A stretch of DNA of 64,000 nt from Candidatus Latescibacterota bacterium. GTDB lineage: Bacteria > Latescibacterota > UBA2968. This document shows positions 1 through 64,000 of this stretch, in pieces. The translations under genes and the position numbers were made by a program. The notes under the pieces are model-generated. The model did not search any database. It saw only the letters and a program-made list of their open reading frames with translations, and was not told the origin of the DNA. Within the stretch, counting starts at the first letter, position 1. Each line of letters opens with the position of its first letter. The stretch is from NCBI GenBank assembly GCA_022823725.1, contig JAJEHL010000011.1:1-64000 (forward strand). Direction: 5' to 3'.

Positions 1-26
1 TCAAATAAGTTTATTGACTTAAACCA

Positions 27-60
27 CTGGACGCCTGCTTAAAACATGCAGGCGTGACGA
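27..60 (+). repeat. palindromic hairpin element, stem variant
   Basis: An 8-bp perfect stem (31-38 with 48-55, ACGCCTGC/GCAGGCGT) closes a 9-nt loop TTAAAACAT. The flanks CTGG and GACGA and the loop match those of the hairpin at 45765-45798 almost exactly, although the stem sequence is entirely different. I read it as a stem-swapped member of the same dispersed family, sitting 7 bp from another copy at 68-100. No gene is visible in 1-142. Confidence 0.6.
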
Positions 61-67
61 ACGGGGG

Positions 68-100
68 TTGTCATTGCGGCAGGGTGTAAGCCGCAATCCA
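68..100 (+). repeat. dispersed REP-like hairpin, copy 1
   Basis: Palindrome with arms TTGCGGC and GCCGCAA inside the frame TGTCAT...TCCA. Further copies lie at 4866-4899, 7977-8009 and 45766-45797. The TCATTGCG...CGCAATCCA layout recalls REP-type palindromes reported between genes of many bacteria. Role unknown: it could be a transcript-end structure or a non-autonomous mobile repeat. The loop of this copy differs from the others. Confidence 0.7.
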
Positions 101-142
101 GTCTATCAAATAAAATATTAGTAAATTTTTTTGACAGAGCAC

Positions 143-676
143 TCAATATGTATTATCAAGATTCTTTTTAACATCCCCTTTATCCATCACCTCGGCTTTG
201 CTGATGCGAAAAAAGAGTTCGGAAGGATCTTTTTGCAACAATTCCAGACGACCTGTAATCGCAATGGGATTATAAGTAAAATCAATCGGTTTGCTCGGGC
301 GAATATCTACAAGAGACTCAGGCCCACCCCCACCTACACAAAACGAACATCCTCCAAGTGAATAGGGAGTCAAAACAAAACGCGTCTGTTTTTTTTCAGC
401 CGATAGCGGAATCATAAATCCGACAAGCTCGACGTACTTGCCATTCACTTTTTTCAACGTATCGGAAAATATGGGCACAAAGATCGGCGCATAAGGATCA
501 TAACTCACCGTAGCAAGGGTTTCCCAAAGCGAACCCTTCATCATCTGGGGCAACGGAGATGCTTGAAGTTCTGGGCGATGGTCTGTTGACGAGGGCGGTG
601 CCTCACTGCCAGTATCTATTCTCAAAATCACAGCAAATAACAAAATAAACATTATCGTGCGCTGTATATACATCAT
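143..676 (-). CDS. DUF3299 family secreted protein
   Basis: A 177-residue protein with an N-terminal hydrophobic signal segment (about residues 8-22) followed by a DUF3299-like domain: a region reading VNGKYVELVGFMIPL near residue 80 and a VLTPYSLGGCSFC stretch near residue 105, which are landmarks of that family. The function of DUF3299 is not established. It is the last gene of an operon, overlapping the ABC permease stop by 4 nt (ATGA), so it is translationally coupled to the transporter. I infer an extracytoplasmic partner of the transporter, perhaps handling metal or lipoprotein cargo. Family call from motif memory only. Confidence 0.7.
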   Translation of the reverse strand: MMYIQRTIMFILLFAVILRIDTGSEAPPSSTDHRPELQASPLPQMMKGSLWETLATVSYDPYAPIFVPIFSDTLKKVNGKYVELVGFMIPLSAEKKQTRFVLTPYSLGGCSFCVGGGGPESLVDIRPSKPIDFTYNPIAITGRLELLQKDPSELFFRISKAEVMDKGDVKKNLDNTY

Positions 677-1953
677 GCCACCTCCACAAGTGTTTGTGCG
701 ACATCTGTCCGATAGACCTGAAGCGCGGGTATAAGAGCCGATACACTACCCAACACAAGCGCCAGACCAATGAGCCAGAATTCATCGGACAAAATAATCC
801 ATCCCGTCAAATTTATATGCTGTGCCTCGCGCACCCATGCGCCAATCACCTCAGTGCTGGCATGCCCAAGCACAAAACCCAACCCCGTACCCATCAGTGT
901 AAGCAAGACCCCCTCCAAAAGCACCTGAAAGAAAAGTTTACCGCGACTTGCCCCCAGAGCACGCATCATAGCCAGATCGTATCGCCGATCTTTCATCGCA
1001 TTATAAAGAGCCACAAAAATGCTCAACGTCGCTGCAAATACCAGAACCCCGCCAAAAACCCGCACCACCTCCAACCCAACACCGAGCAATACAAAAAGGC
1101 GCGTTGTCTCAAATGCGGGGGACGCGGCCTGAAATTTTGTCTCTTTGTTCACATATCTCGGAAACGACACGGCTGCAATAGGTGAACGATAGCGAATCAA
1201 CAGACTCGTAACTTCGCGCTCGGCATCAATTTCACTATCCATCGGCAAACCGAGAATATCGCGCGCGCTATCCTCATCGGTATGGCTTTCCATGTGGTGA
1301 TCCTGTCCATCGCCCTCCCCCTCTTCTTCATGGGGTTCGTGAACCAACCAAACCGTTTCCACAGAAGTCAATAACAGACGGTCAATAATAGAACCCGTTG
1401 GTTGCAACACACCCACCACGCGAAACGGTTGCGATTCGTGTTGATCAGAAGCAGTCTCTGCGGTCAAACCGTGCGAACTAATAATCTCGTCACCCAGCGC
1501 CAAACCTGTCACGCTGGCAACCTGGGCACCGATAACCACCTGGTATGGTGCATCCCAAAAGCTACCATCAACCAATTCCGCCCGATAGTGCCTGGCGTAT
1601 TCGGATGTCGTGCCCACAATGCGATAACCCCGATAATTATCTCCCAATGCCAGAGGTATCGCCTGTGCAACCGCTCTGTTTTTTGCCAGTTCACGCGCCT
1701 CTAAAAGCGGTATGTTTCCCGTTGGCACATCAACGTGAAAAACGCTGGACAAAATCAATTGCAGGGGACTGCCCTTCGCACCCACAACAACATCGATATT
1801 TTGAACATTGCGGTGCAAATTCTCTTCAAATTGTTCGCCAAAAAGCAACAAAACAACGACAATACCCGTTCCAAGTCCCAACAACAGCATATTGAGCAAT
1901 GTATTCAACTTGCGCCGATAAATATAGGCCAGACTAATTTTGAAGAGATTCAT
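673..1953 (-). CDS. ABC transporter permease, FtsX/MacB-like, with histidine-rich loop
   Basis: A 426-residue permease with one N-terminal membrane helix (about 18-38), a large periplasmic domain (about 40-280) and three C-terminal helices in an FtsX-type domain with the usual AMMRALGASRG motif near residue 330. This is the MacB/LolC topology, used for mechanotransmission or lipoprotein release rather than classic import. Unusual is an acidic, His-rich loop at 205-224 (H205, H208, H219, H220, H224), a plausible metal-binding loop. It overlaps the ATPase by 4 nt upstream and the DUF3299 gene by 4 nt downstream. With a Fur-family regulator at the head of the operon, metal homeostasis is the likeliest theme; similar gene sets have been called zinc-regulated (Zrg) loci in Vibrio, from memory. 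Confidence 0.85.
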   Translation of the reverse strand: MNLFKISLAYIYRRKLNTLLNMLLLGLGTGIVVVLLLFGEQFEENLHRNVQNIDVVVGAKGSPLQLILSSVFHVDVPTGNIPLLEARELAKNRAVAQAIPLALGDNYRGYRIVGTTSEYARHYRAELVDGSFWDAPYQVVIGAQVASVTGLALGDEIISSHGLTAETASDQHESQPFRVVGVLQPTGSIIDRLLLTSVETVWLVHEPHEEEGEGDGQDHHMESHTDEDSARDILGLPMDSEIDAEREVTSLLIRYRSPIAAVSFPRYVNKETKFQAASPAFETTRLFVLLGVGLEVVRVFGGVLVFAATLSIFVALYNAMKDRRYDLAMMRALGASRGKLFFQVLLEGVLLTLMGTGLGFVLGHASTEVIGAWVREAQHINLTGWIILSDEFWLIGLALVLGSVSALIPALQVYRTDVAQTLVEVA

Positions 1954-2603
1954 GCGGGCAATTCCACCTGTTCATCGAGCGTAATACAATGGTCAAAACT
2001 GTCGGTAATGCGATGATCATGTGAAGCCACCACCAGAGTTGCCTGAACCTCTCGCGCCGATGACACGAGCAAATCCAACACCTGTTCGCTGCGCGTGTCA
2101 TCCAACCCAGATGTCGGTTCATCGGCCAACAACAATTGGGGGCGGTTAATAACAGCCCGGGCGATAGCCACGCGCTGTTGTTGACCAAAACTCAGTTCCG
2201 ATGGATAGGCGTATTCGCGACCTGCCAGACCGAGAGTCGCAAGCACCTGTTGAACATGTGTTTTGTCCTGCTGTACACCGGCCATATAATGCGCCATAAG
2301 CAAATTTTCCAGCACCGTAAAAACGGGCAACAGGTGAAATTGTTGAAAAACAATGCCAATGCGTTGCCCGCGAAATCGATCCCGAGCAGTTTCTGTCAGT
2401 GCATAAATATCCTGTTCGGCAATATGCACACTGCCCTGTGAGGGCTTTAACAAACCGGCGATAATATGCAAAAGCGTCGTCTTGCCGCTTCCCGATGGCC
2501 CGTGCAACAGCCATTTTTCACCGGGATTGGCTTCAATATATTCGGGCAAGTCCAATACAAGACGACTGCCATAAACATGCCCAACGTGTTTAAGTTCAAA
2601 CAT
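1950..2603 (-). CDS. ABC transporter ATPase, LolD/MacB-like
   Basis: A 217-residue nucleotide-binding subunit. Walker A GPSGSGKT at 35-42, Q-loop near 87, signature LSFGQ at 137-141 (Gly replaced by Phe at the third position of the canonical LSGGQ), Walker B LLLADE at 157-162 and the D-loop SGLD just after. Size and the VFQQFHLLP stretch match the LolD/MacB branch that partners FtsX-like permeases. The next gene, the permease, overlaps by 4 nt; the Fur-family gene ends 30 bp upstream. It would energise the permease at 673-1953 on the cytoplasmic face. Confidence 0.92.
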   Translation of the reverse strand: MFELKHVGHVYGSRLVLDLPEYIEANPGEKWLLHGPSGSGKTTLLHIIAGLLKPSQGSVHIAEQDIYALTETARDRFRGQRIGIVFQQFHLLPVFTVLENLLMAHYMAGVQQDKTHVQQVLATLGLAGREYAYPSELSFGQQQRVAIARAVINRPQLLLADEPTSGLDDTRSEQVLDLLVSSAREVQATLVVASHDHRITDSFDHCITLDEQVELPA

Positions 2604-2633
2604 GAGATTGATTCCACCGCTCCTGGGCGACCA

Positions 2634-3026
2634 TCATGCCGCATTGCCACACGCATCACAGGTTCCGAGCAACACCACCTCATGTCCCGTCATCTGAAAC
2701 CCGTCTGGAACCAGGGAATCGAGGCCCTCGACGCAACCGAAGAGGTCGAACGCGTGGTCGCAGGTCGAGCAAAGAAAGTGATGGTGATGCTCGCGGTCCT
2801 TGGGCTCGTACCGAACGCCGCGGCCCAACCCTTCGACCGACTCCAGCGTGCCTTCCTCAACACCCCGTTGGAGCGCGCGGTATACCGTGGCGAGACCGAC
2901 ACTCTTTCCGCTTCCGATCAGGCGACTCCACAGTTCCCTGGCGGATAGGGGGCCATCCGCCTCGCCAAGGGCTCGCAAGACGGTCTGCTGCTGATTCGCT
3001 CTCTGCTGTTGATTCGTTCTTTGCAT
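2634..3026 (-). CDS. Fur/Zur-family metal-responsive repressor
   Basis: A 130-residue Fur-family protein: winged-helix half (1-75, with SVGLATVYRAL recognition helix at 42-52) and dimerisation half with the metal motif HHHHF at 80-84 and two zinc-type pairs C86/C89 and C123/C126. I start it at the ATG at 3026 rather than the GTG at 3050 because the latter lies inside the promoter and operator. The first 14 residues are Gln/Asn-rich. It heads the operon with the ABC transporter and DUF3299 genes and probably represses its own promoter when metal is plentiful. Fur, Zur and PerR cannot be told apart here; the transporter with a His-rich loop favours Zur-type sensing. The gene looks more GC-rich than its neighbours. 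Confidence 0.9.
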   Translation of the reverse strand: MQRTNQQQRANQQQTVLRALGEADGPLSARELWSRLIGSGKSVGLATVYRALQRGVEEGTLESVEGLGRGVRYEPKDREHHHHFLCSTCDHAFDLFGCVEGLDSLVPDGFQMTGHEVVLLGTCDACGNAA

Positions 3027-3027
3027 G

Positions 3028-3061
3028 GAGAAATGATAATCAATTCTCACATTATTGTCAA
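3028..3061 (-). promoter_or_regulatory. sigma-70 promoter and Fur-type operator of the fur-ABC operon
   Basis: On the minus strand a TTGACA -35 (3056-3061), 17-bp spacer and TATCAT -10 (3033-3038) precede the ATG at 3026 by only 6 nt, so the message should be leaderless or nearly so. A 21-bp palindrome at 3028-3048 (arms GAGAA/TTCTC, 18 of 21 positions symmetric) covers the -10 and contains GATAATCA, typical of Fur-family boxes. Autoregulation is inferred. Confidence 0.75.
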
Positions 3062-3133
3062 GTCCTCCGTATTGAGATCAAAAAAAGCAATGCCCAATTG
3101 AGTGCATAATGCACATCAACAAACTCCTGATTT

Positions 3134-3520
3134 TCAAAGAGTTTGAAATAGCGCGTGACTTTTCAGCGCACGATCAAATGTAAGTGTTTTATCACATCCA
3201 GCTTGTTTGCTTTCATGACCAAGTAGATAATCCGAAAAATCCCCTTTATTTTTTTTATAATCAGCCAGTGCTTTCTCCATCAATGCTTTATTGTCAAAAG
3301 CGAATTGACGTGTTTGAAGTATTTTTTTAAGGGTGTCTGAAATCGTTGATCTGTCATAATTATATGCCGTTTCCAGAACCCAAATAAGTTCGCACATGCC
3401 CATGGATGTGATAAAAAAGGAGACGTTATCTGTCTCAATTTCGCGTGTTGCGATTCTCGATTGTTCAGGATCATCTTGCGTAAGATAACGAACGAGTACA
3501 TTGGTATCCAAGCCCATCAT
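3134..3520 (-). CDS. PIN-domain toxin, VapC-like ribonuclease
   Basis: A 128-residue PIN domain. The expected acidic metal ligands are all present: D5 in the opening GLDTNVLVRYL, E44 in MCELIW, D97 in GDFSDYL and D116 in TFDRAL. PIN toxins of this size cleave tRNA or rRNA when the antitoxin is degraded. It overlaps the upstream antitoxin gene by 4 nt (ATGA), the standard VapBC arrangement with antitoxin first. Nothing suggests inactivation. Confidence 0.9.
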   Translation of the reverse strand: MMGLDTNVLVRYLTQDDPEQSRIATREIETDNVSFFITSMGMCELIWVLETAYNYDRSTISDTLKKILQTRQFAFDNKALMEKALADYKKNKGDFSDYLLGHESKQAGCDKTLTFDRALKSHALFQTL

Positions 3521-3759
3521 TGATTTTTACTACCTCGCAAACGAATGGCCCGTTTCATATCCTCAATAGAGACCGGCTTAGAGGGGGGGGGCAAAATACC
3601 TTTCAAATCTCGGACATCTCGCAGATTTGATTTTATAACCACATCTCCATTGTTTTGAATAACAATATTCAATCGGTCTCCTGGATGGAGGTGTAGATAC
3701 TCCAGTACTTCTTTGGGCAAAAGCAGGTGACCATCTTCTTTGAGCATTGTTTCAGCCAT
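3517..3759 (-). CDS. AbrB/MazE-fold antitoxin, VapB-like
   Basis: An 80-residue protein with a swapped-hairpin AbrB-type N-terminal DNA-binding domain (LPKEVLEYLHLHPGDRLNI at about 14-32) and a C-terminal tail (about 50-80) rich in charged residues that would wrap the PIN toxin. A strong ribosome site AAGGAGG lies 6 nt before the ATG. An 11-bp palindrome GCAAAATTTGC at 3783-3793 just upstream is a candidate operator for autorepression by the VapBC complex. Partner of 3134-3520. Confidence 0.85.
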   Translation of the reverse strand: MAETMLKEDGHLLLPKEVLEYLHLHPGDRLNIVIQNNGDVVIKSNLRDVRDLKGILPPPSKPVSIEDMKRAIRLRGSKNQ

Positions 3760-3977
3760 AGTGAACCTCCTTCGTCTCTACTGCAAAATTTGCTTTTCTT
3801 TCATCATTTCGGCAAGCGTGAGACTGTATTTCTTCTGAGAAGAAAATGTAAAGGACTGCCCACAGAAAGTCAATCAATGTTCATATTCATTTACAAATAT
3901 TTACAGGGAACCCAACCGCCCTTATTGATGTTTAATACCGTAAACCGTTACCGCGCTGTATAAAAAGGAGTGAGCCA

Positions 3978-4766
3978 ATGCACACCAGATGGTTTTTCCT
4001 CTTCGCTCTGTTCCTTGCTGCCTGTATAGGCCCGTTAGACCCGAACAACTCCGAATACATTGAAATACGGGAAGTAACTGTCGGCCCGGCCCTGGCCAGA
4101 TGCTACGGTGTGGGCGAACAGTCTTGTATGATCGTTGACGGCTCATTGTTCTATGACGGCATAGAGGGCTTCAACTTCGAAGCGGGCTACAACTATCGTC
4201 TGCGGATCGGCATATACGACCCCTATGATGGCGAGGAGCCACCTCAGGATGCTGGCCAATACAGTTATCGCCTGCTGGAACAAATAGAAAAAACCCGCGC
4301 GCCATCCACTCCCGCAACCTTATCTGTGGGACCGACGCGGGTAAAATGCGTGCAGCTTGACGACTTCTGTCTCCTGATCAACGGCGCGCCATACGACGAC
4401 ATCATCACCAACTTTGATTACGAAGCCGGCTATCACTATACTCTCGATGTAAACCAATACAGCGATGGCCGATACGTATTAAATGAAATAGTCTCAAAAA
4501 CCGAAGTGACGGGCACACAAGAAGAAATAACCGTAGGACCACACAGAATCCCATGCAACGACAACTCCCCCGTGTATTGCAACGTCGTCAATGGCGAAGC
4601 ATTCCGCAGTGAAATCGTGAACTTCCAACCCTGGCACAACTACAGCTACCGTCTGCGAGTCGAACGCTTCGACATGTTTACCAATAACACAACCCCGCCG
4701 TCATCCAATATCCCAACCTATGGGTATCGCTGGCTGGAAACCCTCGAGCAAAGCACCAACAATTGA
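3978..4766 (+). CDS. lipoprotein with three DUF4377 repeats
   Basis: A 262-residue lipoprotein: signal peptide ending in the lipobox LAAC with C16 as the lipidated residue. Three tandem copies of a DUF4377-type unit follow at about 23-92, 102-178 and 182-258. Each opens with a TVGP or SVGP strand, carries a Cys pair (ARCYGVGEQSC, VKCVQLDDFC, IPCNDNSPVYC), and ends in a Y-x-Y-R/L-L aromatic strand. The paired cysteines suggest one disulfide per repeat. DUF4377 has no assigned function that I know of; a surface-exposed beta protein is likely. AAAAAGGAG precedes the ATG by 8 nt. It stands alone, 34 bp upstream of the inverted repeat that opens the unknown cassette. Confidence 0.8.
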   Translation: MHTRWFFLFALFLAACIGPLDPNNSEYIEIREVTVGPALARCYGVGEQSCMIVDGSLFYDGIEGFNFEAGYNYRLRIGIYDPYDGEEPPQDAGQYSYRLLEQIEKTRAPSTPATLSVGPTRVKCVQLDDFCLLINGAPYDDIITNFDYEAGYHYTLDVNQYSDGRYVLNEIVSKTEVTGTQEEITVGPHRIPCNDNSPVYCNVVNGEAFRSEIVNFQPWHNYSYRLRVERFDMFTNNTTPPSSNIPTYGYRWLETLEQSTNN

Positions 4767-4800
4767 TTTGCGTCTGAGAAGCCGAAATATTAGATCATAT

Positions 4801-4931
4801 CAATGAATTTGCGGTGTATGATTTCTAAAGAATATTTCTGTAAGAAAAGAGCCACAGAATTGCGATTGTCATTGCGGCATGATTTTGAGCCGCAATCCAC
4901 TAAGAAGTTGTAATCTAAACGTGATTCCCCT
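4801..4931 (+). repeat. left inverted repeat of the three-gene cassette (with REP-like hairpin copy 2)
   Basis: Inverted counterpart of 7946-8075. The hairpin core 4866-4899 matches the right copy at all but one position over about 33 nt. Outward, 4832-4863 aligns with 8012-8043 without gaps at 25 of 32 positions, and 4801-4820 with 8056-8075 at 16 of 20; inward, 4907-4931 matches 7946-7969 at about 16 of 24 with one gap. It fills the whole gap up to the stop codon of the first cassette gene. Alignment by eye. Confidence 0.7.
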
Positions 4932-6078
4932 AACTGGACTCCACTTTTGACTGTTTACGCAACTCATCAATCTGCTGGCGGTCCCCACGTTCCTGGTCAG
5001 GTGTGTAGATGGACCATAGCTGGCTATATATCTCCCCGACATAATCCCCTAACTCTGGAGACAGCTTTCGTTTGCTATCTACCAAGGTGAGCAGTTTCAA
5101 TACCAGGATTTTATCAGTACGGTCACGCTGTCCCAGCGGAAACGCGCTGATCGCTATCGCAGTCTGCTCAGCCTCATCAATCGCGTCTAACAAGAGCCAT
5201 AGCTGGCCCCAAAAACGCAGTGCTACAAGGTCGAATTGCCCTCCATCGCCAAAACGATCCGAGGCGATGCGAATGAGTTCAGAAATGATCATCTCGCCGT
5301 AGTGTGTATCCGTCTCACCTTCTCGAGTACTCTTGAGCTTTCGCTGGTCAATCAGAGCCCATAAGGCACAAGGTCCGACTCCTGAATCGCGTGCTTGATC
5401 CAGCAACCATGCGCCACTCGGATCGCCAAACTCGGCAGCATAGCGAGCCGCAAGCTCTTCTACGATCAAGGCTTCGGTGTGGATAGGGATGTACTGCTCA
5501 GAGAAATGACAGTGACCCCACAGAACCTCGGCGAGAGTACGGACCTGGGCAGGATCTATCGCACGATCGAGTTCTTTTAGTACAGGGATCGCGTGGAGTG
5601 CGACCAAAAACCAGTGTTGCACGGCCCGGTCAGCGGTACTGAAAGCTTTGTAATTCTCCTCAGCGTCCCACACGCTCAGCGGCAACTCCCGACACTGAGT
5701 CGAGGCCCAACTCGGCAGATCAAGTTCCTCGCAAGACATGGCAAGAGCCGCACCAAGGCTCCTGAACCACTCGCGGTGGTGCCAGTCATCCCAGAATAGA
5801 AATAGATCGTTCTGTTCCAACTGCTTGGCAATGTGCTGATCGTGCAGGTCAAGAGTCATTTGAGCGATCTCAGCGGCTCGCGCAGGCTCCACATCGCGGA
5901 TCTCCCAAGCAACATTCGCCAGGTGCCGGAGCCAAGTCGTTCTCCGGGTCAGACATAATCCGGCGCGAAGTTCGGTAAGCAGATCATCGGACCACGACTG
6001 GTGAACGAGGCGGGCGAGTAGTTCCAAGCATGCCCTCTCAAGTTGCTCAATTCGGAGCGGCTTGGCTTGGCTGGTCAT
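4930..6078 (-). CDS. unknown helical protein of the inverted-repeat cassette
   Basis: A 382-residue protein that I do not recognise. No signal peptide, membrane helix or classic enzyme motif is visible. Composition and periodicity suggest an all-helical, TPR-like or HEAT-like solenoid, with many Trp residues (for example FWDDWHHREWF near residue 94 and LRFWGQLWLLLDA near 287) and a charged C-terminal tail. It is the last of three minus-strand genes, 68 bp after the 458-residue membrane protein gene, and ends exactly at the left inverted repeat. A cytoplasmic scaffold or regulator for the membrane protein is possible but unproven. Confidence 0.7.
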   Translation of the reverse strand: MTSQAKPLRIEQLERACLELLARLVHQSWSDDLLTELRAGLCLTRRTTWLRHLANVAWEIRDVEPARAAEIAQMTLDLHDQHIAKQLEQNDLFLFWDDWHHREWFRSLGAALAMSCEELDLPSWASTQCRELPLSVWDAEENYKAFSTADRAVQHWFLVALHAIPVLKELDRAIDPAQVRTLAEVLWGHCHFSEQYIPIHTEALIVEELAARYAAEFGDPSGAWLLDQARDSGVGPCALWALIDQRKLKSTREGETDTHYGEMIISELIRIASDRFGDGGQFDLVALRFWGQLWLLLDAIDEAEQTAIAISAFPLGQRDRTDKILVLKLLTLVDSKRKLSPELGDYVGEIYSQLWSIYTPDQERGDRQQIDELRKQSKVESS

Positions 6079-6146
6079 GAAACAAAAAGGGCGCTGGAGA
6101 TACTCTCTCCGACGCCCGAAACCACGATGATCTCAATCAACTACAC

Positions 6147-7523
6147 CTATACGGGTAACCGTCCCGCCCGGTCCGTCAAACCGCCGATCTGGCCCACGAT
6201 ACGCTCCAGTGCCTCAATCTCCTTCTGCTCAACCTCTCCCCAGAGCTTCAGGTTTTTGTCCAACAACGCCCATTTGAGAGCATGAGAACCGTTCCATATA
6301 AACCCAATCCACGCCGCGTAGTTCAGATTGAGGATATCCTGGGTGATGTACACCTTGGCCCCATTCACAGATGCTACTGTTCCATAAGCCATAGCGAGCA
6401 TCATCCTGAATCGAGGATTCATCTTCAAGGGTATCGTATCCATCAGAGCTTCCCCCAGAGGCGCACCAGCGCGCTTCACCTGTTTGACAGCGTAGAAGAC
6501 GCGCATCATCACCTCCATAATCAGCACTGGAATACTGGTTACGACAAACTGACGAAAATCGTACCCATTGGCGTACATGTACCCGATTTGCTTGCCCAAG
6601 TCGGAATCTCCCACCGGGAGGCTACCAAACATGCGAAGGATACCCATAAAGGGAGCAGGTAGCCCCATGCCTCTATTGTCTTTTGCGGAGGGGGCATTAA
6701 CATCGGACAGAAGGTGCCCAAACAGGCGACCAAGCAGCGGGAACAAGCCGCCATCCACAGGTTCTCCAGTAGTCTGGTAGATATTGAGGCCGCCGTTCTC
6801 AATTACCGTGCACGTGCCGCGCTGCATGTCCAAAACGCCAAATAGGAACCCCAGGATAGGATCGTGAGACAGTGACCGTAGTCGATGGTTTTTAGGGGCC
6901 AATGTGCGTGGCGGTGCCCCCAGTAGCTGAGCCACTGTGCTGGAGTCTGCTCCACCAATGGTGTTCAACCTACCGAATTCCTTGCTTACTTCGGGTGTTA
7001 AGAAGTGGTTGAATGCTTGCTGTACCCCCCTATTGAACACGCCATCCACCTCCGTAGTCCATGCGGTGGTCGGCTTGGCAGGAGCCTTAACGAACAGCCA
7101 ATCAAGCATCGCTGCGAACAGGCCGCACCCCCCGGCAATGGCATAGTCCCACCCATCAAGGGCGTAGCGGGCGTTAAAGTCCTTAATGTGGGCTGCGATC
7201 CGCTTATCCACGGTCTTCCAATCGTCGGCAGTCAGGATATCGTCCAGTTTGGCAGCCTCTGGGAACGCAGCCTCTGCCTCATTGTATATGGTCTCCGGGT
7301 CAACGTCTGGGAGTTCCTTGTGCTCACTCATCGCCTTAAGGTGGACCTGTTTCCTCTTCGCAAAATCTGGCGTTGACTTATCAACATCGCCCAATTCCGC
7401 CAGCCGCCTTTTAGTAGTGCTAATTTCCTTGTCGATCTCATCATGGGCTTCCTCAATGGTGTCGGATCGTTTTTGCAGAAGTGTGATGGCTTTGATGTTC
7501 CATTGTTCGTCCTTGCTGGTCAT
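6147..7523 (-). CDS. unknown membrane-associated protein with HDPILG motif
   Basis: A 458-residue protein with a charged coiled-coil-prone N-terminus (about 10-70), a hydrophobic helix near 126-145, a segment with the sequence HRLRSLSHDPILGFLFG at 213-229, and further hydrophobic stretches near 325-346 and 372-396. The HDP(I/V)LG signature and overall plan remind me of an uncharacterised family seen in mobile regions of Firmicutes and other bacteria, but I cannot confirm this. No catalytic motif is evident. It is the middle gene of the cassette, 11 bp after the 119-residue gene. A membrane effector (pore, or abortive-infection-type protein) is one speculative role. Confidence 0.75.
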   Translation of the reverse strand: MTSKDEQWNIKAITLLQKRSDTIEEAHDEIDKEISTTKRRLAELGDVDKSTPDFAKRKQVHLKAMSEHKELPDVDPETIYNEAEAAFPEAAKLDDILTADDWKTVDKRIAAHIKDFNARYALDGWDYAIAGGCGLFAAMLDWLFVKAPAKPTTAWTTEVDGVFNRGVQQAFNHFLTPEVSKEFGRLNTIGGADSSTVAQLLGAPPRTLAPKNHRLRSLSHDPILGFLFGVLDMQRGTCTVIENGGLNIYQTTGEPVDGGLFPLLGRLFGHLLSDVNAPSAKDNRGMGLPAPFMGILRMFGSLPVGDSDLGKQIGYMYANGYDFRQFVVTSIPVLIMEVMMRVFYAVKQVKRAGAPLGEALMDTIPLKMNPRFRMMLAMAYGTVASVNGAKVYITQDILNLNYAAWIGFIWNGSHALKWALLDKNLKLWGEVEQKEIEALERIVGQIGGLTDRAGRLPV

Positions 7524-7534
7524 GACAATACCTT

Positions 7535-7894
7535 CTATGGCTTTTGGCGTTTAAGTTCGTCAATGGAAGCCTTGATTTCTGCCAGTTCCTCGCGGAAGTG
7601 CTCGGCATTTGCAAGAAGCCGATCTTGGATTTTGTAGAGCTTCTCAATGGCTCTGCGCAGTGCCGCTACCTGTTTCGCATTCCTCTGCTTGTTCCTCAGA
7701 TTCTTAGCGATGGCATAGCCGACAACTCCTAATGGCCCTGTCAGGAGAACCACGCCTGCCGCAGCACCTGCCGCAGCTACCACATCAACCGCCTCTGGGA
7801 AATCGCGTTGAAGTTCATCAAATGCCTCCTTTATTTCTTTTTGTGCGCTGTCCTTCATCCGTTGAATCTCTGCGAGACTAAACTCGCTTCCCAT
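7535..7894 (-). CDS. small membrane/coiled-coil protein, first gene of cassette
   Basis: A 119-residue protein: amphipathic N-terminal helix (1-35), a Gly/Ala-rich hydrophobic segment of about 27 residues (39-65, AAAGVVLLTGPLGVVGYAIA inside), then a Lys/Arg/Glu-rich coiled coil to the end. A single glycine-zipper-like membrane hairpin between two coiled coils resembles small toxin-like or adaptor membrane proteins. AGAAAGGAAAT lies 4 nt before the ATG. It probably interacts with the 458-residue protein encoded 11 bp downstream. Not recognised as a known family. Confidence 0.75.
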   Translation of the reverse strand: MGSEFSLAEIQRMKDSAQKEIKEAFDELQRDFPEAVDVVAAAGAAAGVVLLTGPLGVVGYAIAKNLRNKQRNAKQVAALRRAIEKLYKIQDRLLANAEHFREELAEIKASIDELKRQKP

Positions 7895-7940
7895 GATTAT
7901 TTCCTTTCTTTAAGGGGAGTCTTTGTTTTTCAAAAAAAAA

Positions 7941-7968
7941 AATAAAGAGGAGTTGCGTTTGAGGTCAA
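7941..7968 (-). promoter_or_regulatory. possible promoter of the unknown cassette
   Basis: Minus-strand TTGACC (7963-7968), a 16-bp spacer and TTTATT (7941-7946) lie 47 nt before the first cassette gene, within the inner end of the right inverted repeat. The match is fair only. An A/T run at 7931-7942 follows. If real, the repeat supplies the cassette's own promoter. Confidence 0.4.
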
Positions 7969-8075
7969 ATCCCATGTGGATTGCGGCTCAAAACCATGCC
8001 GCAATGACAGGGCAATTCTGTAGTGCCTTTCTCAGGGAAATATACTGTAGAAAGCCATATACCTCAATTTCATTC
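7946..8075 (-). repeat. right inverted repeat of the three-gene cassette (with REP-like hairpin copy 3)
   Basis: Reverse-complement counterpart of 4801-4931; see there for the matched segments. The hairpin core is 7977-8009 and its adjoining ACAGAATTGC (complement of 8012-8021) is also present next to the left core but not next to the copies at 68-100 or 45766-45797. The strand given is the orientation of the hairpin relative to copy 1. Confidence 0.7.
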
Positions 8076-8395
8076 TAATGTTACGCAAGAACCACTGCGA
8101 CAGCCACCTGGTCAAGAGGTACATATCTTTCACATAACCGCCCATTCATCGCTCAAAATATGCACTTTTGCCGCCAACATTTGTGCTCCTCAACCTCCGC
8201 TCCAACAAGCAATCTACAAATTCAAGTTGTGAACAAAAGCGCAATACTGCATATTGAAAGCATAATGAGGTGCCTGAGTTTCTGTCGAGTCTCCTTTTAT
8301 CACTCAATTTTGTGACATTGGCCTGATATTTGCTTGAGTTCTGACTGTTGCGTTTGTCCAAAATACGACCAACTCTCAGACCTGAGGCATCTTAC
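8076..8395. other. intergenic stretch with no recognised feature
   Basis: About 320 bp between the right inverted repeat and the Rpn-type gene. Short open frames exist on both strands (for example 8146-8361 minus) but they have no ribosome site and no recognisable product. I see no hairpin with a T-run and no convincing promoter. Confidence 0.5.
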
Positions 8396-9316
8396 ATGGC
8401 AGAATTTGATACGATTTCTAAACACCTCATTCAGAAATATCCCAACGACTTTGCCAGTTTCACCCTCGGACGCGAGGACGTTGAAGTTCTTGCAGTCATT
8501 GACACAGAGCAATTCACGATTGAAGCACACCAGACCGATAGCCTGATTCGCGTGCGTATAGATGACGAAGAAGTATTGGTACACAACGAGTTTCAAACGA
8601 CTGACAGCACCAATCCTCCCATGCCGCGCCGCATGGCAGGCTATATCGGACATGCTATTCGGCAACACGGCCTGCCGATCTTTTCCAATGTGATCTACCT
8701 GCGTCCCAATGCCGGGCGGCGCGATCCCGGATATTATGTCCAGGAGCATCTCGGCTACCAATTCGCGGTTCAGTACAGGGTGATCAGGCTGATTGAGACA
8801 GAAGGCGAGCGCGTTCTCGAATCGGGGCAATCGGGTCTGATTCCCTTCACACCTTTGATGAAGCCACCTGAAGGGATGACCTCGGATGTGTGGTTGCAAC
8901 AATGTATTCACACGGCTCGGACGCGCCCTATCGATAGATCATATAGGGCGGATTATCTGGCTGGCATGGTGGCATTGAGCGAGTTGGTATATGAGTCTGA
9001 AGTCATTTCTGGTATCATTTTTAAGGAGGGCATCATGGATCTGATCCGCGAATCATCCCTTTTTCAACACCTGACCCAAGAAAGCAGAGAGGAAGCGAGA
9101 GAGGAGGGCATTGAGCAAGGCATTGAGCAAGGTGAAAGAAGAAGCACGATCGGAGCGATCCTCGAAGTGTTAGAGATTCGATTTGACCTGAGCGACGCGC
9201 ATCCGCTATCTTCTCGCATTGCCGCGATTGACGATTTGCAACGTCTGAAGCAGTTGCTCCGTGCGGCGATACAGGTGCCCAATCTCGAGGCATTTCAGCG
9301 CGTGTTAGATGTGTGA
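8396..9316 (+). CDS. Rpn-type PD-(D/E)XK nuclease
   Basis: A 306-residue protein of the recombination-promoting nuclease / transposase-like (Rpn, DUF4351-like) superfamily. The N-terminal nuclease core shows a DVEVLAVID strand, DSLIRVRIDDEEVLVHNEFQT carried across about residues 50-70 with the catalytic E-x-Q (EFQT), and R-R-M-x-x-Y after it. The C-terminal half holds a charged repeat (EEGIEQGIEQGE) and a terminal helical region, typical of this family. I choose the ATG at 8396 (product begins MAEFDT); an upstream in-frame start at 8348 has no ribosome site. Such proteins are often multicopy and mobile-associated; the role is uncertain, possibly DNA recombination or defence. Confidence 0.8.
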   Translation: MAEFDTISKHLIQKYPNDFASFTLGREDVEVLAVIDTEQFTIEAHQTDSLIRVRIDDEEVLVHNEFQTTDSTNPPMPRRMAGYIGHAIRQHGLPIFSNVIYLRPNAGRRDPGYYVQEHLGYQFAVQYRVIRLIETEGERVLESGQSGLIPFTPLMKPPEGMTSDVWLQQCIHTARTRPIDRSYRADYLAGMVALSELVYESEVISGIIFKEGIMDLIRESSLFQHLTQESREEAREEGIEQGIEQGERRSTIGAILEVLEIRFDLSDAHPLSSRIAAIDDLQRLKQLLRAAIQVPNLEAFQRVLDV

Positions 9317-9378
9317 CGTGATTTCCATAAGCCTGATGAGATATTGGAACACCGCGTAACATCAATCAGTAATATGAA

Positions 9379-10458
9379 CTACGAAAACGCCTGATTCAAA
9401 TTCTTTCGATGAAGAACGAACCAGATTACAATCGGTGCGCCAATCAGGGACGTCACCGCATTCAGCGGCAAAACAAATTGACTCCCCGGCAGATGGGCAA
9501 TCAAATCGGATAGCAGTGCCAGCGTCGCCCCCAGGCAGGTGACCGCAGGCATAAGCACGCGGTGATCCGACGTGTGCAACAGACTGCGGCAAAGATGCGG
9601 CACAGCCAGACCCAAAAACGCAATCGGACCGCAAAAAGCAGTCGTCGCGCCCGCCAGAATCGACGCACTGACCAAAATCCACAAGCGAATGCGCTTGACA
9701 TTCAAGCCCATACTGCGCGCATAATTTTCCCCCAGCAACAGCGCATTGAGCGGTTTAATACACAAAAACGCCAGCAAAAGACCCACCAAAATTGCACAGA
9801 TAAGCACTGGCATCTGTCGCCAGGTCACACCCCCAAAACTGCCAAAAGTCCACAAAATGTACGACTGTATCTGCTCGGGAACGCTGAAATAAATCAAAAT
9901 ACTGACAAAAGCCCCGGTCGCATACCCAAACATCAGCCCCAAAATCAGCAACGTCATCACACTCTGCACACTGCGGGAAACCAGCAACACACACCCCAGC
10001 ACAGCGGCAGCACCCATAATAGCCGCAACCGCCAAACTCAAATCCCCCATCAAGCCCAACCCCGCGATAAGCACACTGCCGACCGAACCCACCGTCAGCA
10101 CCACAATCGCAACGCCGAGACTCGCGCCAGCACTGATACCCAGCACAAAAGGATCTGCCAGAGGATTGCGAAAAAGCGTCTGCATCTGCAATCCACTCAC
10201 TGAAAGCGCTGCACCTGCCAGCACAGCGGTAATCGCCTTAGGCAATCGAATCGTATGAACAATAATCGCCCATGCAGGAGAAGACACTTCTCCGCCTGTA
10301 AGAATGCCGAACAAGGCCGCCAATGGAATATGAACTGACCCCAGCGACAAACTCAAACCGAACGCCATCAGAAGCAGAAAAAATAACCCCAGCATAATAA
10401 CCGCAGGCCGCGGACCCTCCCGCGCTTCATCCTCGTATTGAGCCTCCATCCCGACCAT
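9379..10458 (-). CDS. btuC: vitamin B12 ABC transporter permease
   Basis: A 359-residue FecCD-family permease with about ten hydrophobic helices. Landmarks include PRLPKA-like IRLPKAITAVLAGAALS near 70-88, the LFRNPLADPFVLGISAGAS segment near 96-114 and the late GPIAFLGLAVPHLCR segment near 282-296 that contacts the ATPase. FecCD permeases import siderophores, haem or cobalamin; placement at the end of a cobalamin-riboswitch operon makes cobalamin (or cobinamide) the likely cargo. It starts 4 nt after the btuD stop with AAGGGGA upstream. The N-terminus carries about 18 extra hydrophilic residues. Confidence 0.9.
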   Translation of the reverse strand: MVGMEAQYEDEAREGPRPAVIMLGLFFLLLMAFGLSLSLGSVHIPLAALFGILTGGEVSSPAWAIIVHTIRLPKAITAVLAGAALSVSGLQMQTLFRNPLADPFVLGISAGASLGVAIVVLTVGSVGSVLIAGLGLMGDLSLAVAAIMGAAAVLGCVLLVSRSVQSVMTLLILGLMFGYATGAFVSILIYFSVPEQIQSYILWTFGSFGGVTWRQMPVLICAILVGLLLAFLCIKPLNALLLGENYARSMGLNVKRIRLWILVSASILAGATTAFCGPIAFLGLAVPHLCRSLLHTSDHRVLMPAVTCLGATLALLSDLIAHLPGSQFVLPLNAVTSLIGAPIVIWFVLHRKNLNQAFS

Positions 10459-10462
10459 TCTC

Positions 10463-11458
10463 TCATCCCCTTAGTCCCGCAATCAGATCGCGAATAGAAT
10501 CGTATTCCCAAATTAATCCATCGTGCTCGACACACCAGGTCCCACTCTCCCGAATAGTAACACACCATTCAGCCCCCACATCTCTCACTTGAAACCCGGC
10601 CCTCTCCAGTGCGCGCTTTGTCCAATAAGCGCGCCGTCCTTCCCCAGACACAGCAACTGAGGCGTGACCGCGTTGAGCATTGAGCTTAAACGCACCCGTA
10701 TCCGCGTCAAAACGCACGCCATCACTCTGAAACGCGCCTTCAAATGCACCATTGAGAATTAAATCCTCAGGCGCACCAGTCTGCAACGCGCCCTCAAACG
10801 GCAAAAGAAAGATGCGGTCTGCACAGCGCAGTGCCAGATCCAAATCGTGCGTTGACAGCAGAATCGCCTTACCCGTAGAATGTGCCAGATCCTGCAACAA
10901 AGCCATAATTTCAGCGCGACGGGGCAAATCGAGAAAAGCCGTGGGCTCATCCAGAATCATAAGATCGGGCTGCTGCGCCAGCGCGCGTGCAATCATAACC
11001 TTTTGACGCTCGCCATCGCTGAGTTCGGCCACATTCCGACAGGTCAAATCCTCAGCGCGGGCTGCCCGAATAGCCCAGGAAACAACCCGTTCATCTTCCT
11101 CTGTAAAGCGTCCGATCCAATCCGTATGGGGATATCGCCCCAAACCGACCAAATCGCGCACAGCCATAATACCAACACCAATACGATCCGTAAGCACCAC
11201 GCTAATCACCTGAGCAACCTCTATAGCAGACATATCCGAGATATCTCTACCCATGAGATACACACGCCCATCGAGCGGTGGCTGCATCCCCACAAGCGTG
11301 CGTATAAGCGTGGATTTACCCGCACCATTGGGACCCAGCAAACACACAAACTCACCGCAATGGAGCGACACATCTATATCGCGAGCCACAACGCGAGGCG
11401 GACGACGGCCGTGTTTATAACCCACAGCGAGATCTTGTGTTTTAAGAATCGCCACCAT
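10463..11458 (-). CDS. btuD: vitamin B12 ABC transporter ATPase with C-terminal extension
   Basis: A 331-residue ATPase: Walker A GPNGAGKS at 42-49, signature LSDGE at 146-150, Walker B LMILDE at 166-171 and H-loop His204. This is the FecE/BtuD type, which normally ends near residue 255. About 80 further residues (250-331) form a separate domain of unknown role, starting DADTGAFKLN and rich in aromatic residues; it resembles C-terminal extensions on some BtuD-like proteins but I cannot name it. The gene overlaps the end of cbiZ-cbiB by 17 nt and precedes btuC by 4 nt. It drives corrinoid import with BtuC and BtuF. Confidence 0.9.
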   Translation of the reverse strand: MVAILKTQDLAVGYKHGRRPPRVVARDIDVSLHCGEFVCLLGPNGAGKSTLIRTLVGMQPPLDGRVYLMGRDISDMSAIEVAQVISVVLTDRIGVGIMAVRDLVGLGRYPHTDWIGRFTEEDERVVSWAIRAARAEDLTCRNVAELSDGERQKVMIARALAQQPDLMILDEPTAFLDLPRRAEIMALLQDLAHSTGKAILLSTHDLDLALRCADRIFLLPFEGALQTGAPEDLILNGAFEGAFQSDGVRFDADTGAFKLNAQRGHASVAVSGEGRRAYWTKRALERAGFQVRDVGAEWCVTIRESGTWCVEHDGLIWEYDSIRDLIAGLRG

Positions 11459-12947
11459 GCACCTCTGGAATTAAGAACAAATACAAAACCGTCAACCCTA
11501 TCGCGAACAAACAGGTAGCAATCACAAAAACACACATACGGCGCATATCTCCGAGTTGCCCCCCCTCTGGATCATCCCCATCGCCCAACCACACATCTGT
11601 AATCTGCGTTCCCCCCTGCCAAACAGGACCGACCAATCGCCTCTGCAAAGCGCCTGCAGCCGTAGCCTCGCTCCACCCGGAATTTGGTCCCGGAACAAGC
11701 GCGTGTTGCCGCCACCCGATAAGCAGCGCTTTGCGGGCAGAACACCCGGGCATAAAAAACGCCACCAGCACCATCCCCAAATACGTCAACCGCGCGGGAA
11801 TAAAATTGAGCACATCGTCCAGCCGCGCGCCACACCAGCCAAAATGGCGGTATTGCGGCGTCTTAAACCCCACCATAGAATCCATCGTACTGACCACCTT
11901 AAAAAGCACAACACCCGGCAAGCCCAGGATTGCGTACCAAAAAACGGGCGACACAAAACCATCTACTGCATTTTCACTCAAACTCTCCATACCCGCACGT
12001 CGGCAAGCCGCAAAATTCATCACATCCGTATCGCGTCCCACAAGCATAGACGCCGCCGCCGAAACGCGCGGTTCGTAAACAACGGACTTGAGATTCTTCT
12101 CTAACAGCGCAAAGTCATCTGCTTTGAGTCGTTTCTCCATCGCCTGCAAAAAACGGTCCTCTCTAAAGCCAAACCGCTGCAACGCATGAAAAACACTTCG
12201 CGTATGCGACGCCTCCAGTCCATTTTGCCATCGCAGAGCCTCCAGCGTAGCCCTGCGCACAGACTTGCCGATCAACTCGCCCAATTTTGCGTGATGCCCC
12301 GCATTGGTCTTGGGCACTCTCGTCTTATCCAGAGGCGCGGCAATACAGTACTGATCTGTACCCGTACCCGTTGCGAGATCAGAAGAATACCGACTCGAAA
12401 TCGCGAGATCTCGAAGCGCGGCAGACTTCCCCTCGGTCATCGTCACCACCGCCCGCGCCATAGCCCCTGGCGTAAGCGGCCAATTGATAAACACCATCGC
12501 ATTGATCGTACCCTCATAGAGATGGCGCCATCCCGCATCCTCTTCGTGCCAACTCGCCCCATCGCCCGCACATCCCGCATTGCCTTCAACACCCGCGGTA
12601 ATAACCGCACACACACGCAACTCGGCATGCGTTTCCACAACGCGAGCCGCATAATTCATATTCGCAGCCGTACCCATCAATGCAACCGCGTCCGGCGGCA
12701 AACCGCGTTCTACACAGACATGGCGATGATACCCCACCTCCCCGAGTTGTTTAATCAACGCAAAACGCGCATCGTGCCCATTGCCCTCACAACTCTGGTG
12801 ATTCACCAGATATCGGATACGCTCGCACAATCCACCGCGATATGCCGACGTACTCAGAACCTGATGTGGCACCAGCAATTCCGCGATCAGAAAACGACCA
12901 TCGCGCTTCAAATCGCAATATTCATGCTGATCGATAAACTCATCCAT
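11442..12947 (-). CDS. CbiZ-CbiB fusion: adenosylcobinamide amidohydrolase / cobinamide-phosphate synthase
   Basis: A 501-residue fusion. The first half (about 1-240) is CbiZ-like: AVITAGVEGNAGCAGD, YEGTINAMVFIN and DLATGTGTDQ are its landmarks. CbiZ removes the aminopropanol linkage of foreign corrinoids to give cobyric acid. The second half (about 290-501) matches the CbiB/CobD core: VGRDTD, SENAVDGFVSP, TMDSMVGFKTP, FGWCGARLDDVLNFIPARL and GPNSGWSEA. CbiB re-attaches aminopropanol or its phosphate. The usual first 100 or so residues of CbiB, with its first membrane helices, appear to be missing. I start at the ATG at 12947, 1 nt after the cobO stop; an earlier ATG at 12989 would overlap the conserved cobO C-terminus by 41 nt. 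Together the two activities would remodel salvaged corrinoids. Confidence 0.85.
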   Translation of the reverse strand: MDEFIDQHEYCDLKRDGRFLIAELLVPHQVLSTSAYRGGLCERIRYLVNHQSCEGNGHDARFALIKQLGEVGYHRHVCVERGLPPDAVALMGTAANMNYAARVVETHAELRVCAVITAGVEGNAGCAGDGASWHEEDAGWRHLYEGTINAMVFINWPLTPGAMARAVVTMTEGKSAALRDLAISSRYSSDLATGTGTDQYCIAAPLDKTRVPKTNAGHHAKLGELIGKSVRRATLEALRWQNGLEASHTRSVFHALQRFGFREDRFLQAMEKRLKADDFALLEKNLKSVVYEPRVSAAASMLVGRDTDVMNFAACRRAGMESLSENAVDGFVSPVFWYAILGLPGVVLFKVVSTMDSMVGFKTPQYRHFGWCGARLDDVLNFIPARLTYLGMVLVAFFMPGCSARKALLIGWRQHALVPGPNSGWSEATAAGALQRRLVGPVWQGGTQITDVWLGDGDDPEGGQLGDMRRMCVFVIATCLFAIGLTVLYLFLIPEVHGGDS

Positions 12948-12948
12948 C

Positions 12949-13500
12949 TCAAAAATCAATCCCGGGTTGGGCCACAATACCCTGATCACTAAACGGATGC
13001 TTAATCTCGCGCATCTCGGTCACCATATCGGCAAACTCTATCAACTCATCGGGCGCATCTCGCCCCGTAATAATCACATGCAACATCTCGGGCTTGTGCT
13101 CCCGCAGCCAATCCACCACCTCTGTTGCATCCAACCAGCCAAAAGCCATCAAATACGTAAACTCATCCAGAATAAACAGATCGTAATCTCCGCTAACAAT
13201 CCGCTCCTGCGCCACTTCCCAACCGCGCAATGCCCGAGCCTGAGTCTCATCGATATCCTTGCTCGTCCACGTCCACCCATCGCCCGTACCAATCCAATCG
13301 ATCTCCATGCGCCTGGCCGCGCGAATCTCGCCAAAATTGGCATTCTCGTGCTTCAAAAACTGAATCACGCCCACGCGCATCTTGCGCCCCCAGGCGCGGG
13401 TCATCACCCCAAGTGCCGCCGTAGTCTTGCCCTTGCCATCTCCGGTATTGACCATCACCAGACCCTTTTTCACATGCCGTTTGCGTTGTTTGGTACTCAT
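12949..13500 (-). CDS. cobO: cob(I)alamin adenosyltransferase
   Basis: A 183-residue CobO/BtuR/CobA-type ATP:corrinoid adenosyltransferase. P-loop [12 protein letters not shown] near 20-31, conserved [12 protein letters not shown] near 50, Walker B-like [11 protein letters not shown] near 107, and the family C-terminus ending in KHPF...[10 protein letters not shown]. It transfers the adenosyl group of ATP to cobalt, making the coenzyme form needed downstream by CbiZ/CbiB steps. Start chosen at the ATG at 13500 (product MSTKQRKRH) because GAGAGAGG lies 5 nt upstream; an upstream in-frame start at 13539 would overlap the preceding gene. Part of the cobalamin operon. Confidence 0.93.
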
Positions 13501-13513
13501 AGCAACCTCTCTC

Positions 13514-14746
13514 TTATTCACCTTCAAATTCCGAAACAAAAATCAGAAAATCGGGAAAATCAACCGAACCGTTGCCATCCAAATCGAACATAGCATCACT
13601 CGCTGATTTCCCAAACGCGGAAGCAAAAGCCAGAAAATCGCTAAAATCAACCACACAATCGCCATTAAAATCAGCCACACTGCCCACAAACGCAATACTC
13701 GCAGGCAACAGACCCGTACTGATCGGGCCAGCCATAAGCTGATCCGTATTCACGTCATAAACCTTCACACCAGCAGATGTTGGATCGACAAAACTCCCGC
13801 CATCCAAAACGTACAACCGCCCCCCAAACACCCCCAAACTCGGAACAAATCCGCCTGAAAGACCACTCAAACCCGCTGAAACAGACTGCATCCCCAAACC
13901 AAACCGTTTGACCACATTGACAAAACTCGCATCTAAAACGACGACATACCCCTCATCATCGGAAACCATCGCCAGAGAGCTCAGATTACCACCCAAAGCC
14001 ATCTCACCGAGAACAACGCCATCGCTCCTCAAACTTGCCAGATCAATCACCTCAATCCCGCCATCCGTCAAATCATCAAACGTATTGACCGCGCTCAAAA
14101 ACCACTTATTCCCCCGCTGCACAGCGTCCGCGGGATTCTTACTCGCCATCGCAATCCCCTGCACACCCGCTGTATTTGCATCCAAATCCACCACTTGATC
14201 CGTCAGCACATCGACAACCGCAATCACCGAAACATCTGTCGGCACAAAACCATTATCTCGATCCAGCCGTTGACACGCGGCAAACAAATAATTGCCGTAC
14301 AACGCGAGATGAGATACTTCGGGCAAACCATCTGCATCTGCGAATACCGATAATTCTACCTCTCCCAATAAATCCCCTGTAACGGGATTTACAATTAGCA
14401 ATTGCGTCTGCTCATACCGCGAAATATACGCTTTCTCCTCACTGACAAAAGCCATATCGTGCGGATTTGAACCATTGCCCGTCGAATACTGCGTCAACGG
14501 CGTCTTCAGATCACTGCGATCCAAAACAATCACATTATCCTGCCCCAGACGATTGATAACATACACCTTATCCCGATACGTCCGCACCGCTGCATCCGAA
14601 TGAATAGTCAAATGATCATTTGTTGCCGTATTTGTGTTGAGATCCAAACTCGAAAAACTACCACTGCTATAATCCGTCGTCGTAATAACCGCTTGATTTG
14701 CCAGTACATCTGTTGCAAAAAACAGAACAACTAATAACCATCTCAT
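13514..14746 (-). CDS. BtuG-like secreted beta-propeller with dockerin-like calcium loops
   Basis: A 410-residue secreted protein: signal peptide (1-17), then a YncE-type seven-bladed beta-propeller (about 20-345) with repeated strand pairs such as [19 protein letters not shown] and [10 protein letters not shown]. The last 60 residues carry two dockerin-like EF-hand loops, [20 protein letters not shown] and [16 protein letters not shown]. In Bacteroides, the propeller BtuG sits next to BtuB and captures B12 at the cell surface with very high affinity; here the gene lies directly after btuB in a cobalamin-riboswitch operon, so the same role is likely. No lipobox is seen, unlike BtuG, so anchoring may use the calcium module or the receptor. 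Function is inferred from fold plus context. Confidence 0.75.
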
Positions 14747-14784
14747 TACATTATCCTCTCGTATTAAAAAGAACCCTTCATTCC

Positions 14785-16980
14785 TTAATCCGCATTTACA
14801 CTCACAAAAACCGCGCGTCCCGGCAGCGGATAACCCCAGATATCGGCAATTTGTGCCCCGGTTAAATTTTTAACCTCCAATCCAATGTGAAACCGCAGCC
14901 CCGTATCCACTTTCACACCCGCATTGTGAACATGCCGCGATAATAGCGGGCGTCGATTTGCCTGATCGAGAAAATTGCCATCTTCAAATGCATAGTCGTA
15001 AAACGCAGTACAGCGTCCCAGATGCATCGTCGCGCGAACAAATAGCGCGTGGGGCGGGCGATTGGGCAAAATATTACCCGTCAAATGGGGAATATCGGAC
15101 ACATCTCTGGCTCTTTGATACGTGTAATTACCCGACAAATTCACCCGGGAACCAAAGCGTCTTTGCGCGGTCATTTCAAACCCATACACGCGCGCTTTGC
15201 CAATATTCATCGGACGTGACGTAGCCTGTGACGTGTGAACAAACTGAATCAAATCCTCATAGCGATGGTCAAAAAACGCGCCTTCCAACGTCGTCGTCCC
15301 ATCTGCATAACGCAGACCAGCATCCCAGGTCAAACCATACTCGGGCCTGAGATTGACATTGCCGACCACACCGCCGCGATCTCCAAAAAGCTCGTAAAAA
15401 GAAGGCACCCGAAATACCCGTCCCGCATTGGCCTTAAATATCAGAAAAGATGCCAGATCCAACCGCACCCCCAAACGCAAACTGGTCAGATCGCGCGTAT
15501 TGGCCGAATCGGGCGCAAGCGGTGAAAAATTAAAAGGATTCGCACCCGTAAATGAACTGTATATCCGCCGTTGCTCAGCGCCAAAAGACCAGATGCCGAT
15601 CTCATCCAGGAAAGAAATATCGAGACCCGTACGTGCGGAAAAAACCCACCGCTGACTATCGAACAAATTGGAGATAGACCGAAGACGCGCCGTCGGCAAA
15701 TAAGTCTCCCTGTGCAACCCAATTGCAGCCGCGATATCACAGCGCGAAAACAGAGCCGTTTGCAAACGCCCCTGCCACCCATAAGTGCGCGTGAGATAAT
15801 CGTTGTCCTGGCGACCAATCCCGATTTCACCATCCAGGTCGCGGAACCGCTCTTTGACATGCGTGACAGAAAGCGATTGCCGCATATTCACGCCCCGCAA
15901 AAGAACGCGATCTTCATAAGCGACCTCCGTCATCGTCTGGAAAGCATCCAAATGTGCATTCTGCGACTGATTATTGCTAATACCGGGCAGGCCCTGGTAT
16001 TTCCAGTGCGCGGTCTCGTGGACGGATAAAATTCTATCCTCCCCAAAAGTGCGACGCCATTTGCCCAACAAATTGAAAGACCGGTGGTCGTTATTCTGCC
16101 GCCTGCTCCAAACATCGTCATCGGCATTGTATTCCGTACCGTTATCATCGAGAAAACCAAAATCGTTATCGCTATGTGCATAATCGGCCACAACGAGAAA
16201 CTCCGACTGCCCAAACCCGCCCGCGAACACACCACTAAGCAACCGCGTATCAAAAGCACCCCACGATCCTCGAATCCCGTGCAACCACCGCCTTTGCGTC
16301 CGCCGCGTACGCACATGCACCGTGCCACCCAATCCATTGCCGCTGGCACCTGCACCGCGATACACCTCAATCTGCCCGACGTGAGCCAAAGGCAAATTGC
16401 TGAGATCTACCCCCCCACCAAAAGCCGTATTGAGCAAAATCCCATCGAGATAAACCTCGACCTGATCGGCCGATGAACCCCGCAACGAAAGCGTGCTAAA
16501 AGCACCCAACCCACCCAGTCGTTTGACCTGCACACCCGTAGCCTCAGCCAATACATCGGGCAAAGACGTCTCCCGACCTTCAAAACTCTCGCGTGTAATA
16601 ACCGTCGCATACGCCGGATTCCTGTGAATATCACTGGCCCCGATCGGATCGGCAATCACCGAGAACTCATCGAGGGAAAGTGTCCTGAGAGACAGCGCAA
16701 TAAACACCTCAGCTGTATCGACCACGCGAACCGTGCGTTTCTCCACAGCATAAGCCACATGTGTCATAGCAAGCGTATAAGAACCGGGCATCAAATCAAA
16801 AAACACAAAACGCCCGCTCCCATCTGTCTGCGTCACAAAATCCGTATTGAGAATACGAACACGCACACTTGCGATGGGATTCTGGCTCTCCGCATCGGTA
16901 ACGCGACCAATAATCTCCGCTCCCCAGATCGGCGTATTCGCGCAGAAAATCAAAAAAATGAAAAAACGCATCGTTTTCAT
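14785..16980 (-). CDS. btuB: TonB-dependent cobalamin receptor
   Basis: A 731-residue outer membrane receptor. Signal peptide 1-20; a CarboxypepD_reg-like beta-sandwich (about 21-100, GRVTDAESQNPIASVRVRI) of the kind found on Bacteroidetes receptors; plug domain (about 115-225) with VLAEATGVQVKRLGGLG and EVYRGAGASGNGLGGTVHV; then a 22-strand barrel ending in an aromatic-rich strand (GRAVFVSVNAD). TonB energises import of a substrate through it. The position between btuF and the propeller gene, under a cobalamin riboswitch, points to corrinoid. The start at 16980 is 4 nt after the btuF stop. Substrate inferred from context. Confidence 0.88.
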   Translation of the reverse strand: MKTMRFFIFLIFCANTPIWGAEIIGRVTDAESQNPIASVRVRILNTDFVTQTDGSGRFVFFDLMPGSYTLAMTHVAYAVEKRTVRVVDTAEVFIALSLRTLSLDEFSVIADPIGASDIHRNPAYATVITRESFEGRETSLPDVLAEATGVQVKRLGGLGAFSTLSLRGSSADQVEVYLDGILLNTAFGGGVDLSNLPLAHVGQIEVYRGAGASGNGLGGTVHVRTRRTQRRWLHGIRGSWGAFDTRLLSGVFAGGFGQSEFLVVADYAHSDNDFGFLDDNGTEYNADDDVWSRRQNNDHRSFNLLGKWRRTFGEDRILSVHETAHWKYQGLPGISNNQSQNAHLDAFQTMTEVAYEDRVLLRGVNMRQSLSVTHVKERFRDLDGEIGIGRQDNDYLTRTYGWQGRLQTALFSRCDIAAAIGLHRETYLPTARLRSISNLFDSQRWVFSARTGLDISFLDEIGIWSFGAEQRRIYSSFTGANPFNFSPLAPDSANTRDLTSLRLGVRLDLASFLIFKANAGRVFRVPSFYELFGDRGGVVGNVNLRPEYGLTWDAGLRYADGTTTLEGAFFDHRYEDLIQFVHTSQATSRPMNIGKARVYGFEMTAQRRFGSRVNLSGNYTYQRARDVSDIPHLTGNILPNRPPHALFVRATMHLGRCTAFYDYAFEDGNFLDQANRRPLLSRHVHNAGVKVDTGLRFHIGLEVKNLTGAQIADIWGYPLPGRAVFVSVNAD

Positions 16981-16983
16981 AAG

Positions 16984-18087
16984 CTATGGATCGAGCTTTC
17001 GATAATACTTGAATTGATGATTTGGCAACAAGTGGGGATGCAAAATTTTAATAATATCAGCCAACACAACATCTGGCTCAATAAGCCCCGTCTCCCAATA
17101 ATCATTGCCCCCATGCGCGTTGAGCCTTGCATTGGCATTGAAAACATTACCATTCTCAAACGCCGCGAATTTTCTGTAACGCGCGTCCTCGGCGACAACA
17201 TCGGCTCGAGATCGCCATTCATTTCTCATCGTAATCCAGCAATCCGCATCGTATGCCTTTTCGTAAACCGTTTCAAAATCGAGCGCCAAACTCTGTTGTG
17301 AATCATCATCTGCCCACAGATAATTTGCACCCGCATCCCTCAGCAACTGTGCGGGATAGGTTTTGCCCCCAGACATAAACCAGGTGCCGCGCCAGAGAGA
17401 CCCCACAAAAACAGTGGGGCGCTTATCCGCTGGCAAACCCTGCGTCAAAGCTCTATGCACCTCATACCTCGCAACAATGCTATCAAATTGGGCCGACGCC
17501 TGTTCTTCTTTATTAAAAAAAGCACCCACAAATTTGATCCACTCCACGCGCCCCAGCAAAGAGGGTTCTGCATAAGCAGTATTCACCACAACGGGTACAC
17601 CCGCTTCTTGTAGAGTGAGATAGGTATTATCTTGCGCTTGCGAATCTGTAATAACGAGATCGGGTTGGAGCATCAGAACTTTTTCCAAATCAATAGACCT
17701 ATCCCGCCCAACTTCTGTCAACTCACCCGCTGCAAAGCGCTGGTTGACAGCCTCTGAATTGACATATTTGATATGATCAATCCCAACCAGACTACGCACT
17801 TCACCGAGCTTTTCGATGTGTGGCAAATGCGTCGTAGATGTCGTAATCACAGTCCGCACGGGAATTTCTATTCTCGGAACGCCTTCATAGCCATTGGGCG
17901 ACTCTTGCCCGCGCTGCACCAGGACATACTGAAACTTTTTTTGTATGCCATTCCCAGACACTGTTACAACCCTGTACGCACCGAAATAATCAACGCTAAA
18001 ACCCCGTGCATATTGCAAAGACAATTGCGCCTGAACAGGTATGGCCCAAACCCCGATACAACATATCATCCATATTTTCAGATTCAC
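16984..18087 (-). CDS. btuF: periplasmic cobalamin-binding protein
   Basis: A 367-residue BtuF/FecB-type (Peripla_BP_2) binding protein with a signal peptide ending near VQAQ. It has IPVRTVITTSTTHLPHIEKLG at the N-lobe start, LEKVLMLQPDLVITDSQ, and a C-lobe region around GTWFMSGGKTYPAQLLRDAG. The binding protein delivers corrinoid to BtuCD. I prefer the GTG at 18087: GGAGG lies 5 nt upstream of it and inside the reading frame of the ATG at 18099. First gene after the riboswitch and its terminator. Confidence 0.87.
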   Translation of the reverse strand: MNLKIWMICCIGVWAIPVQAQLSLQYARGFSVDYFGAYRVVTVSGNGIQKKFQYVLVQRGQESPNGYEGVPRIEIPVRTVITTSTTHLPHIEKLGEVRSLVGIDHIKYVNSEAVNQRFAAGELTEVGRDRSIDLEKVLMLQPDLVITDSQAQDNTYLTLQEAGVPVVVNTAYAEPSLLGRVEWIKFVGAFFNKEEQASAQFDSIVARYEVHRALTQGLPADKRPTVFVGSLWRGTWFMSGGKTYPAQLLRDAGANYLWADDDSQQSLALDFETVYEKAYDADCWITMRNEWRSRADVVAEDARYRKFAAFENGNVFNANARLNAHGGNDYWETGLIEPDVVLADIIKILHPHLLPNHQFKYYRKLDP

Positions 18088-18103
18088 ACACACCTCCATT
18101 CAC

Positions 18104-18139
18104 AAAAAAAATCCCCGATTTCCTTGTAGAAATCGGGGA
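18104..18139 (-). terminator. intrinsic terminator, expression platform of the cobalamin riboswitch
   Basis: On the minus strand a 10-bp perfect stem (18130-18139 with 18112-18121, TCCCCGATTT/AAATCGGGGA) with an 8-nt loop is followed at once by seven T. It lies between the riboswitch and the btuF start, leaving only 16 nt to the GTG. This is the expected place for a transcription-attenuation switch. An anti-terminator partner was not identified by eye. Confidence 0.85.
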
Positions 18140-18221
18140 CATATCAATACGCGACAAAACCACATACAAAGCGCATGCATTATTTCACCTTTTTCCCAAT
18201 CCACGAGGAAATCAATAAGGT

Positions 18222-18371
18222 CTGAGATTCAGGCAGGTCTTCTGGCTTCTGGGTCTCGTGCTTTTCGCGCCTTCCCGGTTTTTACCAGTGACGTAATGCG
18301 AGAAACATCCCCAGTTACAGCGGCGGGACCGCAACGGAATTTCACCGTTTTCCCTATACTGCAACCCAAAT
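18222..18371 (-). ncRNA. cobalamin (AdoCbl) riboswitch
   Basis: The minus strand carries the family's conserved core: GGTGAAATTCCGTTGCGG, then TCCCGCCGCTGTAA, then CTGGGGATG, further on GTCACTGG and CCGGGAAGGCGC, and finally CCAGAAGACCTGCCTG, in the usual order (Rfam class RF00174 by memory). It sits upstream of the btuF-to-btuC operon and is followed by an intrinsic terminator, so corrinoid binding would lower expression. End points are approximate. Confidence 0.95.
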
Positions 18372-18392
18372 CCATGTTTTATGACATTTTAT

Positions 18393-18635
18393 TTAAAGCG
18401 CAACTTCCTCCACTGAAAGACCGCGATCTTTGAGATACGGCAAAAGACCTTTTTTATTCACCGTTCGCAGTGCGCGGGCAGAAAGTTTGATACGCACAAA
18501 GCGACCCAGTTCGGGAACGTAAATGCGCTTGCTCTTCAAATTGGGTTTCTGCACCCGCTTGACTCTTCGTTTGGAGTGGGACACATGATTGCCACTCAAC
18601 GGTCCCCTACCCGTAATACTACAACGTCTGGCCAT
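18393..18635 (-). CDS. rpmB: ribosomal protein bL28
   Basis: An 80-residue bL28 starting MARRCSITGRGP, with the family N-SHSKRR core and a C-terminal LKDRGLSVEE. It lacks the CxxC zinc pairs (only C5), so it is the C-minus form, which does not need zinc. It follows rpmG by 24 nt. Structural part of the large ribosomal subunit. Confidence 0.97.
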   Translation of the reverse strand: MARRCSITGRGPLSGNHVSHSKRRVKRVQKPNLKSKRIYVPELGRFVRIKLSARALRTVNKKGLLPYLKDRGLSVEEVAL

Positions 18636-18659
18636 GGGAAAATCCTCTTATATTTATCG

Positions 18660-18824
18660 CTATCTATCTTCCCGATAAAGCACATGCTTCCGCAGTATGG
18701 GATCGAACTTCTTCAATTCCAGACGATCGGGATGATTCTGTCGATTTTTTTCTGTATGATAATGGTGCGAACTCTCTGTACTTTTCATTTTAATGAGAAC
18801 GCGGCTGCCCTGTCGCTTAGCCAT
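18660..18824 (-). CDS. rpmG: ribosomal protein bL33
   Basis: A 54-residue bL33 ([15 protein letters not shown], then [11 protein letters not shown] and LELKKFDP). No Cys residues, so the zinc-free form. Start chosen at the ATG at 18824 because GGAGGT lies 5 nt upstream; an earlier in-frame start at 18845 would add seven non-homologous residues. Co-transcribed with rpmB from the promoter at 18884-18912. Confidence 0.96.
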
Positions 18825-18883
18825 ATCTACCTCCAGTATCTTCATTCGTTAAACCGCCAACACGCGGCGAGGCAAGAAGTTGA

Positions 18884-18912
18884 AATATACAGTGTTACCT
18901 TTATAACATCAA
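18884..18912 (-). promoter_or_regulatory. sigma-70 promoter of rpmG-rpmB
   Basis: Minus-strand TTGATG (18907-18912), 17-bp spacer, TATATT (18884-18889), about 60 nt before the rpmG start. Good match for a housekeeping promoter of a ribosomal protein operon. Confidence 0.6.
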
Positions 18913-18949
18913 GAAATTTGTATTATTTTTAGTCACAGTCAAAATCCAT

Positions 18950-18979
18950 TTGGCAAAAACAGGTCCTATTCGCTATCAT
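18950..18979 (+). promoter_or_regulatory. sigma-70 promoter of hinT
   Basis: TTGGCA (18950-18955), 18-bp spacer, TATCAT (18974-18979), 39 nt before the HIT-family ATG. Divergent from the rpmG promoter. Confidence 0.55.
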
Positions 18980-19018
18980 ACAGTTTGCGTTTCCAAACAC
19001 TTAACAAAGGAGAGAACA

Positions 19019-19369
19019 ATGGCCGAAGAAACGATCTTTAGCAAAATTATTCGACGCGAAATCAACGCAGACATCGTCTATCAAGACGACCTGGTAACCG
19101 CTTTTAGAGACATCAATCCCCAGGCACCCACCCACGTATTAATTGTTCCGAATCAATTGATCCCAACAATCAATGACGTAACAAAAGAAGACGAGCCCAC
19201 TCTCGGACGCATGATAACTGTAGCGGCAAAAATCGCAGCGGAAGAGGGCATTTCAGAAAACGGATATCGTCTCATCATCAACTGCAATCGCGACGGAGGC
19301 CAGGAAGTGTATCACATCCACATGCATCTGATCGGCGGACGACCTCTGGGCAGGATGTTGGCGAGGTAA
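19019..19369 (+). CDS. hinT: HIT-family (HinT-like) nucleoside phosphoramidase
   Basis: A 116-residue HIT protein. Histidine triad at H99, H101, H103 ([10 protein letters not shown]), the [16 protein letters not shown] stretch near 29-44 and C-terminal GGRPLGRML are diagnostic of the HinT branch, which hydrolyses adenosine phosphoramidates. I use the ATG at 19019, preceded by AAAGGAGAG. It converges with yidD, whose stop is 4 nt away. Confidence 0.95.
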
Positions 19370-19373
19370 AAAA

Positions 19374-19649
19374 TCATGGATCAGAAGGCGGAGGCACCGG
19401 ATCGTACCCACCTCTGGCAAACGGACGACAGCGCAAAATACGTCGTATCGCAAGAGAAAGAGCATACGGAAATGAATGCTGGCGAAAAGCCTCGAGAGCA
19501 TAATGCGAACATGTGGGATGATAGCGACATGGACTGGGCGCAATAGCAAAAAATCGCATCAGAGGCGACAGCACATATTGATAGCCCACGATAAACACAC
19601 ACGCGATGGCGGAAAACACTCTATCGACAATTTTTATAGGATTGACCAT
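19374..19649 (-). CDS. yidD: membrane protein insertion efficiency factor YidD
   Basis: A 91-residue YidD: short hydrophobic N-terminus (about 13-30), [10 protein letters not shown], then [11 protein letters not shown] near 41-51 and a C-terminal [14 protein letters not shown]. It assists YidC in inserting inner membrane proteins. The usual rnpA/yidC neighbours are absent here. No clear ribosome site precedes the ATG at 19649, which lies inside the likely folE2 promoter on the other strand. Confidence 0.93.
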
Positions 19650-19669
19650 TTTGCATTTTGAGGTATATT
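19642..19669 (+). promoter_or_regulatory. sigma-70 promoter of folE2
   Basis: TTGACC (19642-19647), 16-bp spacer, TATATT (19664-19669), 39 nt upstream of the folE2 ATG. It overlaps the first codons of yidD on the opposite strand. Confidence 0.55.
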
Positions 19670-19708
19670 AGGCGGAGCTCGTCAGAAATTTCCGCCACGG
19701 AGAACAGA

Positions 19709-20554
19709 ATGGAACTACCAGACATACAAAACTCACATGACAAACGCGGCATTGAAATCGACCAGGTCGGTGTATCCAATGTGCGCTATCCCCTGACCTT
19801 ACCGCTGCGCGATAACGGCGAATTTCACACAGTAGCCAATCTATCCATGACCGTGAGCTTGCCCCACCATCAAAAAGGCACCCACATGTCGCGGTTTATG
19901 ATCGCGCTGAATGAACAACACAAACACTTTACACCAGATAGCGTACACATCGTACTCGAAGAAATGCTCGAATTATTGGAAGCCGAAGAAGCGTTTCTCA
20001 GCATGGCATTTCCCATTTTTTTATCTCGCAAAGCACCTATCACGGGCATTGAAGGCCTGCTGGACTACAATTGCGAATTCAGAGCAATGTTGACAAATGA
20101 AGGCCTGCAAGACAAACTAATCGGCGTGCGAGCCAACGTGGCAAGCCTCTGCCCGTGTAGCAAAGAAATCAGCGACTACGGCGCGCACAATCAACGTTCC
20201 GAAATCACAATGGACGTGCGGCCTTATGAGGATGAATTTATCTGGTTTGAAGATTTGATCGACATCGGCGAATACCATGCGTCGTGTCAACTCTATCCCA
20301 TTCTAAAACGCACAGATGAAAAATACGTCACCGAGCGCGCGTATAACAACCCCAAATTTGTCGAAGACATCGTGCGCGATGTGGCGACAGATTTGCTATC
20401 CATGATGGATGAAGAGCGCATCGCGTGGTTTTACGTATCGAGCAACAACTACGAAAGCATCCACAACCACGATGCTTATGCCAAAATTGAGCGCGGCGTG
20501 CGCGGTCCGCTATTGACGCACCGCAAAGAAGCGGAAAACGCGCTGATGGTCTAA
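19709..20554 (+). CDS. folE2: GTP cyclohydrolase IB
   Basis: A 281-residue GTP cyclohydrolase of the FolE2 type, which makes dihydroneopterin triphosphate for folate and queuosine pathways and, unlike FolE, can use metals other than zinc. Landmarks: GVSNVRYPL near 22, ANVASLCPCSKEISDYGAHNQR across about 145-168 with the catalytic-site Cys, and IHNHDAYA near 255. Start at the ATG at 19709 (CGGAG upstream); the longer frame to 19658 overlaps the promoter. A bidirectional terminator follows. Confidence 0.95.
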   Translation: MELPDIQNSHDKRGIEIDQVGVSNVRYPLTLPLRDNGEFHTVANLSMTVSLPHHQKGTHMSRFMIALNEQHKHFTPDSVHIVLEEMLELLEAEEAFLSMAFPIFLSRKAPITGIEGLLDYNCEFRAMLTNEGLQDKLIGVRANVASLCPCSKEISDYGAHNQRSEITMDVRPYEDEFIWFEDLIDIGEYHASCQLYPILKRTDEKYVTERAYNNPKFVEDIVRDVATDLLSMMDEERIAWFYVSSNNYESIHNHDAYAKIERGVRGPLLTHRKEAENALMV

Positions 20555-20574
20555 CAACATATAATATTCAAATA

Positions 20575-20614
20575 AAAAAGGGCCTATGAGTTTATCTCTC
20601 AAAGGCCCTTTTTA
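20575..20614. terminator. bidirectional intrinsic terminator between folE2 and sufE
   Basis: AAAAAGGGCCT pairs with AGGCCCTTTTT across a 16-nt loop, with an A-run before and T-run after, so it can end transcripts from both converging operons. Confidence 0.85.
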
Positions 20615-20626
20615 TTATTTCTCACC

Positions 20627-21046
20627 CTATGCCGCTGTGGCAAGCGCGAGTTCGTGAATGCGCTTGACCATAGAGGCAAAACCATTGGCCCGGTTGATAC
20701 TGAGATGCTTGGCGAGATCAAGCTTTTCAAAAATACTGCGAATATCAGCCGTGAGAATCTCTCGAGCGGTCTTACCCGAATACAGCGACAACAAAATAGC
20801 GACCAGACCCTTGACAATCTGGGCATCGCTATCTGCGCGAAATTCGATCACAGGGGGATCGTCATCTCGAACATCGGTCACGAGCCACACCTGGCTCACA
20901 CATCCCCGCACCAGATTATCATCAACTTTGTATTTCTCATCAAAAGGCGGCAACTTGCGACCGAGTTCAATAATATACCGGTAGCGATCTTCCCAATCTG
21001 TGAGAACATCAAAATTCTGCATAATGCGATCAATCGTAATATCCAT
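20627..21046 (-). CDS. sufE: cysteine desulfuration protein SufE
   Basis: A 139-residue SufE: LPPFDEKYKVDDNLVRGCVSQVW contains the persulfide-accepting Cys at 49, and the C-terminal helix region ends MVKRIHELA. SufE takes sulfur from the desulfurase SufS for iron-sulfur cluster assembly. SufS is not in this window. Start chosen at the ATG at 21046, 8 nt after the hemB stop with GAGAGG upstream; a GTG at 21058 overlapping the hemB stop is the alternative. Confidence 0.93.
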   Translation of the reverse strand: MDITIDRIMQNFDVLTDWEDRYRYIIELGRKLPPFDEKYKVDDNLVRGCVSQVWLVTDVRDDDPPVIEFRADSDAQIVKGLVAILLSLYSGKTAREILTADIRSIFEKLDLAKHLSINRANGFASMVKRIHELALATAA

Positions 21047-21054
21047 AAAACCTC

Positions 21055-22026
21055 TCACCTCAACACCCGCGCAATATCGCGCGCAAAATAAGTCAGAATA
21101 AGATCTGCGCCCGCGCGTTTAATACTCACCAGAACCTCGTCCCGCACCCGAACTTCATCCAGCCAGCCATTTGCGAAAGCCGCTTTGAGCATCGCAAACT
21201 CGCCGCTGACATTGTACGCGGCAACAGGCACGCCAAACTCTGTTTTCACCCGATAAATAATATCCAGATAGGGCAATGCGGGCTTGATCATCACGATATC
21301 CGCGCCCTCCTCGATATCCAGAGCCACCTCGCGCATGGCCTCATCGCCATTTGCCGGATCCATCTGATAGGATCGGCGGTCGCCAAATTGTGGCGCGGAC
21401 TCTGCCGCCTCTCGGAATGGACCGTAAAAACTCGAGCAATATTTGGCCGCATAAGCCATAATGGGTACATGGTCAAACCCCTGGGCATCCAGAGCAGAGC
21501 GAATAGCCCCAACCCGGCCATCCATCATATCGGAAGGCGCGACCATATCTGCGCCCGCGCGCACATGGGAAAGGGATTCTTTAACGAGCAGATCAACCGT
21601 TTCATCATTATCCACATCGTTATCCACAATAACACCGCAATGCCCGTGGTCCGTATATTCGCATAAACACACATCCGTAATCACATAAAGATCAGGCGTA
21701 TGTTCTTTAATCGCAGATATCGCACGCTGAATAATACCATCATCGCAATAAGCCCCAGTTCCCCGCGCGTCTTTGTGATCGGGAATCCCAAACAGAATCA
21801 CCGCGGGAATGCCCAAATCGGCAATTTCTCTACACGCCTCAACCACGACATCTATCGACATCTGATGGTTGCCCGGCATAGACCCGATTTCTTTTTTAAC
21901 GCCTCTGCCCGGACAAACAAACAGGGGCATAATCAAATCGTCAACGCGCACGTGATTTTCGCGCACCATTCGGCGCGTCGTCTCACTCTGGCGCAAACGG
22001 CGCATACGGGTAATGGGAAAATTCAT
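21055..22026 (-). CDS. hemB: delta-aminolevulinic acid dehydratase (porphobilinogen synthase)
   Basis: A 323-residue HemB, condensing two aminolevulinates to porphobilinogen in haem and corrin synthesis. The Cys metal site C120/C122/C130 ([11 protein letters not shown]) marks the zinc-dependent type; Schiff-base lysines are K195 ([13 protein letters not shown]) and K248 ([10 protein letters not shown]). It lies between cysS and sufE in a tight minus-strand operon. The 17-bp tandem duplication just before its ATG supplies two copies of a GAAAGAAGA ribosome-site-like sequence. Confidence 0.97.
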
Positions 22027-22060
22027 AAAAATCTTCTTTCGTCAAAAATCTTCTTTCGTC
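22027..22060 (-). repeat. 17-bp perfect tandem duplication upstream of hemB
   Basis: GACGAAAGAAGATTTTT occurs twice head to tail (22044-22060 and 22027-22043 on the minus strand), ending immediately at the hemB ATG. It accounts for almost all of the 39-nt cysS-hemB gap, and a partial third unit precedes it. Confidence 0.9.
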
Positions 22061-22065
22061 TTCTT

Positions 22066-23571
22066 CTACGCCAACTGCTTCACAGCTATCGTCCCTTCCG
22101 GTGCGGTACGCACCTCATAGCCTGCATCGATAAGCTCCTGCCGCAGACGATCAGCAGTATCGTAATCTCTGGATGTGCGGGCCTCATCAATCTGTTTGCA
22201 AATCGCCTCGCTGGTGTCTGTCTCATCCGATGATTCAGACGAATCAGTCTTGACATCCGCAATCCCCAGCACACTATTGATCTTATCAAACACATCCAGC
22301 GCTTCGGACGGGTCACCTACCTCTTGTCCCATCCAGTTATGCACCACAGCAAGTGCTGCACTAATATTGAGATCACTGGACAGAGCACTGAGAAAATCGG
22401 CAACAACGGGATGATCGTTGCCAACCTCCTTCGCACCCCCATTCGCCGCCTGAGCGAGTCCCTGTCCAAACTCGTGAAATCTTCGCACGGCATTGGCCGA
22501 ATCACGAACACCTTTTTGCGTAAAATTCGTCTGCGAGCGATAATGCGTCTTAATGAGTTCGTAACGCAAAACCGAAGGATGAACAGGACGCCCGGTCACC
22601 TTGCCCTCGAGCACATCGCGCACCGTAAAAAAATTGCCCTTGCTCTTGGACATCTTCTCGCCTTCGGCCATTAAATAGCGCGAGTGAATCCAGTACCTCG
22701 CAAAATGCGAATGCCCCGTCGCACAACACGACTGAGCAATCTCGCATTCGTGGTGCGGAAAAATATTGTCCTCGCCCCCAGTGTGAATATCAATAACCTC
22801 GCGCCGCAGCATTTTCATCGCCATAGCCGAGCATTCGATATGCCAGCCCGGATACCCTTCACCCCACGGAGAAGGCCATTTCATAATATGCGACGGATCG
22901 GGCTTCCACAAAAAGAAATCAGCGGGATTGCGCTTGATCGCCTGGTGTTCTTCAAGCACGCGGCCACCAGAACCCTCAATGAGTTGCTCCAGATCATTGC
23001 CCGACAAACGGCCGTATTCGGGAAACGAGTCAATACTAAAATAAACCACACCATCATCGGCAACATAGGCGTGGCCCTTATCCAACAGCTTCTGAATCAT
23101 CACCTGTATGGCATCGATATGTTCCGTGGGACGCGGCATATTGCGCGGGTAGTCGTGCGCCACTTTAATATCCAGCAAACGCGCATCTTCGACAAATGCA
23201 TCCGTAAAATACTGCGCCACCTCAAACGGGTCATCGGGATTGGAAATCGCATCATCGGGCAACTTACCCAACTTCTTGTCCTCTTTGAGCTTGCGCGCAG
23301 CCACCGCGATCTTGTCCTCGCCGGTCGCATCGGCTACATCGTCGTCCGTCATATGTCCCACATCGGTAATATTCATCACATGGGTAACATTATAACCGAC
23401 CAAATCGAGAAATCGACGGAGCACATCGGAAAACAAAAAAGACTTGAAATTGCCGATATGGGCAAAATCGTACACTGTTGGACCACAGGAATACATCGCC
23501 ACATTCGGAGGATCGAGCGGCTCAAAAGCTTCTTCGCGATTCGTCAGCGTATTGTAAAATCGAATATCCAT
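22066..23571 (-). CDS. cysS: cysteinyl-tRNA synthetase
   Basis: A 501-residue class I synthetase. Zinc ligands SCGPTVYD (C near 28), [11 protein letters not shown] and [13 protein letters not shown] in place of HIGH near 37 (a frequent CysS variant) and [10 protein letters not shown] near 280. Two insertions of charged residues occur: one after the Rossmann half ([18 protein letters not shown] region) and an acidic stretch near 455 ([12 protein letters not shown]). Start at the ATG at 23571; the TTG at 23577 is possible. Confidence 0.97.
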
Positions 23572-23707
23572 AATCAAATTGAAAACCTGTACTAAAGTGA
23601 GGTTAGTCAGTAATCGGAATTAAAAAAAATAAATCAGAGTCAAGATTTTGGCAATAGTTATAGATTTAATGCACCCATTTCCTATCGCGAGTTATTTTTT
23701 CATAGCC

Positions 23708-24460
23708 TCATCCTTGAATAGAATGTCTTTTCCGGCGCAGATGGATGATATAAACCCCTATAATCACGAGACCAATACTGACCCATTGATGCACCGTAAG
23801 CCCCATAAAAACCTCGGGCGTAAGACGCACAAACTCGACAAAAAAGCGCGCAACAGCCATCAAAACGAGATAAAGACCAAAAACCCTACCGGGTCTGAGA
23901 CGATCGCGCAAAGCCAACAGAATCCCGAAAATGCAAACCATCTGAATCATCTCGTAAATCGGCGTCGGATGAACCAAATCGAGCGTGGGCGAAAGACCAT
24001 TGGGATAAGCCATGCCCCAGGGCAGATCCGTGGGAATACCATAGCATCCATCGCCCGAAAGCTCACATCCCCCTCGCCCAAAAAAATACCCCACCACAAG
24101 AGCCGGTGCAATCGCATCCAGAGCGGGCCAATCAAGCGCGTTATACCGACGCAACCAAAGGAGCACAGCCACAGCTCCGCCTAAAAACCCACCATACCAG
24201 GCCCAACCCACAGAGGAAAAAATCGTGCCAAAAGGATCCGCCACAAAAGCGTGGGGATACTCGAAAACGTGAAAAATTTTACTCCCCACAATACCGCCAA
24301 TCACAGCGGCAAACGCAATGCGATCTGACAGCGAAGGCTCAAGCCCGCGACGACGAAACTCGCGCTTGAGCACCCACGACGCACACAGCAAACCAACCGC
24401 GAGCATCACGCCATAAACGCCAATGCGAAACGGACCGTATTCAAAGAGAATTGGAGACAT
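23708..24460 (-). CDS. lgt: prolipoprotein diacylglyceryl transferase
   Basis: A 250-residue membrane enzyme that adds diacylglycerol to the lipobox Cys of prolipoproteins. About seven helices; conserved YGVMLAVG near 16, GGIVGSKIFHVFEYP near 55, SVGWAWYGGFLGG near 82, FFGRGGCELSGDGCYG near 126 and the essential HPTPIYE near 165. I start at the ATG at 24460; the longer frame (to 24535) overlaps the preceding methylase gene. Its substrates in this window include the DUF4377, SusD and PCuAC lipoproteins. Confidence 0.95.
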   Translation of the reverse strand: MSPILFEYGPFRIGVYGVMLAVGLLCASWVLKREFRRRGLEPSLSDRIAFAAVIGGIVGSKIFHVFEYPHAFVADPFGTIFSSVGWAWYGGFLGGAVAVLLWLRRYNALDWPALDAIAPALVVGYFFGRGGCELSGDGCYGIPTDLPWGMAYPNGLSPTLDLVHPTPIYEMIQMVCIFGILLALRDRLRPGRVFGLYLVLMAVARFFVEFVRLTPEVFMGLTVHQWVSIGLVIIGVYIIHLRRKRHSIQG

Positions 24461-24468
24461 AGTATGTG

Positions 24469-25590
24469 TCAGACCGCCTTCTTCTCGACCAAGAACAAAA
24501 ACTCCCGATTTGGTTGCTCTGCATCTCTCAACCATTCATTCGTCCACTTCATCCCCGCCATCACATTCTTCTTATAATTGAGCGTGACCACATCTACTAT
24601 CTCGCCATTGCGCCGCATCACATCGTTCAACGTCCTCGCAGTCGCACGCCCCCCAGAACTATACGACAGAATAATCCATCGCGCTCGTGTCGCCGCAATG
24701 AGATTCTCAATCGCCTCAACAGCAATAAAGCGCCCCTCATCACTCTGCCGAAACTCCTCAAAAACAGACGCTGCTACCGTATCCGACGTATCCCTGCGGC
24801 GATTGGCCCTCCCAAAAAGAGCCGGTTTATCCGCACAAATCACACTCGTCCACACATGGTAATACGAAGCATATCGCACCCGCGACGGCGGCATCTTCTC
24901 GTTATTTGATCCATAGGGAGGATCGAAATACGCCAGATCAACGGATATATCGGGAACGAGATCAAAAATATCCCTTTGAAACACCCGATGCTCCCCTGAT
25001 GATCGAAAAACATCTGGCACCTTCAGTACAAGCTCTTTATAAGAACGCGGCGACCAATCCCTCAGATAAGAAACAAAATGCCCCAAACTACTATCCACGC
25101 GATCAAGCGCCAAAATCAGACTCGTAAGCGCCACAGCCTCATCGACCGGATCGAGCTTCAGCGCGTCAATCTCCCCTCGAATCGCATCTAATTTGCGGGT
25201 ATTGTGTATTTGCCACGGCCTCTTACGCCCATCGCTCTGTATCGCACATCCGTTATTGGGCTGACCCCCATAGTGCTCCGTAAACCACCCATCCACAGGC
25301 GAAAGCGCATTGAGATGATCGATAAGCGGTTGATAATCCTCTCGCTTCTTCTTATTTAACAAATAGCAAGTCCCAAAAATCTTCGACCACACCGCAACAT
25401 CATTGCAAACAACCGTATAATCCAGCCTCGCGAGTGCCTGCGACACCCTCGTCGTCCCCGCAAACCCATCCAAAATCATCTTAGCATCAACCTTCTTCAC
25501 CAATCGCAGAATATGCGGAAGAAGTTTCAACTTAGACCCCGCGTATTTGATTCCCTCAGTGTAGGGCACATCGCAAGCGACTCGCATCAT
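24469..25590 (-). CDS. orphan adenine-specific DNA methyltransferase (D12 class)
   Basis: A 373-residue N6-adenine methylase of the alpha (D12/Dam-like) class. Motif X/I region IKYAGSKLKLLPHI at 14-27 and DGFAGTTRVS at 41-50 bind S-adenosylmethionine; motif IV DPPY at 223-226 is catalytic. An inserted region at about 100-150 likely forms the target recognition domain. No restriction endonuclease gene lies beside it, so it is an orphan or regulatory methylase, or a leftover of a restriction system. It ends 8 nt before lgt. GGGGATAAAGC precedes the start. Confidence 0.88.
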   Translation of the reverse strand: MMRVACDVPYTEGIKYAGSKLKLLPHILRLVKKVDAKMILDGFAGTTRVSQALARLDYTVVCNDVAVWSKIFGTCYLLNKKKREDYQPLIDHLNALSPVDGWFTEHYGGQPNNGCAIQSDGRKRPWQIHNTRKLDAIRGEIDALKLDPVDEAVALTSLILALDRVDSSLGHFVSYLRDWSPRSYKELVLKVPDVFRSSGEHRVFQRDIFDLVPDISVDLAYFDPPYGSNNEKMPPSRVRYASYYHVWTSVICADKPALFGRANRRRDTSDTVAASVFEEFRQSDEGRFIAVEAIENLIAATRARWIILSYSSGGRATARTLNDVMRRNGEIVDVVTLNYKKNVMAGMKWTNEWLRDAEQPNREFLFLVEKKAV

Positions 25591-25608
25591 GCTTTATCCC
25601 CACAAAAT

Positions 25609-26346
25609 TCACCTGGACAATTGACGAACCACAGTTGCGATATCTTCGGCGGTATGGGATGGGCGAAAAAAGAAACGCAAATCGCCGTTCTGGTCAAGGA
25701 GATAGGTATAGAGGGAATGGTCGATAAGATACCCCGCTGCGGAATTCCGCTCGCCAATCTCATAATGAGCCGCATAGCGCTTGACCACCGCGTCAATGCT
25801 ATCCTGCACCCCTGTAAGACCAACGGCTGGCACATCAAAATGCGACAAATAAGTTTTGAGCATTTGCGGGGAATCGCGCTTGGGATCAACACTGACAAAA
25901 AGCGTCCTGAGATCGCGTGCATCCTCGCCTAAAATCGTATAAGCACTGGCAAGCCGCGCCATAGTTTGGGGACACGCATCGGGACAACTCGCATAGCCAA
26001 AAAAGAGAAGAAACGGACGCTGTTGATCCGCCAAATGGAATGAATTGCCATCGTGGTCAACAAGCGTCAAATCACCGCCAAAAGGATAGGGATCGGCAGA
26101 AAGGGCGAGATCGGGATCGGATTTCGGCACGCGCTCAAGCGGTTTACAGGCCACAAATAGCAACAGTAAAGAGCAAAATGCAAAGGACAAAGAGCCTCTC
26201 CAACCCCCTCTTATCTTTCGCCATTTATCTGCGCCCATCTGCGTCCATCCCTGTTTACACCCGCAGAGCCTGCCCCGTAGTGTTTGCCGTATAGAATCAT
26301 TAAGGCACATGCTTATACGGGGGACATGCCTGCGGATCGTATTCAT
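25609..26346 (-). CDS. SCO1/SenC-type copper chaperone lipoprotein
   Basis: A 245-residue thioredoxin-fold protein with the copper-binding CPDAC motif (CxxxC) near residue 118 and the partner His in IDHSLYTYLL near 208; it delivers copper to the CuA site of cytochrome oxidase. A lipobox VAC near residue 67 follows a hydrophobic segment, so the listed ATG at 26346, coupled to the upstream gene by a 4-nt overlap, leaves an odd 50-residue Arg-rich leader. Part of that leader is coded by a short direct repeat (GGACGCAGAT then GGGCGCAGAT near 26230-26250). The ATG at 26238 would give a normal lipoprotein signal and may be the true start. Confidence 0.88.
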   Translation of the reverse strand: MNTIRRHVPRISMCLNDSIRQTLRGRLCGCKQGWTQMGADKWRKIRGGWRGSLSFAFCSLLLLFVACKPLERVPKSDPDLALSADPYPFGGDLTLVDHDGNSFHLADQQRPFLLFFGYASCPDACPQTMARLASAYTILGEDARDLRTLFVSVDPKRDSPQMLKTYLSHFDVPAVGLTGVQDSIDAVVKRYAAHYEIGERNSAAGYLIDHSLYTYLLDQNGDLRFFFRPSHTAEDIATVVRQLSR

Positions 26347-26795
26347 CTGCGCCCTTCATCCCGAAATGAAACAACAGGTGCCCGAAGCGTCTGCACCTGA
26401 CCATTTGCAAAAGTAAGCGTAAGCGCGAGCGAATCGCCCGGAGCCAAATTGCGTCTGAGACCAATGAGCATAAGATGGTTACCCCCGGGTTGCAAAGTCG
26501 CTGAACCATCTTCTGGAATCGGCAAACGATCAATTTTTTTCATACGCATAATATTGCCATCAGTCGTCATAACGTGAATCTCGGCCACCTTAGCTGCAGG
26601 CGTAGAAGCAGAAATAAGCGCAGTCGCCATCCCCTCATTGTGAATAGCCAAATAAGCCGCAGTCATAGACTGTGGTGGAATATTCTGTCGCACCCATGCG
26701 TTTTTGACAGTAACGGAAGAAATATCCCGATCACTGCATCCCACCCCCAGCAGGATCAGGACCAGGGAAAATATAAAAAAAAGACCCAATCTCAT
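26343..26795 (-). CDS. PCuAC copper chaperone lipoprotein
   Basis: A 150-residue PCuAC (DUF461) protein. Lipobox GVGC with C20 lipidated; copper ligands H74, M85, H107 and M109 fit the family's H-x10-M-x21-H-x-M pattern. PCuAC passes Cu(I) to the SCO protein or to CuA of cytochrome oxidase. It overlaps the cytochrome gene upstream and the SCO gene downstream by 4 nt each. Confidence 0.92.
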   Translation of the reverse strand: MRLGLFFIFSLVLILLGVGCSDRDISSVTVKNAWVRQNIPPQSMTAAYLAIHNEGMATALISASTPAAKVAEIHVMTTDGNIMRMKKIDRLPIPEDGSATLQPGGNHLMLIGLRRNLAPGDSLALTLTFANGQVQTLRAPVVSFRDEGRR

Positions 26796-27178
26796 TTCTG
26801 TAGCGAAACAATATAAATGGAAATAATTCTGCGTTCTTCTTCCGGAATTTGGGGATAGCCGGGCATACCCATGCCCCGTTCATTGAGTGCGCCCTTGAGA
26901 ATAGTACGCGAAACAGCCTCAACCGAACGCCCGTACTTATAAACCTTGGGATCGTGAAAATCGCGGGGCCTTGGATTGAGAGTCCGCGCGATCTGACCGT
27001 TGCCGTGGCCATTGCGACCATGGCAAACCGCGCACCCGTATTTTGTGTACAGAGCCTTCCCCCTTTCAATATCTGCCGCGGCAAACTGCGGTCGCTGAGG
27101 GGGTTCGGCTTTCTGTTCTGGCGGATTCTGACAAGCCATCAAAATGACGCAGAAAGCTGTGAGAAAGAGGCGAAACAT
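26792..27178 (-). CDS. monohaem cytochrome c lipoprotein
   Basis: A 128-residue class I cytochrome c. Lipobox LMAC (C16), haem site C49-x-x-C52-H53 (CAVCH) and a distal Met in GMGMPGY near 108. Probably membrane-tethered and part of an electron chain feeding the oxidase served by the two copper chaperones after it. Start at the ATG at 27178 with GGGAGATATT upstream. First gene of a three-gene copper/cytochrome operon. Confidence 0.92.
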   Translation of the reverse strand: MFRLFLTAFCVILMACQNPPEQKAEPPQRPQFAAADIERGKALYTKYGCAVCHGRNGHGNGQIARTLNPRPRDFHDPKVYKYGRSVEAVSRTILKGALNERGMGMPGYPQIPEEERRIISIYIVSLQK

Positions 27179-27235
27179 AATATCTCCCGATATGATTGAT
27201 TTGAATATACCCAAAATGCAAAATTTGAAAAGCGA

Positions 27236-28273
27236 TCAGTCGCCTCTGCGATTCGCCTGCGATTGAGGCGTAAGGTCAAACCACGTCTCGTGCCCCTGAA
27301 AAAAGCGGTCGAGTTCATCGACCATAAGCCTGAAGAAGGGGGGATAATCATCGCCCGTATAGCCTGAAAAGTGCGGGCTTAAAAAGACATTGGGAAGGTG
27401 AATAATTTCACTATCGGGGGGAATAGGTTCCGGATCAAAAACCTCGAGACCCGCGGTAATATCGCCTCTCTTGAGACGCTCAATCAGAGCATTGGAATCG
27501 ACAATCGCGCCGCGCGAAACATTGACAAAGGCCGACCCGGATCGGATGAGATCGAGTTCGCGTTTCCCAATCATACCTCTGGTGCGCGGTGTAAGCGGGG
27601 CAACGCAGACAATAACATCGCATTCGGAAAAAATCTTATCCATTGAAGTCTGCGTAAAACCGACAATCTCGGCAATATCGCGAGACAAATACGGATCACA
27701 AACCCAAATATCCGTATTAAAAGGACGCAAAAAAGAAATCAGACGGCGGCCCATATGCCCACATCCAATAAGACCGACGCGCTTGCCGAATAACATACCG
27801 CGCATATCGCGGTTTTTAGCACCAATGGTATCGCCAGCGATAATGCGACGAAAAGCCGCTCCCGCATTGCGCAGCGCAATAAGAATAAGCGCGAGCGCCC
27901 ATTCGGCAACCGGATAAGACGACCCCTGAGTCGTATCAACCGTGCGGATACCGCGTTCCCAGGCAGCATCGAGATCTATCCGCGCGGCAAAGCGGTCGCC
28001 CTCAAGTTCCCCAACCAACTTCAAATTCGGCGCATGATCCATCACCTCAGCATCAATCGTGGGACACCCGTGGCACACGACAACAGCATCCACATCCCCA
28101 ATACAATCAATTAACCCCGCAACAGTTTCAGAGTCGTGATGAGCCTCGTAAATACCGCCACCCTCGCACTCAAACCAATCCCATGTGGCGAAAGTCTCGA
28201 GACGGGCGAGTTCCTCCGGCGGAAAATAGTTATCGCGGATGCGCTTATTAGACGCGAGAAGGACTTTTGGCAT
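27236..28273 (-). CDS. D-2-hydroxyacid dehydrogenase family protein
   Basis: A 345-residue NAD-dependent dehydrogenase. Rossmann motif GLIGCGHMGRR near 167-177; catalytic Arg in NVSRGAIVD near 254, Glu in EVFDPEPIP near 283 and His in SPHFSGYTG near 301. This is the phosphoglycerate/hydroxypyruvate dehydrogenase family; the substrate is unknown. It lies 38 bp after the sulfatase gene in the same direction, suggesting breakdown of an acidic sugar product. Confidence 0.9.
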   Translation of the reverse strand: MPKVLLASNKRIRDNYFPPEELARLETFATWDWFECEGGGIYEAHHDSETVAGLIDCIGDVDAVVVCHGCPTIDAEVMDHAPNLKLVGELEGDRFAARIDLDAAWERGIRTVDTTQGSSYPVAEWALALILIALRNAGAAFRRIIAGDTIGAKNRDMRGMLFGKRVGLIGCGHMGRRLISFLRPFNTDIWVCDPYLSRDIAEIVGFTQTSMDKIFSECDVIVCVAPLTPRTRGMIGKRELDLIRSGSAFVNVSRGAIVDSNALIERLKRGDITAGLEVFDPEPIPPDSEIIHLPNVFLSPHFSGYTGDDYPPFFRLMVDELDRFFQGHETWFDLTPQSQANRRGD

Positions 28274-28311
28274 ATTTAACCTCTATTTTTAAGTTCAAAC
28301 ACTCTATCCCT

Positions 28312-29763
28312 TTAAACCTCAGGCAACGGAACCCTATCATCCGTCTGCATCTGCCACTGTCGAATACGCTCGGTCAGGTCTCGGATACGCCCTCGGCATT
28401 TGGGATCGTCAAAATAATTGACGGTTTCACCTGGATCAGCGTTCAGATCGTAGAGTTCACACTGATCGTGCGCGCTGAGATTGAGCTTCCAGCGGTCCGC
28501 GGAAATAACAGATCGCCACGGCGTACTCATAGCGGGATTGACCTCGGCTTCACCTGGACGTGGATGTCCGTCATTGCGGTTCCACTGAATAAAAACATCA
28601 TTCTCCGACAACGACGCACCCCCATTCAGCACAGACACGCGGCTCTCGCCTTGCAGGTGTTCTGGGATCGATTCACCCATCAATTCCAGAAGCGTGGGTA
28701 CAAGATCAATATGTGAAATATTCCCCCCAATCACACGCTGCTGATTGGATAAATAGGGCACATGAACGAGAAGCGGCACCTTAACGGACTCCTCGTACAA
28801 AACAGTCTTGCCCAAAATACCGTGATCGCCCACCATCTCGCCGTGATCACTGGTAAACACAATAATCGTATTATCCGCCTGCCCGCTATCCTCAAGCGCA
28901 GCGAGAATTTTGCCAACAGAGCGATCGATCAACGTAACATTGCCATAATAGCGCGCGCGAACAGCGCGCCAGCCTTCATCTGTGCGAAGATCGTAACCGT
29001 ATTCTTCGGACTCCATATAATAAGCAGACAAAACGCGATTGAGAAGAGACGCATTGGGTGGCGGCTTCTGGCGAAATGTGGGACCAACGGGAAGTTCTGA
29101 AGGATCGTAATAATCGTTTAATGGCCCGGTATGGGGTGGATGCGGCTCCAGATAAGAAACAGCCAACACAAAGGGCTGATCACCACATGCGCGTATAAAT
29201 TCGGCAGCGCGGTCACCCTGGAAAGACGCCTTGGTAAACGGTTCATCCATACTCGCCTCAACATGGCGGGAAAAAATGCGCTGACCTTCGGATTCGGAAT
29301 CGGGTTCAAAACCATTTTCCACGAGAAAGTGATGATAGGCACTGCGATATGCGTAGCGTTCGGAACTCGAAAAAGAGCGGCGGTAAGAATCCTCGGTACC
29401 AACCCATTCGGAAAAACCGTGCTGCGGAAAAATTTCATCGCCGAGATGCCACTTGCCATTATAACAACAGCGATAATCGGAAGAAACCATCTCAGCAATA
29501 GTTTGCACCTCCCGGGGCAACGGCACATTGCACGCTGGCACGCGTGCGGTATGCGGGTAGAGACCGCACAACATCGTAGCGCGCGAGGGACTGCACACGG
29601 GCTGGCTGACATAGGCATTCTCAAAAACAAAACTCTTATCCGCAAGCGCATTGAGATGCGGCGTATCAATATAATCATTGCCATAACACCGCATCGTATC
29701 CGCGCGCTGTTGATCCGTAAAAATAAATAACAAATTCGGTTTTCTAAGAAATGAGTTCATCAT
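28312..29763 (-). CDS. sulfatase, formylglycine-dependent
   Basis: A 483-residue type I sulfatase. The metal site starts at D17-Q18 (FTDQQRAD) and the maturation motif CSPSR at C57-R61 would be converted to formylglycine; later VFTSDHGEMVGDHG near 290 supplies further metal ligands. No signal peptide is evident, so it may act in the cytoplasm on imported sulfated saccharides. The MFS gene lies 6 nt upstream, consistent with coupled import and desulfation. A maturase is not in this window. Confidence 0.93.
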   Translation of the reverse strand: MMNSFLRKPNLLFIFTDQQRADTMRCYGNDYIDTPHLNALADKSFVFENAYVSQPVCSPSRATMLCGLYPHTARVPACNVPLPREVQTIAEMVSSDYRCCYNGKWHLGDEIFPQHGFSEWVGTEDSYRRSFSSSERYAYRSAYHHFLVENGFEPDSESEGQRIFSRHVEASMDEPFTKASFQGDRAAEFIRACGDQPFVLAVSYLEPHPPHTGPLNDYYDPSELPVGPTFRQKPPPNASLLNRVLSAYYMESEEYGYDLRTDEGWRAVRARYYGNVTLIDRSVGKILAALEDSGQADNTIIVFTSDHGEMVGDHGILGKTVLYEESVKVPLLVHVPYLSNQQRVIGGNISHIDLVPTLLELMGESIPEHLQGESRVSVLNGGASLSENDVFIQWNRNDGHPRPGEAEVNPAMSTPWRSVISADRWKLNLSAHDQCELYDLNADPGETVNYFDDPKCRGRIRDLTERIRQWQMQTDDRVPLPEV

Positions 29764-29769
29764 TAAATC

Positions 29770-30984
29770 CTATTCAGGAGTCAACCGCCACTGCGACCTG
29801 GGAATCACAACAGCGATAACGGCGAGGACAACGCACCCCGCAATGGCAAAGACCGCGCAGTGCAAAAGCATATGTGACAGCCCAACATCTGGACCTTCTG
29901 AAACACCAGCAAGAAGAGCAAGACAAAGCGAAAATGACAAACGCCCAATCAGACTCTGAATTGAAAGGTACGTCGCGCGATGGTGTTGTTGCAAGCGCGG
30001 CACAGTCGCCGCATTGAGAGGCGCAATCATAAGTGCGCGAGGGACAGAGCGAAAAGCCAACAGAAGCGCAACAACAGGGTGAAAAAAGAACCCCATCATT
30101 GAAATGAGAACAACCTGCACCCCTGCACTGAGCATAAGAGCCGACCGCGTACCGAAATGATCGCGCAGGCGAATACTCTGTCTTGCAAACCACGCGGCAA
30201 TGCCCATCGTCAGCGCCGTGTGCAAACCCGTAAGCAACGGCGTGGAAGCCTGGGCGCCAAGCAACTGGATATAGGGTTGATAAAATTCATAAGGGATATG
30301 GTTGACAACCGTCATAAAAACGGAAAACAACATCAACCACCCGAGTACGGGTTGTCTGAGATACGCGAGACAGGCGCGAATCTGCAAAAAAAATCCCGAA
30401 GCCTGTCGCGCAGAACTGGACTCCCGGTCAGGTTCGGCAAATAACAAAACCAGCACAAAAGCCACGCACGCCCCCAACAGAGATAAGCCATAAGCGACGC
30501 GCAAAGCATAGATGGAGCCTACACCTCCAAGGAGCGCGGCACCTGCTGAAGCAATAAAAACATTGCGCGTAATGCGCGCTTCGCGCTGGGGATAAGCATC
30601 TTCTCTACCCAAACATTTGAGCAAATCGTAGTGAAACGACGTATCCGTTCCAGACCGAAAGGCCATGCTTGCAGCCAACCCAATTTGCGCCAGCACAAAA
30701 ACATCAAAAGAATCACCGAGAAAAAAGAGAGCATACGCAAAGATCGCTGAAACAGAGGAAATCAGAAGGGTCAGACGGCGACCGAGGGTATCGGACAAAT
30801 ACCCGGAGGGCACTTCGAGAATAACAACAGCGACATAGTAAATGGCTTCGAGACGCAGCACCTGCTCAATGGGCATGTGCTGGTTGAAATAAAGAAAAAA
30901 GACGGGCAACCAGAAATACGCCTGCGCGAGGGGGGCATAAATCGGATACAATCGAATACTGCGGGTGAGTTCAGAATGTGACAT
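29770..30984 (-). CDS. MFS transporter
   Basis: A 404-residue major facilitator carrier with twelve hydrophobic segments and the loop motif GYLSDTLGRR near 55-64. The first segment begins around residue 15 (YPIYAPLAQAYFW). The substrate is unknown; it is clustered with the sulfatase and a hydroxyacid dehydrogenase. Start at the ATG at 30984; a TTG at 30990 is possible. The start lies 20 bp after the stop of the STAS gene. Confidence 0.85.
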   Translation of the reverse strand: MSHSELTRSIRLYPIYAPLAQAYFWLPVFFLYFNQHMPIEQVLRLEAIYYVAVVILEVPSGYLSDTLGRRLTLLISSVSAIFAYALFFLGDSFDVFVLAQIGLAASMAFRSGTDTSFHYDLLKCLGREDAYPQREARITRNVFIASAGAALLGGVGSIYALRVAYGLSLLGACVAFVLVLLFAEPDRESSSARQASGFFLQIRACLAYLRQPVLGWLMLFSVFMTVVNHIPYEFYQPYIQLLGAQASTPLLTGLHTALTMGIAAWFARQSIRLRDHFGTRSALMLSAGVQVVLISMMGFFFHPVVALLLAFRSVPRALMIAPLNAATVPRLQQHHRATYLSIQSLIGRLSFSLCLALLAGVSEGPDVGLSHMLLHCAVFAIAGCVVLAVIAVVIPRSQWRLTPE

Positions 30985-31004
30985 CGTCAATTGCTAATGG
31001 TCGT

Positions 31005-31349
31005 TTACTCATGCCTGAAACTGACCATAGCGCGGTTCACCGTTCTGAACGTTTGGAAGGCCGAAGCCAGAGACGTAACCATGAGAATACTCTCGATTCT
31101 TCTGGTAATACCCACCAGGCGCAAATCACCACCTGCCGCTTTGACAGTCGCCAGAGATGCGGTGAGAACCCCGAGCATTGCACTCCCAAACCACCTGACG
31201 GCAGAAAAATCGACAATCACGCGATTGGTGCCACTTGCAACGAGTTGCTTGATGTGGTCGTGAAACGGCATAACATCAGGCCCGTCCATCAGTTCACCTG
31301 TAAGGGTAATAATCGCGATATCGTCCTTGATTTCTTCCCTTAGATTCAT
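31005..31349 (-). CDS. STAS-domain protein (anti-sigma factor antagonist-like)
   Basis: A 114-residue STAS domain. The core VIVDFSAVRWFGSAMLGVL near 43-61 includes the phosphorylatable Ser (FGSAMLG). Such proteins bind anti-sigma kinases of the RsbW/SpoIIAB type in partner-switching control. No kinase or sigma factor is next to it. GAGAGG lies 9 nt upstream of the start. It heads an apparent run with the MFS and sulfatase genes. Confidence 0.88.
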   Translation of the reverse strand: MNLREEIKDDIAIITLTGELMDGPDVMPFHDHIKQLVASGTNRVIVDFSAVRWFGSAMLGVLTASLATVKAAGGDLRLVGITRRIESILMVTSLASAFQTFRTVNRAMVSFRHE

Positions 31350-31396
31350 AAGATATTTCCTCTCTTAAGTGAGATTTGATATTCTTTGACAGCGAT

Positions 31397-31425
31397 AACA
31401 TACGTCCCTTGCACCGATTTTACAA
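31397..31425 (-). promoter_or_regulatory. possible promoter of the STAS-MFS-sulfatase run
   Basis: Minus-strand TTGTAA (31420-31425), 17-bp spacer, TATGTT (31397-31402), 48 nt before the STAS gene start. Moderate match. Confidence 0.45.
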
Positions 31426-31482
31426 CTATTTCTTAATCTACAAAGAGGGCTGCCCTGGAATTTGCAAGAGTAAAATACAACG

Positions 31483-31516
31483 AAAAACGGGACACCTGAA
31501 TCTGGTCCCGTTTTTT
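31483..31516. terminator. intrinsic terminator after the Gfo/Idh/MocA gene
   Basis: Stem of 11 bp (AAAAACGGGAC with GTCCCGTTTTT) and an 11-nt loop, with T-runs on both strands. It ends minus-strand transcripts leaving the gene at 31522-32634. Confidence 0.85.
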
Positions 31517-31521
31517 GCTTT

Positions 31522-32634
31522 TTAAGTCATCGGATCTCGTTTGAGCAAAGGCAGGGGATTGGGCGTGACGAGCACACCGCCATTTTCATAGGACTCAATC
31601 GCCGCCCATGTGTATTCGAGCGCAGCGAGCGCATCGTGACCCGAAGCGCGGAGTTCTTCCCGGGGCACACCATTGGTGACATCCTCGAGAAACGCGTGGA
31701 TGCGATTGGGAAATGTGGTACCAAAATCGGCAATACCCGTATCATCGACAATGGGATCGGGCGCGGCACCGTGCGACATATTCTCCGGCATAGGTGCTGT
31801 GCCGGGCGCGGGCCAGAAAGTGATTTTTTCAACGCAATTCTCAATACAAAAAGTTCCGCGTGTACCCGCCACTTCAACGCTCCACCAGCCGCCCAGGCCA
31901 AAGGTGACATCGCCGCGCTGGCTCAGTAAATAACCCATCGCACCGTTTTCAAAACGCACGTGAATACTGTTGAGCGAAATCATGAGATCGCCCGCTTGCT
32001 TGCGAAAACTGGGACGGTCAAAAAATGCCTGCACATGGGTAATATTGCCGCAAAAATCGCGCATCACGCTAAAGGGATGCGTGAGAAAAGCCTTGACGTG
32101 AAAATAGGGATGTCCCCACGACTTAGGCCCTTTGCCTGGTCTATAAGTCGCTTCACCACCTGCAAAACCCATCTTGTGAATACAATAAATTTGTTCGCCC
32201 ACTTTGCCTTCTGCAATATATTCTCGCGCTTTGTCCGCCGGTTGAGAAAAGTAATGGTTGAGATTGCAGCCGAGGTACAGATTTTGTTCTGCGGCATAAG
32301 CGACCATATCTCGGGCCTCATCAATATCGTTGGACAGAGGTTTTTCACACAAAACGTGTTTGCCAGCAGCGAGAGCCTCCATCGTGGGTTCATAGTGCCA
32401 ACTGCCGTTCTCATTTCCCCCAGTCGTGACATCGACAATATCCAGGTCTTCGTTTCCCAGCATATCTCTGAGACTATAATAAGCTCTAACCCCATGTCTT
32501 TCCGCAGCTTTATCCGCTGACTCTTTGACAACATCGCACACCGCAACGAGATCTGCAAGGTCGTCTTCTGCATGACAGCCCGCATGCCGGTTGCCAACAC
32601 CACCCATACCAACAACGCCAACTTTAAGTGCCAT
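31522..32634 (-). CDS. Gfo/Idh/MocA family oxidoreductase
   Basis: A 370-residue NAD(P)-dependent sugar or inositol dehydrogenase-like protein. N-terminal Rossmann VGVVGMGGVGNRH at 5-17, the EKP motif (CEKPLSND) near 95, and a C-terminal alpha/beta domain. The catalytic His/Lys region lies around HPYFHVKAFLTHPF near 175. Family members oxidise or epimerise sugars, inositols and uronates; substrate unknown. It starts 32 bp after an ATPase gene that runs in the same direction. Confidence 0.9.
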   Translation of the reverse strand: MALKVGVVGMGGVGNRHAGCHAEDDLADLVAVCDVVKESADKAAERHGVRAYYSLRDMLGNEDLDIVDVTTGGNENGSWHYEPTMEALAAGKHVLCEKPLSNDIDEARDMVAYAAEQNLYLGCNLNHYFSQPADKAREYIAEGKVGEQIYCIHKMGFAGGEATYRPGKGPKSWGHPYFHVKAFLTHPFSVMRDFCGNITHVQAFFDRPSFRKQAGDLMISLNSIHVRFENGAMGYLLSQRGDVTFGLGGWWSVEVAGTRGTFCIENCVEKITFWPAPGTAPMPENMSHGAAPDPIVDDTGIADFGTTFPNRIHAFLEDVTNGVPREELRASGHDALAALEYTWAAIESYENGGVLVTPNPLPLLKRDPMT

Positions 32635-32666
32635 AAAACTATCTCCTAAAAGAGGTAAAAAAATGA

Positions 32667-33836
32667 TTAGCGGTCAAACTGCTCAAGTACTTCGCCCAAA
32701 CCGGCCAGCGGTACCACCTCGCCATCTCGTCGAGATTGCCGATCCGCGCCCCCATAGACGACCGCTTTGCCGGAAATTTGTGGCAACACCCTTGCAATCC
32801 GATTGAGTGCATTGAAATAGTCGGAGGCAATCGTGGCACCGGACTTGATCTCAATAGCACAGATACCATTGCCATTCTCATACAAAAGGTCGCACTCCAA
32901 CCCCCGGGCGTCTCGAAAAAAAGACAAATTGGACCGGTAGCCTCGATTGAAACGGTGCTTGAGAGCCTCTAACACGACTGCATTCTCGAACAATGCACCT
33001 CGGAGCGGATGTGTGGCAATCTGCCCGGCATGCTCAATGCCTATGAGATAGCTCGCCAATCCGACATCGTAAAAATAGAGCTTGGGAGACTTGACCAGAC
33101 GCTTGCGAATATTGGCGTAAAACGGCGGAAGTTGAAAAACCACATAGCTCGCTTCCAGGACCGTCAGCCAGTGTCGCGCCGTAGTGTGAGAAACGCCAGC
33201 GTCTGCACCCAGAGCAGAGAGATTGGCCAGTTGCCCCACGCGCCCGGCACACAAGCGAACGAAGCGATGAAAACTGGAAAGATTGCGAATCTCTCCAATC
33301 TGGCGCACATCGCGCTCGACATAAGTTTCGAAATAGTCGCCAAGAGCTTGACGCGGTTCGAGTTTCTGATCATGAATGCGGGGATAAAAACCAGAGTACA
33401 AGATATCATCTATACTTTCACTCGCGCCGGTTCCTCGGCGTTCTGCAAGCGAGAAAGGCAACAGGCGTAGCAGCGCCGTGCGTCCTGCCAGCGACTGGTT
33501 AATGGCATCGGAGAGCCTGAATTGCTCGCTGCCCGTAAGCACGAAAAGACCGTTCCGTCGCGCTTCATCGGCATAGACCTGCAGGTAGGACAAAAGCTCT
33601 GGCACGCGCTGAATCTCGTCCAAAACAGCTCCCTCACCGATATGAGAGAGAAAGCCGCGGGGATCGGACTCGGCAAATTCCCGCTGATCGGGTGCTTCCA
33701 GGTTGACATACTTCAGATGTGGAAAAGCTACGCGGCAAAGGGTGGTCTTGCCCGACTGACGCGGTCCAGTCACAGTGACAAATGGATATTTTCTGAAAAG
33801 TTCGACCAGACAGGGTGTAATCTCGCGCTTAATCAT
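32667..33836 (-). CDS. AAA+ ATPase with DUF4143
   Basis: A 389-residue protein of the widespread AAA_14/DUF4143 family. Walker A TGPRQSGKTT near 22-31, Walker B GAVLDEIQRVPELL near 68-81, sensor region VLTGSEQF near 102, and C-terminal DUF4143 (about 190-360), which includes a PD-(D/E)XK-like strand ECDLLYE and AIEIKSG. Role unknown; such genes are abundant in mobile or accessory DNA. Start at the ATG at 33836 (MIKREITP). Confidence 0.88.
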   Translation of the reverse strand: MIKREITPCLVELFRKYPFVTVTGPRQSGKTTLCRVAFPHLKYVNLEAPDQREFAESDPRGFLSHIGEGAVLDEIQRVPELLSYLQVYADEARRNGLFVLTGSEQFRLSDAINQSLAGRTALLRLLPFSLAERRGTGASESIDDILYSGFYPRIHDQKLEPRQALGDYFETYVERDVRQIGEIRNLSSFHRFVRLCAGRVGQLANLSALGADAGVSHTTARHWLTVLEASYVVFQLPPFYANIRKRLVKSPKLYFYDVGLASYLIGIEHAGQIATHPLRGALFENAVVLEALKHRFNRGYRSNLSFFRDARGLECDLLYENGNGICAIEIKSGATIASDYFNALNRIARVLPQISGKAVVYGGADRQSRRDGEVVPLAGLGEVLEQFDR

Positions 33837-34032
33837 AGCACCGAAAATAACCGAAGATGTGACAATATGCAACTTAAACTTTCAAATTTACCCCACCAAA
33901 CCCTTCTGCAGTTTTCACCGGATCAATCCCGTCCAGAACAGCACAAGCAATACCAGAACAGGTGAGATTTTCTTTGTCGCGCCCGGGATGCACTTTATAT
34001 TGCTGCGGCAAACTTTTTCACAGGAGACCACA

Positions 34033-35115
34033 ATGAAAATCACAGATATCAAAATGACAGTTGTAAAACAACGCCTGGAAAAACCATTCTGGAACTCGAT
34101 TGTCACCACGCGCTCCAAGTCCCGCGCCAGATTGGAGATCTATACAAATGAAGGCCTCACAGGCATGACCATGTGTTCGGGATCTGTGCGGACAAAACTG
34201 AACACCTTAAAAGAAAAATTGATCGGCGAAGACCCCATGCGAATCGCGTATTTATGGGAAAAATTATTCATGGGCGGCACGCGCAAACCCGTTGCCAAAG
34301 GCGAATACATCAACGCGATCAGCGCAGCCGACAACGCGCTCTGGGACTTAAAGGGCAAGATACTCAACCAACCCGTGTGGAAATTACTCGGCGGCGTACA
34401 AAACAAACTATGGGCCTATGCCGCGGGTGGATATTACGAAGAAGGCAAGGGGATACCAGAACTCTGCGAAGAAATGACAACCTATGTAAGCCAGGGATTT
34501 CAAGCAGTAAAAATGAAAGTGGGGTGGCCGGGCATCACACTAAAAGAAGACGCAGAAAGGGTACACGCTGTTCGCAAAGCCATTGGTGACGACATCGCGC
34601 TGATGATCGACGCGAACAATGCCTGGGACGCGCATACCGCGATTCGATTCGGACGCATGGTCGAAGCTTACGACCCCTACTGGTATGAAGAACCCGTGCG
34701 CCCGGATGATCTCGAAGGCTCGGCACTCGTCGCCGAGGCACTGGACTATCCAGTTGCCAGTGGGGAAAACGAAGCCACGCGCTGGGGATTTCGCGACCTG
34801 ATCGAACGCGGCGGAGTACGCATCGTCCAGGCCGACCCAAACAACTGCGGCGGAATCAGCGAATGGATGAAAATTGCGGCCATGGCCAGCGCCCACCATT
34901 TGCAAATGGCCCCGCATGGACAGGGAGCCCTGGGTTGCGTCTTAGTCGCCGCAGTAGATAATGGACTGGTAGTGGAAAATTACCTGCGAAACTTCAGCAC
35001 AGATATGGTAGGTGATTTAGAATTTCGGGACGGACATGTCATTATGGACGACGCGCCCGGCCTCGGCATTGAATGGAATGAAGACCTGATAGAAAAGCAT
35101 GGAGAAAAGTATTAG
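34033..35115 (+). CDS. enolase-superfamily enzyme, mandelate racemase subgroup
   Basis: A 360-residue enzyme. The KxK motif K160-M-K162, metal ligands D193, E219 and E245, and a C-terminal His295 with partner D268 define the mandelate racemase / sugar acid dehydratase branch. These enzymes abstract an alpha proton from a carboxylate sugar. The substrate cannot be named. The ATG at 34033 has AGGAGA upstream; the frame extends to 33775 but has no start signal there. It converges with the TIM-barrel gene, 7 nt apart. Confidence 0.93.
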   Translation: MKITDIKMTVVKQRLEKPFWNSIVTTRSKSRARLEIYTNEGLTGMTMCSGSVRTKLNTLKEKLIGEDPMRIAYLWEKLFMGGTRKPVAKGEYINAISAADNALWDLKGKILNQPVWKLLGGVQNKLWAYAAGGYYEEGKGIPELCEEMTTYVSQGFQAVKMKVGWPGITLKEDAERVHAVRKAIGDDIALMIDANNAWDAHTAIRFGRMVEAYDPYWYEEPVRPDDLEGSALVAEALDYPVASGENEATRWGFRDLIERGGVRIVQADPNNCGGISEWMKIAAMASAHHLQMAPHGQGALGCVLVAAVDNGLVVENYLRNFSTDMVGDLEFRDGHVIMDDAPGLGIEWNEDLIEKHGEKY

Positions 35116-35122
35116 AGTACAT

Positions 35123-35923
35123 TCAACCTGCAATCACCGCCCGCAGGTGGGCAACCGCCAGACGGATCACCTCAGTATCGTCGCACGCATTCAAATCCTT
35201 GCCTTCAAAGACCACCGAAACCGTGCCGTTGAAGTCCACATCCTTCAGAATCTGAATAATCCGCGGATAATCCAGCCACGCCTCCTCCCCCGTATCGATC
35301 TTGTAAAACTTAGCCCGGACATGGGCTATATATGGCGCTGTCTGTTCCATAAACGCGTAGATATCCACCTCCGGATCCGGCACCCCCTGATTCCGCGCGG
35401 GCGACCCGACCCACTGTCCGGTGTCCATAATAAGCGTAAAATTTTCTCGATCTGTCTGTTCCAGAATCCGCAGCACATCTTCTCCCGTAGAAGGATGGTT
35501 CTGTAGCCCCACAACAATCCCCTTCTCTGCGGCATAATCGGCTGCATCCTGAAAACACCGGATCTCCCGCCTCTGCGCTTCGGCATCTTTTAGCGGCTGC
35601 CCGCAAAACAACCGGATCATGGGCGCACCTATAAACGCCGCCGTATCCACATCTGATCTCGCCTGAGCCAGTTTCTCAGCCAGATCTGCATCGGATCCCA
35701 CAAAATGCCCACCCGAAGCCAGATACCCGATTGACAGCCCGTACCGAAGACACTGCATCTTCACCTCGAGCAAGTACGCCGGTTGCTTCGACCTGAATCC
35801 CCGCCCGCTGTGGAAATCTATCACATCCAGCTTCAATTGATACGCCAGTTGGATATAGCTCTCCACGCTCTCCAGACGCGGAGGATCATCCTTCCCGAAC
35901 ATCGAAGCGTACACACCTACTTT
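35123..35923 (-). CDS. sugar phosphate isomerase/epimerase family TIM barrel
   Basis: A 266-residue xylose-isomerase-like (AP_endonuc_2) barrel. Metal-binding residues are spread over IDFHSGRGF near 37, GLQNHPSTGEDVL near 150, LIMDTGQW near 175, HVRAKFY near 213 and VVFEGKD near 247. It probably isomerises or epimerises a keto-sugar. GGGGG lies 7 nt before the ATG at 35923. Same direction as, and 59 bp from, the second enolase-superfamily gene. Confidence 0.85.
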   Translation of the reverse strand, partial: KVGVYASMFGKDDPPRLESVESYIQLAYQLKLDVIDFHSGRGFRSKQPAYLLEVKMQCLRYGLSIGYLASGGHFVGSDADLAEKLAQARSDVDTAAFIGAPMIRLFCGQPLKDAEAQRREIRCFQDAADYAAEKGIVVGLQNHPSTGEDVLRILEQTDRENFTLIMDTGQWVGSPARNQGVPDPEVDIYAFMEQTAPYIAHVRAKFYKIDTGEEAWLDYPRIIQILKDVDFNGTVSVVFEGKDLNACDDTEVIRLAVAHLRAVIAG

Positions 35924-35982
35924 CATATCGTGACCCCCTGCTTCAAACATTCCACACCCGCTCGAACAAATTCATCCAATTA

Positions 35983-37083
35983 TCAATAATCCGACACCGC
36001 CCCATCCCGAAGCCTCGCATTCGGCCACTCGAATGGACGCGCTGGATTCTGCCCCACTTCGATAGCGCGCGCTTCATTGACCTCGACCCCCAGCCCGGGT
36101 CCCTCGGGCAACGACACATAGCCTTCGTCATCCATTTCCCAGGTCTTAATCGCCACATCTTCGGGAAGCACGCCCTCGTAACCCTCGTGAATCAAAAACA
36201 TCGGCACCGACGCAGCCATATGCAGGCTCGCCGTCAAACCCAGATGGGACATCGTGCAATGCGGTGCAATGGGAACAAAATGCGCTTCCGCGAGTGCAGC
36301 CACCTTTTTCATCTGGGTAATCCCCCCACCGTGACCGCAATCCGGCTGAAGCACATCGATCACCTGCGCCTCCAAAATCTCCCGCACCTCCCAGATCGTG
36401 CGATCTCGCTCACCCGTCGCAAGGGGCACCGGCACCATCTCGCGAACCTTCTTCATATTCTCTATATTCCCCGGCACCCACGCCTCTTCCAAAAACAGCA
36501 AATCATCGGACTTCAAATAACCCGCAAACTGCCTCACCAGAGGCGGTGGCAAACAGCTATGTGCATCGAACATCACAGCTCCGTCGTGCCCCACCTTCTC
36601 CCTCGCATCTTTAATCTTTTGAACGATTGCCTCAATCTCGGCAGGCGTACCCGCGAAATACTGGGCACCGCCCGGCCCCGTCTTAATCGCCTTTGGACTT
36701 GGATACATCCATATCTTATCCCGACACGGACCGCCCAACAGCCGATACACCGGAACGCCGTGCAGCTTGCCACAGATATCCCACAGCGCCATATCAATCG
36801 CGGAAATCGTATGAACCATCAAACCGCCGTTGCGGATATTGCGATGTGCGCGGAACATCCGCTGCCAGAGATGCTCCGTACGCGTGGGATTCTCTCCAAT
36901 AATCAGTTCGGAAAGCGACTCGGCAAGCGCGCAAGTCACCCTGGTATCCATATTATTGATCTCACCCCAGCCAGTAACCCCTGCATTCGTCTCGACCTTG
37001 ACATATCCCTTCACGCCAATCGGTATCGCAGTCAACCCCGTAACGCGAATACGCGATGCTCTGTCCTCGTGATCATTGCTCAT
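35983..37083 (-). CDS. enolase-superfamily sugar acid dehydratase, DgoD/ManD-like
   Basis: A 366-residue enzyme with D173 and H175 (FDAHSCLPPP), E199 (FLEEAW), E225 (TGERDR) and H275 (APHCTMSHLG), the pattern of galactonate or mannonate dehydratases. Such enzymes make 2-keto-3-deoxy sugar acids. Start at the ATG at 37083 with GGAGG 5 nt upstream. The gene is divergent from the unknown enzyme at 37241. Exact substrate unknown. Confidence 0.92.
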   Translation of the reverse strand: MSNDHEDRASRIRVTGLTAIPIGVKGYVKVETNAGVTGWGEINNMDTRVTCALAESLSELIIGENPTRTEHLWQRMFRAHRNIRNGGLMVHTISAIDMALWDICGKLHGVPVYRLLGGPCRDKIWMYPSPKAIKTGPGGAQYFAGTPAEIEAIVQKIKDAREKVGHDGAVMFDAHSCLPPPLVRQFAGYLKSDDLLFLEEAWVPGNIENMKKVREMVPVPLATGERDRTIWEVREILEAQVIDVLQPDCGHGGGITQMKKVAALAEAHFVPIAPHCTMSHLGLTASLHMAASVPMFLIHEGYEGVLPEDVAIKTWEMDDEGYVSLPEGPGLGVEVNEARAIEVGQNPARPFEWPNARLRDGAVSDY

Positions 37084-37240
37084 ACAGTCCTCCGCAAATA
37101 GAAGTGTGACACGCATACTGCTCGAACAGCTTAACCAAACAGAGTGTAATTTAGCGTTTGAAAAAAAATATGGTATCTTTATTTTATTATCCCAACGACA
37201 CATGACCAGAAAGCATCAAACTTTCCCGAGAAACCGTAAA

Positions 37241-39121
37241 ATGACCTGTGCAACACTCGCTGCAAAAACGCGCCAACAACCCCCCGACTGGGCTGTGCGC
37301 CAGCGCCAACTAATAGCGGTAATGGACCGCGCAGCCCACCCCTTTGTCGAACACAGCACCCGTCCGGACGGCACTCTAATCCAGCGCACGGTGTGGACGA
37401 GCATGGACGGCACAGACAACGGCTATGAGGCCTTCCTCTCCTTCCCCCTCTTCTACCTGATAGGCGGCGGCGAGCACATCCATCGGATCGCCCGCAAAGA
37501 ATGGGACGCCATCACATGGCAATACGCCAACTACGGCACGGTAGAGCGAGAATTCGTCACGGGCTTCGACTGGTTCCACCACTCCGAGAGCTATACCTAC
37601 ATCTACTATCTGGCCATGGCCGATCCCGAGAACCACATCGACCGCACCCGCGCCCTGCGCTACGCCGCCATGTACACTGGCGAAGATCCGCTGGCACCCA
37701 ACTGGGATGCCCAGCACTCCCTGATCCGCTCGCCCCTCAACGGCAGCAAAGGACCGCGCTTTGTAACCACCCAGACCGATTGGGACTACCACCGCCCCAT
37801 TCTTTCCGGGTACCTGGCTCCGTATGAAGATATAGAAGGCGCTGACAGTTCTGACCCGCTCTTCAAGGTCGATTGGACCGACGACCGGGTCTTCGCCCGG
37901 GTACTCGACCAGATCAATCAGCGCATGACCCGCGGCGACGTACCCCTCAACCTGAGCGCCACCAGCCTGGTGACCAACGCGTACCTCTACACGGGCGAAG
38001 ACAAGTACCGGCAGTGGGTACTGGATTATCTGCAAGCCTGGGAAACGCGCTGTACCGAAAATAATGGCATCATGCCCGACAATATCGGTCCCAACGGCAT
38101 CATCGGCGAATTGATGGGCGGCAAGTGGTGGGGCGGGTACTACGGCTGGCGCTGGCCGCACGGAGCGCGTAATATTGTCGAGCCAGCCCTCGTAGCCGGC
38201 AGTTGCGCCCTGCTCATGACCGGCGACATGTCGCATCTGGACCTGGCCCGCTCACAGCTCGATATGCTCTGGGAAAACCGGCGTGAGGAAAACGGTCAGA
38301 TCCATGTACCGGCACGACACGGAGATCAGGGCTGGTTCGACTTCCGCCCGCCCGATCCCCATTTTTACATCCACCTGTATTACTTGAGCCAGAGCACCGA
38401 GGATCTTGCCCGCCTCGACGAGATCTTCCCGGGGCGCGAGGGCTTTGCGGGCCTGCCACCCGATTGGGGCGCTGCCAAAGCCGGTATCTGCCCCCCAAAA
38501 GCCTGGTTCGCCTTTACCGAAGGCAAAAATCCCGACTATCTCGATCAGGTATTCGACTCGACCTATTCCAGCATCTGCCATAGCCTGGAGCGTCTGGAAA
38601 ACGATGACAGCGCCCCGGAGACGCGCGAGTGCTACCACTTCCAGAAACTCAATCCAGTGCTACCCGAAGCCCTCATTCAAATGGCCATGGGCACGCCAGC
38701 GGCCATGTACAACGGCGGCATGCTGCAGGCCCACCTGCGCTATTTCGACCCGCAACGCCACCGCCCGGGGCTACCCGAACACGTCGCGGCTCTGGTTGAC
38801 CGGGTCAGCGCCGATCAGGTCAGCGTATCGCTGGTAAATACCGATCCGGTGGAGGGCCGAACCGTACTGCTCCAGGCCGGTTCCTTTGGCGAACACTGCT
38901 TTACCCGAGCACGTCTCGAAACCCGTGAGAGCGATGACCAATCCGTCGAGGTGAACGGCAAATATCTTCGGATACATCTGGGTCCAGGTGCTCAGGCGCG
39001 CCTGCACCTCGGAATGCAGCGCTTTGCCTTCCAGCCCTCCTATGACCTCCCACCTTTTAGTGATCTTCGCCTCACGGAGCAATCACATGGGGCCGACTGC
39101 CAACCGACGGGGCACCCATAA
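37241..39121 (+). CDS. unknown (alpha/alpha)6-barrel-like enzyme
   Basis: A 626-residue protein I do not recognise by name. No signal peptide. Repeated helix-rich segments with aromatic and acidic motifs (GFDWFHHSESYTYIYYLAM near 110; NGGMLQAHLRYF near 500) suggest an alpha/alpha toroid, as in several glycoside hydrolase and lyase families, followed by a small C-terminal beta domain (about 530-626). A GAGAAACC site precedes the ATG at 37241; an ATG at 37202 is possible but lacks one. The gene looks richer in G+C at third positions than its neighbours, giving long antisense frames. Its last 50 bp overlap the convergent PhyH gene. Confidence 0.75.
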   Translation: MTCATLAAKTRQQPPDWAVRQRQLIAVMDRAAHPFVEHSTRPDGTLIQRTVWTSMDGTDNGYEAFLSFPLFYLIGGGEHIHRIARKEWDAITWQYANYGTVEREFVTGFDWFHHSESYTYIYYLAMADPENHIDRTRALRYAAMYTGEDPLAPNWDAQHSLIRSPLNGSKGPRFVTTQTDWDYHRPILSGYLAPYEDIEGADSSDPLFKVDWTDDRVFARVLDQINQRMTRGDVPLNLSATSLVTNAYLYTGEDKYRQWVLDYLQAWETRCTENNGIMPDNIGPNGIIGELMGGKWWGGYYGWRWPHGARNIVEPALVAGSCALLMTGDMSHLDLARSQLDMLWENRREENGQIHVPARHGDQGWFDFRPPDPHFYIHLYYLSQSTEDLARLDEIFPGREGFAGLPPDWGAAKAGICPPKAWFAFTEGKNPDYLDQVFDSTYSSICHSLERLENDDSAPETRECYHFQKLNPVLPEALIQMAMGTPAAMYNGGMLQAHLRYFDPQRHRPGLPEHVAALVDRVSADQVSVSLVNTDPVEGRTVLLQAGSFGEHCFTRARLETRESDDQSVEVNGKYLRIHLGPGAQARLHLGMQRFAFQPSYDLPPFSDLRLTEQSHGADCQPTGHP

Positions 39122-39836
39122 TCCGTCTTTGCCGTGGCGTAGGATCGAAATAGTTCGCCGGGTCGTAGGACGCCTGATGGTTGGCCATGTGTCCCGGATT
39201 GAATTTGTAGAGAAAGGCACGCCGTTCGTGGGTACCGCGCCAACCCTTAGTTCCGTGGGTCAAAGCCTCGGTAAAAATGACCGCATCGCCTGCATCCACC
39301 TCGGGCTGTACCACATAGGGCGGCATCCTCTTCAGCGTGCGCACATCCTCTGGCAGATTCTGAGGAAAATAGCCCTTATGACTCCCTGGAATACACACAA
39401 ACCCACCATCACCTGCCCCGGCTGGAGCCAGCATAAAGGTCACCACAGTTAGACCCGTCCGAATCTGCCCATCCAGATAGTGGAAGTATCGATGCGTCCC
39501 CAGTTCCGGCAAACCGTGCAGATTCCCGCTATCGCTGCCAGCGTTCATAAACATGGCATAATCGTGGTCAATGCGGAACTTAGGACCGAGAAACTCCGCC
39601 AGAACCGGCACAATTCTCGGATGATCGATCAACCGCTGGCAAGCTGGATCCCACCGGGAAACATAGCGGACATTGCGAATGCCGCGGCGCTCCTTGGAAT
39701 CATTGCCATCCGAATAATCCCTGGGATACACCCGATCCGAGACCTCGTTCAGTTCATCCACCTCCTGCTGCGTCAGCACGCCGCGGAGCACCAGATAGCC
39801 CTGCAAATCAAACAAGTATCTCTCTTCGTCAGTCAT
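39072..39836 (-). CDS. phytanoyl-CoA dioxygenase family protein (1)
   Basis: A 254-residue Fe(II)/2-oxoglutarate oxygenase of the PhyH family, by its overall pattern: VTFMLAPAGAGDGGFVCIPGSHKG near 132-154 and a distal His194 (ALTHGTKG) with R205. The proximal triad is atypical: H107 is followed by GLPE rather than the usual HxD, so its acidic ligand is uncertain. Members hydroxylate diverse small molecules. It sits 10 bp after a uronate-dehydrogenase-like gene in the same direction. GAGGG precedes the ATG at 39836. Confidence 0.85.
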   Translation of the reverse strand: MTDEERYLFDLQGYLVLRGVLTQQEVDELNEVSDRVYPRDYSDGNDSKERRGIRNVRYVSRWDPACQRLIDHPRIVPVLAEFLGPKFRIDHDYAMFMNAGSDSGNLHGLPELGTHRYFHYLDGQIRTGLTVVTFMLAPAGAGDGGFVCIPGSHKGYFPQNLPEDVRTLKRMPPYVVQPEVDAGDAVIFTEALTHGTKGWRGTHERRAFLYKFNPGHMANHQASYDPANYFDPTPRQRRIMGAPSVGSRPHVIAP

Positions 39837-39846
39837 AAAATTTCCC

Positions 39847-40608
39847 TCATTTATACTTCGCCCGATGCTCCGGCAAAGAACCATCGTCCTCCGGCTCGAA
39901 CCCTATCAACTCCCGCGCATTGGACAAATCCCACTTCTCCTCACCACCCCGAGACACCCCGTAGAAAATCTCAAACTTCAAATCCTCTGCCTCAATACAC
40001 TGCCAGGTCATCTGAGCGATATCCCGGGGACTGAACCAGCGGGACTGCCCCGGCTCATAATCCCGCCCCGGTTCATCCAGCCCATTGAAATTGGCAATCC
40101 GCAAACAGAACACCCGGATCCCGTACTGATCGGCGTAAAACCGCCCCAGAGCCTCTCCAAACGCCTTGCCAGCCCCGTAAATCCCATCCGGACGCACGGG
40201 TTTGTCCGGCTCCGAACGAATGCCCTCCTTCTCATTCATTCCGGTCACATGATTCGTACTCGCATAGACCACCGTCGGCACCCGATTAATCCGCGCGGCC
40301 TCGTAGATATTGTACGTCCCCTTCATATCCACATCAAACGTCACCTGCGCCCTCTGTGCATTCGGCATCCCCTGCCAGGTCCTGAAAAGAGCCAGATGGG
40401 CAATCGCGTCCACCCCGGCAGCGGCCTCCACCATAGCCTCAAAATTGGAAATATCCGAAACCACCACCTCGTCCTTCTCGTTCAGATCGTCTGGAATCTG
40501 AGAGTGAAACATCAACCGAAAATCGTATCGGTTTCTCAGATGCTTTCGCAGCGCCGTCCCAATCTTGCCCGCTGCCCCCGTAATCAACAACTTCTTGCGT
40601 TCCGCCAT
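39847..40608 (-). CDS. NAD-dependent epimerase/dehydratase, uronate dehydrogenase-like
   Basis: A 253-residue extended SDR. Rossmann TGAAGKIGTALR near 10-21, YASTNHVTG near 113 and catalytic YGAGK near 145. Length and the C-terminal region match hexuronate dehydrogenases, which oxidise uronates to aldarates, but other epimerases are possible. The start at 40608 has AGAAGGA upstream; the frame runs to 40860 through the promoter region of the divergent esterase. Neighbouring dehydratases make a uronate pathway attractive. Confidence 0.85.
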   Translation of the reverse strand: MAERKKLLITGAAGKIGTALRKHLRNRYDFRLMFHSQIPDDLNEKDEVVVSDISNFEAMVEAAAGVDAIAHLALFRTWQGMPNAQRAQVTFDVDMKGTYNIYEAARINRVPTVVYASTNHVTGMNEKEGIRSEPDKPVRPDGIYGAGKAFGEALGRFYADQYGIRVFCLRIANFNGLDEPGRDYEPGQSRWFSPRDIAQMTWQCIEAEDLKFEIFYGVSRGGEEKWDLSNARELIGFEPEDDGSLPEHRAKYK

Positions 40609-40784
40609 ATCGGATAATCCTTCTCTGATTAGTGAAAAAATAGTATCGCCCTCATCTCCTAAAGTCGTGAACCCAAAAAAATAAATCAAGCAGAAATCAA
40701 ATCGGAAGCGACATTTTTTTATTGCCTCCGGGTTTACATCAGATTTTCTTGTTTCCGGACCTTCTTTCCCGAAAGGTAAACACC

Positions 40785-42776
40785 GTGAACACATACAGAC
40801 ATCCCGATCACGCAAAAGTACAGGCTCAATACATAGCCTACCTGAGGAAAAAACTGGCACAACTCCCCGAAAAACGGATCAGCGACGCCTTCCCCCGCAC
40901 CCGGGAAGAATGGGAGACCCACACCGCCAAACTGCGCCCCATCCTCCGCACAATCTTCGACTTTCCCGAAACCAGCGGACCCCTCTGCCCCCGCACAGTC
41001 GGGAAAATCGAAAGAGACGACTTCACCATCGAAAAAGTCATCTACGACGCCGAACCGGGATCATCTATACCCGCCCATCTCTTCCTGCCAAAAGACGTGA
41101 CCTTTCCGGTGCCGGCCCTCATCTTCCCCAGCGGTCACGGCGGAAGCAAAAGCGCATTCTACAACCACTACGCGGGTCAGATATACGCCAAAGCAGGAAT
41201 CATCTGTCTAATCCCCGACCCGGTGGGCGAAGAAGAACGGGACGAAGAAAACCGCCCGGGAATACGCGGCCACCGTCTGGATTTCAGAATCGACCGATGC
41301 TTTGAAGTGGGCTGCTCCGTCATCGGCAAAATGACCTACGACATCATCCGAGGCATCGACTACCTCTGTACCCGTCCCGAAGTAGATACCGATCGAATCG
41401 GCTGTGTGGGCCACTCACTCGGCTGCACCATCACCATGAACGTCCTCTGCACGGACAACCGCCTGGCCCTCAGCCTACCCGCCTCCTGGGTAACCCATTT
41501 CGACTACATCGTAGGCGACCTGAGCTGCGAATGGCGTCCCTATCGCCTCAAGCACTATGTCGATATGCCGGAACAAATCGCGATGGGCGCCCCTCAATGT
41601 GCCACACTCATCCTCGCCGGAGAATGGGACTATCCTCCCCATGCGTATCGTGGACTACTGGAAACCTGCCGACAAGTGCGACGGGTCTATGACATTTGCG
41701 GGATTCCGGACCGGTTCGACATCCACATCACCCCAAAAGGCGGCCACCGGCCCTACTTCCTCAACAAACCCGCCTTCGCCTGGGTGGAAAAGCACCTGGG
41801 CATGCCGAAATTCGACGCAGAAGCAGTAAAACAACTACCAGAAGTCTATCTGGGAGACTGGACAGACGCCCACGGAATCGACATCGAATCGGGCTATAAA
41901 AGCCACAAACACTACGCCGGAACCGCGGTCGTCGATCTCAATGTAATACCAGTACCGACCGGCGAACTCGCCTGCTTGCCACCGAAAGGATATGAAGCAC
42001 CGGAATTTGCCATGCGGGGATGGGTGGCATCCATCTTGAAAGGATTACCCCCCGAACTGGACATACCCCAGGAACTAAAATACTGGAAACGCGAGCGAAT
42101 AGCTCTGCGGAAAACAGTAGCAAAAGTCCTCGCAATACCCGAAAACAGACCGCGCATCTCACCCGAAACCATCCGAACATTTGAGGAAAATGAATTTACT
42201 GGAGAAGAAATTCGCTACGGCGCCCTCAATCTCTCATCCTTTTTATTCACTCCGAAAGGTACATCAGAAAATACAGCCCTCTATCTCCACCAGAGCCGCA
42301 CCAAACAGGGCGCCCTGCAAACGGACGAAGTGCGGCACCTGATAGCTTCTGGCACAACTATCCTAACACTGGATTGTGTCGGCATGGACGACAGCGGGAT
42401 GCTGCTGGGAGAACCTTCGACAACGGCCAACGTACAGCACGTCATCGAAGCATTGGACCTCCTGAGACAGCGGGGGATTCATCAAGCGGCCTGCTATGGA
42501 TACGTCGATGACATCGCCCTGTACGCGGCGATCCTGGACAACCGAATATCCGAAATCATCCTCGGCTCCAGAGGGGGAATTGAGCCGCACCACAAACAGC
42601 GCTATCGGCAGGAAGGCGTCGTACCCTACATCGCCCGACATATCGGACGACCGGGACTCCTCTCACTGCTTGCCCCCCGGCCACTCACCATAAAAATAGA
42701 AGAAAGGGAATTGGATCAGGTTCAAAAAGTCTATCGTCTGTACGGCGCAGAAAACAGGCTCCGAATTGTGAAATGA
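40785..42776 (+). CDS. alpha/beta hydrolase (acetyl xylan esterase-like), two-domain
   Basis: A 663-residue protein. The first half is a complete alpha/beta hydrolase: oxyanion region FPSGHGGSKSAFYNHYA, nucleophile in GCVGHSLGC near 218, acid and His in GEWDYPPHAYR and HITPKGGHRPYF. The second half (about 440-663) resembles a second, degenerate hydrolase domain without a GxSxG. This plan matches esterases that act on acylated plant or algal glycans. I choose the GTG at 40785 because AAAGG lies 8 nt upstream; a TTG at 40722 is the alternative. No signal peptide is obvious. Confidence 0.83.
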   Translation: MNTYRHPDHAKVQAQYIAYLRKKLAQLPEKRISDAFPRTREEWETHTAKLRPILRTIFDFPETSGPLCPRTVGKIERDDFTIEKVIYDAEPGSSIPAHLFLPKDVTFPVPALIFPSGHGGSKSAFYNHYAGQIYAKAGIICLIPDPVGEEERDEENRPGIRGHRLDFRIDRCFEVGCSVIGKMTYDIIRGIDYLCTRPEVDTDRIGCVGHSLGCTITMNVLCTDNRLALSLPASWVTHFDYIVGDLSCEWRPYRLKHYVDMPEQIAMGAPQCATLILAGEWDYPPHAYRGLLETCRQVRRVYDICGIPDRFDIHITPKGGHRPYFLNKPAFAWVEKHLGMPKFDAEAVKQLPEVYLGDWTDAHGIDIESGYKSHKHYAGTAVVDLNVIPVPTGELACLPPKGYEAPEFAMRGWVASILKGLPPELDIPQELKYWKRERIALRKTVAKVLAIPENRPRISPETIRTFEENEFTGEEIRYGALNLSSFLFTPKGTSENTALYLHQSRTKQGALQTDEVRHLIASGTTILTLDCVGMDDSGMLLGEPSTTANVQHVIEALDLLRQRGIHQAACYGYVDDIALYAAILDNRISEIILGSRGGIEPHHKQRYRQEGVVPYIARHIGRPGLLSLLAPRPLTIKIEERELDQVQKVYRLYGAENRLRIVK

Positions 42777-42792
42777 GAACGCACGCCCTCTA

Positions 42793-42993
42793 CTACGCGG
42801 AAAAATTGGCCCAATTTTCTTCAACACGCGAAGTATCCGTTCTGCCACAGAAAACAAACAACCGATACTTACTCGCGGTCGTCTCACCTTGTGCCAGCAT
42901 CCAGGGACCAGCAATACAGCGGCTGGGCACAATGCCGAGTTGCCCGTCAACGCGCCAGGGATTGGGGTATTCGGGATTAGTGGGATGATCCAT
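42793..42993 (-). pseudogene. 3-prime remnant of a PmoA/DUF6807-like gene
   Basis: A 66-codon open fragment that reads like the C-terminal end of a larger protein (DHPTNPEYPNPWRVDG, then GPWMLAQGE, then YRLFVFCG, ending WANFSA). The HP-NP, W, P and YRL/V pattern recalls DUF6807/PmoA-like proteins, from memory. A stop codon lies immediately upstream in frame, no ribosome site is present and the rest of the gene is missing, so I call it a truncated remnant, left between the esterase and Nudix genes. Confidence 0.5.
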
Positions 42994-43017
42994 TCAGATA
43001 TTGGAAAACGCAAACTT

Positions 43018-43599
43018 CTATAGTCTTTCGGGCAAATCAACACCCGCAAACCCCGCCATTTGCGCGACCATGCGATAAGTCAGCCCCCACAGAACGGGGC
43101 GATTGGCACCGAGCAAATCAATAGCTGGCATATCGCGCCAACCTTCGAGATCGACCCGCTGCCATCGTGCGGAATCGGCGAAATGTGCAAAAGGCGTCCA
43201 GAAAACGTCGCGCACCTCGTCGTTAGGTACAACCTCAACGCCTTCAGAAATCGCATAAACAAAACAGGAAACCTGGATGGGCAACGTCGCACCCGTGACA
43301 TCGTCCAGACGACCGAGATATTGCGCGTTGCTCAGATCGAGACCGAGTTCCTCGCGGGTCTCGCGCTCAGCCGTGTATTTGAGATCTGGATCATCGGGTT
43401 CGGCTGTGCCTCCGGGAAAGGCGATATGCCCCGACCAGGGGTCTTTAGGGTGTGCGGCACGCTCGATAAAGAGAAGATAGAGATCATCTCGTCTCGGATG
43501 AAAAACCGCAGCCACGGCCGCCTGCGTTCTATCCGTTTCCAAACAAATACTGGGATGATACGTAGATAGGGATGTCGCAATCTTTTGAAAAGTATTCAT
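43018..43599 (-). CDS. Nudix hydrolase, CoA-pyrophosphatase-like
   Basis: A 193-residue Nudix protein with HIAFPGGTAEPDD and TAERETREELGL forming the Nudix helix near 58-86. The NudL-like pattern, with LFIERAAHPKDPWSGH before the Nudix box, suggests cleavage of CoA or nucleotide diphosphate derivatives. It is 13 bp downstream of pyrE in the same direction. Confidence 0.88.
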   Translation of the reverse strand: MNTFQKIATSLSTYHPSICLETDRTQAAVAAVFHPRRDDLYLLFIERAAHPKDPWSGHIAFPGGTAEPDDPDLKYTAERETREELGLDLSNAQYLGRLDDVTGATLPIQVSCFVYAISEGVEVVPNDEVRDVFWTPFAHFADSARWQRVDLEGWRDMPAIDLLGANRPVLWGLTYRMVAQMAGFAGVDLPERL

Positions 43600-43612
43600 A
43601 AGTTCCGCACCG

Positions 43613-44128
43613 TCACGTCAGCTCACTCATCCGAAACAGCGCGCGGAGTTCAATACCCTCTTCAGCGAGATTCTCAGCGCCACCGGACTCGCGGTCAATC
43701 ACACATATCGCCTGTGAAACGCATGCGCCCAGGTTGCGAAGGTCCCGAGTGGAAAGAACAACCTGCCCGCCAGAAGTGACCACATCTTCGACGACCAGCA
43801 AATTCTTACCAGATATATCAACCCCTTCGGCGAGTTTGCAAGTCCCATAAGTCTTGGCCTCTTTTCGCACAAAACACGTGGGCAGCCCGGACAACTGAGA
43901 AAGCATCGTCGCAAGTGGCACCCCACCGAGTTCGAGACCTGCGAGAACATCTGTATCCTCGGGAATCAAAGGCTGGAGATGCGCGGCGAGTTCGCAGAGA
44001 AGTTCGGGACGGGTTTCAAACTGATACTTGTCGAAATACTCTGTCGCAATTGCGCCAGAGCGCAACGTAAATTGCCCGGTCAAATGAGAAGTCTGATAAA
44101 TGCGATGAGCGAGTTCAGATCGGGTCAT
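43613..44128 (-). CDS. pyrE: orotate phosphoribosyltransferase
   Basis: A 171-residue PyrE that joins orotate to PRPP in pyrimidine synthesis. PRPP-binding loop VVEDVVTSGGQV near 112-123, LRSGAIATEYFDKYQF near 22 and CFVRKEAKTYGTCK near 85. GGAGGG lies 6 nt before the ATG at 44128. It follows the binding lipoprotein gene at 44164 by only 35 bp of upstream sequence. Confidence 0.94.
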   Translation of the reverse strand: MTRSELAHRIYQTSHLTGQFTLRSGAIATEYFDKYQFETRPELLCELAAHLQPLIPEDTDVLAGLELGGVPLATMLSQLSGLPTCFVRKEAKTYGTCKLAEGVDISGKNLLVVEDVVTSGGQVVLSTRDLRNLGACVSQAICVIDRESGGAENLAEEGIELRALFRMSELT

Positions 44129-44163
44129 CGTGGTCCCTCCAGTATTCATTCAAAATTAAAATA

Positions 44164-45702
44164 TCACGGCTCAATCAACTTGTAGAACGCTATCGCCCCA
44201 TTGGCAATGCGGTTGATAACTGCACTCTTGGTCGTATGTCGATTTTCGTCATAGCCAGAGATAAACGTTGCCCCGCTGTAGTCTTTAGTCGCCGCAATCT
44301 CATCGCGAATCGCCGTTGGTGTCAACGCATCGGTGCGACGCATCGCTTGAACCACCAGCCTCAGGGCATCGTACCCCAGTGCAGCCGATCCGTCGGGCGC
44401 GACGCCAAACATTGCCGTGTACGCATCAATAAAACGATGGACGTCTTCACTCAAATCGCCCAATGCGACTTGAGACGAGAAAAAACCGCTAAAAAAACTT
44501 CCCTCAATAAACGCGCCACTCGTAGCAAGCAACTCTGCGTTATGCCAAGAATCGCCGCCGAGGAAAGTCGCTGTCAGGCCAAAATTTTCTCTTGCCTGCT
44601 GAACCAGCAACGGAATATCGGTAACAGCACCGGGAATAAAGACCACATCTGGCATAGATGAAGTGACAGCGATTAGTTGCGAGGCAAAATCAGTATCCCC
44701 CGACATGTAAAATTGATGCGCCGCAACATCGCCCCCAAGCGCGCCAAAATTATCGACAAAAGTTTGCGATAAGCCCTCCGAATAAATACTCCCACGCTCC
44801 GTGAGCACCGCTACGCGACCCGCACCCAACTCTTGAATGGCAAATTCAGCCATCACCTTGCCCTGAAAATCGTCGGTAAAAGCAGCCATAAACGCAAAAT
44901 CACCCGCAGCTGTAACAGCGGGATTGGTCGCATTCGTCGTCACCATCGGTATCCCATGGCGTTGTGCAATTTCCCCGACAATGACTGCCTGGCTCGAGCG
45001 GTTGGGCCCAACAATAGCCGAGACCTTGTCCTCGGTAATCAATTCCTCTGCCAGTGCAGCAACGTATTCCGCCTCACTTATATTTTCTTCAGCGAGTCGT
45101 TCTATTGGCACACCGCCATCAATGAGTTCTATTGGCACACCGCGCACACCTCCCTCTTCGTTGAATTGGACAGCCGCCAGAGTCGCGCCATCCAGAGTAT
45201 TTTTTCGGTATGTGCCATATATAAAGCCGATTTTGATTACATCCTCGGGTTGCGGTATTCGCCTGGGTGAACCCATCACGCGCACCCGCCCACCAATGGG
45301 CAAATTGAGCATTATTTCATACCCGCCATTGATCGGAATACTCGACCATGAACCGATCTCTCGCCCATCTATCGACGCACGCGCCTGGTAATAACCCGTC
45401 GCATCATCCGATGTAATCTCCACACGCGCTCGACCATTCTCATCCGTCACTCCCGACCACTGATAATCGGCCACCTGCCCTGCAATAGAACGCGAAAATT
45501 CCACCTTCGCCCAAACTACAGGTGCGCCGTCCCGAAGCACAGTCGTCACCACCACAGCCGACGTACTCGTCTGCACAGCCAATTTACTCAGCGGACGTCC
45601 AACCTGCTCCTCCGCCACCTGCGATTCCATCATCTGTTCGCCGCCACAGCCCCACACCATCCCCATCGCAAACGCCAGCACATAACAAAAACCTCGCAAC
45701 AC
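44164..45702 (-). CDS. branched-chain amino acid-type binding lipoprotein with Ig-like N-domain
   Basis: A 512-residue lipoprotein (lipobox VWGC, C19). An Ig-like or carboxypeptidase-regulatory beta-sandwich (about 35-130) precedes a Peripla_BP_6 ligand-binding domain (about 155-505; VSAIVGPNRSSQAVIVGEIA, VTTNATNPAVT, LGYDALRLV). LivJ-type domains bind amino acids or amides. The matching permeases and ATPases are absent, so it may be a sensor, a scavenger or an orphan. Start at the GTG at 45702 with AGGAGG 5 nt upstream; the longer frame runs through a REP-like hairpin. Confidence 0.85.
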   Translation of the reverse strand: MLRGFCYVLAFAMGMVWGCGGEQMMESQVAEEQVGRPLSKLAVQTSTSAVVVTTVLRDGAPVVWAKVEFSRSIAGQVADYQWSGVTDENGRARVEITSDDATGYYQARASIDGREIGSWSSIPINGGYEIMLNLPIGGRVRVMGSPRRIPQPEDVIKIGFIYGTYRKNTLDGATLAAVQFNEEGGVRGVPIELIDGGVPIERLAEENISEAEYVAALAEELITEDKVSAIVGPNRSSQAVIVGEIAQRHGIPMVTTNATNPAVTAAGDFAFMAAFTDDFQGKVMAEFAIQELGAGRVAVLTERGSIYSEGLSQTFVDNFGALGGDVAAHQFYMSGDTDFASQLIAVTSSMPDVVFIPGAVTDIPLLVQQARENFGLTATFLGGDSWHNAELLATSGAFIEGSFFSGFFSSQVALGDLSEDVHRFIDAYTAMFGVAPDGSAALGYDALRLVVQAMRRTDALTPTAIRDEIAATKDYSGATFISGYDENRHTTKSAVINRIANGAIAFYKLIEP

Positions 45703-45765
45703 AAAAACCTCCTGATATAGACGAATAAGCGAATAGACGAACCCCACCCAACCACCCAAAACCTC

Positions 45766-45797
45766 TGGATTGCGGCTTAAAGCATGCCGCAATGACG
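45766..45797 (-). repeat. dispersed REP-like hairpin, copy 4
   Basis: Arms ATTGCGGC (45769-45776) and GCCGCAAT (45786-45793) with loop TTAAAGCAT, framed by CTGG and GACGA. Same family as 68-100, 4866-4899 and 7977-8009; its loop and frame also match the stem-variant at 27-60. Confidence 0.85.
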
Positions 45798-45846
45798 ACG
45801 GATGGGATTGATCGCTGATTTTTGACCACTGACCGTTGATGAACTG

Positions 45847-45871
45847 GCCCCACATTACCCACTTGTGGGGC
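45847..45871 (-). repeat. second kind of intergenic hairpin
   Basis: An 8-bp perfect stem GCCCCACA/TGTGGGGC with a 9-nt loop, 50 bp from REP-like copy 4 and downstream of the methyltransferase gene. No T-run follows, so it is not a typical terminator; it has the same 8-bp stem plus 9-nt loop geometry as the dispersed family. Confidence 0.5.
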
Positions 45872-45928
45872 AGGCTCTGAAAAGCAGCCAGTTGTACACC
45901 GCTCCGTTGATTCGCCGCCCTAACACCC

Positions 45929-46765
45929 TTATGTCTCAAGCCGTACCCACGCGGTCACATGCGGCGGCAAAAGAAGCGGGCGTTTCGACACCCTGGTCTC
46001 TTCCCAAATCCGATCTGCGAGTGTATCCACATCAACCTCTTCAGCAGTCGCAATTCCAAACTCTTCCATAAGCGGGACCAGACTGCGAAAAGCGTTGGCA
46101 ATAAAATCGTACCCAGCCCACGATTCTGCCCCCCCCACTGGCGCTACAAAATGCAAAACAGGCGCAGGTAAACCGGCATCCAAAAAAGTGCCGTGAAGAT
46201 CCATGCCCATTTCAGTATGCGCCCCTGAATGTTGAAACACGCCAATTCCCCATTCAACCAGCTTGTTCATAAGCGGCGTATCTGAACGAGAAATCGACAT
46301 ATAAGGCGTAAAATCAACCTCCTGAAAAGCGACAATACCCCCCGGGCGCAAGCGTCTTGTGAACTCTTTCAAAGCATCCGCGGGATCGGACATATACATA
46401 AGAACAAGGCGCCCGACCACCGCATCGAACTCCCCTCCCACATCCAGGGTTCGAGCATCCCCCGCTATGAACTGGATATTTTCAAAACCCAGTTCTCTCA
46501 CCCTTGCCTGGGCCGTCTCGAGAATCGCCGCATTGACATCCACACCCACGACTTCCCCCTCTGCACCGACCAACTCGGCTGCCGCCATCGCAACATCGCC
46601 GGCACCGCTACCCACATCGAGAACCCGCATCCCGCTAACCAGACCCGCCTCCTGAAAAAAACGCCGCGTCACAGCCTCGTAAAGTTGTGACTGCTGAATC
46701 AAACGCTCCGTCTCCCCCTCACTGCGTCCCATCGTATATCTCGGATCGCTCTTCGACTCACTCAT
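45929..46765 (-). CDS. class I SAM-dependent methyltransferase
   Basis: A 278-residue UbiE/methyltransferase-11-type enzyme. SAM motif VLDVGSGAGD near 48-57, acidic VVGVDVNAA near 73, FIAGDART near 99 and the post-II FDAVVGRLVLMYM near 113. Substrate unknown. GGAGGG precedes the ATG. A hairpin-bearing gap separates it from the binding lipoprotein gene downstream. Confidence 0.9.
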   Translation of the reverse strand: MSESKSDPRYTMGRSEGETERLIQQSQLYEAVTRRFFQEAGLVSGMRVLDVGSGAGDVAMAAAELVGAEGEVVGVDVNAAILETAQARVRELGFENIQFIAGDARTLDVGGEFDAVVGRLVLMYMSDPADALKEFTRRLRPGGIVAFQEVDFTPYMSISRSDTPLMNKLVEWGIGVFQHSGAHTEMGMDLHGTFLDAGLPAPVLHFVAPVGGAESWAGYDFIANAFRSLVPLMEEFGIATAEEVDVDTLADRIWEETRVSKRPLLLPPHVTAWVRLET

Positions 46766-46858
46766 GGTACTTTACCCTCCTTAAACAGTTGAAAAAAACA
46801 TCATGACAACTACGCAATAATCGACTACATTTTCGTTTAAATATAAGGAGAAATATAC

Positions 46859-49771
46859 ATGTTATCCCGAATATTTTTTGTACTTTGTCTTATTCTCATC
46901 ATCCCCATTTCGGCCTTTGCCCAACTCACCATTAGAGGCACAGTCACCGACGAGCGAGGCGGGGGCCTACCCGGTGCCAATATCATTGTCATTGGCACAA
47001 CATCTGGCACCAGCACCGATGCACAGGGCAATTTTGCATTATATCTGCCAGAGATAGAAGCGGAAATCACTATCGAAGCGCGTTTTGTCGGTTACAAATC
47101 CGCCAGACAAACCATTCGTCAAAACAACGGACTTGCGGAAGTCTCTTTTCAACTCAGCGTAGATGCCTTGCAATTCGATGAAATCGTCGTCACCGGCCTT
47201 TCCGTAGCAGCCAGCAAAAAGCAACTGGGAAATGCCATATCCACCCTGACCGTTCGCGAACTGGAATCGACTGGTGCCACATCCCTCGACAAAGCCTTGA
47301 CCGGTAAATTAGCCGGTGCTCTCATTCAGCAAAATTCGGGCAATCCCGGCGGCGGCGTAACTATCCGCTTGCGCGGAACCGGTACCGTCCTGGGCGATGC
47401 CGACCCCCTCTATGTGGTAGATGGCGTCATTGTGAACAACGATTCCCCCGAACTCATCCGTCTCGGGGGCGGGGCACAAAATCGCCTCATCGATCTCAAC
47501 CCAAACGACGTAGAACGCATTGAAATTGTAAAAGGCGCGGCTGCCGCTGCCCTTTACGGATCGCGCGCAAACAACGGCGTCGTGCAAATATTTACAAAAC
47601 GCGGCGTACAGGGCAAGCCTCGTATAACCTATACTTCTCGTGTTTCAACGTCAAAAATACGCAAAACACTGCCTGTAAATCGGGCAACCGTTGACAACAG
47701 GGGAAATAAAAATCCCGATGGCTCCAATGTACAACGCTTTGACCATCAGGACTTCATCTTTAGACGCGCCGGGGGAATGGAGCACTATGCGTCGGTTTCG
47801 GGAGGGTCTGGAAATACCCGTTATTTTGCCTCTGGATCCTATCTCGCCGATCAAGGCGTGGTTGAAAACACATTGTTCCGGCGGATCAGTGGCCGAACGC
47901 GCATCGACCAGGAATTGTCGAACTGGGCAATCCTGTCTGTCGGTGGAAATTTTGTATTTAGCAAAAGTAATGACATACCCAACGGTGGGCTAAATTCAAA
48001 CTACGGCGCGATGACGGGTTTCATTTTTGGCCCCAACACCTATAATCTCACACCCGACCCCGCGACCGGTGCTTATCCGGATGACGGCGTTCTCGCCAAT
48101 CCCCTCGAAGTCATTGATCGATATGATTTCACACAAGAAATCACGCGCTATATTGGAAACGCACAACTAAATGCAACCCCGCTATCTGGATTGAGTATCG
48201 ACTATACTCTGGGCGTCGATTCTTACGACCAGACAGCCATCGCATTTATACCCGCTGGCACCTCTGCACCGAGTCTGGCAAAAGGCCTTTCTCGAAGAGC
48301 TGTATTCGATTTTCTGCAACTCAACAACGACATCAACCTCAGATACCAGCGGCGCATATTTCCCAATATACAATCAACCACGCGAATTGGCGGAACTCTG
48401 CAATACGAAAAAGGAGAAAATTTCAGCGCAGAAGCCAAAAATCTGAGTCCCGTCTCAGAAGTCGTATCGAGCGGTGCAAATGTCGTTACAGGCGAATTTA
48501 GGAGTAAAAGGGTCATTTACGGCGGATTTATCCAGCAAACCTTCGGGGTCGCCAACCGTCTTTTTGTCACGGCTGCTGCCCGCATCGACGCCTCTTCGGT
48601 CTATGACGCGGATAATCGCTGGCAATTTTATCCAAAAGCGAGTGCCTCTTACCTCATCTCAGATGAGGGCTTCTGGCAAAATAGCGCACTTCAAAACATC
48701 TTTTCAGACTTCAAATTGCGAGCCTCCGTAGGCACTTCAGGAGGTCAAACAGCTATTGGGCCGTATGACCGCCTGACCAATTACAATGCATCTTCTTATG
48801 GCGGCAATCCCGGTCTGGTACCCAGCACACAACTCGGCGGGACGATCAAACCCGAAAGACAGCGGGAGGTTGAAGTGGGTGCAGACTTTAGTCTCCTGTC
48901 CAATCGCCTGGGCATAGAACTGACCTATTACGATCAGCGCATCGACGACTTATTGCTATTCCGCACATTATCCCCCTCCACAGGTCACTCGCGTGCCCTG
49001 CAAAATGTCGGCACCATGGACAATACCGGATTGGAACTCCTCGCGCGCGCGATTCCGCTTGCACGCCCCAATCTCCGCTGGGAATCGACCTTCACGTATG
49101 CGACCAACAAAAACAAAGTCGATGGCATTGAAGGCGGGCGATTGATCATCCCCAATTCGTTTTCCCAGGTCTCGGCCATCAATGGCGACCCCCTCGGAGT
49201 TTTCTTCAGCACGGCTTTTGAGCGCGATGCCCAGGGCAATATCGCACACGACGAAAACAACCTCCCAATACAAGCGGCTGATCGCAAAATTATTGGAGAT
49301 CCCAACCCGGACTTTACCGCTTCATTGATCAATCAAATCGCCGTGGGGCAAAACTGGTCATTTCGCATGCAATGGGACGCCATCATAGGTGGCGATATGT
49401 TCAACTTTACCAGACGTCTGGCCGCATTGAGCGCATTTGGCGTTTTAACAGACTACGAACGAGAATTAAATGGCGAACTCCCCACTGGCTATAATTCGCG
49501 GGTCTTCCGAGTTTTTGAACACTGGATCGAAGATGGATCCTTTGTGAAACTGCGCGAACTATCCGCGTCTTATCGCTGGCAGCCTCAATTTTTGGGATTG
49601 AACAGCATTCAATTGAGCCTGATTGGACGCAATTTGCTTTCCATAGACGACTACAGCGGTTACGACCCGGAAACCAACATCGCCGGACAACGCACCGCAG
49701 TGCGCGGATTTGACTTCGTAGAAGTGCCCATCCCGCGCAGCATTGCATTCCGTGTAAGTTTGAATTACTAA
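46859..49771 (+). CDS. SusC/RagA-family TonB-linked outer membrane protein
   Basis: A 970-residue SusC-type transporter. Signal peptide 1-21; CarboxypepD_reg domain (about 23-105, GTVTDERGGGLPGANI); plug with ALTGKLAGALIQQNSGNPGG and DPLYVVDGVIVNN near 140-200; SusC hallmark AAAALYGSRANNGVVQIFTKRG near 222-243 in separate parts; beta-barrel to an aromatic end (IAFRVSLNY). With the SusD-like lipoprotein 10 bp downstream it forms a nutrient-import pair typical of Bacteroidetes and relatives. AGGAGAAATATAC precedes the start; a fair promoter (ATGACA, 17 bp, TACATT) lies at 46803-46831. No enzyme genes are attached, so the ligand is unknown. Confidence 0.95.
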   Translation: MLSRIFFVLCLILIIPISAFAQLTIRGTVTDERGGGLPGANIIVIGTTSGTSTDAQGNFALYLPEIEAEITIEARFVGYKSARQTIRQNNGLAEVSFQLSVDALQFDEIVVTGLSVAASKKQLGNAISTLTVRELESTGATSLDKALTGKLAGALIQQNSGNPGGGVTIRLRGTGTVLGDADPLYVVDGVIVNNDSPELIRLGGGAQNRLIDLNPNDVERIEIVKGAAAAALYGSRANNGVVQIFTKRGVQGKPRITYTSRVSTSKIRKTLPVNRATVDNRGNKNPDGSNVQRFDHQDFIFRRAGGMEHYASVSGGSGNTRYFASGSYLADQGVVENTLFRRISGRTRIDQELSNWAILSVGGNFVFSKSNDIPNGGLNSNYGAMTGFIFGPNTYNLTPDPATGAYPDDGVLANPLEVIDRYDFTQEITRYIGNAQLNATPLSGLSIDYTLGVDSYDQTAIAFIPAGTSAPSLAKGLSRRAVFDFLQLNNDINLRYQRRIFPNIQSTTRIGGTLQYEKGENFSAEAKNLSPVSEVVSSGANVVTGEFRSKRVIYGGFIQQTFGVANRLFVTAAARIDASSVYDADNRWQFYPKASASYLISDEGFWQNSALQNIFSDFKLRASVGTSGGQTAIGPYDRLTNYNASSYGGNPGLVPSTQLGGTIKPERQREVEVGADFSLLSNRLGIELTYYDQRIDDLLLFRTLSPSTGHSRALQNVGTMDNTGLELLARAIPLARPNLRWESTFTYATNKNKVDGIEGGRLIIPNSFSQVSAINGDPLGVFFSTAFERDAQGNIAHDENNLPIQAADRKIIGDPNPDFTASLINQIAVGQNWSFRMQWDAIIGGDMFNFTRRLAALSAFGVLTDYERELNGELPTGYNSRVFRVFEHWIEDGSFVKLRELSASYRWQPQFLGLNSIQLSLIGRNLLSIDDYSGYDPETNIAGQRTAVRGFDFVEVPIPRSIAFRVSLNY

Positions 49772-49781
49772 GGAAAAAAAT

Positions 49782-51086
49782 ATGAAATCGAGTCGCCTGT
49801 ATATTCTCCCGGCATTGCTGCTCTTTTTCACACAAGGTTGCGATTTAAACATAACAAATCCAAACCAGGCAGTGGAAGAGCGCGTTTTAAACACCAGCGA
49901 TGGCATTATCGCACTCGCCATAGGCATGCAACGAGATTACGCAAATCAGAACGTCGATTCATACATTCGCCATCCGGCAATTACAAGCCGCGAATTTGCG
50001 GCAAATACAACATTTGCCAACCTCATACAATTAGAGGATGGCCTCAATTCTTTGTCTGGCGCGAACAGTGGTGTCAGCGCGATCTGGTTCGACTCATATC
50101 GCGTCATCGGAATAGCCAATGATTTGATTGAAAACGCGCCCAATGTGCAACTTTCGGAAGGTACGCGCAGCGGCATTATTGCACTATCTCAACTTTACAA
50201 AGCGATGTGTCTGGGATTTATCGCACAGGCTTTTGAACAGGCACCAACAGATGTACAGGCCGATGGACAAGCCACTTTCGTGCCGCGGTCTGAGGTATTT
50301 GCCGAAGCGATTCGGTTGCTGGACAACGCGCTCCAAACCATCTCGGTCACGCCGCCATCTGCCCAATTCAACGCAGATATCCTGGGACGGGGATTCGACC
50401 TCTTAAATACAATTCACGCATACCGGGCGCGCTATAACCTGTTCGCGGGAAATTATCCAGCCGCACTTGAAGCCGCCAATACGGTCGATCCCTCGGCAAC
50501 TTCTGTCTATACTTATGACGCCGACAATCAGAACCCCATTTACAACCAGGTTTTTGTTGCCGATGATTATGCGCCAAGAGATAATTTCGGAACGCGGGTC
50601 ACAGACAGCAATGATGCGAGACTTGCATTTTATCTCATGCCAGATGACCGCCTGAGCAATCCCAACGCCTTGCCAATTGAAACGCTATCCGGCTTTTGGA
50701 ACACCGCCACATCTTCCATCCCGGCATATTTGCCCGGCGAAATGGCCCTGATACGGGCAGAGGTAAACGCAATGATGGGAAATATCACAGGAGCAATCGC
50801 CGAAATAGACGCCATCCGCACAAAAACACCCGATCGTGATCCCTTTGGCATTGGGGCATCGCTACCGCCCTACAGCGGTCCACAAACCGTCGAGGCCATC
50901 ACAGAAGAAATCTTTCGGCAGCGCAGATCGGAATTATTCCTGAACGGTACTGGATTGGAAGACAGCCGGCGCCTCGGTCAACCCGGTCCCTCATCAGATC
51001 CCTTTGAGCGAAATCGGACTTTCTATCCATATCCCGATCAGGAACGGTTAAACAACCCCAATACGCCTCCCGATCCTGCAAATTAG
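49782..51086 (+). CDS. SusD/RagB-like nutrient-binding lipoprotein
   Basis: A 434-residue lipoprotein with lipobox TQGC (C20). A helical TPR-like body (LALAIGMQRDY region, SQLYKAMCLGF, AEAIRLLDNAL) and a C-terminal region with EIFRQRRSELFLNG and YPYPDQERLNNPN, standard in SusD proteins. It caps the SusC barrel and captures the ligand. Shorter than many SusD proteins (usually 450-600 residues). It directly follows susC. Confidence 0.9.
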   Translation: MKSSRLYILPALLLFFTQGCDLNITNPNQAVEERVLNTSDGIIALAIGMQRDYANQNVDSYIRHPAITSREFAANTTFANLIQLEDGLNSLSGANSGVSAIWFDSYRVIGIANDLIENAPNVQLSEGTRSGIIALSQLYKAMCLGFIAQAFEQAPTDVQADGQATFVPRSEVFAEAIRLLDNALQTISVTPPSAQFNADILGRGFDLLNTIHAYRARYNLFAGNYPAALEAANTVDPSATSVYTYDADNQNPIYNQVFVADDYAPRDNFGTRVTDSNDARLAFYLMPDDRLSNPNALPIETLSGFWNTATSSIPAYLPGEMALIRAEVNAMMGNITGAIAEIDAIRTKTPDRDPFGIGASLPPYSGPQTVEAITEEIFRQRRSELFLNGTGLEDSRRLGQPGPSSDPFERNRTFYPYPDQERLNNPNTPPDPAN

Positions 51087-51095
51087 ATCCCCATC

Positions 51096-51134
51096 TAAAA
51101 AAACAGAGAGCCGCGCAAAATAGCACAGCCCTCT
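51096..51134 (-). terminator. intrinsic terminator after the RND pump gene
   Basis: Minus-strand 12-bp stem with three G-U pairs (51123-51134 with 51105-51116), loop TATTTT, followed by G and seven T. It lies 40 nt past the RND stop and also faces the end of the SusD gene. Confidence 0.7.
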
Positions 51135-51173
51135 ATTTGGGAGAGAAGTGATTCTGTAACCTACCGCAGTATC

Positions 51174-54100
51174 TTAATCCGCCGCCTGCGCCGGATCATC
51201 TCCCCACGACCCCGACCTCTGGAAACTCACCGCGGCAATCTGCTTCAATAACCCACGCAAATCATCCAACAAAACGTAAAACAGCGGAATCACAAACAGC
51301 GTCAAAGCCGTTGACACAATCAGCCCACCCATCATCGTAATCCCCAGTGGCGCATAGGGCATTCCCATCATCGTGCTGCTGCCAATCGCCATGGGAAACA
51401 ACCCGAACACCGTCGTGCAGGTCGTCATCAAAATGGGACGAAAGCGATTGTGACCCGCCGCCATAATTGCCGCCGCGCGATCCATACCCGCCTGACGCAA
51501 CCGATTGATCATATCGACCAGCACAATCGCATTGTTGACCACCACCCCAATCAGCACAATAGCCCCAACATTCGACATAAAATCCATCGTCGTACCCGTC
51601 AACCACAAGCCCCAATACACCCCCAAAAACGAAAATGGAATCGAAAAAATCACGGCAAAGGGCAAAATAACCGACTCAAACAACACGCCCATCAGCAAAA
51701 ACACAAAAACGACCGCCATAATCACGGCAAATGTCATCGCCTGACTTTCCCGGCTGTATTGCGAATGCCGCTCGCCCTTGTTCCACTCATAGCCCCGCGG
51801 CAGCGTGAACCCATCCATCACCCGATCGACCTCCTGATACAACCCTTCCACATCATCCTTGGTCGTATAAACGCGTACGCGCAACCGGTTGCGACCATTA
51901 TGCCTGAAAATATGTCCTGGACCTTTGGTAATTTCAAAAGTTGCAAAACTCGATAAGGGTAGCTTTTCACCCGCATCGGTCACAAACATAAAATTCTTCA
52001 ACTGCATCAGAGATTGCCGGTCGGATTCATCCAAAATCAGTTGCACATTCACCTCGTGATCATCCGTCTGAAACCGCGGCAATGTTGCCCCGCGCAATTG
52101 ATAGGCCAGCGTGCGACTGATTCGCTCTGCCGGAATACCGTGCTTTTTGGCCTGTGCGCGGTTCACGCGAATGCGAATCTCATCTTTGCCAAACTCCAGA
52201 TCGCTTTGCAAACTCGTCACCGTTGGAATCTGCTGCAACCGCCGCTCCACTTCCCCCAGCATATCTTCCAATTTTTCGAAATCAGGACCGTACAAATACA
52301 CACCCACATAGGGATCTCGCCCGCCCGAATTGCGAGATTCCACCGACACCCGAAATCCCACATAGCGCGGCACCTCCTTATTCAGTTCGTCAATAATCTC
52401 TTGCCGCGTCATCCACCGCTCAATGGGAAAACCGATCAACACACGCGCCCAGCGATACACAGCATACCACCACTCTTGATGGGGATCTTCTTCGAGATTC
52501 ATTCGCAAATTGATATACCCGCGCCGAAAATATGTCATAACATTTTTGATCTTGTACCTATCCCGCCGATCATTCACATACACTTCCAGATCGCTCGCAA
52601 TTTTATCCATCTCTTTTAGGGAAAAATTATTGGGCCCATACATGCGAATGGTCACGCGATTCGAAGAAAAACGCATCTTATCGGTCTTCTTCACATTCTG
52701 ATATGGAAAATAAATGGTGGCAAACAAAACCAGCACCAGGAGAAACGCATCCCGCCGATGGTGAATAACCCAGTTCAAACCGCGCCGATAAATGCGGCGG
52801 ACAAAAGCAATGGATTTTGGATCTGACCGCACAACCACATCGCCAAAGCGCTGTGCAGCCAGGGGAATAAACAACAGCGCCACAAACAGAGACGCCACCA
52901 GTGCAAACACCACGGGCATTCCAATTTTTGACAGCAAAAACTTCATATCAAAGCTGTCATTCATCAGCATCATCGGCAAAAACACCACCACAGTGGTCAG
53001 CGTCGCCATCGTAATCGCCAACCCCACCTCGCTCGCCCCGTAGATAGATGCACCGCGCGGATCTTTACCCTCTGCTCGCAAGCGATAAATATTCTCCACA
53101 ATCACAATCGCATTATCCACCACCATACCCACCCCCACCATCAACCCCATCATCGTCAACAAATTGAGCGACCAACCCATAAAATAGAGCACGGTAATGG
53201 TCATCATCACACACAGTGGAATGGACAGCGTAATCAACGCCGTCATACGCAAAGCGCGCAGAAAAAACAACAATACCAGCGCCGCAAACAACCCGCCCCA
53301 AAGTCCCGTAACTTTCAAATTGTCCATCGAATCTTCTATCAGCTTGCCCTCGCTGTAAAACAGGCGAAACACCGCAGGCGTATTGGTCTCAATCTCTTCC
53401 ATTTTCATCACAATCCGCTTGCACAAATCGACAATATTCTCACCCGACTCCTTATACACATCCAGACCCAGATTGCGCTGCCCATCCACGCGCCACACCC
53501 GGTCTCGCGGCGGCGCAGCATACACCACATCTGCCACATCCCTCAGGCGCACCTGCGTGCTGCTATAACGGCTCTGAACAACAATATTCTCAATCTCCTT
53601 CAGACTTTGATAATGCGCCAGGGATCGCACGTAAAACCGCTTACCGCCCTCCTGCACCTGACCGCCAGACAGGGAAAAATTGTCCTGCTGTAACGACGCC
53701 ACAAGCTCATAGGTTTCAATACCATGTGTTCGCAACCGCTCTTGATCCACCAGAATTAAAACCTCCTTATTCTCAAACCCCCACACACTGGTTTTCGCCA
53801 CTCCATCAATCCGCTCAATTTGATCGAGAACATGGGTTTGGACCCATTGTTCCTTATTGACAACATCCTCCGGAATGGACAGCCCCGTCCAGATCACCTC
53901 GGAATCGGTTTCCTGATTCCAAGAATACACCTTGATCCGATCGCGCACTTCCTCGGGCAAATCGAGCCTGGCGTGCTCAAGCCGATCTGCCACCCGAACA
54001 TACGCCTCGCGCATATCCGTGCCGCGGTGAAATTTCAACTCAACCCCTGCCCATGGATCGCCGGCAAAAGCGTAAATATCGCTGAGTTCTCTCACCGTAC

Positions 54101-54344
54101 GCATATGTCGTTCCATCGGCAACGCAATAGTGTTAAACCGCTCCTGAACCGACGCATTTTCTGTCGCCACATCTACCCAAAATCGATTCCAGTCATTGCC
54201 CGACGCCCATGCCTGAATGGGAATGCGCCAATACGCCACCAACCCAATCACCATCAACCCCACCAAACACATCGTCACTGTCACCGGCCGCGTCACCGAA
54301 ATCCTGGGCAAAATCGATGTTCTCTCCTCATTCTTCTCAACCAT
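51174..54344 (-). CDS. RND-family efflux transporter (AcrB/HAE1-like)
   Basis: A 1056-residue RND pump with twelve membrane helices in two halves and two periplasmic porter domains. The opening RISVTRPVTVTMCLVGLMVIG is the first helix; GVGMVVDNAIVIVENIYRL near 400 and GVVVNNAIVLVDMINRL near 940 are the conserved TM4 and TM10 motifs with charged relay residues. No membrane-fusion protein or TolC-type channel is adjacent, so it must share partners or work alone. It could export drugs, metals or lipids. Confidence 0.93.
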   Translation of the reverse strand: MVEKNEERTSILPRISVTRPVTVTMCLVGLMVIGLVAYWRIPIQAWASGNDWNRFWVDVATENASVQERFNTIALPMERHMRTVRELSDIYAFAGDPWAGVELKFHRGTDMREAYVRVADRLEHARLDLPEEVRDRIKVYSWNQETDSEVIWTGLSIPEDVVNKEQWVQTHVLDQIERIDGVAKTSVWGFENKEVLILVDQERLRTHGIETYELVASLQQDNFSLSGGQVQEGGKRFYVRSLAHYQSLKEIENIVVQSRYSSTQVRLRDVADVVYAAPPRDRVWRVDGQRNLGLDVYKESGENIVDLCKRIVMKMEEIETNTPAVFRLFYSEGKLIEDSMDNLKVTGLWGGLFAALVLLFFLRALRMTALITLSIPLCVMMTITVLYFMGWSLNLLTMMGLMVGVGMVVDNAIVIVENIYRLRAEGKDPRGASIYGASEVGLAITMATLTTVVVFLPMMLMNDSFDMKFLLSKIGMPVVFALVASLFVALLFIPLAAQRFGDVVVRSDPKSIAFVRRIYRRGLNWVIHHRRDAFLLVLVLFATIYFPYQNVKKTDKMRFSSNRVTIRMYGPNNFSLKEMDKIASDLEVYVNDRRDRYKIKNVMTYFRRGYINLRMNLEEDPHQEWWYAVYRWARVLIGFPIERWMTRQEIIDELNKEVPRYVGFRVSVESRNSGGRDPYVGVYLYGPDFEKLEDMLGEVERRLQQIPTVTSLQSDLEFGKDEIRIRVNRAQAKKHGIPAERISRTLAYQLRGATLPRFQTDDHEVNVQLILDESDRQSLMQLKNFMFVTDAGEKLPLSSFATFEITKGPGHIFRHNGRNRLRVRVYTTKDDVEGLYQEVDRVMDGFTLPRGYEWNKGERHSQYSRESQAMTFAVIMAVVFVFLLMGVLFESVILPFAVIFSIPFSFLGVYWGLWLTGTTMDFMSNVGAIVLIGVVVNNAIVLVDMINRLRQAGMDRAAAIMAAGHNRFRPILMTTCTTVFGLFPMAIGSSTMMGMPYAPLGITMMGGLIVSTALTLFVIPLFYVLLDDLRGLLKQIAAVSFQRSGSWGDDPAQAAD

Positions 54345-54425
54345 CTATATCCTCCGAATGGTATCCCATCTCTCCTCTCTCACCTATATAGACACACCCC
54401 AGAACCATCCGGTTTTCTTTTGGGC

Positions 54426-54453
54426 AAAAAAAAATCCGCATATGCGGATTTTT
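54426..54453 (-). terminator. intrinsic terminator after the SDR gene
   Basis: Perfect palindrome AAAAATCCGCATATGCGG followed by ATTTTT, with extra A residues on one side. It lies 37 nt past the SDR stop and would end transcripts of the SDR operon; it can also act on the other strand. Confidence 0.75.
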
Positions 54454-54490
54454 AGACGTCACAAATATTTTTGAGGTCCTATATCTCACC

Positions 54491-55279
54491 CTACGGCATC
54501 CCTCTTCTCCCACCGCCATCCATATAAATCGAACTCCCAAACACATAAGAACACGCCTCGGACGCCAAAAAAGCAACGACATTGGCGATCTCTTCAGGCT
54601 CGGCCATGCGCCCGGCGGGCAACTCCGCGCCCATATCTTTGAGCACCGCCTCGACATCTCGCCCCTCGCGGTCTGCCCGTGCCTTTTGCTGCAAACGCGC
54701 GCGGGGCGTATTGGTCAACCCCGGGCAAACCGCATTCACCAGAACACCATCGCCAGACACCGCATCGGACAGCGCGCGCGTCATATTCAAAATGACGGCA
54801 TTCGCCGCCCCCGTCGGAATATTACCCCGCGTAGGACTCGTACCCGCGCCACCCGCGACATTGACAATACGCCCCCATCCATTTTCTCGCATCAGCGGAA
54901 TCACCAACTGCGCCATCCGCAAATAACTATAACTCTTCAACGCCAACGCCTCGCTAATCTGCGCCACATCCAAATCCAAAATATCGGCATTGCGCGCAGC
55001 CCCCACATTATTGACCAGCACATCTACCCCCCCAAACGCGCCTATAGCCTCATTGACCACCACCTCACAATTCTCTTCCCGCGTCAAATCAACCGCAACC
55101 GCATGCCCTTCCCCACCCGCTACATTGATCTCGGCAACCACCGCATCCAACGTCTCTCGCGTACGCGCCGCAATACACACACGCGCCCCCTCCTGCGCCA
55201 ATGCCAGCGCGCAGCAACGCCCAATCCCCTGACTACCACCCGTAACAACCGCTCTTTTTCCCTTCAATCCCAAATCCAT
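54491..55279 (-). CDS. atypical short-chain dehydrogenase lacking the catalytic Tyr/Lys
   Basis: A 262-residue classical-fold SDR. Cofactor site TGGSQGIG near 13-20 and VLVNNVGAA near 87-95 are intact. The catalytic Ser-Tyr-x-x-x-Lys is not visible: the Ser region reads VAGGAG and the YxxxK position reads PTGAANA near 155-161. A related branch with GAAGNA at this spot exists among SDRs, from memory. It may use another mechanism or be a binding protein. It is co-directional with the two PhyH genes upstream of it. Confidence 0.85.
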   Translation of the reverse strand: MDLGLKGKRAVVTGGSQGIGRCCALALAQEGARVCIAARTRETLDAVVAEINVAGGEGHAVAVDLTREENCEVVVNEAIGAFGGVDVLVNNVGAARNADILDLDVAQISEALALKSYSYLRMAQLVIPLMRENGWGRIVNVAGGAGTSPTRGNIPTGAANAVILNMTRALSDAVSGDGVLVNAVCPGLTNTPRARLQQKARADREGRDVEAVLKDMGAELPAGRMAEPEEIANVVAFLASEACSYVFGSSIYMDGGGRRGMP

Positions 55280-55291
55280 CTCACACTCCGG

Positions 55292-56071
55292 TTACGCAAT
55301 TTCCGCTCTAATCCCATCCCACTCCCGCCAGATATCTGTAAACACATCCATGCCATTCTTTTTTATATCGACATGCCGCGCCCTGAAAATCACGGCATAT
55401 CGGATATCTGGACACGCATTAATCGCCGCCGTATGAATAATCTGGTGATGCGCCAAAATCAGATCGCCAGGCTCGCCGGTCAACTGCACCGGACCTTCGG
55501 GCACCGTCACATCGGGCATGTAATTCAACAAAATCTCATGCCCTTTTTCTCGAAACACATCCTCCATCACATGGTGTGACTTTGGCCAAACCGTAAAATT
55601 GCCGCAATACGACGCGGGTACATCGTCCAGATACACCACAGCAAAAGCCGTAAAATCCCGACTGTACGCACTTTTCTCAACCGTCCCCCTCAAAAAATCG
55701 CGCGCCTGTGCAATCCCATCCAGATGACCACCCGTTCGCAATGGCGGCCCCGCAGTCGCGAGTTGGGGATCCCGTTGCGGCGTCCCAACCCCCGCGGGAA
55801 AATTCAGCTTCACAGCGCCATTGCTCTGGCATTGCAAATTCCCCTTACCCAATGCCGATTCGAGCAATGAAAACACCGGCGTCTCGTTAAACATATCGGT
55901 AATCACCGGCATCGCGCGAATATCCCCAAAAGAACGCCTGTCACCCTTCCCAATCTCCGCATTAATCGCCTGCCGCGCCGCCGCCACCATCACGCCCGGC
56001 ACAGCACCTTCAATTTTCAAAAACCCTTCGCTGTAAAATTCCAACTTCTGAGACTTAGTCAGTTCCATCAC
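55292..56071 (-). CDS. phytanoyl-CoA dioxygenase family protein (2)
   Basis: A 259-residue PhyH-family Fe(II)/2-oxoglutarate oxygenase. Iron ligands H116 and D118 (GGHLDG), distal H213 (IIHTAAINA) and 2-oxoglutarate-type Arg at 224 or 230. Substrate unknown. It lies 12 bp before the SDR gene and 54 bp after another PhyH gene, in one run. Confidence 0.92.
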   Translation of the reverse strand: MMELTKSQKLEFYSEGFLKIEGAVPGVMVAAARQAINAEIGKGDRRSFGDIRAMPVITDMFNETPVFSLLESALGKGNLQCQSNGAVKLNFPAGVGTPQRDPQLATAGPPLRTGGHLDGIAQARDFLRGTVEKSAYSRDFTAFAVVYLDDVPASYCGNFTVWPKSHHVMEDVFREKGHEILLNYMPDVTVPEGPVQLTGEPGDLILAHHQIIHTAAINACPDIRYAVIFRARHVDIKKNGMDVFTDIWREWDGIRAEIA

Positions 56072-56125
56072 ACGCTCCTCATGGTAACCACAGACCCCAA
56101 TCTATGAAATTCCTCCATCAATCCT

Positions 56126-56986
56126 TCAATTCCACGACGTCACACCCAACAGCTTCTCACCCAATTCCGTCAACTTCGCTGGCGTCTGCGTTTTGTGTTC
56201 CCAATCCCTCGGATCACCCGGCCAGCGGGCCGTGGGCCTGCACGCTCGCCAGGCCTGAATGCGCTCATCCCGCTCTGCCTCTCCTCGACCCTCTGCCGGC
56301 GACATCGTAATATACTGCGCCAAACGAGGTCTATCCGAACGGTTATGTCCATTGCCGTGTGCCAGCAACCGATGCCAGATCAAAAGATCACCTGCCTTGC
56401 CCGGAATCGACTTCACCTCCAGATCATCCAGATTGGGCCGCCTGGGATCGCGATCCTCTGGCTGCGTCTTGACCCACTCCTCAAAAATATTATTAAACCC
56501 AGGCACACACTGAAACCCGCCCTGATCCTCCGAAGTATCCGTCAAATACAACACCCCCTGCACCCCAAAAGGCACTTTGGGCACAGACGTATCCGTATCC
56601 CAGTGAATCATGCCCTCATTTTGCCAATCGGGTTTATCCTCTCGCGAAGGCGGCTTCATATTCGCGCGATCCAGCGATACCCACAACTTCTCCGTACCCC
56701 AAATTTCGGAAAACGCCTGATGCAAGCGGGGATACTGCCGGTTATCCCACAACGCCTGATGCTGATAAATCTCCACCATCCCCGACGCCGCAATCATCGA
56801 ACACGGATTCCCCCGCGTATAGGGTTTGTACTTATACCAATCCTCTGGATCATCGCGATCCATATCCAAAAATGTCCAGATCGTATCCACCATCGCATCC
56901 AAATTTTCCTGCGGCACCGCATTGTGTACCACCACATACCCATTCTCTCGCCAAAAATCCCAATCCTTCTCGCTCAAAACTGGCAT
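56126..56986 (-). CDS. phytanoyl-CoA dioxygenase family protein (3)
   Basis: A 286-residue PhyH protein with H128/D130 (IHWDTD), distal H210 (LLAHGNGHN) and R221. It is longer than PhyH 2 and has a C-terminal extension rich in Trp and Pro (RACRPTARWPGDPRDWEH). AAAGGAGAACG precedes the ATG at 56986; the frame to 57019 overlaps the preceding gene by 4 nt. Substrate unknown. Confidence 0.92.
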   Translation of the reverse strand: MPVLSEKDWDFWRENGYVVVHNAVPQENLDAMVDTIWTFLDMDRDDPEDWYKYKPYTRGNPCSMIAASGMVEIYQHQALWDNRQYPRLHQAFSEIWGTEKLWVSLDRANMKPPSREDKPDWQNEGMIHWDTDTSVPKVPFGVQGVLYLTDTSEDQGGFQCVPGFNNIFEEWVKTQPEDRDPRRPNLDDLEVKSIPGKAGDLLIWHRLLAHGNGHNRSDRPRLAQYITMSPAEGRGEAERDERIQAWRACRPTARWPGDPRDWEHKTQTPAKLTELGEKLLGVTSWN

Positions 56987-57015
56987 CTTCGTTCTCCTTT
57001 TCGTAAGCACGCTAC

Positions 57016-57912
57016 TCATCTCTTCACCTCTATCCCCGCAGTCTTCTCCGCCACCTTAATCGACGCTGTCTGATCTTCATCGCCCAACCCCATCCCCATC
57101 GCTATGGTCTGAATTTGATACGCTGCCGCGCCCATCAAATTTGTCGCACCCAGTGAAGCGGCCATCTGTGCAGCCAACCCGAGATCCTTATGCGACAGTC
57201 GCAGCTTAAAATAGGGTTCAAAATTTCGCACCAGAGCGCGGCGTTTAAAACTCCCCTGCAAATGCGAGGAATTTGCAGCCGTATTCGACATCACATCCCA
57301 CAAAACATCGACATCCAATCCCGCAGCAGCACCCATCGCAAAAGCCTCACCCAACAGCGTAGCAACCGAACACGACACCAGATTATTGACCAGCTTAGTC
57401 GTCACCCCCATGCCCAACTCGCCACAATAAAACTGCTCGTCGCCCAATGTATCCAGCACATCTTGCACAGACGCCACCACATCGGCATCGCCGCCAATCA
57501 TCAGCGTCAATCCACCCCGCGCCGCATCTGCCGGACCCTTGCCCACAGGCACATCCAGCATGTGACCGCCCTTTTCCGCTATAACCCTGCCAACCCTGCG
57601 CGTCGTATCCGGATCAATCGAACTCATATCGATATAAACCTGACCCGCCGACAACCCGGAAACAATACCATCTGATCCCAAAGCGACTTGCTCAACAGCC
57701 TGCGGCGTCGGCAGCGAAGAAATAACAACCTCTGACTGCTCGGCAACAGCCCGGGGCGTATTCACACCCGTTGCGCCTTTCTCCTGCAAAACCTGCACCG
57801 CAACATCGCGCAAATCGTGAACCGCAACATCATAACCACTCGCAACCAGATGACTCGCCATCCCGCCACCCATCATCCCCAGCCCCACATATCCCAATTT
57901 TCGTTTCACCAT
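57016..57912 (-). CDS. 3-hydroxyisobutyrate dehydrogenase family oxidoreductase
   Basis: A 298-residue beta-hydroxyacid dehydrogenase. Rossmann GYVGLGMMGGGMA near 7-19, substrate motif DVPVGKGPADAARGGLTLMIGG near 120-141 and catalytic Lys in TTKLVNNLV near 172. Related enzymes oxidise hydroxyisobutyrate, tartronate semialdehyde or sulfolactaldehyde. Its position with PhyH, cupin and sulfatase genes suggests a short catabolic chain. The substrate is not determined. Confidence 0.9.
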   Translation of the reverse strand: MVKRKLGYVGLGMMGGGMASHLVASGYDVAVHDLRDVAVQVLQEKGATGVNTPRAVAEQSEVVISSLPTPQAVEQVALGSDGIVSGLSAGQVYIDMSSIDPDTTRRVGRVIAEKGGHMLDVPVGKGPADAARGGLTLMIGGDADVVASVQDVLDTLGDEQFYCGELGMGVTTKLVNNLVSCSVATLLGEAFAMGAAAGLDVDVLWDVMSNTAANSSHLQGSFKRRALVRNFEPYFKLRLSHKDLGLAAQMAASLGATNLMGAAAYQIQTIAMGMGLGDEDQTASIKVAEKTAGIEVKR

Positions 57913-57921
57913 ATCACCTCT

Positions 57922-59625
57922 TCAAATGTTAAATGATATCTGCCATATACTCGCAGCCTGTCTCGCCATCCATTCTTGTCGAGAGCGAACCTTATCCACA
58001 GTCCACATATCGTATTCTTGCGACAACTTGCGGGTTATGGAGAACTCACTCGCACCATAAACAGGGCATTTTTCAGGGAATCTCGCATTTCCGATACGTC
58101 GATTAGGAGCCGCTTCTAAGAGTGTCATATTACCCAAACGATAGGTAGATACTTCCCGTTGCCGATCGTCAAATGCTTCCCAGCCATCGTCGGGATTCTC
58201 CGGCAATACATGCTCAATACTGTACTTCGCGCTCTCAAAATCAAATCGTTTTTCGGATAGGTGCTCTTCCAAACGGAACAAGATAAAACGCGCTATCTTC
58301 TTGTTGCGACTGCTGGAGGTCCGCAGTGTTTTATTGGAAAAAGCCGTTCTAAACTCTCCATCCTCGGGATAAACTGGACGCAGTGCGGCAATCGCGGCAA
58401 CAATACTATCAATGCGACCTTCTGAAATTCCGCAAGCGATCTGGTTATACACCACTTCCTGCTCATTGCTTTGGCGACCACATATCACATTGTAGCGAAA
58501 GGACACCACTGCAATAGCTCGCAAAAAGCGTCCAAACCCGGCTCTGTCATCTTCCGCAAAACGATCATACACTGCCATCAACACCGCAAGCGGTTGGCGC
58601 ACACTGAACATCTGTAACTGCGCCAGGTTATCGCGCTCCTGAACTGACCATAAACTATCCTCTGGGCTACGCAACGCCGTATAAACCCGCGCATGCCTGT
58701 CCATATCGCGGATTAACGCAAATGCCTTTCCCCTGTCGTTGATTGCGTCGCGGATGGTCTTGAACAAGTAGGTCCTGCGTACCAACCTGTTGCGACTATT
58801 CCAGAACACGCGCAAAAACTCTGGAAAACTTTCGCTGCCCAGCAACCCGACAATATCTTCCCAGCGATTTTCCAGTGTCTTGAGTTCAGATTCATGCATG
58901 CTGCCACGAGCTATGACTGAAAATAAGTAATTCTTCAGCAAATCCGTTGCAGACAAGCGCACACCGCGAGCATTCAACGTCTCGAAGACTTTGAAGGCAT
59001 TTAACTCATCCGTTACCGTAATAACCGTAAAGAACAGCTTATCCACTGCAACATCAACAAAGCGCGCCACCGCCTCGCCATCGTCCTGTGAGCGTTCTTT
59101 TACACGCTCTTTAAAGAAGGTAAACGCCCGGCGCAGTAAATGCTCCGAGGCATTCAGACCTCGTTGCGGCAAACGCTCTAAGGGAACGAGATAGTTCTGG
59201 TAAAATCCATCGTCGTGGCGATTCAGAGTCAGCTTGGAGCGCGCCACCAAACTCACAGGGTCTAAATAGCCGATGTAGTTGTGACGCAACTGCTGTGCAC
59301 GCTGGTACTGCGGGTCGTCCGGATCGTCTGGCACCGCCAAATCCGTTAAATGAGACACCGCCGCCAGCATCAATAGGCTAAGCGTCGTCATGCGTTGCTG
59401 CCCGTCAATAATATCGAACACCCTGTTGTCCGAGGATTGCAGCACCAGATAGCCCATATAGTGCGCTGGCTCCGGGTCCTCGCCAAACAACCCGACAATA
59501 TCCTGCCACAAGTCATCCCATTCATCGCCCCCCCACGAGTAGTCGCGCTGAAACGGCGGGACGCAATAACTCAGCCCATTGCCCATGAGTTGGCGAAAGG
59601 TACTATTGGTCGTGTTAAAATTCAT
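57922..59625 (-). CDS. GmrSD-like DUF262/DUF1524 type IV restriction protein
   Basis: A 567-residue single-chain protein. The N-terminal DUF262 (GmrS-like) domain has PPFQRDYSW at 23-31 and DIIDGQQRMTT at 71-81, the nucleotide-hydrolysing motifs. The C-terminal DUF1524 (GmrD-like) part has SIEHVLPEN at 469-477 with H472 and GNMTLLEAAPNRRIGN near 498-513, an HNH-type nuclease. Such proteins cut modified phage DNA, e.g. glucosylated cytosine. It is inserted between catabolic genes with no partner, an isolated defence gene. Whether it is active is unknown. Confidence 0.9.
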   Translation of the reverse strand: MNFNTTNSTFRQLMGNGLSYCVPPFQRDYSWGGDEWDDLWQDIVGLFGEDPEPAHYMGYLVLQSSDNRVFDIIDGQQRMTTLSLLMLAAVSHLTDLAVPDDPDDPQYQRAQQLRHNYIGYLDPVSLVARSKLTLNRHDDGFYQNYLVPLERLPQRGLNASEHLLRRAFTFFKERVKERSQDDGEAVARFVDVAVDKLFFTVITVTDELNAFKVFETLNARGVRLSATDLLKNYLFSVIARGSMHESELKTLENRWEDIVGLLGSESFPEFLRVFWNSRNRLVRRTYLFKTIRDAINDRGKAFALIRDMDRHARVYTALRSPEDSLWSVQERDNLAQLQMFSVRQPLAVLMAVYDRFAEDDRAGFGRFLRAIAVVSFRYNVICGRQSNEQEVVYNQIACGISEGRIDSIVAAIAALRPVYPEDGEFRTAFSNKTLRTSSSRNKKIARFILFRLEEHLSEKRFDFESAKYSIEHVLPENPDDGWEAFDDRQREVSTYRLGNMTLLEAAPNRRIGNARFPEKCPVYGASEFSITRKLSQEYDMWTVDKVRSRQEWMARQAASIWQISFNI

Positions 59626-59687
59626 GTGAGATCACCACGAATATTGGTGCAAAGAGATATATGGATTGTTTTCGCAAAACGGCATCG

Positions 59688-60161
59688 TTAACCATCTCTC
59701 GGATCCGGATGGATCGGATCGACCCAATACACCTTCTCAGGCTCTTCAACAACCGGAATATCCAGATTCACAACCACAGGCTCCTGATCGCTGCGCACCA
59801 GCACGCACGCCAGAGGCTCATCCACACTGGCATTAATCTCCTGATGCGGCACATAAGGCGGCACATAAATAAAATCACCCGGACCCGCCTCTGCCACATA
59901 CTCCAACTGATCGCCCCATCGCATGCGCGCCTTGCCGCTCACCACATAAATCACACTCTCCAGCGCCCCGTGATGATGCGCCCCTGTCTTTGCATTCGGA
60001 TGAATCTCAACCGTACCCGCCCACAGCTTCTCGGCACCCGCACTCGCGCGATTAATCGCCGCCGCCCGCGTCATCCCCGGTGTCTGCGGCGTATTAAAAT
60101 CCAACTGATCACCCGTCACCACCCGCACCCCCTGATTGCGCCAATCCTTATTTTCTGCCAT
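59688..60161 (-). CDS. cupin-domain protein
   Basis: A 157-residue single-domain cupin. Metal-binding motif 1 TGAHHHGALESVIYVVSG near 58-75 and motif 2 GDFIYVPPYVPHQEIN near 95-110. It may bind a metal and act as an isomerase, oxygenase or sensor. GGAGGTGTT precedes the ATG at 60161. It sits 16 bp after the sulfatase gene in the same direction. Confidence 0.9.
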   Translation of the reverse strand: MAENKDWRNQGVRVVTGDQLDFNTPQTPGMTRAAAINRASAGAEKLWAGTVEIHPNAKTGAHHHGALESVIYVVSGKARMRWGDQLEYVAEAGPGDFIYVPPYVPHQEINASVDEPLACVLVRSDQEPVVVNLDIPVVEEPEKVYWVDPIHPDPRDG

Positions 60162-60177
60162 AACACCTCCATCCAAC

Positions 60178-61644
60178 CTATCCAATCGCCTCTCGCTCGC
60201 GCCAGCGATACATCCGCAAAGCCGGATCATTGGTCTCCACCATCCACTGCTGCAACCGCGCTTTTAACCGCGCCAGATCATCGGCATAATCGGGATCATC
60301 AATCACATTATTCATCTCATGTGGATCATTTTTCAGATCGTACAACTCGTCCTGCCCCGTCAAATTGCACCCGTATTTCAAATCGCCCATACGCAGCATC
60401 TTCATCGACGTAGCCACATTGCCCAAACCCAAAAACTCGGTTACCACAGCATCGCGCCAGTCCGTCGCCTCACCGCGAACAAGCGGCAACAGCGACGCAC
60501 CGTGAATCGCATCCCCATCATAAGATCCGCCCGCCAGATCCAAAATCGTGGGATACATATCAGCCAGCGAAGCAAACTCTGAAACGCGCGCTCCCGCATG
60601 CGAACCATCTGGCAGCCGGATAATCATCGGAACATGATGTGTCTCTTCAAAATGATGCCATCCCTTATCCAGCAACCCCCCGTGGCTGCCCAGCGTCTCG
60701 CCGTGATCCGCCGTAAAAATCAGCACTGTATGATCCAGTTCTCCACTCGCCTTCAGATAATCGTACAGCCGACCAATCTGACTGTCGATCATCGACACCC
60801 GCGCATAATAATAGCGCACCGCCATCGCCCAATCTTCCCACGTCAAATTTTCCTTATCCCAGTGAATCTTCAAATGATGCGACCCGGGAATCTCCCGCGA
60901 GGGCCACTCGTAATTTCCCCACGGCGGAATCTCCACATCCCGATACCAGTCCAAAAACTCACCCGTCGCGTGATACGGCCCATGTGGTCCCCAAAAATTC
61001 AAACTGATAAAATACGGCAAATCCCGTTCCCGAAACGACCTGCTCATCTCAATCACATTATCCACCAGATAAGCTGGCACAGTCGCCTCTGTTGGCACAG
61101 TCAACTCACCAACCCCATTGCGGATCATCGTAGTCGCCTCAGCCCAGGGCTTCACCCCCGGCTCATAACCCTTTGCCCGCGCCCATGCCCGATAATCCGA
61201 ATAACTCGAACCAGCCCCGCCATGCCCGGCAAAATCCTGCCCCTCATACCCAATACGCGAAGGCGAAGATGGCCTGTTCGACCCCTGAAATGTCTGCGCC
61301 TTCTCAGAACCGAGATGCCACTTTCCCGTATATCCCGTCCCGTACCCCGCCGCTTGCAGACGCCGCGACAAAAGCTCGGGCCGATCCTCCAATTCGTGAA
61401 CGCTACACCCCACCTCGTGGATATTCGACGTAATCCCATGGGTATGCGGATACACGCCCGTTTGCAACGTACCCCGCGCTGGACTACACACCGGATAAAC
61501 CGTATAAGCATTCTCAAACAACACACCCTCTGCCGCGAGGCGATCAATATTGGGCGTACGACAAGGCGTCTCGCCATAAGCACTTACGCCCGACAGGCGA
61601 TGTTGATCAGTTAAAATAAAAATGATATTAGGTCTATCTGCCAT
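60178..61644 (-). CDS. sulfatase, formylglycine-dependent (2)
   Basis: A 488-residue type I sulfatase: D13-Q14-H15 metal site (LTDQHRLS), CSPAR at C53-R57 for formylglycine conversion, GKWHLGS near 106, IFTADHGETLGSHG near 304. No signal peptide, so it is likely cytoplasmic, as is the first sulfatase. The two share general length but sit in different clusters. First gene of a run that continues with the cupin. Confidence 0.93.
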   Translation of the reverse strand: MADRPNIIFILTDQHRLSGVSAYGETPCRTPNIDRLAAEGVLFENAYTVYPVCSPARGTLQTGVYPHTHGITSNIHEVGCSVHELEDRPELLSRRLQAAGYGTGYTGKWHLGSEKAQTFQGSNRPSSPSRIGYEGQDFAGHGGAGSSYSDYRAWARAKGYEPGVKPWAEATTMIRNGVGELTVPTEATVPAYLVDNVIEMSRSFRERDLPYFISLNFWGPHGPYHATGEFLDWYRDVEIPPWGNYEWPSREIPGSHHLKIHWDKENLTWEDWAMAVRYYYARVSMIDSQIGRLYDYLKASGELDHTVLIFTADHGETLGSHGGLLDKGWHHFEETHHVPMIIRLPDGSHAGARVSEFASLADMYPTILDLAGGSYDGDAIHGASLLPLVRGEATDWRDAVVTEFLGLGNVATSMKMLRMGDLKYGCNLTGQDELYDLKNDPHEMNNVIDDPDYADDLARLKARLQQWMVETNDPALRMYRWREREAIG

Positions 61645-61671
61645 TTAATCACTCCAAAGATTGGAAGCCAC

Positions 61672-61700
61672 TTGACTTGTAACCATTAAATAGTTACAAT
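61672..61700 (+). promoter_or_regulatory. promoter and palindromic operator of the HigBA operon
   Basis: TTGACT (61672-61677), 17-bp spacer, TACAAT (61695-61700); the toxin ATG is at 61706, so the transcript would be leaderless. A perfect 7-bp inverted repeat TTGTAAC/GTTACAA at 61677-61699 with a 9-nt spacer overlies the spacer and -10, a fitting site for autorepression by the helix-turn-helix antitoxin. Confidence 0.75.
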
Positions 61701-61705
61701 TTAAT

Positions 61706-61969
61706 ATGTATAACGTCATCATCAAGAGAAAATTGCTCAGAAATATTCGAAAAATGCCTGAGCAAATCCAAAAAAAGATGGCTAATCTCGTTGAAGATTT
61801 GCGTGACAAAGGCCCTATCAGAAACGATTGGCCCAACTATGGAAAACTCGGTACAGAAAGATACCATTGCCATCTTGCCTATCATTGGGTTGCGTGCTGG
61901 CATTGGGAAAAGAATTCAATAACAATTGAGGTGTATTATGCAGGCAGTCGTGAAAACGCCCCGTATTGA
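61706..61969 (+). CDS. RelE/HigB-type toxin
   Basis: An 87-residue RelE-superfamily protein beginning MYNVIIKRKLLRNIRKMP with the C-terminal beta strands YHCHLAYHWVACWHWEK and IEVYYAGSRENAPY. RelE-type toxins cut mRNA on the ribosome. It precedes and overlaps the antitoxin by 32 nt, the HigBA order (toxin first). No ribosome site precedes its ATG, consistent with a leaderless message. Confidence 0.85.
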   Translation: MYNVIIKRKLLRNIRKMPEQIQKKMANLVEDLRDKGPIRNDWPNYGKLGTERYHCHLAYHWVACWHWEKNSITIEVYYAGSRENAPY

Positions 61970-62303
61970 AATCAATATCAAAGGTGACATACCAGATCGA
62001 CTTCTTTCAATTTTGGAAGAAGAATTTGGGAATGATGTTCAGATTTCCGATGAAGACAATGACACTGTCGATATTTTTCAAACCAACTGGTATCGAGATA
62101 TAAAGTCTAAAATCATCCCCGGTGACACCCTCAGAATCTATCGTCAAAATCACAATATGACCCAGGCGGAATTGGGCCGAAAATTGGGCAATATACCCCG
62201 TCAGCATATTTCCAACATGGAACGGGGCATCCGAACAATCAGTTTGAAAAACGCCCGCAAATTAGCCGCCATCTTCGGCGTATCTCCCGAGAAATTCATC
62301 TGA
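61938..62303 (+). CDS. HigA-type helix-turn-helix antitoxin
   Basis: A 121-residue protein: N-terminal segment (1-55) that would bind the toxin and C-terminal XRE-type helix-turn-helix (about 62-121; LRIYRQNHNMTQAELGRKLG, HISNMERGIRTIS). Start at the ATG at 61938 with GAGGTG 7 nt upstream. Likely represses the operon through the operator at 61677-61699. Confidence 0.88.
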   Translation: MQAVVKTPRIEINIKGDIPDRLLSILEEEFGNDVQISDEDNDTVDIFQTNWYRDIKSKIIPGDTLRIYRQNHNMTQAELGRKLGNIPRQHISNMERGIRTISLKNARKLAAIFGVSPEKFI

Positions 62304-62324
62304 ACTTTGCATCCAAGGTACCCA

Positions 62325-63086
62325 CTATAACCCCTCCCAATATTCCCACATATCATCCGGCGTCTCAAACTGCAACTCATTCCAATTCTTCCACTTAAAC
62401 CGCGTAAACAGCCCCATGCGGATATTGCGACTGCAATTCTTACTCGCGCTGTGAACCATCAAACCGTGCCAGAAAATCACCGTACCCGCGGGACCCGTAA
62501 TCTCCATTGGATCGGGCAAATCAATAATCGTCCCCATATGAACCTGAGTAGCTGGCTCACGGGGATCTAAAAACTGGCGATTCACACTCAACAAAGAATG
62601 CGACCTGAAATAATCCGCCATCTTTGCATGCGTACCCGGCCACACGCAAAACCCGCCTGAGTGGGGCTTGATATCACAGAGATACACAGTCGCGGCAACC
62701 GTAAAACCAGCCACCGTCAAATCCTTTTGCCCGTAGCCATCTACATGCCCGCCCGCAGGCTTTGACCACTTATCCGTACCCGTGGGATAGCGAAACAACG
62801 GCGTCGGCTCCGCCCACTCGGTCAATCGCCCTTTGCCCGTCATCTCCTCAGCCATATCAAACACACCGTAATCGTACACGATAGATCGGTGCAACATCGG
62901 ATCACTACTCTCGGGCTTTTTCGGCTCGGCATTCACCCACGTCTGCGGATCGCTGCGGTCTGCCCAGACACCATGCCAGAGACCATCCACAGCGCGTTCC
63001 ATCAAATCCTCGGGCAAAATATCCCGCTTGACGAGATACCCATTATCTTTAAAAAATTGCTTCTCCTCATGGGTAAGCAATCCCAT
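62325..63086 (-). CDS. phytanoyl-CoA dioxygenase family protein (4)
   Basis: A 253-residue PhyH protein. Ligands H114/D116 (GGHVDGY), distal H212 (LMVHSASKN) and R223. It runs 29 bp after PhyH 5 in the same direction and ends close to the HigBA stop. Substrate unknown. Confidence 0.92.
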   Translation of the reverse strand: MGLLTHEEKQFFKDNGYLVKRDILPEDLMERAVDGLWHGVWADRSDPQTWVNAEPKKPESSDPMLHRSIVYDYGVFDMAEEMTGKGRLTEWAEPTPLFRYPTGTDKWSKPAGGHVDGYGQKDLTVAGFTVAATVYLCDIKPHSGGFCVWPGTHAKMADYFRSHSLLSVNRQFLDPREPATQVHMGTIIDLPDPMEITGPAGTVIFWHGLMVHSASKNCSRNIRMGLFTRFKWKNWNELQFETPDDMWEYWEGL

Positions 63087-63115
63087 GATATACTCCTTCT
63101 ATCTACCCACTAACC

Positions 63116-63970
63116 CTACGCCGCAACAGCTTTCTCACCCAAATGCTCCTCAATCCACGCCTTCAAAGGCACATCTTCGGGTTTGGGTGACGTATATCCA
63201 AATCCCCCCGAAGGACTCGCCCCCAACAACTGCCTGCGAATGGGATCGCTACGCTCCAAAAAATGATCCACCGTCATATTATCGCGGGGTCGCAACCAGC
63301 GATAGCTATAGCCGTAAAACAGCGTACGCCTGGGCGAATCCCAATAATTGGTACTGCTCGAATGCCAGATACGCCGATCAAAAATAACCGCACTACCTTT
63401 CGGCACACACACCTGCATACCGCCCTCGGGCATCTCAGAGCGACTTTCGCCCGGAAACACATTGCCCAGATGCGAACCGGGAACCACAACAAAATTCCCG
63501 CGACCAGGTTCTGATGCATCCGTCAAAAAGAACGCCACCTTCAGCGAAATCCTCGGACGCGGATTCGTCTCAATATCGAGATTGAGGCGACCGCTATCCT
63601 GGTGAAACCCAAGCCCCGGTCCATCCTTCTCAAGCGACTTTCCAGGACCAACGGGCGGCGTCACAATCATGTGAGAATGATAAAGCTGAATATTCCAATT
63701 CAGCAACCCCCATACCTTCGGAAAAGTCTTGTACCAATCGAGCAACTCCAAAAACAAATCATCCTGACCGATAAAATCCAGCATATTCGACCGCTTATCT
63801 GGTCCCATGCCCTCTCGCTCTCGGTACGCGCCATCTACCCGATCTACAACGGGAACCAGCTCATCCACCAGATCCTCTGGCAACACGCTATCGAGAACAA
63901 AAAACCCATCGCGTTCAAACTTCAGCCGCTCCTCTTCGGTCACGCAATAATCCAAACATCTCGCGTCCAT
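63116..63970 (-). CDS. phytanoyl-CoA dioxygenase family protein (5)
   Basis: A 284-residue PhyH protein. Ligands H123/D125 (GFHQDSG), distal H203 (IWHSSSTNY) and R214. It has a longer N-terminal helical region than PhyH 4. GGAGG lies 8 nt before the ATG at 63970; the upstream frame to 63994 is probably untranslated. Substrate unknown. Confidence 0.92.
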   Translation of the reverse strand: MDARCLDYCVTEEERLKFERDGFFVLDSVLPEDLVDELVPVVDRVDGAYREREGMGPDKRSNMLDFIGQDDLFLELLDWYKTFPKVWGLLNWNIQLYHSHMIVTPPVGPGKSLEKDGPGLGFHQDSGRLNLDIETNPRPRISLKVAFFLTDASEPGRGNFVVVPGSHLGNVFPGESRSEMPEGGMQVCVPKGSAVIFDRRIWHSSSTNYWDSPRRTLFYGYSYRWLRPRDNMTVDHFLERSDPIRRQLLGASPSGGFGYTSPKPEDVPLKAWIEEHLGEKAVAA

Positions 63971-64000
63971 AACGAAAGCCTCCTGTTTTTGCAAAGTACA

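Follow-up and report, generated by a model that had tools for sequence, protein, structure and literature searches.

Two hairpins in the 64,000-nucleotide window analyzed here, the whole stretch spanning positions 1 to 64,000 of contig C35 in its own genome (5.34 Mb, 51 contigs), are members of two subfamilies of a dispersed palindrome family. Each subfamily is present in many copies, and the pair is not one hairpin whose arms were replaced. The family is probably a genus-specific group of CGTC-type REPs in which a tag strand folds as single-stranded DNA, is bound by a protein, and carries stems that drift as subfamilies. Complementary stem changes have already been noted for REP families (PMC3733652) and for REPINs, and the broad kind, the CGTC-tagged REP, has been described before, whereas neither this family nor its orientation has. 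What is new is the family and its host, a long loop conserved across different stems, nesting of hairpins within loops, a pair change in place at orthologous sites, and a polarity independent of genes.

Hairpins of the window and their anatomy

The window contains the following members of the family and related hairpins.

1..134, no strand: head-to-head composite of a class B and a class A hairpin (B-A composite), with AT-rich flanks TCAAATAAG...TTTTTTTGAC
27..60, minus strand: class B hairpin; its tag strand reads TCGTC-ACGCCTGC-ATGTTTTAA-GCAGGCGT-CCAG, that is, tag, stem, 9-nt loop, stem, and tail
68..100, plus strand: class A hairpin, TTGTC-ATTGCGGC-AGGGTGTAA-GCCGCAAT-CCA, the head-to-head partner of 27..60
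4866..4899, plus strand: class A hairpin with a 10-nt loop, GTC-ATTGCGGC-ATGATTTTGA-GCCGCAAT-CCA
7977..8009, minus strand: class A hairpin with a 10-nt loop; on the plus strand, TGG-ATTGCGGC-TCAAAACCAT-GCCGCAAT-GAC
26273..26322, no strand: nested hairpin pair, CCCCGTA...TACGGGG with TGCCGTA-TAGAATCAT-TAAGGCA in its loop
45765..45798, minus strand: class A hairpin with the loop of class B; on the plus strand, CTGG-ATTGCGGC-TTAAAGCAT-GCCGCAAT-GACGA

An earlier note on this DNA had described the hairpins at 27-60 (on the plus strand, CTGG-ACGCCTGC-TTAAAACAT-GCAGGCGT-GACGA) and 45765-45798, and its coordinates and letters for both match exactly. The ATTGCGGC arms it had assigned to 68-100, 4866-4899, and 7977-8009 are likewise present in each. 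It had overlooked that 27-60 and 68-100 form a single head-to-head composite, and that, elsewhere in the genome, loops of this family hold inserted hairpins of other stem classes. The AT-rich flanks of this composite also recur around several others. Contigs C35 and C48 begin inside a B-A composite, and C8 has one no more than about 140 bp from its end; the repeat is thus a probable cause of the breaks in the assembly.

On the tag strand, the unit consists of a C/TGTC tag, an 8-bp stem, a loop, and a CCA tail. GTC adjoins the stem in every counted copy, as the search pattern imposed, and the preceding base is mostly C or T in the listed copies; the CCA tail lies opposite the tag in matches to patterns that themselves required CCA or CC. 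Loops measure 9 or 10 nt with the consensus RTGNTTTWA and limited variants, and the same loops occur on different stems. The class A stem begins with AT and the class B stem with AC, both being 8 bp long. Stem lengths next to the loop motif form a bimodal distribution, most being either 0-5 bp or exactly 7-8 bp. The same loop type is also carried by related stems that have different flanks (YCCCTGC, CCCCGTA, TGCCGTA, CACTGGA). Some of these hairpins are lodged within a class A loop or where that loop meets the arm, with nesting up to three levels. Class B is usually found in a head-to-head composite with class A (20 B-A composites were extracted); class A occurs mostly as isolated copies or direct arrays. 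Direct tandem class A arrays with a spacing of about 55-127 bp, some with six identical units, occupy loci L222-L226 of the complete relative G007 (C1, 720-820 kb).

By the earlier note's own reckoning, its proposal would fail if loop and flanks were shared no more often than expected by chance or if the arms did not covary. Loop and flanks prove to be shared well above the control: the pattern TGG-N8-TTAAARCAT-N8-GAC, with at most one mismatch and the arms left unspecified, matches 37 places (22 + 15) across the window's own genome and 1 when reversed. Complementary arms are found at 36 of the 37 places, counting one whose only mismatch is C.A, and they fall into four main stem classes: ATTGCGGC, ATCGCGGC, ACGCCTGC, and ACACCTGC. 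When a loop of 5-12 nt is allowed, the exact ATTGCGGC palindrome is found 76 times in this genome and its reversed control 0 times; exact class A hairpins number 139 here and 284 in G007. Within 442 kb, the loop ATGNTTTWA occurs 35 times; a perfect stem of at least 4 bp encloses 22 of these, and in 20 of the 22 the stem is 7-8 bp long; two control motifs (41 occurrences in the same 442 kb) have a stem longer than 2 bp at none.

Two further features of the window were recorded. A cobalamin riboswitch at 18215-18384 on the minus strand (109.5 bits) is its sole Rfam match. A 322-amino acid open reading frame at 8348-9316 on the plus strand has no Pfam match and sits in a stretch of DNA (about 8075-9378) that is repeated many times across the genomes of the genus at about 65-89% identity.

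Stem covariation and maintenance

Covariation was measured in 50 distinct class A and class B sequences, picked to include imperfect copies. Stem cells pair in 98% of cases, and four pairs are altered on both sides. Doubly changed stem cells number 49, compared with 11.4 ± 3.4 in shuffles, a control that is blind to relatedness, so this figure alone does not count events. Perfect stems are present in 250 of 295 copies. A single broken pair is found in 40, comprising 33 with T.G on the tag strand, 4 with A.C, and 3 with transversions; the T.G figures represent copies and not independent events, since 26 of the 33 lie at two positions and many may be inherited.

Stems are maintained in place at orthologous sites. 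In 40 comparisons, stem sites differ at 4.5%, flanks at 13.9%, and loops at 16.8%; the comparisons include a few chance or array matches such as TTCGCGGC/GAGGTGAT, and the true stem divergence is therefore probably below 4.5%. Six comparisons contain a stem pair changed on both sides, in all cases pair 3 from T-A to C-G. Two of these sites have collinear flanks (contig C2 of the window's genome compared with G006:C86, and G002/G004 compared with G007) and the others are weaker, so the in-place change is documented at two or three orthologous sites; their loops differ too. The large difference between class A and class B was never observed arising at one site in the orthologous comparisons, and stem swapping is covariation between subfamilies.

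The earlier note had held that replacing both arms of a hairpin while keeping the pairing implies either selection on structure or a conversion mechanism acting on the arms. Selection on structure is supported by the level of pairing, the excess of double changes, the roughly threefold lower rate of stem change, and the predominance of T.G among one-sided changes. The premise that both arms had been replaced at one hairpin does not stand, since the two hairpins belong to separate many-copied subfamilies and the change in place affects one pair at two or three sites. Conversion, or re-insertion, may have acted at those sites, as the loop differs there.

Arm complementarity may also arise from the mutation process itself, through template switching during replication, which would copy one arm from the other, or gene conversion between copies, which would replace entire hairpins, in either case without selection on the fold. 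Template switching has been proposed to create and restore hairpin pairing (PMC8794818), the differing loops where both arms changed are what a replaced tract would leave, and loop variants are common to several stem classes. However, copying that is blind to strand predicts equal numbers of T.G and A.C on the tag strand, and the observed numbers are 33 and 4. The stems also fall into a few discrete classes with no free drift, and they differ far less than their flanks, although correction could lower the stem figure too. This origin of the pairing is consequently considered unlikely. The covariation is of interest because it lies at the DNA level, with a structure kept in the absence of any known RNA.

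Distribution, mobility, and orientation

Of 11 genomes in one Latescibacterota genus, 10 carry class A hairpins, the complete genome G008 having 0 copies; none of 49 genomes from the phylum's other genera has them. The loop pattern of class B/C is distributed in the same way (10 of 11 within the genus, 0 of 49 outside it), and every named relative with the class B pattern is a Candidatus Latescibacterota assembly, including the complete chromosome OX638329.1. Judging from the literature on the group, we take the hosts to be sponge symbionts.

Mobility was assessed by directional comparisons among stretches of the window's own genome, G002, G004, G006, and G007, in which the orthologous site was empty in 183 and occupied in 103. 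Within the window, hairpin 45765..45798 is missing from its orthologous site in G002, G006, and G007, and the nested pair 26273..26322 from that in G002, G006, G007, and G009; hairpin 4866..4899 is present in G002 with identical letters. The B-A composites vary between species in presence and absence as well. At position 47041 in the joined stretch of C2, one clean insertion measures about 125 bp and has the hairpin midway along it. An insertion at an orthologous site typically brings at least 100 bp of varied mosaic flanks, and nested cases are the only ones in which the hairpin itself is seen to be the moving unit. A single exact insertion unit with target duplication was considered and failed, since the insertions carry different mosaic flanks. 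The one composite for which several orthologs are empty took the place of about 35-45 bp of target. In the regions of loci L211 and L018, recurring mosaic flanks (CGAATAGACGAATAGACG, AGGATGGACAGGATG, CACTTCACACTTC) are inserted together with embedded hairpins.

Class A has a fixed polarity relative to replication, with GC skew read as a proxy for the leading and lagging strands. Its tag lies on the locally G-rich strand at 213 of 227 sites (about 94%; Fisher 2e-46), a count that is not fully independent because several orthologous insertions are common to genomes. With arrays collapsed, the fractions are 66/74 in the window's genome, 64/69 in G007, 24/24 in G006, 12/13 in G002, and 8/8 in G004. 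Gene direction has no visible influence: tags run opposite to genes at 50 sites and along them at 57, and the polarity holds at 46/50 sites where both neighboring genes run against the tag and at 54/57 where both run along it. The bias is weaker in class C, and there is none in class B (19 sites) or class D (a related stem, 23 sites), although class B shares the tag and loop; an early test of composites and class B likewise found no bias. GTAG REPs of the same genomes share the polarity of class A (66/73). A literature search, in which subscription papers were thinly covered, found no report on REP orientation relative to replication.

The G-rich strand is usually the leading strand in bacteria. 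If that is so here, the tag strand is the lagging-strand template, which is the substrate used by IS200/IS605 elements. The tag follows the G-rich strand whatever the direction of neighboring genes, which makes single-stranded DNA, in a link with replication, the probable active form of the hairpin.

The same observations bear on a role in RNA, in which the repeats would be terminators or mRNA-stabilizing hairpins whose pairing is kept for that purpose. Such a role fits the location of 171 of 188 sites outside long open reading frames in DNA that is about 86% coding, and G.T pairs in REPs have been interpreted as pointing to a function in RNA (PMC3733652). However, the orientation tracks GC skew and ignores neighboring genes, the hairpins of the window have no long T run after the stem on either strand, and the hairpins match no Rfam family. 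A function in RNA is thus highly improbable.

A more plausible but still doubtful account places the cause of the bias after insertion, either because one orientation disturbs replication and is selected against or because the motif marks the direction of replication for the host. The strength of the bias and the conservation of stems at fixed sites are consistent with both versions. The shared polarity of GTAG REPs, another family, speaks against this account, and the large turnover in presence and absence between species, together with the absence of class A from G008 in the same genus, speaks against a required host signal.

In the favored reading, that of a protein-bound REP family, the tag strand would fold as single-stranded DNA, most likely while serving as lagging-strand template, and a putative protein would bind the folded strand by reading its fold, tag, and loop. 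This interaction would both spread the repeats and keep the arms complementary. The stem classes would then be subfamilies diverging by pair-preserving changes, with T.G on the tag strand as a possible intermediate, while tag, loop, and tail would stay fixed as the stems drift.

Known systems and the search for a mobilizing enzyme

The closest known repeats are the CGTC-tagged REPs, which lack a flanking transposase as a general feature (Di Nocera et al. 2013, PMC3733652). The present family shares with them a C/TGTC tag at one end, an 8-bp stem, and a CCA tail, as well as complementary stem variants within families, head-to-head heterodimers, and the lack of a flanking transposase (PMC3733652). 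It differs in its 9-10 nt loop with a conserved motif, as published loops measure 4-5 nt with exceptions noted there (PMC3733652), and in the class B stem, which begins with AC and not AT; published stems are 8-9 bp long and start with A-T, T-A pairs. Most class A copies are single, and hairpins nested in loops are a further difference. Head-to-head dimers predominate among the published repeats; here, 20 B-A composites stand beside a class A that is mostly single or arrayed. The host phylum is not one of the five named for CGTC repeats (PMC3733652). Because of its 9-10 nt loops, the family is filed as a CGTC REP variant and not among the four published families.

GTAG REPs and REPINs are also short tagged palindromes with inverted pairs and compensatory changes, the latter reported to be common in REPIN hairpins, and their cognate RAYT (TnpA-REP) recognizes the folded single strand in a strand-specific manner. 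Here, however, the tag is GTC and no RAYT is flanked by the family's repeats. IS200/IS605 elements have subterminal hairpins that are processed as single-stranded DNA and insert into the lagging-strand template; the likeness lies in the hairpin and in the probable use of that template, but no such hairpin lies beside the IS605-type TnpA of the window's genome. Hairpin elements of sponge and fungal mitochondria (PMC2800124) are similarly dispersed, insertion-prone, and found in tandem or multiple arrangements. Unlike the present family, they are organellar; those of sponges have conserved stems with differences in the loops, and lack a conserved loop motif common to different stems (PMC2800124).

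No dedicated transposase flanks the CGTC-type repeats of this family, and the searches yielded no candidate enzyme. The window's genome has one Y1 transposase match, the IS605-type TnpA, which lies beside TnpB and has no family hairpin near it. In the same genome, which is 98% complete, no RAYT match is better than E 0.05. RAYT genes are present in G004, G005, G007, and G010, with a fragment in G009; the search found none in G008. The RAYT gene of G007 (L197:1201-2206) has four flanking GGGCGA-type palindromes, three of them GGGGCGAAA, and one GTAGGGGCGAAA inside the gene. Only GTAG REPs, and no CGTC hairpin, were found around it; it constitutes with them, in the arrangement usual for a RAYT and its own REP family, a separate GTAG REP system in the same genus. 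A search with Pfam Y1_Tnp alone had suggested that G007 and G008 both lack a Y1 enzyme, which was wrong for G007, as the protein of a relative found its RAYT. That RAYT was considered as the enzyme serving the CGTC hairpins and was dropped because GTAG REPs surround its gene.

The earlier note's suggestion of a RAYT-type transposase is not supported for these repeats, since the search of the window's genome found no RAYT and GTAG-type REPs surround the G007 gene. A RAYT of the GTAG-REP type could instead move the repeats in trans. Several genomes of the genus encode RAYTs, GTAG REPs share the replication-strand polarity, and Di Nocera et al. ask whether CGTC REPs are mobilized by RAYTs or by other transposases. 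On the other side, the G007 RAYT is ringed by GTAGGGGCGAAA palindromes with no CGTC hairpin, and the window's genome maintains its roughly 140 exact class A copies with no RAYT match at the above threshold. Mobilization in trans is accordingly rated as somewhat improbable. It is slightly less probable that a non-RAYT enzyme reads the tag and the RTGNTTTWA loop and ignores the stem, in which case any stem with perfect pairing would suffice. If such an enzyme exists, subfamilies could swap stems and enter each other's loops, and the missing mobilizer of CGTC-type REPs would be at hand.

Ever since CGTC-type REPs were described, the lack of a flanking transposase has left their means of spreading unexplained. 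The present family provides useful material, with hundreds of copies, ten related genomes, strong polarity, nested insertions, and one member of the genus that lacks class A. Comparison of gene content between that member, G008, and the carrier genomes, guided by the polarity, makes the search for the enzyme concrete.

Two other genes were observed during the search. Inside the G004 RAYT (L075:1117-1725), the peptide GAGFKPAPT has the look of an in-frame GTAG-type palindrome. A gene of G002 (L071:871-1863) joins a Y1 transposase domain to the end of a DUF6884 domain, and one class A hairpin lies about 120 bp downstream, a single case.
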